Shown: positions 1 through 26,991 of the stretch, piece by piece | How the letters are laid out: every line of letters starts with the position of its first letter | Numbering within the stretch: the first letter of the stretch is position 1 | IMG/VR virus record: IMGVR_UViG_3300049736_000762 | Coordinates: 1-26,991 of that record | Strand: one strand, 5' to 3' | Source: a virus | DNA length: 26,991 nucleotides | Made by a program: the position numbers and the translations under genes | Notes under the pieces: model-generated | What the model saw: the letters and a program-made list of their open reading frames with translations, nothing else | Told to the model about the DNA's origin: nothing | Databases searched by the model: none

Positions 1-185
1 AGTCCGATATGAAAAAAGCAGAGCATTGTTTGAAAGATGCTTATCTTCTGCACAAATGGAATAAAATCCAGCAAAATCTAAAACCTGTAAATTGGAAAAC
101 AGATTTGACTCAACAAAAATTTACTGATGTTGACACATTAGCTGCTGCAGCTTGTGCTGGTGGAGCTTGTGAAATCGACTTCTAA
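1..185 (+). CDS. nrdA: Ribonucleotide reductase alpha subunit, C-terminal end (partial)
   Basis: This open frame enters from the left edge (codons start at base 3) and stops at 183-185. The last residues contain CAGGAC, a C-x4-C pair near the C-terminus. It has the same spacing as the redox-active swinging-arm cysteines of class Ia NrdA (E. coli ends CESGACKI). Those cysteines pass electrons from thioredoxin or glutaredoxin to the active site for dNTP synthesis. Only about 60 residues are visible, so the call rests on the tail motif and on the neighbouring phage DNA-metabolism genes. The catalytic domain lies outside the window. Confidence 0.65.
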   Translation, partial: SDMKKAEHCLKDAYLLHKWNKIQQNLKPVNWKTDLTQQKFTDVDTLAAAACAGGACEIDF

Positions 186-354
186 AATACCGTCACCGTG
201 TATTAAGGTGTGCACTATAGAAAACGACCATTGCTTAGGCTGTGGTCGTTCTTTAGAAGAAATAAAAGAATGGTTTTATTGCGACGATAACCGTAAAATG
301 GAGATAATAAAGCATAGTGGAAAACGAGTACCGGATAGAATGCGAAGAGTGTGA
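154..354 (+). CDS. Small DUF1289-like cysteine-rich protein
   Basis: A protein of up to 66 aa with the pattern SPCIKVCTI..DHCLGCGRSLEEI..W, which matches the DUF1289 family. These are short proteins with four conserved cysteines, probably binding metal or an Fe-S cluster; their molecular role is not established. The start is uncertain: GTG at 154 (overlapping nrdA by 32 nt) and GTG at 160 or 169 are all possible, and the family usually has only a few residues before SPC. It sits directly behind nrdA and overlaps the next small zinc-ribbon gene. Confidence 0.7.
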   Translation: MLVELVKSTSKIPSPCIKVCTIENDHCLGCGRSLEEIKEWFYCDDNRKMEIIKHSGKRVPDRMRRV

Positions 355-457
355 ATCAGCAACAATCGTATTAGTAAATAACGGTGAACATCCAGGATAT
401 TGCCCTATTTGCGGAATCGAAACTGATGTAGAAGACATATCTGAAATTAATATATAA
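317..457 (+). CDS. 46-aa zinc-ribbon protein, GTG start
   Basis: A short frame starting at GTG 317 encodes MENEYRIECEECESA and later GYCPICGIE, ending at TAA 455-457. Two CxxC pairs (CEEC, CPIC) about 22 residues apart make a minimal zinc ribbon. A GGAG at 300-303 lies upstream, though the spacing is long (13 nt). It overlaps the end of the DUF1289-like gene in another frame and is followed 4 nt later by the GIY-YIG gene. The cysteine pattern and tight packing support a real gene. Function is unknown; small rubredoxin-like or zinc-ribbon proteins of this size are common in T4-like marine phages. Confidence 0.65.
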   Translation: MENEYRIECEECESATIVLVNNGEHPGYCPICGIETDVEDISEINI

Positions 458-461
458 TAGT

Positions 462-869
462 ATGTGGTATTATAATGAATCTAAATATGATGAAACCCCC
501 GATGAGTACCAAGGATTTGTGTATGTCATCACAGAATTGGATACAGACAAAAAATATATCGGTAAGAAGAACTTCTGGCGGCCTAAAATATTACCAAAAA
601 ATAGTAAAAGAGCTCGAAGGAAAAGAACCCGAGTCGAGTCCGACTGGCGAGAATATTATGGATCTAATAAAGAACTTCAAATACTCATTGAACAACGAGG
701 GAAAAATAGTTACAAAAGAGAAATCTTAAGGCTATGTAAAACTAAAGGTGAGATGTCATATTATGAAGCGAAATTACAATTTGATAACGACGTCTTATTA
801 AGAGACGATTACTATAATGAGTTTATAGGATGCAAGATCCATTCGAGACATTTACCGAAAAACTTATAG
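462..869 (+). CDS. SegE-like GIY-YIG endonuclease
   Basis: A 135-aa protein with a GIY-YIG type core: GFVYVI at residues 18-23 (GIY half) and KKYIGKK at about 30-36 (YIG half). A basic segment (KNSKRARRKRTR) and conserved Trp, Arg and Glu positions follow. It resembles the free-standing GIY-YIG nucleases of T4-like phages (Seg family), which cut DNA and can spread as homing endonucleases, but the compact single-domain form is also a fixed gene in many marine T4-like phages. The ATG at 462 follows the zinc-ribbon stop by 4 nt. It could act in host DNA degradation or recombination rather than homing. Confidence 0.75.
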   Translation: MWYYNESKYDETPDEYQGFVYVITELDTDKKYIGKKNFWRPKILPKNSKRARRKRTRVESDWREYYGSNKELQILIEQRGKNSYKREILRLCKTKGEMSYYEAKLQFDNDVLLRDDYYNEFIGCKIHSRHLPKNL

Positions 870-961
870 CATTTTATGGCGATAAGCTAGCAAATCCAGA
901 AATATATCCTGAAGTTTTTTCGTATCAAGTAAAAATATACATGTACATTTACGGAAAATAG
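830..961 (+). CDS. Hypothetical 43-aa protein
   Basis: ATG at 830 opens a 43-aa frame (starting MQDPFETFTEKLIAFYGDKL) that overlaps the 3' end of the GIY-YIG gene by 40 nt and stops at TAG 959-961. An AGG sits just upstream of the start. The amino-acid composition looks protein-like, with an amphipathic N-terminal helix and an aromatic-rich tail. Its end contains the next promoter: the -35 TGTACA lies in its last codons. Function is unknown. Confidence 0.6.
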   Translation: MQDPFETFTEKLIAFYGDKLANPEIYPEVFSYQVKIYMYIYGK

Positions 962-970
962 TGGTATAAT
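942..970 (+). promoter_or_regulatory. Promoter P1 (TGTACA-17-TATAAT)
   Basis: -35 TGTACA at 942-947, 17-nt spacer, extended -10 TGGTATAAT with TATAAT at 965-970, followed by AGATCCATAATT and GGAG before the ATG at 997. One of nine near-identical promoters in the window. It resembles a host sigma-70 early promoter. Confidence 0.85.
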
Positions 971-996
971 AGATCCATAATTGAGATGGAGCTAAA

Positions 997-1197
997 ATGA
1001 AATACGCTAATGGTAAAACTAAATACACCTTTATTTGTGCATACGATGTATGTGTGTCTGATTTTTTAGAAATATTAGACATATACAATCTGAATGTTAT
1101 CGATTGGATAGCAAGTGGACCAAGTGGTGGAAACCCTGAGATAACTGTACAAGGCCTCAAAACCAACATAAATGACTTTAAAGAATACTATAGATAG
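997..1197 (+). CDS. Hypothetical 66-aa protein
   Basis: First gene behind promoter P1, with a good ribosome-binding site (GGAG, 6 nt before ATG). The 66-residue product (starting MKYANGKTKYTFICAYDV) contains SGPSGGNPEI near residue 41 and no recognisable family motif. It is followed after 8 nt by RNase H, so the two are probably co-transcribed. Function unknown. Confidence 0.75.
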   Translation: MKYANGKTKYTFICAYDVCVSDFLEILDIYNLNVIDWIASGPSGGNPEITVQGLKTNINDFKEYYR

Positions 1198-1205
1198 GAT
1201 TTGTT

Positions 1206-2057
1206 ATGATACTAGTAGACTTCAGTGCAATCGCCGTTGCCAATATTGCAGTACAAAAACTTAACGAAGAAAATATGATTCGTCATATGATTCTTAATAC
1301 GTTGCGGATGTATCGCACTAAATACAAAGATAAGTATGGTGAACTCGTACTTGCATGCGATGGACCCAATAACTGGCGTAAATCACACTATCCTCAATAC
1401 AAAGCAAATCGTAAAAAGACTCGCGATTCATCTTCATTTGATTGGAATGCTGCATTTACTATTATGAATAATGTACGCGAAGAAATCAAAGAAAACTTTC
1501 CATACAAAGTATTACATATAAACGGTTGCGAAGCTGATGATATTATTGCCACGCTGGTAGAAAATACTCAAGATTTTGGTCAATACGAGGATGTTATGAT
1601 TATTTCTGGTGATAAAGACTTTGTACAATTACAGAAATATGACAACGTTACACAGTTTTCTCCAGTCCAGAAAAAGCTTGTTACAGAAAAGAATCCTCGT
1701 GCGTTCTTAGTAGAACAAATTATGCGTGGCGATACCTCAGATGGTGTACCTAATGTTTTATCAGATGACGATGTGTTTGTAGAAAGTAGAAGGCAGACTC
1801 CGCTATCAAAGAAAAAACTAGATACTATTATAGAAGATCTTAATGAAGGCGAGTTATTGTATGCAGCAAGTTGGTATCGTAATTACTGTCGTAATAAAAA
1901 GTTAATCGATTTGGCAGAAACACCACAAGACTTAAAAAATGAAATCATTCAAGAATTTAATTCACAAGATCCGTGGAATAACAAAGGTTTGGTGTTTCCG
2001 TATCTTATAAATAAAAGGTGTAACCAGTTGATTGAATCGGTTCAGGAGTTTATTTGA
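1206..2057 (+). CDS. rnh: RNase H / 5'-3' flap exonuclease (T4 Rnh type)
   Basis: A 283-aa member of the FEN/T4 RNase H family, which removes RNA primers and adjacent DNA from lagging-strand fragments. Acidic metal ligands are in place: D5 (ILVDFSA), D52 (ACDGPN), E109/D111/D112 (EADDIIATL), D136/D138 (SGDKDF), and the later RGDTSDGVPNV segment that matches the helix-hairpin-helix entry of T4 Rnh. Length is close to T4 Rnh (305 aa). It follows the 66-aa gene by 8 nt and its TGA overlaps the next ATG. In T4, rnh also lies upstream of 33 and 32, though here about 19 kb separates them. Confidence 0.92.
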   Translation: MILVDFSAIAVANIAVQKLNEENMIRHMILNTLRMYRTKYKDKYGELVLACDGPNNWRKSHYPQYKANRKKTRDSSSFDWNAAFTIMNNVREEIKENFPYKVLHINGCEADDIIATLVENTQDFGQYEDVMIISGDKDFVQLQKYDNVTQFSPVQKKLVTEKNPRAFLVEQIMRGDTSDGVPNVLSDDDVFVESRRQTPLSKKKLDTIIEDLNEGELLYAASWYRNYCRNKKLIDLAETPQDLKNEIIQEFNSQDPWNNKGLVFPYLINKRCNQLIESVQEFI

Positions 2058-2473
2058 TGAGAAGATTCGTACATGAAGTATTAGAAGAAGTAAGTAAAGC
2101 CGAAGATAAAGAAACTAAAATTTCTATCTTAAAACAAAATGAAACATGGGCTTTAAAAGATATTATAAAAGGATCTATGGATCCAAGAGTACATTGGCAT
2201 TTACCTCCAGGAGAAGTTCCCTATAAAGCATGTGAACCGCATAACGCGCCAACTAATCTGACTAGGCAGAACACAAAGTTTACATACTTTGTCAAAGGTG
2301 GTAAGGGTGAAGAGTTGCCGCAATTTAAAAGAGAAAGAGTTTTTCTTTCGATTGTAGAATCAATCCACCCAGAAGATGCTAAATTAATGGTAGATATGAT
2401 TAATAAGAAGACACCAAAAGGTGTGACTAAAGCAGTTATACAGGAGGCATTCCCTGGTCTTATCGGAGAATAG
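2057..2473 (+). CDS. Conserved marine T4-like phage protein (DUF6433-like)
   Basis: A 138-aa protein whose N-terminus (MRRFVHEVLEEVSKAEDKE) and LPPGEVPYK segment resemble a family catalogued, as I recall, as DUF6433, found in marine T4-like phages with no known function. The ATG at 2057 shares its A with the RNase H stop, and CAGGAG at 2043-2048 is well placed; a TTG three bases earlier is less likely. Its position directly after RNase H suggests a link to replication, but this is only inference. A strong terminator follows 24 nt after the stop. Confidence 0.75.
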   Translation: MRRFVHEVLEEVSKAEDKETKISILKQNETWALKDIIKGSMDPRVHWHLPPGEVPYKACEPHNAPTNLTRQNTKFTYFVKGGKGEELPQFKRERVFLSIVESIHPEDAKLMVDMINKKTPKGVTKAVIQEAFPGLIGE

Positions 2474-2496
2474 CTTAATTTTAACAACTAACCTTC

Positions 2497-2531
2497 GAGC
2501 ATGTGCGCAATTTGTGCCATGCTCTTTTTTA
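2497..2531 (+). terminator. Rho-independent terminator
   Basis: GAGCATG (2497-2503) pairs with CATGCTC (2518-2524), with further pairing inside the loop (GCGC with GTGC), followed by TTTTTT at 2525-2530. It lies between the DUF6433-like gene and the 54-aa gene, whose ribosome-binding site begins only a few bases after the T run. Confidence 0.85.
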
Positions 2532-2546
2532 TTGGAGAAAACTCTA

Positions 2547-2711
2547 ATGGTATTTGCTCAAAAAGAACGACTCATTAAGGACACTAAAGAACTTACTGAT
2601 TATGCATTAAGACTTGCGAAGAAAGGCCGAGTCGAGCAATCAAAGAAAATTATAGCTAAGAGAGATTTTATCATAGAAATGTTAGAAAAATATCAAGCAA
2701 ATCCCACTTAA
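2547..2711 (+). CDS. Hypothetical 54-aa coiled-coil protein
   Basis: ATG at 2547 with GGAG at 2534-2537. The frame is open from 2514, but that longer start would lie inside the terminator hairpin. The product (MVFAQKERLIKDTKELTDYA...) is short, highly charged and predicted helical, with heptad-like leucine/isoleucine spacing. No promoter of the window's standard type lies between the terminator at 2497-2531 and this gene, so expression needs read-through or another signal. Function unknown. Confidence 0.65.
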   Translation: MVFAQKERLIKDTKELTDYALRLAKKGRVEQSKKIIAKRDFIIEMLEKYQANPT

Positions 2712-2726
2712 ATCAAAATAAATTGG

Positions 2727-2754
2727 TGTACATTTTCGGCCCATATGGTATAAT
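2727..2754 (+). promoter_or_regulatory. Promoter P2 (TGTACA-16-TATAAT)
   Basis: -35 TGTACA at 2727-2732, 16-nt spacer, extended -10 TGGTATAAT with TATAAT at 2749-2754. It heads the unit beginning at 2789. It is the only member of the nine with a 16-nt spacer. Confidence 0.8.
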
Positions 2755-2788
2755 AAGTATATCTTAATTAAGCCGGAGGTAGTACCCC

Positions 2789-3235
2789 ATGAAATATAGC
2801 GGTATAGTTAACCAGGAATTCATGAATTATCTGGATAAAAAAGTTATCGCTGATACTCGAGCTCGCCATGTGGCTGCTCGTCAATGGTCTTTTGAATTTC
2901 CAGAAAGACACTTATGCAGCGTAAAGGGTAGTGGTCATACACTATTCGAAGGATTCGACCACGATACAGAACATGAATTTTTTGGTAAATGTGATTTTAA
3001 ATACCACAATAAAGAAGAAGTTTTACGTCTAACTCCATTTGTATACGAAAATATTAATAAAGGTAATATAGACACATTTATAACTTGGAAATGGTTAGAT
3101 AGAAATCCTAATCATGCTTTAGTATTAAATGAAAGAGTTAAGTACCAATTAATCATGTACATTGAAGCAGAAACAGTGTATAATAAAGCAATATATAATA
3201 GAGGTATAAAGCGTTATGAATATTTTTATTCTTGA
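2789..3235 (+). CDS. Hypothetical 148-aa protein
   Basis: First gene after promoter P2, with a strong GGAGG at 2775-2779. The 148-residue soluble protein is rich in aromatic residues and histidine (for example FEGFDHDTEHEFFGKCDF near residues 50-70). I do not recognise the family. It overlaps the next gene by 20 nt. No signal peptide or membrane segment is visible. Confidence 0.75.
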   Translation: MKYSGIVNQEFMNYLDKKVIADTRARHVAARQWSFEFPERHLCSVKGSGHTLFEGFDHDTEHEFFGKCDFKYHNKEEVLRLTPFVYENINKGNIDTFITWKWLDRNPNHALVLNERVKYQLIMYIEAETVYNKAIYNRGIKRYEYFYS

Positions 3236-3779
3236 TAAAGATCCAATAGTTGCAGCACAACAGCAATGCGACAAGCACGTAGTAAAAATGATTGTAGAAT
3301 CTGCACAAATGCTATCTACAGCTCATCGCATGTTAGACGGCACAATTCAAATTGCACCATCAAAATCTGGTAAACGAATGGTAAAACACTATCGACTTTT
3401 CAATGATCCAGAAATGGACAACTTACTTTACAAGGCTGTACATTACAAGCATCCGTGCACTGTATGGACTATGGAATCAGATTTTAATTATCGATGGCAT
3501 TGGCAACATTTTCAAGCCCTATGTGACGAATATACATATAGGTATAATAAAGTCCACAGATCTGCAGGATTACTAGAACCTTTGTGGATTCGACCAAAAA
3601 ATATACCGAAAGGGAAAATGACTCCGTTCAAATTAGCAATGAAATCAAATCCTGAGTGTATGCTAGAAAATCCAGTATTGTCATATCGTGCATTCTATCA
3701 AACAAAACAAGATCGTTTCAAAATGGTTTGGACTAAACGAGCGAAGCCTGGATGGTTTCAGGAAAGATGTTATGGATAA
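3216..3779 (+). CDS. Conserved phage protein, MNIF-family, function unknown
   Basis: A 187-aa protein beginning MNIFILDKDPIVAAQQQCDK, followed by HVVKMIVESAQMLSTAHR. This N-terminal signature (D-x-DP, CDKH, KMI.E.AQ.LSTAHR) belongs to a family I know from many T4-like and marine phages. The clustered Asp, Cys and His look like a metal or active site. I cannot give a verified function; the sequence is unlike T4 DenV. It overlaps its upstream neighbour by 20 nt and the downstream ORF by 8 nt. Confidence 0.75.
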   Translation: MNIFILDKDPIVAAQQQCDKHVVKMIVESAQMLSTAHRMLDGTIQIAPSKSGKRMVKHYRLFNDPEMDNLLYKAVHYKHPCTVWTMESDFNYRWHWQHFQALCDEYTYRYNKVHRSAGLLEPLWIRPKNIPKGKMTPFKLAMKSNPECMLENPVLSYRAFYQTKQDRFKMVWTKRAKPGWFQERCYG

Positions 3780-4002
3780 AGTTTTTATATTAGTTATATC
3801 AATGTGGGGTAGTGATGGTACCGATCATCATTATATTGGCCAACTTGCTTTACAGCAACCTATGACACAAGCACAGTGTGAATATATGATAGATGAAAAA
3901 ATGTGGGAATCTTCTTACGAAAATGAGTATTATCATATGAAAGGCCATTGTTTCCCAAAGGAGTGTTCAGGTAAGGAGGAATGTAATGGACAATTTGGAT
4001 AA
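3772..4002 (+). CDS. Hypothetical 76-aa protein
   Basis: The frame is open further upstream, but ATG 3772 is preferred: it has CAGGAAAG at 3759-3766 and gives the usual short overlap with the stop of the previous gene. The product starts MDKVFILVISMWGSDGTDHH and contains four cysteines, three of them in the C-terminal half as CFPKECSGKEEC, which may bind metal. Function unknown. Confidence 0.65.
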   Translation: MDKVFILVISMWGSDGTDHHYIGQLALQQPMTQAQCEYMIDEKMWESSYENEYYHMKGHCFPKECSGKEECNGQFG

Positions 4003-4186
4003 ATTAGATTTTTTATATCAAGAAGTAAAGCTTGCAGAATCAAGACTGGCACCTCATGATACCGGTCATATTAGTACTGCAATTTCATGGATGAATCATA
4101 GAATTAATGAAGTTAAACAAGATATTCGTGAAAGCACTGCTAAATTTTCACATTTGACACCTGTACCAAGAGTTGATAAAAAGTAA
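3986..4186 (+). CDS. Hypothetical 66-aa helical protein
   Basis: ATG at 3986 behind an excellent ribosome-binding site (AAGGAGGA). The 66-residue product is mostly charged helix (MDNLDKLDFLYQEVKLAESR...) and may form a coiled coil. It overlaps the preceding gene by 17 nt and its last A is shared with the next ATG (TAATG). Function unknown. Confidence 0.75.
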   Translation: MDNLDKLDFLYQEVKLAESRLAPHDTGHISTAISWMNHRINEVKQDIRESTAKFSHLTPVPRVDKK

Positions 4187-4419
4187 TGCCAACTTATACA
4201 CTCAAAAGATTATCTACTGGAGAACATTGGGACGTGATGTGTTCATTTGACGATTTGGCTCAAATGTTAGAAGATGACGACATAGTAAAAACTCTGTCAA
4301 CTCCTAATTTTACAACTCAACCTTTACAAGATAACGTTGCTCGAGCAGGAAAAGATTGGCAAGATCATCTCGGTAGAATTAAGAAAAATTCTGGTAGAAA
4401 AAATACTATTAATATATGA
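4186..4419 (+). CDS. Hypothetical 77-aa protein, FmdB-like N-terminus
   Basis: A 77-aa protein beginning MPTYTLKRLSTGEHWDVMCS. The MP-x-Y start followed by a TGE.W.V strand resembles small phage proteins distantly like FmdB/zinc-ribbon regulators, but the cysteines of a zinc ribbon are missing. The C-terminus is basic (RIKKNSGRKN), suggesting nucleic-acid contact. It is translationally coupled on both sides by 1-nt and 4-nt overlaps. Role unknown. Confidence 0.65.
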   Translation: MPTYTLKRLSTGEHWDVMCSFDDLAQMLEDDDIVKTLSTPNFTTQPLQDNVARAGKDWQDHLGRIKKNSGRKNTINI

Positions 4420-4568
4420 GACGCGGTACAAAGAAGACTAAAAGCGAGTATATACATATTCGTATTAGGCAACTCTATGATGATTTTCATAAGGCGTCTG
4501 ACGAACATGATAGAAAATGGTACTTACGATTAATTGAAGAATTGAAATGGGTTGATAAGCATGAATAA
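4416..4568 (+). CDS. Hypothetical 50-aa protein
   Basis: ATG at 4416 overlaps the previous stop (ATGA) and the frame runs to TAA 4566-4568, overlapping the phoH start by 8 nt. It fills an otherwise geneless gap of about 140 nt. The 50-residue product (starting MRRGTKKTKSEYIHIRIRQL) is basic at the N-terminus and helical after that, with several Trp and Tyr. The start/stop overlaps on both sides are the main evidence for a real gene. Function unknown. Confidence 0.65.
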   Translation: MRRGTKKTKSEYIHIRIRQLYDDFHKASDEHDRKWYLRLIEELKWVDKHE

Positions 4569-5238
4569 GTCTACTGCTACCGTTCAAGATCTGGTTGTAC
4601 ATGAACCAATTACTGAAAATCAAACAAAAGTATATGAAGCTTGGGATGAAGGTGATAATATGGTGTTAGCTGGTTCTGCAGGAACTGGTAAAACTTTTAT
4701 TGCACTCTATTTAGCTTTAGAAGCTATCGTAGAAAAATCTACTCCATATAAAAAAATAATCCTTGTGCGTTCTGTAGTACCTACGCGTGATATGGGATTT
4801 TTACCCGGAACTATGGAAGAAAAGAAAGGTCCATACGAAATACCGTATCAAAGTATTTGTATGCAACTATTAAATGATCAAGCAGCGTATAATAAATTGG
4901 TGGCATCAAAACAACTCGAGTTTACTACTACATCCTTTATTCGTGGTCTTACTATTGATAATAGTATCATTATTGTTGACGAGATGCAAAATTTAAATTT
5001 TCATGAATTAGATTCTATTATTACTCGCGTTGGAGAAAATACTCGTATTATTTTTTGTGGTGATTATTACCAATCAGATTTTAAAGATGATTCAGAAAAA
5101 AATGGTATTCAAAGGTTTTTACGTATTGTAGAACAACTAAAGAACTTCAGTGTTGTGACATTTGATTGGCACGATATTGTAAGATCTGATTTTTTAAGAG
5201 ATTATATAATGACAAAAGAAATGTTAGGAATGAGATGA
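4561..5238 (+). CDS. phoH: PhoH-like P-loop ATPase
   Basis: A 225-aa ATPase with Walker A GSAGTGKT at residues 38-45 and Walker B IIIVDEMQN ending in D140/E141, in the order typical of the PhoH/NYN-associated helicase-like ATPase family. RSVVPTRDMGFLPG after the P-loop is also characteristic. PhoH is very common in marine phages; it may act in RNA metabolism, and its link to phosphate stress is debated. ATG 4561 is chosen over a TTG at 4552. It overlaps the 50-aa gene before it and the nuclease gene after it (ATGA). Confidence 0.93.
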   Translation: MNKSTATVQDLVVHEPITENQTKVYEAWDEGDNMVLAGSAGTGKTFIALYLALEAIVEKSTPYKKIILVRSVVPTRDMGFLPGTMEEKKGPYEIPYQSICMQLLNDQAAYNKLVASKQLEFTTTSFIRGLTIDNSIIIVDEMQNLNFHELDSIITRVGENTRIIFCGDYYQSDFKDDSEKNGIQRFLRIVEQLKNFSVVTFDWHDIVRSDFLRDYIMTKEMLGMR

Positions 5239-5912
5239 CCCGAGTATTTGAACATGAATATTTAGATCTTGGTTATGATGACTTAGTTACAGAAAACAGC
5301 AATGGTAAAAGAGTCTATAATACACCAGATGGTAGTCAATATCCTAGTGTGACCAGTGTTTTAAGTATTATTAACGAGGAAAAGATTGCTGCATGGCGTA
5401 AAAGGGTAGGCGAAGAAGAAGCAAACCGTGTTGGCCATCGTGCGTCAAGTCGTGGTACATCAGTACACTCTATTATAGAAAGATACCTAAAAAATGAAGA
5501 TACATCAGAGTTTCTCCCGCATGTTAAGCAAAGTCTTCAAAATCTCAGGCCAATTCTTGATAAATCTATCGGGAAAATCTTTGGTCTCGAAAGTGCTCTT
5601 TTTAGTCGCCATCTTGGGTTGGCTGGTCGTGTTGATTGCATAGCAGAATATGATGGTGTTCCATCTATTGTAGATTTTAAAACATCGAGATACCCAAAGA
5701 AGAAAGAACAAGTACCTAATTATTTTGCACAAATGACAGCATACGCTATTATGTTCGAAGAACGTAGCGGATTGCCAATTACAAATACAGTTATTGTTAT
5801 GGATGTGGATGATAATCACCCTATAGTATTTAAAGAACACCGCGATAATTATGTTGATTTGTTAATGGAAACAAAAGCAGAATTTGACCGCCGTAAATTA
5901 TTTTCATCTTAA
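5235..5912 (+). CDS. PD-(D/E)XK exonuclease (MGME1/RecB-like)
   Basis: A 225-aa nuclease-like protein. The core reads GLES (E119), GLAGRVDCI (D134), IVDFKTS (D147 and K149), then Q166 and Y170 in AQMTAYA, matching the acidic-acidic-lysine and Q motifs of RecB-type PD-(D/E)XK exonucleases. TSVHSIIE at 75-82 matches the N-terminal helix of this group. Related phage proteins are annotated as exonucleases and may process single-stranded ends in replication or recombination. Coupled to phoH by an ATGA overlap. It ends the P2 unit; promoter P3 follows at once. Confidence 0.85.
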   Translation: MTRVFEHEYLDLGYDDLVTENSNGKRVYNTPDGSQYPSVTSVLSIINEEKIAAWRKRVGEEEANRVGHRASSRGTSVHSIIERYLKNEDTSEFLPHVKQSLQNLRPILDKSIGKIFGLESALFSRHLGLAGRVDCIAEYDGVPSIVDFKTSRYPKKKEQVPNYFAQMTAYAIMFEERSGLPITNTVIVMDVDDNHPIVFKEHRDNYVDLLMETKAEFDRRKLFSS

Positions 5913-5954
5913 TGCGTTTTTAGCATGTACAAATGCTCCATTCTATGGTATAAT
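5913..5954 (+). promoter_or_regulatory. Promoter P3 with T-tract upstream element
   Basis: TGCGTTTTT at 5913-5921 stands 13 nt before -35 TGTACA (5926-5931). A 17-nt spacer leads to TGGTATAAT, with TATAAT at 5949-5954. The -35 is inside a perfect inverted repeat, AGCAT (5922-5926) with ATGCT (5933-5937). Start region AGATCCATAATT follows. Confidence 0.88.
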
Positions 5955-5982
5955 AGATCCATAATTAAAGAGGAGCTAAATT

Positions 5983-6165
5983 ATGAGAATAGAAGTTGAA
6001 TTATTAGAAGCACAAGAATTAGCTTGTGAATACTATAATGTTACTCGTGAAGAGTTTATTACAGTAGCAATTAAGAAATACCCGCTACTTGCTAATAAAC
6101 ATCAGTTTATAGCTGCAGTAAGATCATATGATCAAATTCAGCAAGAAATGATGGAGGTAGCATAA
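5983..6165 (+). CDS. Hypothetical 60-aa protein
   Basis: First gene after promoter P3, with GAGGAG at the right distance before ATG 5983. It encodes a 60-residue acidic, helical protein (MRIEVELLEAQELACEYYNV...). It shares one base with the start of the nucleotidase gene, so it is translationally coupled to it. Function unknown. Confidence 0.75.
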   Translation: MRIEVELLEAQELACEYYNVTREEFITVAIKKYPLLANKHQFIAAVRSYDQIQQEMMEVA

Positions 6166-6686
6166 TGACTGTATATTTAGATATGGATGGTGTACTAGTT
6201 GACTTCTTCGGTGGAGTCGAAAAAAGATTCAATGTCAAACATTGGAAATCGATTCAAGATAGAGAAGTTGCTTTTGCTACCCTTGCAAATACTAATTTCT
6301 TTTATGAATTAGAAGCTTTTGACGAAGCAAACAAAATTATCGATTATGTCAAAAAAGCTACTAAGTTATATAATACAAATTGGGGTATTTGTTCTTCACC
6401 TTTAAGAGGTGATACAATGAATTCATCATACTGGAAACGAAGATGGTTAGAAGATAAGTTTTTTACACCTGATTTAGTCGAAGATATGATTTTTACTTCC
6501 AATAAACATAAGTATGCATTGAATACTCTAACTCGAAAACCTAATATTCTGATAGACGATAAGCCAGAAAATATTAGAAGTTGGAAAAAAGCTGGAGGTA
6601 TCGGTATTCGCTTCCAGACTAATGAAGATGACTTAGAAGAATACTTATTTGTAGAAATAGAAAAGGCTCTCATTGAATGTCAATAG
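6165..6686 (+). CDS. HAD-family 5'(3')-deoxyribonucleotidase-like phosphatase
   Basis: A 173-aa HAD-superfamily protein. Motif I is YLDMDGVLVDFFGG, with nucleophile D6 and acid/base D8. The lysine motif is probably in SNKHKYAL (residues 112-119), and the final acidic motif is ILIDDKPENI (D131, D132). The DMDGVLVDF form and short length match the NT5C-type 5'(3')-deoxyribonucleotidases, which remove phosphate from deoxynucleoside monophosphates. In a phage it would adjust nucleotide pools. It overlaps the next ORF by 10 nt. Confidence 0.82.
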   Translation: MTVYLDMDGVLVDFFGGVEKRFNVKHWKSIQDREVAFATLANTNFFYELEAFDEANKIIDYVKKATKLYNTNWGICSSPLRGDTMNSSYWKRRWLEDKFFTPDLVEDMIFTSNKHKYALNTLTRKPNILIDDKPENIRSWKKAGGIGIRFQTNEDDLEEYLFVEIEKALIECQ

Positions 6687-6913
6687 TAGAAATGATTAAT
6701 CTTCGAACTAGGTTTGAAGAGATCACCGCTGATTACAAATTTAAAGAACCTATGGGTTCTGATATAAATAGCCTAAAGTGGTTTTTAGAGTTCGGTCACC
6801 AATCGAATTCACTTCGTAATGATTTTAGAGAAGCATTAGAGATTGCAGAAGCAATCATTACGGAGTACGAAAGCAATGACCGAAAATACGAAAACAATAG
6901 CGGGCTTAGATGA
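6677..6913 (+). CDS. Hypothetical 78-aa protein
   Basis: ATG at 6677 lies inside the last codons of the nucleotidase gene. The 78-residue protein is charged and helical (LRTRFEEITADY, LRNDFREALEIAEAII). No family recognised. It overlaps the EF-hand gene by 38 nt in another frame. A TATAAATA octamer at 6763-6770 lies inside it; see rejected items. Confidence 0.7.
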   Translation: MSIVEMINLRTRFEEITADYKFKEPMGSDINSLKWFLEFGHQSNSLRNDFREALEIAEAIITEYESNDRKYENNSGLR

Positions 6914-7205
6914 TGCGGATACTAACGGTGATGGACACATCACCGCAGAAGAACTTGAAATGCACATGGAATTTAAGCGTAAAGAACTTGAAGATGCTGA
7001 TGCGCAAAGAGATGCTATGAGAAAAATGACTTGGTTTGCATTATTTGGAATGTTATTATATCCAGCAACAATTTTGATTACAACTTTAATGGGACAAGAT
7101 AAAGCTGCGGGATTAATTGCTGATATTGCACCAACTTATTTTGTTTCAATTTCTGTTTTAGTGGCTGCATTCTTTGGAGCAGATGCTATTAAGAAAAAGA
7201 AGTGA
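6876..7205 (+). CDS. EF-hand membrane protein
   Basis: From ATG 6876 (CGGAG upstream) the product has 109 aa. Residues 15-26 (DTNGDGHITAEE) form a canonical EF-hand calcium-binding loop. Two hydrophobic segments follow (about residues 53-70 and 86-104), and the C-terminus is KKKK. The charged helix between them suggests a cytoplasmic or periplasmic sensor attached to the inner membrane. Similar single-EF-hand, two-TM proteins occur in marine T4-like phages. Function is unknown; holin-like, channel or structural roles are possible. The frame is open further upstream, but the earlier ATG has no ribosome-binding site. Confidence 0.75.
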   Translation: MTENTKTIAGLDDADTNGDGHITAEELEMHMEFKRKELEDADAQRDAMRKMTWFALFGMLLYPATILITTLMGQDKAAGLIADIAPTYFVSISVLVAAFFGADAIKKKK

Positions 7206-7231
7206 TATATAATTAAAACAAGTGAGTAATT

Positions 7232-8023
7232 ATGAAAAGATTGATTTACCAAGTCGCTGTTGGCGCAAAATCTAGATTATATAAACACTGCATAGAATCA
7301 GCTAAAGTATACTGTGATATGCATGGCATTGATCATATAGTTCAAGGCGTACCTAAACTACGAATAAAACCTGACGTTTTTGCTACTGGTCGTAGTAAAG
7401 AGTCATACGAGAAACATGGCGGTTTTCTTCCAATTTTTGAGAAGGAAAACGCTTTTTCTTATTTTAAAGACTATGATCAAATTGCAATCATTGATGCTGA
7501 TATTTGGATTAGACCAGGCGCACCAAATATTTTTTTAGAGATGCATCCTGATACGGATTTTGGTGGTGTAGTAGAATCTGAATTACCAATCGATCCATGG
7601 TATAATCAAAAAATATTAGGTTATTCTCGCATGCAATATGGAACTCTTAAGATTCCTGCATGGTATGGTCAATATAATGACAAAACAGGTTTTCCATTTA
7701 TGAATATGGGTATGATGGTTATGAATAAATCATTTGCCGAATATCTTAATAACCAAACTCCAGAACAATTCATCCGCAGACCGGAATTTAAAAAATTCGT
7801 TGATGGTGTAGGACCGTGGAAATGGTCTACAGATCAAACGCTGCTTAACTACTGGATAAATACATGCGGTATGAATGTACAAAGACTTGATTGGAAATGG
7901 AATGCGCTGTTTACAGCTGTACGACCTGAAAGAATTAAAGAAGCAAACTTTGTACATTTCTTCTTAAAAGATAAATTACCTAATAAGGGTGAAAATGTAA
8001 AGGAGTTAATGACTAAAGTATGA
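7232..8023 (+). CDS. Glycosyltransferase, GT-A fold
   Basis: A 263-aa GT-A type glycosyltransferase. YDQIAIIDADIWIRPGAPN carries the DxD metal/nucleotide-sugar motif (D88, D90). Later GFPFMNMGMMVMNKS and STDQTLLNYW resemble the acceptor-binding and catalytic Asp region of GT8-like enzymes. It is the first gene of an AT-rich cassette. No standard promoter lies in the 27 nt before it and its ribosome-binding site is weak. It probably adds sugars to host lipopolysaccharide or to a phage structure. Confidence 0.75.
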   Translation: MKRLIYQVAVGAKSRLYKHCIESAKVYCDMHGIDHIVQGVPKLRIKPDVFATGRSKESYEKHGGFLPIFEKENAFSYFKDYDQIAIIDADIWIRPGAPNIFLEMHPDTDFGGVVESELPIDPWYNQKILGYSRMQYGTLKIPAWYGQYNDKTGFPFMNMGMMVMNKSFAEYLNNQTPEQFIRRPEFKKFVDGVGPWKWSTDQTLLNYWINTCGMNVQRLDWKWNALFTAVRPERIKEANFVHFFLKDKLPNKGENVKELMTKV

Positions 8024-8724
8024 TTATTGATAATATTTCTAAAAAAATATTTGTGCATATTCCAAAAAATGCAGGTATGACAATTAGACATAGCCCATTT
8101 CTAAAAGATAAAATTCTAATTAATGGTGCACATGCACATAAATCTCCAGAATATACAAATGGTTTATTAAAAACTATGAATGCCATTGGTGATCACCATG
8201 GTATAGAACATGCTCGTTGGATAGATCTAAAGCCTAAATATACAAAATCACATGATGCATTTGCAATCGTTCGTAATCCATGGGATAGAGTGGTTTCACG
8301 GTATTTTTTCGCAAAAAAAGTTATTGAAGTTGAGAAAAAACAAAAGAAAGATTACGCTGATACATCTACCTTTGAAGCTTTCTTAGAAGAACGGCATAAA
8401 TGGGGCGATAAAGAATATATGTGGCATAGAGCTGTACGTGGATGGTATCCAGCCGTTGATCATGTTACCGATTCTAAAGGTAAACTTAAATGTGATATGC
8501 TAAGATTAGAACATCTCAATAAAGATCTAATTGCTTATTTTAAAATCCCAATGATGTCACGCCCTCGAAATGTAACCGCTATGAATAAGGGTACATATAA
8601 AGATATGTACAACAAAGAAACAATTCAAATCATTGCCGACTGGTATAAAAAAGATATTGATATGTGGGGATTTGATTTTGATAGTGGACCAACTAAAAAT
8701 TATTGGAGATTAGATAATGAGTGA
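8020..8724 (+). CDS. Sulfotransferase family protein
   Basis: A 234-aa PAPS-dependent sulfotransferase-like protein. FVHIPKNAGMTIR (residues 11-23) is the 5'-phosphosulfate loop, and AIVRNPWDRVVSRYFF (82-97) is the 3'-phosphate-binding motif with R85 and S93. This form (HIPKNAG...RNPWDR) is typical of the carbohydrate sulfotransferases in the Sulfotransfer_2 group. The likely substrate is a surface polysaccharide or glycan made by the neighbouring glycosyltransferases. It overlaps both neighbours (4 nt and 8 nt). Confidence 0.85.
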   Translation: MIIDNISKKIFVHIPKNAGMTIRHSPFLKDKILINGAHAHKSPEYTNGLLKTMNAIGDHHGIEHARWIDLKPKYTKSHDAFAIVRNPWDRVVSRYFFAKKVIEVEKKQKKDYADTSTFEAFLEERHKWGDKEYMWHRAVRGWYPAVDHVTDSKGKLKCDMLRLEHLNKDLIAYFKIPMMSRPRNVTAMNKGTYKDMYNKETIQIIADWYKKDIDMWGFDFDSGPTKNYWRLDNE

Positions 8725-9355
8725 ACTCGGAAATCTATTTAATAAGTACGGATGTGATAAAACTAAAAAACATCGATACGAAAAAATCTATGAACCTGTA
8801 TTTAAAAAACTAAAAGATAAAACAGATCTAAGAATCTTAGAAATCGGGGTGTTTAATGGCCATAGTACAGAAGCATTATTAGATTATTTTCCTCATGCCC
8901 ATATGTATGGCATTGATATTTTTGAACGCACAAATCCAGAAGATATCGAAGCTTATATGGATCATGATGATCGTACACATTGGCTAAAGGCAAATAGTAC
9001 AGATCCTAATTTGTATAAAATGTTACGAGATAAATTTGGCAAATCTACTAAATTTGATATTATTATTGATGACGGTATGCATACACCAAAAGCTAATAAA
9101 GAAACATTTGAAAATCTATATAGAACGTTGAAAAAAGATGGTGTATATTTTATTGAGGATGTTTGGCCTTTAGAATTAATGAATGATACAGAAATGGAAC
9201 ATCATTGGATACAAAGATTTCCTGATCGATATAACTTGATGGATAATCAACTTTTTCTTAATTCTTTAGAAAGATCTGGCTTAAGAGTTTTAAGACATGA
9301 TCATCGCAAATTAACTGGACATGCAGATAGTTATATTATAGAGTTAAGATCATGA
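8717..9355 (+). CDS. SAM-dependent methyltransferase
   Basis: A 212-aa class I methyltransferase. Motif I is LRILEIGVFNGHS (E42, G44, G48); the following strand ends YGIDIF and motif IV is FDIIIDDGMH. The N-terminal segment (NKYGCDKTKKHRYEKIYEP) and the DDGMHTP block resemble sugar-modifying methyltransferases encoded in polysaccharide clusters (Methyltransf_24-like). It probably methylates a glycan made by this cassette. Overlaps both neighbours. Confidence 0.82.
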   Translation: MSELGNLFNKYGCDKTKKHRYEKIYEPVFKKLKDKTDLRILEIGVFNGHSTEALLDYFPHAHMYGIDIFERTNPEDIEAYMDHDDRTHWLKANSTDPNLYKMLRDKFGKSTKFDIIIDDGMHTPKANKETFENLYRTLKKDGVYFIEDVWPLELMNDTEMEHHWIQRFPDRYNLMDNQLFLNSLERSGLRVLRHDHRKLTGHADSYIIELRS

Positions 9356-10059
9356 AAGCATATGTAATAACTATTTTAGGTCATCTGTTATCAGAAAAGG
9401 CTGCTGAAACTTGTATTGCATCATCCCACCACGTTGGCAATGAATTTGAAGTAAAAAACTTCGAAGCTTGCACTCCTATCGATTGCGGCGAAGTAATGGC
9501 TGATTACGGTATAGAATGGAATTATCCATGGGAAGGTGAAGAAACTGATATGCGTAGTGGTTTAAAAAAATCAGCATATCAAACTCGTGATCCTCTTGCT
9601 CGAGTAGCATGCGCTGCTAGTCACTATAAAATATGGCAAGAGTGTCAAAACACGAATGAACCTATTTTAGTGCTAGAGCATGATTCAGTTTTTAAATATA
9701 AACTTAATCCAGAATTTATTATAAAATCGAGATATAATATTGTAGGATTAAATAATCCAATAGGTGCCACACGTAAAGCAAGGCAATTTGATCAATGCAT
9801 TAAAAATGAAAGAGAAAAAGGTTACGATCATATTTGTAAGATTCCTACAGTTGATGCATTTGATATTCCTCAAGGTTTAGCTGGAAATAGCGCATACATA
9901 ATTAAACCTAAAGGAGCTAGTGCTGTTATAGCAGCAGTAGATGATTATGGATTATGGCCAAATGATGCAATTATGTGTAAACAATTAGTTAAAAAAATGG
10001 GCGTTACTACTAAATATTATACACATGTTCAAGGTTTACCATCAACAACTACGGATTAA
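9352..10059 (+). CDS. GT25-like glycosyltransferase (first copy)
   Basis: A 235-aa protein with MKAYVITIL at the N-terminus, ASHYKIWQEC (residues 89-98) and ILVLEHDSVF with EHD at 109-111. This order matches the GT25 family of LPS glycosyltransferases (short N-terminal strand, SH..lW helix, ExD motif). The following gene is a clear relative with the same three blocks, so this pair looks like an old duplication. Overlaps the methyltransferase by 4 nt. Substrate unknown. Confidence 0.72.
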   Translation: MKAYVITILGHLLSEKAAETCIASSHHVGNEFEVKNFEACTPIDCGEVMADYGIEWNYPWEGEETDMRSGLKKSAYQTRDPLARVACAASHYKIWQECQNTNEPILVLEHDSVFKYKLNPEFIIKSRYNIVGLNNPIGATRKARQFDQCIKNEREKGYDHICKIPTVDAFDIPQGLAGNSAYIIKPKGASAVIAAVDDYGLWPNDAIMCKQLVKKMGVTTKYYTHVQGLPSTTTD

Positions 10060-10061
10060 AA

Positions 10062-10706
10062 ATGAAATCTTTTGTAATTACAATTGAATCACTTGAGAAA
10101 TCAGTGCAAGCAGCAAATCGATGTATAAAGTCTGGTAAAAAATATGGATTTGAAATCGAAAGATTTAAAGCTACTACACCAACAGATAATCCAATTGAGC
10201 TCATACATAAATTAGGTATTTCTCCACATGGTTTTGCAGAAAAATATTCTAGAGTAGAAAATTGTATAGCAGCATTTTTATCTCATTATTATTTATGGAA
10301 AAAAGCTGTACAAACAAAAGAGAACATAGCTATATTTGAACACGATGCCATTGTTACTGGTTCATTACCACCTAATTTTAAATTTAATAAAGTAATAACA
10401 TTTTCAAAACCATCATACGGTAAATTTAATACGCCAATAAAAATTGGTGTTGATGGCTTAGTACAAAAACAATATTTTGGTGGAGCGCATGGATATATAG
10501 TAAGTCCAAGCGGTGCAAAAGAATTGATGGAAAAGGCAAAAATAGAAGCAGCACCAACAGATGTATTTTTAAACTTAGATTTATTTCCATGGTTAGAAGA
10601 ATTATATCCATGGATTTGTATAGCTTCTGATTCATTTACTACAATTCAAAAAGAAGCTGGTTGTTTGGCTAAACATAGATACGATGAGACATACGAGATT
10701 ATATAA
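10062..10706 (+). CDS. GT25-like glycosyltransferase (second copy)
   Basis: A 214-aa relative of the preceding protein: MKSFVITIE start, FLSHYYLWKKA (73-83), IAIFEHDAIV with EHD at 93-95, then GGAHGYIVSPSGAKEL. It is probably a GT25-type sugar transferase. Base composition here is extremely AT-rich (13 G+C in the 60 bases from 10381, by hand count). It starts 2 nt after its paralogue and overlaps the next gene by one base. Paralogy is inferred from the shared motif order; the copies are quite diverged. Confidence 0.72.
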   Translation: MKSFVITIESLEKSVQAANRCIKSGKKYGFEIERFKATTPTDNPIELIHKLGISPHGFAEKYSRVENCIAAFLSHYYLWKKAVQTKENIAIFEHDAIVTGSLPPNFKFNKVITFSKPSYGKFNTPIKIGVDGLVQKQYFGGAHGYIVSPSGAKELMEKAKIEAAPTDVFLNLDLFPWLEELYPWICIASDSFTTIQKEAGCLAKHRYDETYEII

Positions 10707-11365
10707 TGAATAGCATGGAAATTCAAGACCAAATTTTTCTGACAGGTTGTGATCATAAAACAGAATGGCAATTGCCATGGTTTTTGAAAAATTTTAAAAA
10801 ACAAAGAAATAAAACTAAACTAATAATTGCTGATTTCGGTATGTCACCCGAGATGAATAAAATAGCAGTAAATCATCCATGCGTAAAAGCAGTAATGAGT
10901 TTACAGAGTAAAGGTAAAGAAAAGGGGTGGTTCTTAAAACCTTTAGCTATGTATCATGTGCCATCTAAAAAAGCTATTTGGCTTGATACTGACTGTCAAG
11001 TAGTAAAAAATATTGATAGTATGTTTGATTTACTCGAGCCTAACAAACTCAATATGATTGAAGATAAACCGTGGACTAAACGTAGAGGAGAAACATGGTA
11101 TAATTCTGGTGTTGTAGGATTTATTAATAAGCCAGGAATATTAGCGCAATGGTGTAATGCTATTGCCCAAGAACAAAATATTGGCGACCAAGAAATGCTT
11201 CATGGCATATTAAATCCTATTACTCAAATGACGTGGATTAATCCTTTGCCTAGTAAATATAATGTAATGAGATTACAAATTGAGAATGATGATTATCAAG
11301 GCCAAATATCTATTATGCATTGGACTGGAGAAAAAGGTAATGATAGAATTAGGAGTATGATGTAA
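10706..11365 (+). CDS. GT8-like glycosyltransferase
   Basis: A 219-aa glycosyltransferase-like protein. AIWLDTDCQVV carries a DxD motif (D94, D96), WYNSGVVGF and NIGDQEMLH match the GT-A acceptor-side motifs, and IMHWTGEKG resembles the terminal H-x2-G-x-K of GT8 enzymes. It probably transfers a hexose or related sugar from a nucleotide donor. One-base overlaps (TAATG type) tie it to both neighbours. Confidence 0.75.
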   Translation: MNSMEIQDQIFLTGCDHKTEWQLPWFLKNFKKQRNKTKLIIADFGMSPEMNKIAVNHPCVKAVMSLQSKGKEKGWFLKPLAMYHVPSKKAIWLDTDCQVVKNIDSMFDLLEPNKLNMIEDKPWTKRRGETWYNSGVVGFINKPGILAQWCNAIAQEQNIGDQEMLHGILNPITQMTWINPLPSKYNVMRLQIENDDYQGQISIMHWTGEKGNDRIRSMM

Positions 11366-11994
11366 TGCCTAGAATTGTACAAATAATTGGAAACGGTGAT
11401 TGTGCAGTATATTACAATGAAGAGCCGAAAAGAAAAGGGCTAAAACTTACTTGTAATGTTTCTCCATTTACAGTTGATGGTGTTTATGCTACTTGCATTG
11501 TAGATTTTAAAATGATGAATACACTTCATAAAGGTGGAGTTACTATTCCAGGAGAATGGATTTGTGGAGCAAGACCAAAAGAATATTGTAATAGAAATCC
11601 AAAATTTCATTTACAAATTGCAGGTCAAATAAAAGAATTTTATACTAAACTACCTAAATATGCTGCTAACTACACAGACTTTAATTGTGGTCATATGGCA
11701 ACGTATTATGCATGCGAGAAACTAAAAGCTGATGAAGTACATCTTTGGGGATTTGATTCTATATTTGATTTTAATTTACGTAGTTACACAGATGTTGTCA
11801 TAAACTCTGACAGAGGTGGTATGAATAATCATCGCCTTGCAAATAATTGGCGACCACTATGGAAAAATATGTTTAAAGATTTTGATGGTACTGGTAAACA
11901 CCAAAGAGTAAAGTTTGTATTACATCATAAACATAATAAATTAAAATTTCAAGCTTCAGATAATGTTGAAATTGAAGTCCATGGCAAAAAATAA
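11365..11994 (+). CDS. Possible glycosyltransferase (GT29/42-like or MptE-like)
   Basis: A 209-aa protein starting MPRIVQIIGNGDCAVYYNEE. The N-terminal IGNGxC loop, the early strand-loop pattern, and GHMATYYACEKLKADEVHLW followed by GFDS recall the sialyltransferase-like and MptE-like folds, where this loop and a G.D element frame the nucleotide site. This is pattern similarity only; the substrate is unknown. It is the last large gene of the surface-modification cassette and overlaps the next small ORF. Confidence 0.5.
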   Translation: MPRIVQIIGNGDCAVYYNEEPKRKGLKLTCNVSPFTVDGVYATCIVDFKMMNTLHKGGVTIPGEWICGARPKEYCNRNPKFHLQIAGQIKEFYTKLPKYAANYTDFNCGHMATYYACEKLKADEVHLWGFDSIFDFNLRSYTDVVINSDRGGMNNHRLANNWRPLWKNMFKDFDGTGKHQRVKFVLHHKHNKLKFQASDNVEIEVHGKK

Positions 11995-12115
11995 TCATAT
12001 AGCAATTTTAAAAAAAGAAATTTTATTAGCTGAAGAAAAAATGAAATATAGTATTGCTATGAAACCTATTGTTGTTTATTTAAAAAAAAGAGTAGATGAA
12101 TTAAACGAAAAATAA
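11981..12115 (+). CDS. Hypothetical 44-aa basic protein
   Basis: ATG at 11981, overlapping the previous gene by 14 nt, opens a 44-aa frame ending at TAA 12113-12115. The product (MAKNNHIAILKKEILLAEEK...) is a lysine-rich helix. It fills the gap before promoter P4. No strong ribosome-binding site is visible, so the call is tentative. Confidence 0.5.
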   Translation: MAKNNHIAILKKEILLAEEKMKYSIAMKPIVVYLKKRVDELNEK

Positions 12116-12118
12116 ACA

Positions 12119-12147
12119 TGTACATTGCTTGTATTATAGGGTATAAT
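12119..12147 (+). promoter_or_regulatory. Promoter P4 (TGTACA-17-TATAAT)
   Basis: -35 TGTACA at 12119-12124 inside the palindrome ATGTACAT, 17-nt spacer, TATAAT at 12142-12147 preceded by GGG. Start region AGACCTACAATT and GAGGAG precede ATG 12174. Confidence 0.85.
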
Positions 12148-12173
12148 AGACCTACAATTGAAGAGGAGCAATC

Positions 12174-12599
12174 ATGAATATTATTGAAGTAATCGGTGGC
12201 ACAGCAAAAGAACGGCGGCTATGTATGGAAGCTGCAGAATTTGCTGTGCACAAACTTATGCCACGCATGAAAACATTAGATATTACTATTGAAATTAAAA
12301 ATATCTATGACACCGTAGACGGATATTGTTTACAGGTCGATAATCGTACATTTGAAATAGAAATCCAAAAAGGAATTGATATAGATGATATGGTCACAGC
12401 CATTTTTCACGAAATGGTTCATGTAAAGCAAGGCGCTCGTAAAGAGCTTGTTGATACAGGATTTTGTACAAAAACTTGGTATGGTGTAGAATATATTTGT
12501 ATCACTAGTACAACTAAAGAATACATGGCTCAACCATGGGAAGCTGAAGCATATTATCTGCAAGAAGAATTATTTAAGGAGTACGAAGATGCCGCGTAA
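12174..12599 (+). CDS. Zincin metalloprotease-like protein (HExxH)
   Basis: A 141-aa protein with FHEMVHVKQG: H79, E80 and H83 form the HExxH zinc-binding and catalytic motif. The downstream QPWEAEAYY (E123/E125) probably supplies the third ligand. The size and simple layout resemble the phage SprT-like or minimal zincin proteins. It could cleave a host or phage protein, but no target is evident. First gene after promoter P4, with GAGGAG before ATG; overlaps the SWIM gene by 11 nt. Confidence 0.78.
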   Translation: MNIIEVIGGTAKERRLCMEAAEFAVHKLMPRMKTLDITIEIKNIYDTVDGYCLQVDNRTFEIEIQKGIDIDDMVTAIFHEMVHVKQGARKELVDTGFCTKTWYGVEYICITSTTKEYMAQPWEAEAYYLQEELFKEYEDAA

Positions 12600-12807
12600 A
12601 TTTAGAGATAAATATTTAAATACACCGGAAATTGACTTCAAAAACCATTGGGCTGTAGGTATAGAATATGCTATTATCGGAAGTCGCGGTGATAAATATA
12701 CAGTAGGATTCACAGATAAAGGTTTTTCGTGTGAGTGTATTGGTATGGCGGTGCACGGAAAATGCAAACATACAAAGGAAATATCTGATAAATGGCTATT
12801 AGCCTAG
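12589..12807 (+). CDS. Small SWIM zinc-finger protein
   Basis: A 72-aa protein ending in FSCECIGMAVHGKCKHTKEI, a CxC-x(n)-CxH arrangement that defines the SWIM zinc finger, found in DNA- and protein-binding proteins. The preceding part (YTVGFTDKGF) is the usual beta hairpin before the finger. A stand-alone SWIM domain could be a DNA-binding regulator. ATG 12589 has AAGGAG upstream. It overlaps both neighbours. Confidence 0.78.
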   Translation: MPRKFRDKYLNTPEIDFKNHWAVGIEYAIIGSRGDKYTVGFTDKGFSCECIGMAVHGKCKHTKEISDKWLLA

Positions 12808-13607
12808 AACGGTTATTTATAGCAATTGCAACGCATCTATTAACAATATATTTCATCTATAATAGTTTATATGTAGATGGAGCATATTGGTTATTGGCTC
12901 TTGTTTTTGTTTTATTTCAATTACAAGTTTTTTCTGTATCTACTTTTTTGCATAAGGGTGTGACACACGGTGTGTGGAGATTTAAATCTAAATTTGTAGA
13001 ACAATGCATTGTTATTTACTTGTCAATATCTGGACATATATTTCCTGGTGGTCCATTAGATTGGGCCGTTGTTCATAGATTGCACCACGATCATTTAGAT
13101 GATGATCTTGATTCTCATAGTCCTTCTAGAATAGGAATGTTAGCTGCGCACTTTCACCTATGGAAACCTACGCCTGAACATGCCACTGTAGAACGTAAAG
13201 TTTATTTCGATTTACTAAAAAATTATAGACATTTATGGATTTTTAGTAAATATCCAAAATCAATAGCTTTTGCATTATGGTCTATTATTATTGTTATTTT
13301 TGGTATAGAAGGTCTTAGTATATTAGCTGCAGCATCATTTATAGAATTTCATGGATTAGGTGTTATTGACGCATATGCGCATACAAAAAAAGACGAAACT
13401 CGTAATGTACCATGGTATGTGTGGATTATAGGTTTTAATGATCCTGAAGCAATGTATCATAAAGAACATCATGAACATCCATACGCATATAGTTTTAATC
13501 CAGGATGGTTAGATTATCCATCCCGCCTCATGGAATTATTTGCAAAATGTGGTATAGTTGATATTAAAGGCAAAAAATTGGATGTATTATCTAAGACTAA
13601 AGTTTGA
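12792..13607 (+). CDS. Membrane fatty acid desaturase (acyl-CoA delta-9 type)
   Basis: A 271-aa membrane di-iron desaturase. The three histidine boxes are intact: HKGVTH (H54, H59), HRLHH (H95, H98, H99) and HKEHH (H223, H226, H227). A further IDAYAH (H197) lies where stearoyl-CoA desaturases carry an additional iron ligand. Hydrophobic stretches at about residues 5-50 and 158-185 fit membrane insertion. The enzyme would place a cis double bond in acyl chains of host lipids, using host electron carriers. It overlaps the SWIM gene by 16 nt and the next gene by 26 nt. Confidence 0.9.
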   Translation: MAISLERLFIAIATHLLTIYFIYNSLYVDGAYWLLALVFVLFQLQVFSVSTFLHKGVTHGVWRFKSKFVEQCIVIYLSISGHIFPGGPLDWAVVHRLHHDHLDDDLDSHSPSRIGMLAAHFHLWKPTPEHATVERKVYFDLLKNYRHLWIFSKYPKSIAFALWSIIIVIFGIEGLSILAAASFIEFHGLGVIDAYAHTKKDETRNVPWYVWIIGFNDPEAMYHKEHHEHPYAYSFNPGWLDYPSRLMELFAKCGIVDIKGKKLDVLSKTKV

Positions 13608-14388
13608 TAATAATGAATCTATTGACATATATCCATATGAAGATGAACTAAGTCAAAGATGGTTTAACGAAGTACGAAAAAATATTAATAATATATGGGA
13701 ACGTGATAGAATTTATGGTTTAAATGATGAAGTATCATATGATACTATTTATGAAAAGCTACGCAAATCAGTTGGTATCATAAAATTTTATGAAGATTTG
13801 CCAGATACTGAAGATCTTAATGAGCTTCATACACACTTCGAAAGAATGATGGAACCAGAGTTTTTTAATAAAGCTCCACGATTAATACAAGATCATATTA
13901 TTAAGTATAATGTAAATATTCACCATCTTGAAAGTATTAATAGCAAACGTATTGTATGTTCTTTTAAAAATCCAGATAAGTTTTTATTAGAAGAATCTGA
14001 TCAAAAAAGATTTAATTTTAATCAAAAACCTGGTACAGTGTGTATAAATTATTGTCACGTAGGTAAACCTATGTATGACATATATCATGATAACGACTCA
14101 ATTGCAGAAAAGATTGTTAATCAATCTGAATGGTCTGCAGATTTTACAATCATATACAATCATGATAAACATAAACCCTTTGATTTAAAGGCTAAAAAGT
14201 GGTGTGAATATAATAAAATAAAACCGCGATCATGGGGATTAATTGATGTTGGTTATTCTTCTTCTGTACCTCTTAAAAATATAGAATATATAGAATCAGC
14301 AGAAATTATGTTTGATTACGAAGAAGATTATGCTACTGATTGGAGAGAATGGATGAATTTACCAACTATGTATGGATCGGATTTATAA
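13582..14388 (+). CDS. Hypothetical 268-aa protein
   Basis: ATG 13582 (MYYLRLKFDNNESIDIYPYE...) lies in the last codons of the desaturase; a TTG at 13558 would add 8 residues but is less likely. The protein is soluble, acidic and rich in Tyr, Trp and His, with a conserved-looking PRSWGLIDVGYSSSVP near the C-terminus and HLESINSKRIVCSF in the middle. I do not recognise a family. Close coupling to the desaturase suggests co-expression. Its stop shares one base with the next ATG. Confidence 0.7.
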   Translation: MYYLRLKFDNNESIDIYPYEDELSQRWFNEVRKNINNIWERDRIYGLNDEVSYDTIYEKLRKSVGIIKFYEDLPDTEDLNELHTHFERMMEPEFFNKAPRLIQDHIIKYNVNIHHLESINSKRIVCSFKNPDKFLLEESDQKRFNFNQKPGTVCINYCHVGKPMYDIYHDNDSIAEKIVNQSEWSADFTIIYNHDKHKPFDLKAKKWCEYNKIKPRSWGLIDVGYSSSVPLKNIEYIESAEIMFDYEEDYATDWREWMNLPTMYGSDL

Positions 14389-14537
14389 TGGAAGTACAAA
14401 AAGAAACAATTTGGCATTTTACTTGTAAGAAATGTTTAGCATGGTTTTCTATAGCCACAAGCGATAACTTTGACCCAATAAAACGAGATTTTTTCTGTCC
14501 ATGGTGTGGTGATAAAAATAAAACAGAAAAAAAATGA
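14388..14537 (+). CDS. 49-aa zinc-ribbon protein
   Basis: ATG 14388 overlaps the previous TAA by one base. The product starts MEVQKETIWHFTCKKCLAWF and contains two CxxC pairs, CKKC and CPWC, about 22 residues apart, which is a simple zinc ribbon. The C-terminus is lysine-rich. The frame is open for 48 nt upstream, but that start has no ribosome-binding site. Function unknown; it closes the P4 unit. Confidence 0.7.
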   Translation: MEVQKETIWHFTCKKCLAWFSIATSDNFDPIKRDFFCPWCGDKNKTEKK

Positions 14538-14543
14538 AAAAAG

Positions 14544-14585
14544 TGCGTTTTTAGGGTTTACAAAGCTGAAAAAACAGGGTATAAT
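14544..14585 (+). promoter_or_regulatory. Promoter P5 with T-tract upstream element
   Basis: TGCGTTTTT at 14544-14552, -35 TTTACA at 14557-14562 (one mismatch from the usual TGTACA), 17-nt spacer, TATAAT at 14580-14585. AGATCTATAAAATG and GAGGAG follow; the in-leader ATG is not the gene start. Confidence 0.85.
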
Positions 14586-14615
14586 AGATCTATAAAATGA
14601 AAAGAGGAGTTCATT

Positions 14616-14927
14616 ATGTTTAAGTTAGAAAAAGGTTTAGTAGATCTCATCAACGCCCAGCGCGCTGAAGCTGAAGAGTTCAGCAAGCAGCCTGGCTGTT
14701 TCATGGGTATGATGCCCGAAGCAACAGAGCTCGAGTACTGGGAGTCACGTGTTCCTAGTGGTACTCTTAAAGAGTACAACCGCATCGAGCTCGAGGAGAG
14801 TGTCTACTATGCTGTAGCAGATGCTTACAGCAAAGGCTACGCTCGTAGCATGCGCCTCAGTGTGTGGACTGACGAGGAGCTTGAGGCTGAGCTTGAAGCT
14901 GCATGTAAAATGCTAGAGGTGGCATAA
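14616..14927 (+). CDS. Hypothetical 103-aa acidic protein, GC-rich gene
   Basis: First gene after promoter P5 (GAGGAG, ATG 14616). The 103-aa protein is very acidic and helical, with long Glu/Ala/Leu stretches (ELEAELEAACKMLEVA at the end). Codon use differs from its neighbours: 94 of the 180 bases at 14641-14820 are G or C by hand count, while many neighbouring genes are near one third. It uses CGC, GAG, CTC and AAC freely. This suggests recent transfer or selection for high expression. Function unknown. Confidence 0.78.
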   Translation: MFKLEKGLVDLINAQRAEAEEFSKQPGCFMGMMPEATELEYWESRVPSGTLKEYNRIELEESVYYAVADAYSKGYARSMRLSVWTDEELEAELEAACKMLEVA

Positions 14928-15175
14928 TGGTACGAACAACTGAAATATATAATGACGAAGGAGAACTCAGTTATTTCACTACTCACCCTTACGACGAATA
15001 TAATGGTGATGGTGTAAGCTTAACAGATAAGTTTGCAGAAGTTAGAGAGGAATACGAGAAGAACGGTAAAAATATTCTAAATATGCGTACTTATTATAAT
15101 AGTGGATTTAATCATACTACTCAACAAGACGAAAAAGAACCTGAGTTTGGTGTCGAGGTTGAGTGGATATGGTAA
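14927..15175 (+). CDS. Hypothetical 82-aa protein
   Basis: ATG 14927 overlaps the preceding TAA by one base (ATAATGG), so translation is coupled. The product (MVRTTEIYNDEGELSYFTTH...) is acidic and ends in VEVEWIW. No family recognised. Its stop is followed directly by the noncoding structured region. Confidence 0.7.
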   Translation: MVRTTEIYNDEGELSYFTTHPYDEYNGDGVSLTDKFAEVREEYEKNGKNILNMRTYYNSGFNHTTQQDEKEPEFGVEVEWIW

Positions 15176-15473
15176 AAAGTTTAGTAAGGAAGCTCCTGTC
15201 TCGCTCCTCTCTCAGTTGATGCTTTCTTACTAATCCTATAGGTGAACGGACCACCGCCTAGCAATAACGCAAAAATGGTCCAAGTCGAGCGATAAACGCG
15301 GTTAAGCCTGTAAACGACTGAAAAATTAAGACGCAGGTGGGAACTATAGAGCGCCCTCATTAGAAAGGCTTCAACCATGGAGATGCACCTCTCATTTATA
15401 CGAGAGCTCTGCTTAATAAGGGTCACTCCCTAATAGTGCATGTGGGGCCACGGTTAGCCCCACCCGGTTTTTT
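15176..15473 (+). ncRNA. Structured noncoding RNA of unknown family
   Basis: About 300 nt with no credible ORF and a higher G+C content than most of the window. Helices read by eye: a 13-bp stem (15181-15193 with 15221-15233, one G-U); GGACCA/TGGTCC (15248-15253 with 15276-15281); AGTCG/CGACT (15283-15287 with 15315-15319) enclosing a GCG/CGC hairpin; GCCTG with CAGGT (15306-15310 with 15334-15338), which crosses the AGTCG helix and would form a pseudoknot; CTCTC/GAGAG (15389-15393 with 15402-15406); CACT/AGTG (15424-15427 with 15435-15438). It ends in a terminator hairpin at 15442-15473. tRNA-Arg begins at the next base. It does not match what I know of tmRNA, RNase P RNA or 6S RNA. It could be a regulatory RNA, a riboswitch-like leader or a large ornate phage RNA. 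Boundaries are approximate; transcription probably comes from P5. Confidence 0.7.
15442..15473 (+). terminator. Terminator hairpin at the end of the ncRNA
   Basis: GTGGGGC (15442-15448) pairs perfectly with GCCCCAC (15457-15463) around an 8-nt loop. CCGG and then TTTTTT (15468-15473) follow. The T run touches the first base of the tRNA, so the tRNA would be made by read-through or from another start. Confidence 0.78.
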
Positions 15474-15550
15474 GGTTCCGTAGCTCAGATGGATAGAGCA
15501 ACAGCCTTCTAAGCTGTGGGTCGAGGGTTCGAATCCTTCCGGAATCGCCA
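15474..15550 (+). tRNA. tRNA-Arg (anticodon UCU)
   Basis: A full cloverleaf. Acceptor stem GGTTCCG pairs with CGGAATC (one G-U). D-arm GCTC/GAGC. Anticodon stem ACAGC/GCTGT with loop CTTCTAA, so the anticodon is TCT at 15508-15510. T-arm GAGGG-TTCGAAT-CCTTC with one G-U. Discriminator G and an encoded CCA at 15548-15550. It reads AGA/AGG, and AGA is common in these AT-rich phage genes, so it would support their translation. T4 also carries a tRNA-Arg of this type. Confidence 0.96.
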
Positions 15551-15556
15551 ATATGA

Positions 15557-15564
15557 TATAAATA
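15557..15564 (+). promoter_or_regulatory. Candidate T4-type late promoter
   Basis: TATAAATA in the short gap between the tRNA and the 47-aa gene at 15578, the octamer recognised by gp55-directed late transcription in T4-like phages. Its intergenic position supports it. Several octamers are expected by chance in AT-rich DNA, so the call stays moderate. The following AGGAG is at 15568-15572. Confidence 0.5.
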
Positions 15565-15577
15565 TATAGGAGCAAAT

Positions 15578-15721
15578 ATGTTAAAATGGTATGACTATAT
15601 AATGGTTACAATATTTGCACATATTATATCACAAGGCATATTATATAATATATTGTGGGCTGCTGTAGCTTGGGTTATATTTGTAAATTATGCATATCAG
15701 AGGAGGATTGGAAATGTCTGA
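15578..15721 (+). CDS. 47-aa small membrane protein
   Basis: ATG 15578 with AGGAG at 15568-15572. The 47-aa product (starting MLKWYDYIMVTIFAHIISQG) has hydrophobic segments at about residues 8-22 and 25-39, then YQRRIGNV, so it is probably an inner-membrane protein with a positive tail. It overlaps the start of the next gene by 8 nt. Function unknown. Confidence 0.65.
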   Translation: MLKWYDYIMVTIFAHIISQGILYNILWAAVAWVIFVNYAYQRRIGNV

Positions 15722-15977
15722 TGATTTTTTCGATTTTGGTTTTACAGCTGTTGACGAAACAGAATTAAAAGCAGTACAAGAAGTTGCTGCAAAGGCTGAA
15801 ACTGCTGGCGCTACAGCACTAAACACGCAGGAAAAACTTGATAAATTATATAATGCCATTGCACCGCTCTTGACTAATTTGAAGAAAAATCCTGAAAAGG
15901 AATATATATTATGGCCAAATCGAGTAGAAAAGGTAGATCAATTCGAAGATATGCTTCGAAAAATCTATCAGTCCTAA
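15714..15977 (+). CDS. Conserved T4-like marine phage protein, 87 aa
   Basis: ATG 15714 has AGGAGG upstream; a longer in-frame start at 15690 is unlikely. The product starts MSDDFFDFGFTAVDETELKA and has a predicted coiled region, then DKLYNAIAPLL and KNPEKEYILWPNRVEKV. I recall this arrangement (DFFDFGF..., NPEKEYI.WP.R) as a widespread small protein of marine T4-like phages without known function. The terminator-like hairpin at 16004 follows 26 nt after its stop. Confidence 0.75.
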   Translation: MSDDFFDFGFTAVDETELKAVQEVAAKAETAGATALNTQEKLDKLYNAIAPLLTNLKKNPEKEYILWPNRVEKVDQFEDMLRKIYQS

Positions 15978-16003
15978 AACTTTTTTTAAAAAAAATGACA
16001 AGT

Positions 16004-16037
16004 CTTTGTTTTTATTCGAAAACAAAGTGCGTTTTTT
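16004..16037 (+). terminator. AT-rich terminator-like hairpin before P6
   Basis: CTTTGTTTT (16004-16012) pairs perfectly with AAAACAAAG (16019-16027) around TATTCG. TGCG and TTTTTT (16032-16037) follow. The T run is also the conserved T-tract of promoter P6, so the end of one unit and the start of the next share sequence. Confidence 0.6.
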
Positions 16038-16068
16038 GGTGTACAAATGCTAAAAAACAGGGTATAAT
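16028..16068 (+). promoter_or_regulatory. Promoter P6 with T-tract upstream element
   Basis: TGCGTTTTTT at 16028-16037, -35 TGTACA at 16040-16045, 17-nt spacer, TATAAT at 16063-16068 preceded by GGG. AGATCTATAAAATG and GAGGAG follow. Confidence 0.88.
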
Positions 16069-16103
16069 AGATCTATAAAATGAAAAAAGCTGAGGAGCAA
16101 AAA

Positions 16104-16331
16104 ATGTCAAAGCCAATCTCAAATGCAGCCTATAAGCGGATGATTAACACTCTTACACCTGACAGACAGCGTGAAAGTGTTGAGCGTATGCTTCGTGTCC
16201 TTCCACGTTGGTTGATGGAAGAAGCAGCACGTCCAATCCAAAACGAGAAAGTTATCAAGCATCTCGAGTCTCGCCTCAAGCAAGCTCGGTTGATGATGTC
16301 TTCAATCGTTGCATGTGGAAGGGTAATATAA
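16104..16331 (+). CDS. Hypothetical 75-aa basic protein
   Basis: The true start is probably ATG 16104, which has GAGGAG at the right distance; the in-frame ATG at 16080 lies in the conserved promoter leader. The product (MSKPISNAAYKRMINTLTPD...) is basic and helical, with many Arg residues. No family recognised. Its stop overlaps the start of a 25-aa membrane ORF. Confidence 0.72.
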   Translation: MSKPISNAAYKRMINTLTPDRQRESVERMLRVLPRWLMEEAARPIQNEKVIKHLESRLKQARLMMSSIVACGRVI

Positions 16332-16408
16332 TGTCTAAGTTTGAGTGGATCGGTGGAATTTTGTTTGTAATTGGTATGGCTAGTTTGCCAATATTGATGT
16401 TTATATAG
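16331..16408 (+). CDS. 25-aa single-TM protein
   Basis: ATG 16331 shares its A with the preceding TAA (ATAATG), and GGAAGGG lies upstream at 16316-16322. It encodes 25 residues: a short MSKFEW head followed by one hydrophobic segment through the end. It is flanked closely by genes with good ribosome-binding sites. Such miniature membrane proteins are common in T4-like phages. Function unknown. Confidence 0.55.
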   Translation: MSKFEWIGGILFVIGMASLPILMFI

Positions 16409-16419
16409 AGGAGTATAAT

Positions 16420-16629
16420 ATGGGAATGTCAAGTTACGTTATGGATATTGAAGATACATTTATCGATAAAGCTAATGCTGTTATTGGTGGATGTGAATGT
16501 GTAGGTGAACTACTCGAAACTCTCGAAAAGAGTGGCGATATGAAGCTATGTGTACATATGACTGATACACAAAAGCTTGAGTTTGTAGATGAAATTTGGA
16601 ATGAATTTTGGAGCGATTATAATGTCTAA
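16420..16629 (+). CDS. Hypothetical 69-aa acidic protein
   Basis: ATG 16420 with GAGGAG upstream. The product (starting MGMSSYVMDIEDTFIDKANA) is acidic, has cysteines in GGCECVGEL and ends EIWNEFWSDYNV. The SSYV.DIED start resembles small proteins seen in marine T4-like phages; no function is known. Its stop overlaps the next start by 8 nt. Confidence 0.72.
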   Translation: MGMSSYVMDIEDTFIDKANAVIGGCECVGELLETLEKSGDMKLCVHMTDTQKLEFVDEIWNEFWSDYNV

Positions 16630-16870
16630 GTTTGTTATTACTAAAGAGTCAACTTATGAAGAGCGTATGAATGCTATTCGTGCTGCATCAAAAAGATTAG
16701 ATGCATTAAAAAGGCGTGAAGCTTACTACACTCGTCAAGAAGTTGAACCAAAAAAAGGTCAAGATCTTGACGAAAATTATAACCATTGGCAAGATGCACC
16801 TCAATATGCGGAGAAATACTATGGCGAAAAGATGCGCGATACTATTGCTATGGATAACGATTGGAATTAG
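16622..16870 (+). CDS. Hypothetical 82-aa protein
   Basis: ATG 16622 is preferred over an upstream in-frame ATG because it gives the usual short overlap with the preceding stop. The 82-aa product (starting MSKFVITKESTYEERMNAIR) has a basic helical first half and an acidic, aromatic second half (NYNHWQDAPQYAEKYYGEKM). No family recognised. It overlaps the lipoprotein-like gene by 50 nt in another frame. Confidence 0.68.
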   Translation: MSKFVITKESTYEERMNAIRAASKRLDALKRREAYYTRQEVEPKKGQDLDENYNHWQDAPQYAEKYYGEKMRDTIAMDNDWN

Positions 16871-17111
16871 TGGCTGCAATCCTGCAGTTGCTAAAGATTG
16901 TTTTTATTCTCAACAAACGCAATTTAAAAATGGCACAGTTGTAAATGACATTAAAAAATACGATTGTAGTTCTCCACCAGAAGTTGTTATTATTGAGAAA
17001 GAAGTGCCATCAAAAGATCGTGGCATTGGAGAATTCTTATTTGGTGCAGAGGAAAATGACCAAACCATCAGTAAGATGTTTGAAGTAATACTTAGTCTAG
17101 GAGTTTTGTAA
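16821..17111 (+). CDS. Exported protein or lipoprotein, 96 aa
   Basis: ATG 16821 has GGAG at 16810-16813. The N-terminus is a clear signal sequence: MAKR, a hydrophobic core, and ISGC at residues 16-19, which fits a lipobox (Cys19 as the lipidated residue). An alternative signal peptidase I site is PAVA-K shortly after. The mature part has two more cysteines (DCFY, YDCSS), a VVIIEKEVPSKD linker and an amphipathic C-terminus. Probably periplasmic or membrane-anchored. It is coupled to a tiny membrane ORF (TAATG). Confidence 0.7.
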   Translation: MAKRCAILLLWITIGISGCNPAVAKDCFYSQQTQFKNGTVVNDIKKYDCSSPPEVVIIEKEVPSKDRGIGEFLFGAEENDQTISKMFEVILSLGVL

Positions 17112-17236
17112 TGTTTAATATGTTGTTGGGAATTGTTATAGGTATAGGTATGACGATATTTTTCCCAGATATGCAGAATTTATTTGTAGATTCTGGTTTG
17201 AGAGATGCTATAGTTGAAGGATTAAATGGAGTATAA
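17111..17236 (+). CDS. 41-aa small membrane protein
   Basis: ATG 17111 shares its A with the previous TAA. The product (starting MFNMLLGIVIGIGMTIFFPD) has one N-terminal membrane segment with glycine zipper-like spacing, then a short acidic tail. It stops one base before the next start codon (ATG 17238). It lies between two lipoprotein-like genes. Function unknown. Confidence 0.62.
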   Translation: MFNMLLGIVIGIGMTIFFPDMQNLFVDSGLRDAIVEGLNGV

Positions 17237-17237
17237 A

Positions 17238-17864
17238 ATGAGAAGTGTTTTGTTAATGGCAGGTGTATTAGGTCTATCTGCGTGTAGTGAAAAGTTGCCA
17301 CCAAATTTGGCAATATCAGAAAAAGAATTTGAATATCGTGTTGAACAGGTAGAGAACCAAATCGATGATATGCCTAAATGGTATACCGATATTCCAAAAG
17401 AAGATGAAGCTGTATATGCAGTCGGTACTGCAGTCACACCAGATCTTCAACTCGCAGTAGATATAGCAGTACTATCAGCTAAGACTACACTAGCCGATCG
17501 TGTTGATAGCCGCATCAGATCTCAGCTAAAAACTTTTAAATCTAAATTAGGCGCTACTGATTTTGATTCTAATGTTGCTGTTGAGTTTGAACAAGTAACA
17601 CGTAATTTGATTGCAGACGCAGACGTGGCTGGTTATACAATCAAAGAAAATGTCATTGTACAAAACGGTACACAATATCGATCATACGTTTTATTAGAGT
17701 ATCGTAATGAAGTTGCAGCAAATGTAATTCGCACTAGAGTCGCTAAAAATGCTGCACTATTATCTAAGCTTAAATCTACTAAAGCTTGGAAAGAACTCGA
17801 TGATAATGTAGAAGCTCAAAACGAGGCCGATCTAAAAGAACTAGAGGTACTTGCCGATTCATGA
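17238..17864 (+). CDS. LPP20-family lipoprotein
   Basis: ATG 17238 is chosen because GGAG (17228-17231) lies at the right distance; an ATG at 17226 would overlap it. The 208-aa protein has a lipoprotein signal with lipobox LSAC (Cys16). The mature protein has MPKWYTDIPKEDEAVYAVGT followed by AKTTLADRV, the PxWy...YAvG...A...A pattern of LPP20-like lipoproteins. These bacterial outer-membrane or surface lipoproteins have no settled function. A phage copy could alter the host envelope or block superinfection. It overlaps the fabF-like gene by 4 nt. Confidence 0.8.
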   Translation: MRSVLLMAGVLGLSACSEKLPPNLAISEKEFEYRVEQVENQIDDMPKWYTDIPKEDEAVYAVGTAVTPDLQLAVDIAVLSAKTTLADRVDSRIRSQLKTFKSKLGATDFDSNVAVEFEQVTRNLIADADVAGYTIKENVIVQNGTQYRSYVLLEYRNEVAANVIRTRVAKNAALLSKLKSTKAWKELDDNVEAQNEADLKELEVLADS

Positions 17865-19006
17865 ATCGAATAGCCGTTACTGGTATTGGTATGATCGATG
17901 CGTTGGGCAATAATCCTGTCCAATGTTTCGATAACCTATTAAATGACAAAACCTATGATAGACATTTTGATGATATCGTTTTACCTAGAAAATCAGTAAA
18001 GGTAGATCGATGTCACATGCCTACTACTGACATTATTATACCAGAAGATTTTAATCCAAAGCTATTAAGATATATGCCTCGTTCTATGCATACCGCGTTA
18101 CATAGTGTAAATGCCGCATTAAAGGACGCTAGTGTACTGCACAGTAGTAACGTAGGTGTATTTTATTCTACGTGTACTGCAAAAGATGGAATGTATGAAG
18201 CAATTGTAATTAAAGAAAAACTTCACCCACTGTATTCTTTAAATCTTCCAGTAGATTCAAGCGCAAGTATGATATCGCAACATTGGGGATTTACTGGAAT
18301 TAATTTTGCAGCGCAGTCTGCTTGCGCAACTGGTCTCGTCACTATTGATATAGCTATGAAATATTTAAATGATTATGATTATGTGATATGTGGAGGATCA
18401 GATAATGGTGTCAATGAAGTAGATCTTGATGTGTTTAGTTCTTTAAGAGCATTAGGCAATAAATCAATGCCATTCGATGATGATCGATCAGGGTTTGTTA
18501 TGGGAGAAGGTGCAGGTTGTCTAATACTAGAAACTGAAGAAAAAGCTAGGGCGAGAGGAGCACGAATACATGCTTATCTCCATCCTGTAGCTCATGCTTC
18601 GGATGCCTTTAATCGTACTAGTCCAAGTGGTGTTGGTGCACGAACTACTATGCATAATGCTTTAGTAAGTGCAGAAGTAGATACAGTTGACTATGTAAAT
18701 GCTCATGGTACATCAACTCCGGTTGGTGATAAAGTAGAGTATGAAGCTATTCAAGATATAGGTGATTTATTAGTTACTTCAAATAAAGGAAAAATTGGCC
18801 ATACGTTTGCTGCAGCTGGAATTTTAGAAACAATTTATTCAATTTTATCTATACAACATGGTATAATACCGCACACCCATAATTGCATAAATACAGAGTA
18901 TAAAAACATAGTAAAATCTCCAATTAAAACAGATGTTGATTTTGTTTTAAATAATTCATTTGGCTTTGGTGGTAAATGTGCTTCGATGGTCATAGGTGTA
19001 CAATGA
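17861..19006 (+). CDS. fabF: Beta-ketoacyl-ACP synthase (FabF/KAS II-like)
   Basis: A 381-aa thiolase-fold condensing enzyme, close to the usual 410 aa of FabF. Catalytic residues are intact: Cys155 in AAQSACATG, His282 in NAHGTSTPVGD, and Lys309 and His314 in SNKGKIGHTFAAAG. PFDDDRSGFVMGEGAG (204-219) and NNSFGFGGKCAS near the C-terminus are also typical. It would extend acyl-ACP chains by two carbons with malonyl-ACP and host ACP; in E. coli FabF makes cis-vaccenate and controls chain composition. It lies between a lipoprotein and a 2OG oxygenase, overlapping both by 4 nt. No ACP gene is visible in the window. Confidence 0.92.
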   Translation: MNRIAVTGIGMIDALGNNPVQCFDNLLNDKTYDRHFDDIVLPRKSVKVDRCHMPTTDIIIPEDFNPKLLRYMPRSMHTALHSVNAALKDASVLHSSNVGVFYSTCTAKDGMYEAIVIKEKLHPLYSLNLPVDSSASMISQHWGFTGINFAAQSACATGLVTIDIAMKYLNDYDYVICGGSDNGVNEVDLDVFSSLRALGNKSMPFDDDRSGFVMGEGAGCLILETEEKARARGARIHAYLHPVAHASDAFNRTSPSGVGARTTMHNALVSAEVDTVDYVNAHGTSTPVGDKVEYEAIQDIGDLLVTSNKGKIGHTFAAAGILETIYSILSIQHGIIPHTHNCINTEYKNIVKSPIKTDVDFVLNNSFGFGGKCASMVIGVQ

Positions 19007-19635
19007 TAGAAATATATGATTTAGATAATGTTTCATTCTTAAAAGAATATCAAAGTTTTTTTCAAAATAATCATGTAGAAGTGGACGAAAAACATCCAGT
19101 AAAAAAACATGTACACGCTTCTTTTATTGAAAATCAATCATTAGCTATTAGTTTTTTAAATAACTATAATGCTATTTACGAAGATTGGATTCGTTTACAA
19201 GAATTTAGATTTATGTTCAAATTAGAACCAGATAAGCCCACCATGTGGCCACACATAGATTTTGAACCAAAAGACTGCACCAGACTACGCTCGCGAGTAA
19301 AGAGGATATTGGTATACGCTAACGAAGTCTGGGATGATTCATGGGGTGGAGGTACATATTTTTCTCCATTTGAAGCATACGAATGCACACATAGATATAC
19401 ACCACGTACCAGTAAGAAAGTTTTTATTGAGAACGCTACAAGAGTCGAGAATAAACCTGGTAGGGCAGTTATTTTTGATGTAGATGAATATCATTTGCCA
19501 CAAGAATTTAGCGGTAATACACACCCAAGATTTATATACGGAGGATTATTAATTAGATCAGATTCTTTGGATTTGATTGAAAAGCTCGAAGTGCCTAATG
19601 CAAAAACTGGTAGAGCTGTAATTGGATTAAAATAA
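19003..19635 (+). CDS. 2OG-Fe(II) oxygenase
   Basis: A 210-aa protein with the iron and 2-oxoglutarate motifs of the 2OG-Fe(II) dioxygenases: HxD in MWPHIDF (H84, D86), the distal His in VDEYHLPQEF (H164), and R176 in HPRFIYGGL for 2OG binding. WDDSWGGGTYFSPFE is a usual core strand pattern in phage members. The substrate is unknown; phage enzymes of this type are proposed to modify proteins or nucleic acids. Its position behind fabF also allows lipid or acyl-derived substrates. Start ATG 19003 (ATGA overlap). Confidence 0.82.
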   Translation: MIEIYDLDNVSFLKEYQSFFQNNHVEVDEKHPVKKHVHASFIENQSLAISFLNNYNAIYEDWIRLQEFRFMFKLEPDKPTMWPHIDFEPKDCTRLRSRVKRILVYANEVWDDSWGGGTYFSPFEAYECTHRYTPRTSKKVFIENATRVENKPGRAVIFDVDEYHLPQEFSGNTHPRFIYGGLLIRSDSLDLIEKLEVPNAKTGRAVIGLK

Positions 19636-19638
19636 GCA

Positions 19639-19667
19639 TGTACAAATGCAAAAAACTATGGTAGAAT
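19639..19667 (+). promoter_or_regulatory. Promoter P7 (TGTACA-17-TAGAAT)
   Basis: -35 TGTACA at 19639-19644 within GCATGTACAAATGC (arms GCAT/ATGC), 17-nt spacer, -10 TAGAAT at 19662-19667 after TGG. AGATCTAGAATAAAGG follows. The G in the -10 may make it weaker. Confidence 0.8.
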
Positions 19668-19690
19668 AGATCTAGAATAAAGGATTAATC

Positions 19691-19858
19691 ATGGAACTTT
19701 CGGATAAAGAACGTATAGTTCTTCTCGAAAAAGAGGTTGCAGAATTACAAAAATGTTTGTATACTGCATACAAAAGGATTGGAGATCTAAATGAGCGGAA
19801 TGCATCTAATACGAGGAATGTCAAGTCTCAACACAAAGAAGTCAAGACAGAATCGTAA
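19691..19858 (+). CDS. Hypothetical 55-aa coiled-coil protein
   Basis: ATG 19691 follows promoter P7 directly, with AAGGATT upstream. The 55-aa frame (starting MELSDKERIVLLEKEVAELQ) shows leucine/isoleucine heptads and ends at TAA 19856-19858. Its last 68 nt overlap the next gene, which has its own start at 19791 in another frame. Being first behind P7 supports it as a true gene. Function unknown. Confidence 0.62.
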   Translation: MELSDKERIVLLEKEVAELQKCLYTAYKRIGDLNERNASNTRNVKSQHKEVKTES

Positions 19859-20153
19859 ACCAGGATGGCAGAAAGCAAAAGCAGAACACGATAAATGGTT
19901 GATGGCACGAGGTGTCCATCCTACTCAACTCAAACAGAAAGAGAAAGTCCATGTCACGTCAATTCCGAGCTATTCAACAGAATGTACGTCAGTCTCAACG
20001 TCGGACATCGTCATGCCAATCGCGGGTAAACGAGCAGCAAACGAGTACTCAGGAGACTACATCGTCGGACTTGCCACTCTTCACAAATCAAACACCGTCC
20101 CAGTCGGCAAAGGTGATTCACCTGAAGAATACGCCAAAATGAGACGAAATTAA
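19791..20153 (+). CDS. Conserved T4-like marine phage protein, 120 aa
   Basis: A 120-aa basic protein starting MSGMHLIRGMSSLNTKKSRQ, then NRKPGWQKAKAEHDKWL, PIAGKRAANEYSGD and LATLHKSNTVPV. I recognise the combination (MSGMHL.RG.SSLNT, GWQKA..EHD.WL, tMHKSNaVPV) from T4-like cyanophages, where it is a conserved hypothetical protein. GGAG lies at 19781-19784 before ATG 19791. Probably soluble; function unknown. Confidence 0.78.
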   Translation: MSGMHLIRGMSSLNTKKSRQNRKPGWQKAKAEHDKWLMARGVHPTQLKQKEKVHVTSIPSYSTECTSVSTSDIVMPIAGKRAANEYSGDYIVGLATLHKSNTVPVGKGDSPEEYAKMRRN

Positions 20154-20164
20154 TTTTAACAAAA

Positions 20165-20206
20165 TGCGTTTTAGGCATGTACAAACGGCTAAAACTGTGG
20201 TAGAAT
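20165..20206 (+). promoter_or_regulatory. Promoter P8 with T-tract and inverted repeat
   Basis: TGCGTTTT at 20165-20172, -35 TGTACA at 20178-20183, 17-nt spacer, -10 TAGAAT at 20201-20206 after TGG. TTTTAG and CTAAAA form a dyad around the -35. AGATCTATAAAATG and GAGGAG follow. Confidence 0.85.
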
Positions 20207-20241
20207 AGATCTATAAAATGAAACTTAGCTGAGGAGCTACA

Positions 20242-20436
20242 ATGTCTATTACAAAATCACACGCTTACAAATATGGCGAATTAAAAGTTGCAGCTGAGGT
20301 TGCAGCTAACGCTATGTTAAATTTTAAACATCTTAATGATCGTCTTCTTACTGAATTCGAAATTAAATTTCTTGAGAGTCGTGCACAATCTGTACTCGAT
20401 TTGATTAAAGAACAAGACGAGCGAGGTGCAGCATAA
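20242..20436 (+). CDS. Hypothetical 64-aa protein
   Basis: First gene after promoter P8, with GAGGAG before ATG 20242. The 64-aa product (MSITKSHAYKYGELKVAAEV...) is an alanine- and leucine-rich helical protein. No family recognised. Its stop shares one base with the next ATG. Confidence 0.75.
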   Translation: MSITKSHAYKYGELKVAAEVAANAMLNFKHLNDRLLTEFEIKFLESRAQSVLDLIKEQDERGAA

Positions 20437-21566
20437 TGGCTATGCGGAAAAAACAAAAGAAATTACCTCGTCGTAATCGTACTGGATTGGCAGCTGCTCC
20501 TCTTGACAAAGGGTTTGAAGCAGTACAATCCTATTTTCAAACTGAAGTATCGAATGCAGATATATCAAAGGTGCTAAAAGCATATATTAAAGAAAAACTT
20601 AAAAACTCTGCTAATAAAAATTATGTTCTTGCTTGTCCAGAATATAAATTTACTATGCCATATCAAGCTGCTACTGCTTTTTGGTTAACACATGCACCAA
20701 AAAAAGATAATGATGATCGCACTCGCTCATACTCAGATGCTTTATCAAAATATCTTTCTAAGCTTGTAACCATAGGAAAAGATTTATATTTCGAAAAACA
20801 AGCTAAGCTAAAAGATTCTGCAGCTATCAAATCAATCTCTCCTATGGAAAGATTGCAGCGCAAGATTAGTAATACTATTATGCAAGATCTTCTCGATCTT
20901 GAAGATAAATGGATTGAAGGTGAAGATGCTACCTTAGATCTATACCAAGAATTTAGGCGTCATGGTTTACCAAATTCTGCAACCAAAACTGTTCGTTATG
21001 TAGTCGATGGTTGGTTGTTAGATTACAATGATGCCTATACGAAGGCGTGTCCTGATGCAGTTGAGGGTTATTCACACTTAAGTCGCGTGCAATTACGTAA
21101 ACGTGTACAAGCATGTGAATCAATGCTAGCTGATCTTGACCGTCTTCAGTCTGCTGCAAAGGCTGTACGTAAATCACGTATTAAAAAGCCAAAAGCAGCA
21201 GACAAGCAAGTTACAAAACTCAAGTACAAAAAAGAGGATCATGACTACAAGATCGTATCTGTAGCTCCTCTCTCGGTGATCGGTAGTCATCGCCTCTTTA
21301 CCTTTAATGTGAAAACACGGGTAATTACTGAGTTTGTAACTTCATCCGCAAAGGGCTTCGAAGTTAGTGGTACTACTTTGAAAAATATTGATACATCATT
21401 GAGTAGATCTACTCGACTTCGAAAGCCCGATGCATTTCTTCCTATTGTTCTTAGTAAGACTACTAAGCAAATTGATAATGAATGGAAATCACTCACAACA
21501 AAAACAACTGTACCTAATGGTCGAATGAGTGTCGATACGGTACTATTAAAGGTATTGGATAAATGA
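20436..21566 (+). CDS. Hypothetical 376-aa basic protein upstream of gp33
   Basis: A 376-aa protein with a very basic start (MAMRKKQKKLPRRNRTGLAA), a helical middle (PMERLQRKISNTIMQDLLDL, QLRKRVQACESMLADLDRLQ) and another basic stretch (KSRIKKPKAADKQ) before a beta-rich C-terminal third. The composition suggests nucleic-acid binding. It lies where T4 has other replication/transcription genes next to 33 and 32, but it is not recognisably gp59 or DsbA. It is probably a conserved marine T4-like gene. Coupled to gp33 by an ATGA overlap. Confidence 0.72.
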   Translation: MAMRKKQKKLPRRNRTGLAAAPLDKGFEAVQSYFQTEVSNADISKVLKAYIKEKLKNSANKNYVLACPEYKFTMPYQAATAFWLTHAPKKDNDDRTRSYSDALSKYLSKLVTIGKDLYFEKQAKLKDSAAIKSISPMERLQRKISNTIMQDLLDLEDKWIEGEDATLDLYQEFRRHGLPNSATKTVRYVVDGWLLDYNDAYTKACPDAVEGYSHLSRVQLRKRVQACESMLADLDRLQSAAKAVRKSRIKKPKAADKQVTKLKYKKEDHDYKIVSVAPLSVIGSHRLFTFNVKTRVITEFVTSSAKGFEVSGTTLKNIDTSLSRSTRLRKPDAFLPIVLSKTTKQIDNEWKSLTTKTTVPNGRMSVDTVLLKVLDK

Positions 21567-21805
21567 CAGTTGAAGAGCAATTTCTCAATAAAAGTAGATT
21601 CTCTAAATTAATCGAAAAAACTGTAGTTGATTTGCGTGTCACATATATGGATGCAATACTTCATGTATGTACAAAACACGAGATCGAACCAGAAGATGTG
21701 AAGAAGTTTGTATCACCGGTTATTAAAGATAAGCTTGAAGCTGAGGCTATGGCGCTCAACTTCTTACCAAAAACTAACGCTATTGATTCGGCACTTTTTG
21801 AATAA
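21563..21805 (+). CDS. 33: gp33 late-transcription co-activator
   Basis: An 80-aa protein with VTYMDAILHVCTKHEIEPED followed by VKKFVSPVIKDKLEAEAMAL. It aligns by eye with the C-terminal two thirds of T4 gp33 (GMSYLEATTAFLEENSIPET, then IIEKIQSEA), and both end in KTN-containing tails. gp33 bridges RNA polymerase to the sliding clamp and is needed for late transcription. The N-terminal part is shorter than in T4 (112 aa). It lies just upstream of gp32; in T4 gene 59 separates 33 from 32. Confidence 0.85.
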   Translation: MTVEEQFLNKSRFSKLIEKTVVDLRVTYMDAILHVCTKHEIEPEDVKKFVSPVIKDKLEAEAMALNFLPKTNAIDSALFE

Positions 21806-21811
21806 GTCGAA

Positions 21812-21819
21812 TATAAATA
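21812..21819 (+). promoter_or_regulatory. Candidate T4-type late promoter for gp32
   Basis: TATAAATA in the intergenic gap after gp33, with the early-type promoter P9 a few bases downstream. Tandem early/late promoters would keep SSB expressed through infection, as known for T4 gene 32. Confidence 0.55.
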
Positions 21820-21821
21820 GT

Positions 21822-21850
21822 TGTACATTACAGTCATACTGTGTTATAAT
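21822..21850 (+). promoter_or_regulatory. Promoter P9 for gp32
   Basis: -35 TGTACA at 21822-21827, 17-nt spacer, TATAAT at 21845-21850. The TGG before the -10 is replaced by GTGT and the start region differs from the other eight. AAGGAAA precedes ATG 21883. Confidence 0.82.
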
Positions 21851-21882
21851 AAAACATATTTCAGCAATACAAGGAAAAACAT

Positions 21883-22785
21883 ATGTCTTTTAGCAATTTA
21901 AAAAACAATCGCGACCAAATCTCTAAACTCGTTCAAGCAGCAGAAGCTGTTGGTGGTGGCGGTGAAAAGAAAAATTATGATGATGAACGAATTTGGAAAC
22001 CAACTGTAGATAAGGCAGGCAATGGATATGCAGTACTACGATTCCTTCCAGCCGCAGAAGGAGAAGATCTACCATGGGTACGATACTGGGACCATGGCTT
22101 CAAAGGTCCTACAGGTCAATGGTATATCGAAAACAGCCTTACTTCTATTGGTCAACCTGACCCTGTTGGCGAACTCAACTCCAGATTGTGGAATTCTGGG
22201 CATGACGAAGATAAAGAAAAAGCTCGATCACAAAAGCGCAGACTGCATTATGTAGTTAATGCTCTTGTAGTTGAAGATCCTTCGGCTCCACACAATGTAG
22301 GTCGTGTAGTTCTATATAAGTTCGGTAAAAAAATCTTTGATAAAATTATGGATGTTATGCAACCGCAATTTGCAGACGAAAAAGCAGTCAACCCATTTGA
22401 TTTCTGGGAAGGCGCAGACTTTAAGTTAAAGATTAGACAAGTTGAAGGTTATCGTAACTATGACAAATCAGAGTTTGCTTCACCTTCTACAGTATCTGAT
22501 GACGATGCAAAATTAGAGGACATCTATAATAAGATTCACCCTCTTGCAGAGTTTACAGATCCTAAAAACTATAAATCATATGATGATTTGCAAGCTAAAT
22601 TATCTCGAGTTCTTGGAGAACAAGCGATGATGGGTGCAGCTACAATGCAACAAGAAATGCAGATGAATACACCTACTCCTATTCCTCAAATGGCTACAGC
22701 AGAGCCTGTTACAGCAGAACAAATGAGTTCTGATGATGCAGATGATACTATGTCGTATTTTGCTAAGTTAGCTAACGAAGGTTAA
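21883..22785 (+). CDS. 32: gp32 single-stranded DNA-binding protein
   Basis: A 300-aa homologue of T4 gp32, the cooperative SSB of replication, recombination and repair. Matching blocks: RIWKPTVDKAGNGYAVLRFLP, DHGFKGPTGQWYIENSL, HYVVNALVVEDPSAPHNVGR, LYKFGKKIFDKI and FDFWEGADFKLKIRQVEGY. A short basic start (SNLKNNRDQISKL) is the cooperativity domain, and an acidic tail (SDDADDTMSYFAKLANEG) is the protein-interaction domain. The zinc-ligand region reads SIGQPDPVGELNSRLWN, with no cysteines, so the T4 zinc finger is lost, as I recall for other marine T4-like phages. Served by tandem late and early promoters. Confidence 0.96.
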   Translation: MSFSNLKNNRDQISKLVQAAEAVGGGGEKKNYDDERIWKPTVDKAGNGYAVLRFLPAAEGEDLPWVRYWDHGFKGPTGQWYIENSLTSIGQPDPVGELNSRLWNSGHDEDKEKARSQKRRLHYVVNALVVEDPSAPHNVGRVVLYKFGKKIFDKIMDVMQPQFADEKAVNPFDFWEGADFKLKIRQVEGYRNYDKSEFASPSTVSDDDAKLEDIYNKIHPLAEFTDPKNYKSYDDLQAKLSRVLGEQAMMGAATMQQEMQMNTPTPIPQMATAEPVTAEQMSSDDADDTMSYFAKLANEG

Positions 22786-24492
22786 TTAGTTACCATAAAC
22801 ACTATGCATAGACCCATACATATGAGCGTATGGGTCTATCGAACTACCAAATCCTGTTATGGCAGCCTGATTATGATTTATAGAATGATCAGATCCATCT
22901 ACCATTACAGTTCCTCCTCCCATACCAGCACTAGCCATATTTCTCATACCAGAATTTTGCATTGAATTAAATTCTGCAAGTGTCATACCATTATCTAAAG
23001 TTACACCGCTGACAGTATTTTGACTAATAGGCGATAATGTACCAAATTCACCACCTGCTCCACCAGATTGTATAGGTGTTATAGAGCTACCTAATGCACC
23101 AGCCGATACTTTATTATTAATCATATCGTTTACAAATCCAAATGGAAATCCAAAAGCATCAACTTTTTTATCAAATAGATACTGCGCAAGTGCCATGCCG
23201 ATGGCGTCGCCACCGAGTGATCCTAACACACCACCTAAAATACCACCACCTAGTGCACCAAGTGGTGCTGCAGGACCAGCAAGAATTGCTCCAAGCGTTG
23301 CACCTCCAGCAAATCCTGATAGTCCACCTATGGCGCTACCTAATGCACCCCCTAATTCACCAATCTTACTATCGACAGGTCCATCTTTTGATAAAATCAT
23401 TGCTACTTCTGCAGCTCCGATTAAGGCTGAGATTGGACCACCAGCTCTTAAAAATTTCATGAAGGTTTTTAATTTAGGGAATTTATTTGCCATTCCTTCA
23501 TTTAATTGAGCAGCTTTATCAGCGGCTTCTGTTGCAATTGCAGTATTTAATGCTGCTCCAGATAATCTAGCACCTTTTAAGTTTGTCATTTGGCCTTGAG
23601 CATTACGCGTAAAGTTTCTTGATGGTCTTGCGTTTTGTGCTACTTGTGTTCGTACTCCAGCAGCCGTCACCGCAGTACCTAATGCTGCAGCCGTGGCTCC
23701 TTTAACTGCATTCATTGTTATTTTGAATGGTGCCATTAATGCTCTTAATGCTAAAGATACTGCAGCACCTGGGGCAAAGAGAGCAAAGAGTGCACCCATA
23801 GTAATACCCAAATCTTTAACTGCTGCAATAGGATCTGCACCGATTTTAGCCATTTGTTGTTCATCGCCTAATAAACCTCTTAGATTATCAAGAGTATTAC
23901 CAAATGATTTACTAACTGTATCAAATATTCCTGATATGCTCGGAAATCCGTCTTTAAACCATCCTACATCTTCAAATAACTTTTTAGCTTGCTCCCCTAA
24001 TTTTTCTATTGATTCCTTATTTTTAGGAGTCATCAATGCACCGAGAGCCCCACCAAGTAATGCAAATCTTTTACCAAATATTAGACCAATGCCACCAAAC
24101 GTAACTGCACGGCCAACAGCATCTGCAAGCTCTGCGTTACCTGTTTCTCCCATTACATAGTCTGCTATCTCATCAGCAAACATTGTACCAATCAAGCCTG
24201 GTATTCCGCGCTTTAACATTCTTAAACCGAGACCAGCACCAAATCCTAAGAAGCTACCTAAACCTCCTCGTGCTGCATCTACACCTTGACCTATAAAGCC
24301 AGGAGCCTTTGTAGATGCACCTCCACGAGCAGCAGCCTCTCTTTTGTCTTCGAGTTCTTGACTATCGTCTTCATTAATCTCACGTAAGAATGCAGAAAAA
24401 TTAGCGTTAAGTTCGCTTAATTCTTTGCGTTGAGCTTCTCCTTGTTCGTTAGAAGCTTCGAGTTGTTCTTTGACGTCAGCTAATGTAGCCAT
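22786..24492 (-). CDS. Tape-measure-like tail/baseplate hub protein
   Basis: A 568-aa protein with a charged coiled-coil start (MATLADVKEQLEASNEQGEA...) followed by long Gly/Ala/Leu-rich hydrophobic stretches (about residues 71-150, 225-285, 350-435) and a flexible, Met/Gly-rich C-terminus. This composition is typical of tape-measure or hub/tail-lysin-type proteins (T4 gp29 is 590 aa). GAGGA before ATG 24492 is a good ribosome-binding site. It lies downstream of gp26 and the gp51-like frame, and ends immediately against the gp32 stop. A role in tail length or hub assembly is inferred. Confidence 0.68.
   Translation of the reverse strand: MATLADVKEQLEASNEQGEAQRKELSELNANFSAFLREINEDDSQELEDKREAAARGGASTKAPGFIGQGVDAARGGLGSFLGFGAGLGLRMLKRGIPGLIGTMFADEIADYVMGETGNAELADAVGRAVTFGGIGLIFGKRFALLGGALGALMTPKNKESIEKLGEQAKKLFEDVGWFKDGFPSISGIFDTVSKSFGNTLDNLRGLLGDEQQMAKIGADPIAAVKDLGITMGALFALFAPGAAVSLALRALMAPFKITMNAVKGATAAALGTAVTAAGVRTQVAQNARPSRNFTRNAQGQMTNLKGARLSGAALNTAIATEAADKAAQLNEGMANKFPKLKTFMKFLRAGGPISALIGAAEVAMILSKDGPVDSKIGELGGALGSAIGGLSGFAGGATLGAILAGPAAPLGALGGGILGGVLGSLGGDAIGMALAQYLFDKKVDAFGFPFGFVNDMINNKVSAGALGSSITPIQSGGAGGEFGTLSPISQNTVSGVTLDNGMTLAEFNSMQNSGMRNMASAGMGGGTVMVDGSDHSINHNQAAITGFGSSIDPYAHMYGSMHSVYGN
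22809..22838. repeat. 11-bp perfect hairpin at the convergent junction
   Basis: TAGACCCATAC (22809-22819) pairs with GTATGGGTCTA (22828-22838) around an 8-nt loop, 24 nt past the gp32 stop and inside the 3' coding end of the minus-strand gene. No T run follows on either strand, so it may stop or stabilise gp32 mRNA rather than act as a classic terminator. Confidence 0.7.
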
Positions 24493-24493
24493 T

Positions 24494-24679
24494 TTATCCT
24501 CGTTGTTGCGCTGCTTGTTGTTCTTTTTCTTTTAATTCATCTATCAACATAGAAACATAAATCTCCCTCTCCCATGGCATCATATAGTCTAGATCAGAAA
24601 GAGCATAATGAAAGTTTTGCAATAATTGGTAGTTAACTCTAAAATAATTTTCCAGACTATCGTGAGAGAGGTTTATTAA
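24494..24679 (-). CDS. 51: gp51-like hub assembly protein, no ATG (frameshift or CTG start)
   Basis: An open frame between gp26 and the tape-measure-like gene reads ...SLENYFRVNYQLLQ, then MMPWEREIYVSMLIDEL, and ends at TAA 24494-24496. The MPWER.IYV.ML pattern resembles T4 gp51-type hub assembly factors. No ATG or GTG opens the frame: the first ATG codons fall inside MMPWER, and a CTG at 24653-24655 has no ribosome-binding site. The frame is in the -1 register to gp26 and becomes open exactly at gp26's T-run, so a -1 shift at T_TTT_TTT would give a 298-aa gp26-gp51 fusion. The coordinates given are the post-slip extent; a CTG start would give 53 aa at 24494-24655. Confidence 0.65.
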   Translation of the reverse strand, partial: LINLSHDSLENYFRVNYQLLQNFHYALSDLDYMMPWEREIYVSMLIDELKEKEQQAAQQRG

Positions 24680-25389
24680 AAAAAATCATCAAGTCCTTTC
24701 AATAATTTAGTGTTTTCGGTGTCACAGTGTTTACACTTAAATTTAATTTCTGTCTGAAGCGATGGCATATTTTCTACCCATTTTGTAATTAATTCAAATT
24801 GACTAGTTGATAGCGAATCAACAAAAGCTAATACTTCTTCATGTGATTCATCACTAATTTTTATCGCTTCTTCTTCAGTTAATACCGAGTCTAAACATGA
24901 CACAATAAGATCCATAGTCATATCAGTTTCAGACCTACCTTCTGTAAAAAATGTACTGCTAGTCATAAAATAATTATATGTTGGATGTCGCAGTTTAACA
25001 GAAATCTCATCAGTCAGTTTTACTGTGTTTGTTTCCTTTTTATCCTTTACTTCAATAGAATCTAAATTTACTTTTACATCATTCATTTCTTGACAGTTAG
25101 AACAAGAAATCTGAATATCAGCTGTTTCACCTACAGATTTAGCTCTGATTTTGGTGAACATATAATCTACATCATAAGTAGTTAATCGATTTAAATCAAC
25201 ATCTCCACTTACACATGCATCAATTGTTTCTATAATTGCCTTTAGTATTTCTTTTTTGTTTTGTGATTCATAACCTAACATTAATACTTTTTGTTCTTTA
25301 ACCAAAAATGGTCTAAAACGTACAGTTTCATTAAGTGATGGTATAACTAAATCATACTTTGGTATTTCATTCAACTTTGGTAGTGCCAT
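24676..25389 (-). CDS. 26: gp26-like baseplate hub / tail assembly chaperone protein
   Basis: A 237-aa protein of the T4 gp26 type: MALPKLNEIPKYDLVIPSLN start, VRFRPFLVKEQKVLM, then a helical middle and TYNYF. Two CxxC pairs (C96/C99, CSNC; C219/C222, CKHC) may form one zinc site. T4 gp26 acts in baseplate hub assembly. The last codons are GAT GAT TTT TTT TAA, a run of eight T, which places a slippery heptamer at the stop. AGGAGAA precedes ATG 25389. It lies directly after the tube gene. Confidence 0.82.
   Translation of the reverse strand: MALPKLNEIPKYDLVIPSLNETVRFRPFLVKEQKVLMLGYESQNKKEILKAIIETIDACVSGDVDLNRLTTYDVDYMFTKIRAKSVGETADIQISCSNCQEMNDVKVNLDSIEVKDKKETNTVKLTDEISVKLRHPTYNYFMTSSTFFTEGRSETDMTMDLIVSCLDSVLTEEEAIKISDESHEEVLAFVDSLSTSQFELITKWVENMPSLQTEIKFKCKHCDTENTKLLKGLDDFF
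24679..24685 (-). other. Candidate -1 ribosomal frameshift site (T_TTT_TTT)
   Basis: On the minus strand the gp26 codons end GAT TTT TTT TAA, so the heptamer T TTT TTT (X_XXY_YYZ) sits right before the stop. Slipping back one base continues as TTA ATA AAC into the gp51-like frame. No firm downstream stem or pseudoknot was established by eye. Confidence 0.55.
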
Positions 25390-25398
25390 TCAATTCTC

Positions 25399-26067
25399 CT
25401 ATAATCCAAAGCTCCCTAATCCAGCAGATGCTGAGATCCAACCTTGGCCACCTTCAGTATTTATCCAATTTGTATATGATATTCCTACAGTCAATTGCAC
25501 TAGACCGTCGAGCTCATTGGTTAATTCAATTGCTGAAACGGTTGTAGGAAATGCATCTAATAATTCAACTGAGTATACACTACTACCACCTAATCCTAGG
25601 TTAAGTCTAATAGGTCCAGCTGATATAGTTTTGCCTGCCAATGGCCTTCTTAATTGGTGTATTTTAATTGGTTTAGCGTAATCTTTTTTGTACATCGCTT
25701 CACCAGGTATCTGTTGTATTGTCATATCTCTCCACTCGTCAAAATATTTTACAATACCATAGTCATTCATACAATAAAATGTCAAAGAAACCTGATCAAC
25801 AACATAACCGTATGCAACCTGTTGATTTTCTGCTCCAACATTTCTTTCGTGAGTTAATATTCTTTTACCAGGTAATTGAGCTTGAGAACATAATATATTC
25901 ATGTCCTCTCCACCTAATAGAGATCCAATTTTCGATAATATTCCTGCAAAGCCGGTCAAACCTGGTTTTCCACCGAGATTTGTAGGTAACTGTACTAAAA
26001 ACTGGTTACTTCGAGCAAATCCTAACTTCAAAGATGCTGCTGATTTGAATTGATCTATTGTTGTCAT
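25399..26067 (-). CDS. gp19-family tail tube / tube-initiator protein
   Basis: A 222-aa protein with the T4 tail-tube layout: a short N-terminal helix, FARSNQFLVQL, ILCSQAQLPGKRI, YGYVVDQVSLTFYCMNDYGI, VKYFDEWRDM, YKKDYAKPIKIHQL, and a final VELLDAFPTTVSAIELTNEL then VQLTVGISYTNW. The order parallels T4 gp19 (NLFQVEI, ALPAGI, VTVMNDE, FVDWQ, YKKSAIVRQY, LQTFEVTLALDYW-like end) but with about 60 extra residues. It may be the major tube protein or a baseplate tube-initiator paralogue such as gp48 or gp54. ATG 26067 overlaps the previous stop. Confidence 0.75.
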   Translation of the reverse strand: MTTIDQFKSAASLKLGFARSNQFLVQLPTNLGGKPGLTGFAGILSKIGSLLGGEDMNILCSQAQLPGKRILTHERNVGAENQQVAYGYVVDQVSLTFYCMNDYGIVKYFDEWRDMTIQQIPGEAMYKKDYAKPIKIHQLRRPLAGKTISAGPIRLNLGLGGSSVYSVELLDAFPTTVSAIELTNELDGLVQLTVGISYTNWINTEGGQGWISASAGLGSFGL

Positions 26068-26651
26068 CTGATCATATTCCTCGAATCTTTATAAACTTTA
26101 TTACCGCTTGACTTTTGCCAATCAGCCGTAGGTAAAAATGTTGCGATTTCCCATTCAGGTGCAGGTACTCGGGCAAACCTACTCTTGACATGTGCGTTGA
26201 GATAATGTTTGTAACAAGGCTTAAAGAATTTCATCCTAGCAGAAGCTGTTAACATCTTGTATGATAATTCAAATTTAGTAGTTTCGTCATACGATTTATT
26301 CGATGTAATATCCATTAACGCATCTAAAAATTTAGCTCTTAATATTGCAGGTAAATAATGTAGATTTAGCCCGTAAAAGCCACCAGCCGCAGGTCCTACT
26401 ATGATAGCGAGTGGAAACTTATCATAATATGGTAAAGTATCTTTATGTTTAGGATCATAAAAAAACATATTCATAGAACCAACTAATGACCTATTCTTCA
26501 ATTGTAATGGTTCTTCTTTCATAAGATCTAAACGATTAATATTTCTGAGTTGGCCAACTTTTTGCTGAAACCAATCGCGCGATTGTTTAGTACGTGGATT
26601 GATACCAGCACGAAATGCCTCATACCCTATCTTTTGAAATAGATTACTCAT
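26064..26651 (-). CDS. Conserved T4-like virion assembly protein (possibly gp2)
   Basis: A 195-aa protein with NPRTKQSRDWFQQK, SLVGSMNMFFYDPKHKDTLP, YYDKFPLAIIVGP and GFYGLNLHYLPAILRAKFLD, followed by WEIATFLP. This family is familiar from marine T4-like phages, where members have been labelled DNA end protector (gp2) or left hypothetical; I cannot verify the name. Position next to gp4, as in the T4 2-4-53 region, is compatible with gp2. It is not like T4 gp53. ATG 26651 lies 5 nt from a late octamer. Confidence 0.6.
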   Translation of the reverse strand: MSNLFQKIGYEAFRAGINPRTKQSRDWFQQKVGQLRNINRLDLMKEEPLQLKNRSLVGSMNMFFYDPKHKDTLPYYDKFPLAIIVGPAAGGFYGLNLHYLPAILRAKFLDALMDITSNKSYDETTKFELSYKMLTASARMKFFKPCYKHYLNAHVKSRFARVPAPEWEIATFLPTADWQKSSGNKVYKDSRNMIR

Positions 26652-26656
26652 ACCTG

Positions 26657-26664
26657 TATTTATA
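26657..26664 (-). promoter_or_regulatory. Candidate T4-type late promoter
   Basis: The minus strand reads TATAAATAC, overlapping the stop of gp4. It is the only octamer seen on the minus strand in the structural block. The ATG at 26651 is only 5 nt further on, so a transcript from here would be nearly leaderless for that gene. Confidence 0.45.
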
Positions 26665-26991
26665 TCTTTTTCTTAGGCTTTTTACGAAATGGTTGCAACG
26701 GCTTCATAGGCTTGAGTTTACCTGGTGTTTCTTTTGGCATAATACCCATCTTACGTAGAGTATTTTCTGTCCACACCTGGAACTCCCAACCGCGGTCATT
26801 AGCAAAGCTATGTGCCGCTTCCCACTTATTCATATTTTTTACATATGTGAGAGCTTCAGAGATGTATCGCTTTGTTTTACGAGACCCTGTCGGAGGTGCA
26901 GTTTCTTTTTCTGGTTTAATCTCTACTAATACCGTTTTTCCATTCTTAAATGTAATTTTTAGATCTACAAAGTATCTATGGTATTTTTTAT
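26660..26991 (-). CDS. 4: gp4 head completion protein (partial, C-terminal part)
   Basis: The frame enters from the right edge of the window and ends at TAA 26660-26662. The visible 109 residues start KKYHRYFVDLKITFKNGKTV, then LVEIKPEKET, KRYISEALTYVKNMNKWEAA, RGWEFQVWTENTL and a lysine-rich tail. YFVDLKI plus VEIKP gives the D...ExK core of a PD-(D/E)XK/VSR-like fold, and the pattern matches the T4 gp4 (gene 50) head completion protein, which prepares the filled head for neck and tail joining. The N-terminus lies outside the window. Confidence 0.82.
   Translation of the reverse strand, partial: KKYHRYFVDLKITFKNGKTVLVEIKPEKETAPPTGSRKTKRYISEALTYVKNMNKWEAAHSFANDRGWEFQVWTENTLRKMGIMPKETPGKLKPMKPLQPFRKKPKKKI

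Follow-up and report, generated by a model that had tools for sequence, protein, structure and literature searches.

A conserved double-pseudoknot RNA with accessory modules in uncultured marine phages

We identified a conserved non-coding RNA in a marine T4-like phage and in many related viral sequences. Computation shows that its core of about 90 nt (module A) folds into a double pseudoknot, is conserved and does not encode protein. It also shows that the RNA is present in one copy per record, while its position shifts among promoter-proximal leaders, tRNA clusters and the 3′ ends of transcription units. The stretch analyzed here, referred to as the window, comprises 26,991 nt of viral record IMGVR_UViG_3300049736_000762.

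The RNA lies in a gap (15176-15473) flanked by an 82-aa ORF (14927-15175) and by tRNA-Arg(tct), and two small genes on the same strand (14616-14927 and 14927-15175) separate it from the closest good upstream promoter (Table 1). An earlier note, made from the sequence alone, had claimed that the gap contains no plausible gene, that it is GC-richer than most of the window and that it encodes an undescribed structured RNA. All three claims held. Each of the plus-strand frames of the gap was interrupted by stops, no frame was conserved in the homologues, and the longest ORF was antisense (15181-15426, 81 aa). The GC content of the gap was 0.45-0.46, compared with 0.28-0.39 for most neighbouring stretches, though gene 14616-14927 was equally GC-rich. 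Support for a structured RNA was added by comparison of homologues. The folding energy of the 298 nt was unremarkable (z-score = -0.54); single-sequence thermodynamics was therefore uninformative, and the structure was shown by comparative evidence.

Table 1. Positions in the window of the RNA core, its helices, the accessory modules and flanking signals.
Feature	Position	Strand	Support or remark
sigma70-like promoter TTTACA-17-TATAAT	14557..14585	+	closest good promoter 5′ of the RNA
Module H, 13-bp hairpin 15181-15193/15221-15233	15178..15235	+	20 homologues
Module H loop, C/U-rich TCTCGCTCCTCTCTC	15199-15213	+	nearly invariant, 20 homologues
Module C, H-type pseudoknot, 42 nt	15240..15281	+	pairing supported by few sequence types
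Core module A, double-pseudoknot RNA, ~90 nt	15283..15371	+	67-sequence alignment, pair counts, covariance model
P1	15283-15287/15315-15319	+	core A helix
P3 hairpin	15289-15291/15297-15299	+	core A helix
P2	15306-15311/15333-15338	+	core A helix, crosses P1
P4	15339-15341/15354-15356	+	core A helix
P5	15349-15352/15368-15371	+	core A helix, crosses P4
Module D, hairpin CTCTC/GAGAG 15389-15393/15402-15406, enclosed by GCA/TGC 15385-15387/15410-15412	15385..15412	+	10 close homologues
Module F, small H-type pseudoknot	15420..15438	+	24 homologues
Hairpin GTGGGGC/GCCCCAC with conserved loop CACGGTTA	15442..15463	+	followed by TTTTTT 15468-15473; terminator-like in the window
tRNA-Arg(tct)	15474-15550	+	immediately 3′ of the RNA

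The core structure was evaluated in an alignment of 67 core sequences (A1), with shuffles and slid structures as controls. Standard pairs occupied 89.1% of the A1 cells, as against 76.3% in the shuffles, and double-sided changes were found in 173 cells as against 54.7. The covariation score of A1 was 0.331, compared with 0.115 for the shuffles and no more than 0.102 for the slid structures. Covariation was present in all five helices; P2, P3 and P4 were paired in 100% of the cells and P1 in 98.5%. P5 was paired in just 59% of the cells because its length and register vary, and its arms (e.g. GCAAGG/CCUUGC, GGUAG/CUACC and GGUUA/UAACC) were plainly complementary once aligned by eye. Many unpaired letters of the core were also conserved (GGUUAAG, AAAAUUAAG and CUCAnnAGAAA), an abundance resembling that of RNAs with a defined three-dimensional core. 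Extra hairpins were tolerated in P3 and at the P4-P5 joint (L036, L127 and L010). A coding region was ruled out, as frames were not conserved among the 82 distinct cores; 44 of these lacked any open plus-strand frame and 59 lacked any open minus-strand frame. In one locus (L161:3231-3377) the A-rich pseudoknot strand of the core was tandemly repeated in GACGTTAAACTAA units, which could be an artefact of assembly or an expansion that the RNA tolerates.

These results also bear on the architecture claimed in the earlier note. The crossing pairs that it proposed, 15283-15287 (AGTCG) with 15315-15319 (CGACT) and 15306-15310 (GCCTG) with 15334-15338 (CAGGT), held at exactly these bases. Its claim of one pseudoknot had to be amended, as P4 and P5 form a second crossing in the core and modules C and F are small pseudoknots. 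Similarly, the proposed single RNA of about 300 nt is better described as a chain of separable modules around the core. The claim of a perfect 13-bp stem held in part: the module H stem is real, with one G-U among its 13 pairs. That the RNA ends in a terminator is now doubtful. A U-tract follows the hairpin upstream of the tRNA in the window and in the nearest relative (L003) but not in most homologues, and this hairpin may therefore belong to module F instead of being a terminator.

The window carries the module string H-C-A-D-F. Homologues keep this order with individual modules being optional, and the order H-C-A-B/E-D-F was kept in almost all loci, the automatic module strings giving few exceptions (e.g. 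HEABF and 'F ... AB'). The stem letters of module H varied with compensation while its loop (UCGCUCCUCUCUCAGU) was invariant or nearly so (n=20). In module C, AGGT/GCCT (15240-15243/15256-15259) crosses GGACCA/TGGTCC (15248-15253/15276-15281). This module is missing from L003, whose flanks join directly; it is present in L198, and diverged copies occur in L031, L036, L126, L143, L187 and L213. Module F consists of GGG/CCC (15420-15422/15428-15430) crossing CAC/GTG (15424-15426/15436-15438); pairing of its stem S2 was complete (100% of cells; n=24), and each of the four pairs showed changes on both sides. Hairpins similar to module D with other stems precede GGCTCTGC elsewhere, and covariation of module D was not formally counted. 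Module B, a pseudoknot similar to the P4-P5 half of module A, and module E are found 3′ of the core. We rejected the automatic count of module B as inflated, since its profile picks up the P4-P5 half of module A as well, and listed the true copies separately. Support for modules C, D and E comes from few distinct sequences. In L057 and L054, D-like hairpins (GCAACCGATAACGTATATCTCGGCTCTGCTCAAT) stand alone, away from the core and 5′ of its promoter, and are possibly 3′ elements of other transcripts.

Relatives were fetched via neighbouring proteins, and a nucleotide search then identified the core in 30 loci including the window. A degenerate core pattern led to 109 viral-contig stretches, with 103 of 105 new loci carrying the core according to a profile search, and a second pattern led to 20 further loci identified with a covariance model. 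Altogether 155 fetched loci carry the core, all of them viral, and some are overlapping stretches of one contig. The 82 distinct core sequences were extracted from this collection. When 84,980 prokaryote species genomes were searched, the core pattern gave 14 matches, none of them convincing by the covariance model. A cellular or prophage origin was rejected, as these matches scored no more than 16.4 bits, nearly all covered the pattern region only, and they were taken as chance. No blastn match was found in isolated phage records with four versions of the query. Thus, the RNA is known only from uncultured viruses. A covariance search of phiM12, Cr30, RHph_I1_18, OC, T4, Melnitz, C48C1 and HTVC008M yielded only weak matches, the best of which in HTVC008M (22.9 bits) was discarded because it sits in an oxygenase gene and its pairs are broken.

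The gp32 protein of the window is closest to its counterparts in Kyanoviridae-like phages, for example C48C1 and Melnitz (56-57% identity), and a 376-aa protein of the window has relatives in phages of Sinorhizobium, Caulobacter and Stenotrophomonas, among others. An alphaproteobacterial host is likely, given the alpha-type tmRNA of one relative (L187), but has not been shown. Two-piece (permuted) tmRNAs of the alphaproteobacterial type were observed at L213:4445-4788, L143:9075-9463, L149:4404-4767 and L187:3772-4096, about 0.8-2.0 kb from the new RNA, with tRNA-Leu and tRNA-Trp in between in three of the four. Two-piece tmRNA was already known in marine phages (PMC9004378).

Covariance model R1 detected the core in 15 of 28 longer records, once in each, including records of 152,719 and 123,332 bases. 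Among 40 further records, 39 contained one core, and the remaining record (L161) contained one copy whose internal tandem repeat was seen as two partial matches. A single core copy was thus present in all 55 carrying records. Second copies suggested in L256 and L270 (17-21 bits) were dismissed as chance, because the weak match of L270 lies inside a gene that appeared clamp-loader-like by eye and nearly the same sequence occurs in L256. Most records are fragments, and a second, diverged copy could lie outside them.

The surroundings of the RNA were compared in 89 contexts, counted per distinct neighbourhood and not per phylogenetic event. A sigma70-like promoter was located no more than 90 nt upstream in 25 of the 89 contexts, compared with 3.6% of random 90-nt stretches, and in 24 of these 25 the -10 box ended 15-21 nt before P1. 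In 37 contexts a tRNA gene adjoined the RNA, with spacings down to 2-17 nt, and about half of the relatives had no neighbouring tRNA; the claim that the RNA lies beside a tRNA therefore held in the window but not for every relative. The RNA formed the 5′ leader of a phrog_11903-family gene in roughly a quarter of the contexts, and in leader contexts the next start codon was often 14-40 nt downstream. A strong terminator comes immediately after the RNA in L161 and L180, ahead of the next gene, and in these loci and L127 the RNA is at the 3′ side of the unit. The neighbours comprised phrog_11903 genes, tRNAs, terminators, a gene that by eye was polyphosphate-kinase-like, and others. The phrog_11903 gene of the window (20436-21566) is preceded by a promoter and a small gene but not by the RNA, which is located 5 kb away. 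This gene encodes the basic 376-aa protein, whose function is unknown; in T4-like phages that infect alphaproteobacteria the gene is conserved a short distance upstream of gp32 or RNase H.

The earlier note had named three outcomes that would refute it: a match to a known Rfam family, a lack of compensatory changes in the helices, or a conserved coding frame. None of these occurred. With Rfam 15 at curated thresholds, the window matched only tRNA and 12 homologous loci matched only tRNA and a separate tmRNA; compensatory changes were abundant in exactly the pseudoknot that it had named; and no frame was conserved across the cores. At E<=2, the L126 region had only tRNAs above threshold. Its observation that the cores of tmRNA, RNase P RNA and 6S RNA are lacking also held. 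These RNAs, group I introns, known ribozymes and riboswitches were rejected as candidates since no Rfam match to them was found. Neither ARAGORN nor Rfam detected tmRNA, including the two-piece form, in the window, and some relatives encode it separately.

The earlier note had further suggested that the RNA recalls the large ornate phage RNAs but differs from them, and this held. GOLLD and ROOL are pseudoknotted phage RNAs of unknown function that are often found near tRNA islands (PMC12286853). They are hundreds of nucleotides long and form cages, whereas the new core has about 90 nt. Their Rfam models matched neither the window nor the homologues, and by these models the new RNA is unrelated to them. 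A second comparison is with RNA C and RNA D of T4 (the species 1 and 2 stable RNAs; rnaC and rnaD), which share with the new RNA a T4-like tRNA cluster and a position directly beside tRNA-Arg. The function of RNA C and RNA D is unknown. Homology was rejected because the core model scored no more than 4.4 bits, which is chance level, over both RNAs and their flanks; the one match in the whole T4 genome (13 bits) lies away from them. The predicted fold of RNA C, long nested hairpins and a tRNA-like TpsiC arm, is also unlike module A. We conclude that these T4 RNAs are positional analogues with no detectable homology to the new RNA. The manA, wcaG and glnA RNAs of marine bacteria and T4-like cyanophages, described as cis elements (PMC2864571), gave no match above threshold; wcaG reached 14.7 bits against a cut-off of 42, outside the core. 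Finally, the CCUCCUCCC motif has been named in the literature (PMC3927594). Alphaproteobacterial (rhizobial) sRNAs with this motif expose anti-Shine-Dalgarno-like hairpin loops similar to that of module H. The module H loop reads CUCGCUCCUCUCUC and differs in being phage-borne and inside a larger chain; this is a resemblance only, and any function read from it would be conjectural.

Because the RNA matches none of the families tested and has a fold of its own, we regard it as a new class; the niche of phage RNAs beside tRNAs was already known. This judgement extends only to the families tested and to open-licence literature, and uncurated marine psRNA/IMES motifs were outside the comparison. 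The finding adds to the few known non-coding RNAs of lytic phages a family absent from Rfam, with unusually clear covariation and two core pseudoknots, that occurs widely, in many uncultured marine phages.

Its single copy and wandering position led us to favour a trans-acting, stable RNA over a cis-regulator of one gene: such a regulator would not wander, and a general stabilizer would not be single-copy. We give this reading a modest preference in the absence of transcript data. The RNA would be made from host-type promoters, probably early in infection. Its release from a precursor is inferred without direct evidence, either through processing of tRNAs that flank it on one side or both, or as an early mRNA's 5′ leader. 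In the window, 5′ processing of tRNA-Arg(tct) would set its 3′ end. The released RNA is further inferred to persist in compact form. How it might act is a weaker inference, again without direct evidence: it could bind a protein or the ribosome as a decoy or as an RNP scaffold, since the conserved letters sit in the folded core and not in an exposed seed. With no known protein partner and no test of the decoy idea, we consider this mode of action rather doubtful. As an idea only, module H may in addition use its C/U-rich loop to pair with Shine-Dalgarno sequences, for instance the AGAGGAG that lies upstream of 14616.

The main alternative to a trans-acting RNA is a cis-acting UTR element that stabilizes its own transcript, protects tRNA precursors against ribonucleases or regulates how the gene after it is translated. 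Compact pseudoknots can block nucleases, and the 25 leader contexts right behind promoters, often with a start codon shortly downstream, are in its favour. Against it, a single copy per record is found despite the many early transcription units of such phages, and what lies next to it varies between unrelated genes, tRNAs and terminators, with the RNA at the 3′ side of the unit in three loci. A constant place before one gene class together with an expression platform, as for a riboswitch or leader, was not found. We consider this alternative unlikely; a cis element needed once per genome is not excluded, however, and cis control also remains possible in the phrog_11903 leader contexts.

A self-cleaving ribozyme or other processing element that separates tRNAs and mRNAs could account for the linked pseudoknots, the highly conserved unpaired letters, the tRNA-rich surroundings and the way in which peripheral hairpins can expand, both in P3 and between P4 and P5. 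However, no Rfam ribozyme family matches, no constant flanking sequence on either side of the core marks a cleavage site, and such an element would be of little use 8-14 nt past a transcription start, making this explanation very unlikely. We judged equally improbable a nascent-transcript antitermination signal resembling HK022 put or the epsC/EAR RNA: the RNA is close behind promoters in many contexts and, in the window, precedes tRNAs as well as a terminator-like hairpin, but the next early promoter there is 570 nt downstream, leaving little to antiterminate, a strong terminator follows at once in L161 and L180, and there is no Rfam match. The same low standing applies to an RNA antitoxin mimic whose pseudoknots occupy a host type III (ToxN-like) or HEPN ribonuclease; ToxI-type antitoxins are also small RNA pseudoknots, T4-family phages face such systems (PMC5772629, PMC5449768) and modules are gained and lost between phages as expected of an arms race, but ToxI consists of repeats of one unit whereas the modules here are single and unlike one another, no toxin gene was noted next to the RNA, no Rfam match was obtained, and a PHROGs search of ten flanking or nearby ORFs revealed no type III toxin.

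A bolder version of the trans-acting reading would describe a new class of RNA, with a single-copy core and interchangeable pseudoknot modules, that serves as an early decoy or scaffold capturing a host RNA-binding machine and moves freely between tRNA clusters and early leaders. This proposal is speculative, and we judge it somewhat less likely than not. A conserved single-copy RNA with a changing neighbourhood makes the phage's need for a free-standing RNA directly testable, and the covariance model provides a means to find the RNA in marine metatranscriptomes.

Inspection of the window revealed nearly identical early-type promoter blocks before small gene groups at 14557-14585, 16040-16068 and about 20178-20207, each consisting of TTTACA or TGTACA, 17 nt, TATAAT or TAGAAT and then AGATCTATAAAATGAAA. 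Two genes appeared by eye to be fatty-acid desaturase-like (12792-13607) and beta-ketoacyl synthase-like (17861-19006), suggesting lipid-related auxiliary genes.

Follow-up and report, generated by a model that had tools for sequence, protein, structure and literature searches.

Frameshifting in T4-like phages, with two genes in T4, was reportedly proposed by Vladimirov in 2022, and the abstract of that study is said to name T4 genes 26 and 51. In two later papers that cite Vladimirov 2022, T4-like TAC-N genes are stated to have poly-T -1 frameshift signals (PMC12846349), some T4-like phages are stated to have one gene for the short form and another for the fused form (PMC10885494), and the chaperones so described have the same short and long forms as those considered here. 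Because these signals and genes have already been stated for T4-like phages, the idea of a gp26-gp51 frameshift is right and is not new as a kind. In phage lambda, ribosomes shift to the -1 frame close to the 3' end of the chaperone gene, which gives a short and a long product (gpG and gpGT), and the chaperone works together with the tail tube and tape measure proteins; the 2016 review that describes this also gives G-T frameshifting as conserved 'except T4' (PMC5009743). In E. coli dnaX, a cellular gene, a Shine-Dalgarno (SD) sequence lies upstream of the heptamer A_AAA_AAG and a local hairpin lies downstream (PMC5009743).

The window analyzed in this study is a stretch of 26,991 nucleotides of viral DNA (IMG/VR record IMGVR_UViG_3300049736_000762) from a marine phage related to T4. 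As for lambda G/GT, two overlapping frames were found in a -1 relation, the first with a slippery site close to its 3' end (Table 1). This locus differs from lambda in its slippery sequence, in the greater length of gp26 and in the two CxxC pairs that gp26 contains. The 3' end of gp26 reads GGA CTT GAT GAT TTT TTT TAA (protein C-terminus ...GLDDFF*), and the initial annotation had correctly placed T_TTT_TTT directly ahead of the stop, in both sequence and coordinates (24685-24679). Its description of a -1 frame that a TGA closes upstream and that stays open through a gp51-like ORF was borne out, as the frame runs to the TAA at 24496-24494. A one-base back step at T_TTT_TTT gives the continuation FFLINLSHDSLENYF... 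for 63 codons, and translation confirmed the predicted length of 298 aa for the fusion (TAC-NC). The stop of the -1 frame ends one base ahead of the ATG (24492) of the next gene. Both strands were checked, and the arrangement of heptamer and -1 frame is unique within the window.

Table 1. Coordinates of the chaperone locus, its proposed frameshift signals and its neighbours, given as positions in the window
Feature	Coordinates	Strand	Supporting result
Preceding gene, tail tube protein	25399..26067	-	phrog_45 tail tube, E 2e-29
gp26 / TAC-N, predicted short tail assembly chaperone, 237 aa	24676..25389	-	Pfam T4_baseplate PF12322, E 7.5e-58; phrog_150 baseplate hub
gp26 start ATG; stop TAA	25389; 24678-24676	-	
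SD-like AAAGGA, 8 nt 5' of heptamer, proposed 5' stimulator	24694..24699	-	synonymous-shuffle z -10, 49 non-redundant loci
Slippery heptamer U_UUU_UUU (DNA TTTTTTT)	24679..24685	-	U_UUU_UUN in 165/167 non-redundant relatives
Predicted long-range stem, 5' arm CCUCUCUCACG, begins 7 nt past heptamer	24661..24671	-	covariation and synonymous-null folding
Predicted long-range stem, 3' arm CAUGGGAGAGG, on PWER codons	24566..24576	-	covariation and synonymous-null folding
-1 frame, gp51 / predicted TAC-C extension, 63 codons, stop TAA 24496-24494	24494..24685	-	phrog_634 baseplate hub assembly catalyst, E 1.8e-22; aligns with T4 gp51 C-terminus
Downstream gene, 568 aa, rich in Gly/Ala, putative tail tape measure protein	22786..24492	-	weak PHROG tape measure match, E 9e-5; C48C1 homolog, E 1e-11

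The chaperone gene adjoins the tail tube gene upstream and the Gly/Ala-rich ORF downstream, the tape measure label of the latter coming from weak matches and from the annotation of relatives. A long ORF lies directly 3' of the chaperone in 96 of 122 testable loci, and in HTVC008M and Cr30 the long ORF just downstream carries a tape measure annotation. Comparison of the 568-aa protein with T4 gp29 gave no significant match; from the relatives and the weak matches, it is a putative tape measure protein.

Relatives were collected by tblastn of gp26 (693 phage records) and from IMG/VR loci picked by gp26 similarity alone, and were reduced to 167 non-redundant loci at <92% identity over the last 150 aa. 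NNT TTT TTN was located within 8 codons of the stop in 162 of these, with a last base of U in 86, C in 52, A in 22 and G in 2. With two loci in which the heptamer lies slightly further upstream of the stop (L152 and L161) and one in which it is masked by an apparent sequencing frameshift inside gp26 (L340), U_UUU_UUN in the same phase was counted in 165 of 167. Wherever the locus did not run off its contig, the -1 frame stayed open over 56 codons or more, and the U-run, the open frame and its -1 relation to gp26 were kept down to ~33% gp26 identity. The arrangement was found in phages of Synechococcus, Prochlorococcus, Pelagibacter, Vibrio, Pseudomonas, Stenotrophomonas, Caulobacter, Sinorhizobium, Rhizobium, Aeromonas, Desulfovibrio and Agrobacterium. 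The codon preceding the U's encoded D, N, S, G or H and was always NNT in the first 49 non-redundant loci (59% NNT expected). Since the arrangement is unique in the window and kept in 165 of 167 relatives, it is not due to chance. The conserved U-run, frame relation and open frame support the programmed -1 frameshift put forward in the initial annotation, and its refuting case, a start codon with no slippery run, was absent among marine T4-like phages.

U6 was missing only in two distant phages, Vibrio phage K493 (L097, 1938-2678) and the Ackermannviridae phage IME250 (L098, 2181-2831). Both retain the gp51-like -1 frame without the U-run, and K493 has GTG/ATG codons near the junction; these homologs may use other sites or initiation.

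Upstream of the heptamer, SD-like cores (AAGG, AGGA, GGAG, GAGG) were concentrated at 8-11 nt across the 49 non-redundant loci, and mean anti-SD pairing was -6.3 kcal/mol vs. -4.6 ± 0.17 kcal/mol in synonymous shuffles. Downstream RNA structure was analyzed in 112 loci with a common ungapped block. A stem was predicted between the third base of codon 4 plus codons 5-6 (xLS) and the E-R codons of PWERE, ~31 codons on. It was present in 108 of 112 minimum-energy folds, against 24 ± 3.6 under synonymous shuffling, and was the sole consensus structure returned by RNAalifold. Two third-base pairs ranked first and second of 86 and fall in one helix register: L3/E3 (78 CG, 28 UA, 4 UG, 2 CA) and codon4/R3 (65 CG, 24 UA, 22 CA, 1 AA). 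Among all column pairs, L3/E3 was top (tree-aware E 0.03) and codon4/R3 was third and alone not significant (tree-aware E 0.95), these E-values being approximate, as they derive from simple custom nulls. Six same-branch double changes were counted for L3/E3 (P ~2e-6 if branches are weighted equally). The Leu5 codon was CTC in 80 loci and CTT in 32, with none other, vs. 4% and 18% in gp26, where TTA is the most frequent Leu codon. The fold of the window itself was unremarkable against dinucleotide shuffles (z -1.05), with z -2.8 against synonymous shuffles. A short local hairpin at the junction was rejected, as folding of 70 nt was inconsistent (window z +0.5) and structure emerged only with the far PWER codons. 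An Rfam search found no family matching the stem, and 19 more distant phages fold better than their own synonymous shuffles (z -5 to -10). To our knowledge, no stem of this kind is known in lambda.

The SD-like element, the X_XXY_YYZ heptamer and a predicted 3' RNA structure at 5-9 nt correspond to the three parts of the dnaX signal, from which this locus differs in having U_UUU_UUN and a stem that closes ~84 nt on, at the PWER codons. Both predicted flanking elements support frameshifting at translation. Frameshifting could occur while the stem serves another role, for instance in stabilizing the mRNA or regulating the gene that follows, as its 3' arm is purine-rich and the tape-measure-like gene begins 74 nt past that arm. 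This is improbable, as the stem begins 7 nt past the heptamer in all 112 loci, and in the P-SSM2-like phages (n = 27) a different, strong local hairpin (z -23) takes up roughly the same position, the pattern that a frameshift stimulator should show. That hairpin (GUAUGGCUCA...UGAGUCAUAC; L003, 3708-3780, and 26 related loci) lies directly past the heptamer and includes the annotated gp51 ATG. We think it likely that an RNA element not described before, an 11-position long-range stem within the long-form tail with its 5' arm 7 nt past the heptamer, drives the -1 frameshift of T4-like chaperone genes, and that some lineages have exchanged the stem (for the local hairpin, in P-SSM2-like phages) and kept the heptamer and SD-like element, T4 having two genes and no signal. 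A literature search of open-access scope found no account of stimulatory RNA in T4-like chaperone genes. The novelty lies in the detail of the signal, chiefly in the covarying stem, which seems undescribed, and in the local hairpin that P-SSM2-like phages have in its place.

Profile comparisons were made with the T4 families, for which shuffled controls did not exceed 1.2%. The short form is homologous to T4-type gp26 (99.8%), and the fusion to T4-type gp51 over nearly its whole length, including the extension (hhalign probability 99.2%, E 6e-20); the extension alone matched gp51 (95.7%) and gave no match to gp26. T4-type gp26 and gp51 also matched each other (99.2%). Because of these three relationships, T4 is read as holding the short and the long form as two paralogous genes. 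Unlike the locus described here, gene 26 (208 aa) and gene 51 (249 aa) of T4 lie on opposite strands in divergent orientation and lack the heptamer. T4 gp26 and gp51 are listed as hub assembly chaperones in a 2010 review, in which gp51 is essential, with function unknown, and reported absent from the particle (PMC3004832).

An AlphaFold2 model of gp26 (pLDDT 87) was compared with solved structures, for which a sequence search had returned nothing useful. Residues 1-96 of the model matched two entries, 3fgx with Z 8.5 and 2ob9, the tail assembly chaperone of HK97, with Z 7.7 (rmsd 2.9, 84 aligned), the next unrelated match having Z 2.9; the Foldseek E-value itself was weak (0.9). The N-terminal domain is thus predicted to have the TAC-N fold. 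Since T4 gp51 corresponds to the fusion, T4 gp26 to the short form, and the gp26 model resembles the HK97 chaperone, the two products are assigned to the lambda G/GT type of chaperone pair. Of the two CxxC pairs in gp26 (24676-25389, minus strand), one is C96/C99 and the other, CKHC, is near the C-terminus and missing in P-SSM2 gp26; the pairs suggest a zinc site.

An alternative is that gp51 is a separate small gene read by re-initiation or internal initiation, the U-run then being a side effect of two Phe codons in a row. In deposited annotations gp51 often appears as a gene of its own, and P-SSM2, DLP_6, ValKK3 and Cr30 offer an ATG no more than ~6 codons from the heptamer; these four yet retain U_UUU_UU(U/C). 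The initial annotation had described the downstream ORF as having no ATG or GTG, which is so for its first 34 codons only; counted from 0 at the heptamer, ATG occurs at codons 34, 35 and 45 and TTG at 21 and 46, all within the conserved domain. The first 20 codons contain no ATG, GTG or TTG, yet are conserved across relatives, and in most relatives the conserved residues LSHDSLENYY stand upstream of any start codon. An SD-like AAAGGA is present, contrary to the claim that the ORF has no ribosome-binding site, but no start codon lies at a usable distance from it. A separate gp51 is very unlikely: the window and most LSH-type relatives lack ATG, GTG and TTG in the first 10-34 codons, which are conserved as protein; the NNT rule, the conservation of the heptamer in 165 of 167 loci and the stem would be left unexplained; and the fusion has its equivalent in T4 gp51, one protein read in a single frame. 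Because some relatives have a gp51 start codon near the junction, initiation could contribute to gp51 in those phages. Slippage of RNA polymerase, rather than ribosomes, on the eight consecutive T's of the window is also very unlikely, as 76 of 162 loci have a run of just six T's with C, A or G next, and the conserved heptamer phase, the SD-like element and the RNA stem would all act at the ribosome.

With high confidence, gp26 and the -1 frame are considered one frameshifted gene for two tail assembly chaperone forms, its heptamer aided by the SD-like AAAGGA and the stem. The basis lies in the sequence (heptamer, frame relation, SD-like element, RNA stem and T4 gp26/gp51 homology), and from it we infer slippage, its rate, the boost from stem and SD-like element, and the chaperone action. 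AAAGGA would pair with 16S rRNA behind the ribosome and hold it at U_UUU_UUU, where the stem, 7 nt ahead and closing on the PWER codons, would also hold it. Most ribosomes would halt at TAA and release the 237-aa short form, and a minority would shift back by a single nucleotide and continue to the 298-aa long form. If the two forms behave like gpG and gpGT, the tape measure protein of the next gene would be coated by the short form, and tail tube subunits would be recruited by the long one.

In hundreds of deposited genomes of cyanophages and marine myophages, gp26 and gp51 are listed separately, as 'baseplate hub' and 'hub assembly catalyst', or gp51 is left out. One frameshifted chaperone gene would change the annotation of these genomes. 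The chaperone reading also points to a function for T4 gp51, given as essential with unknown function in the review cited above (PMC3004832), and the covarying stem offers a testable model of a frameshift stimulator exchanged for another structure between lineages.

Other genes were noted on the plus strand of the window. A complete beta-ketoacyl synthase (17861-19006; Pfam PF00109/PF02801), an unusual cargo for a T4-like phage, lies beside a possible 2OG-Fe(II) oxygenase (18976-19635; sub-threshold match). A 271-aa protein with the His-rich motifs HRLHHDH and HKEHHEHP (12792-13607) had no Pfam match, and inspection by eye suggests a fatty acid desaturase. The gene block at 7232-11994, in which at least three genes resemble glycosyltransferase, sulfotransferase and methyltransferase, possibly serves surface glycan modification. 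One tRNA gene was identified with Rfam (15474-15547).
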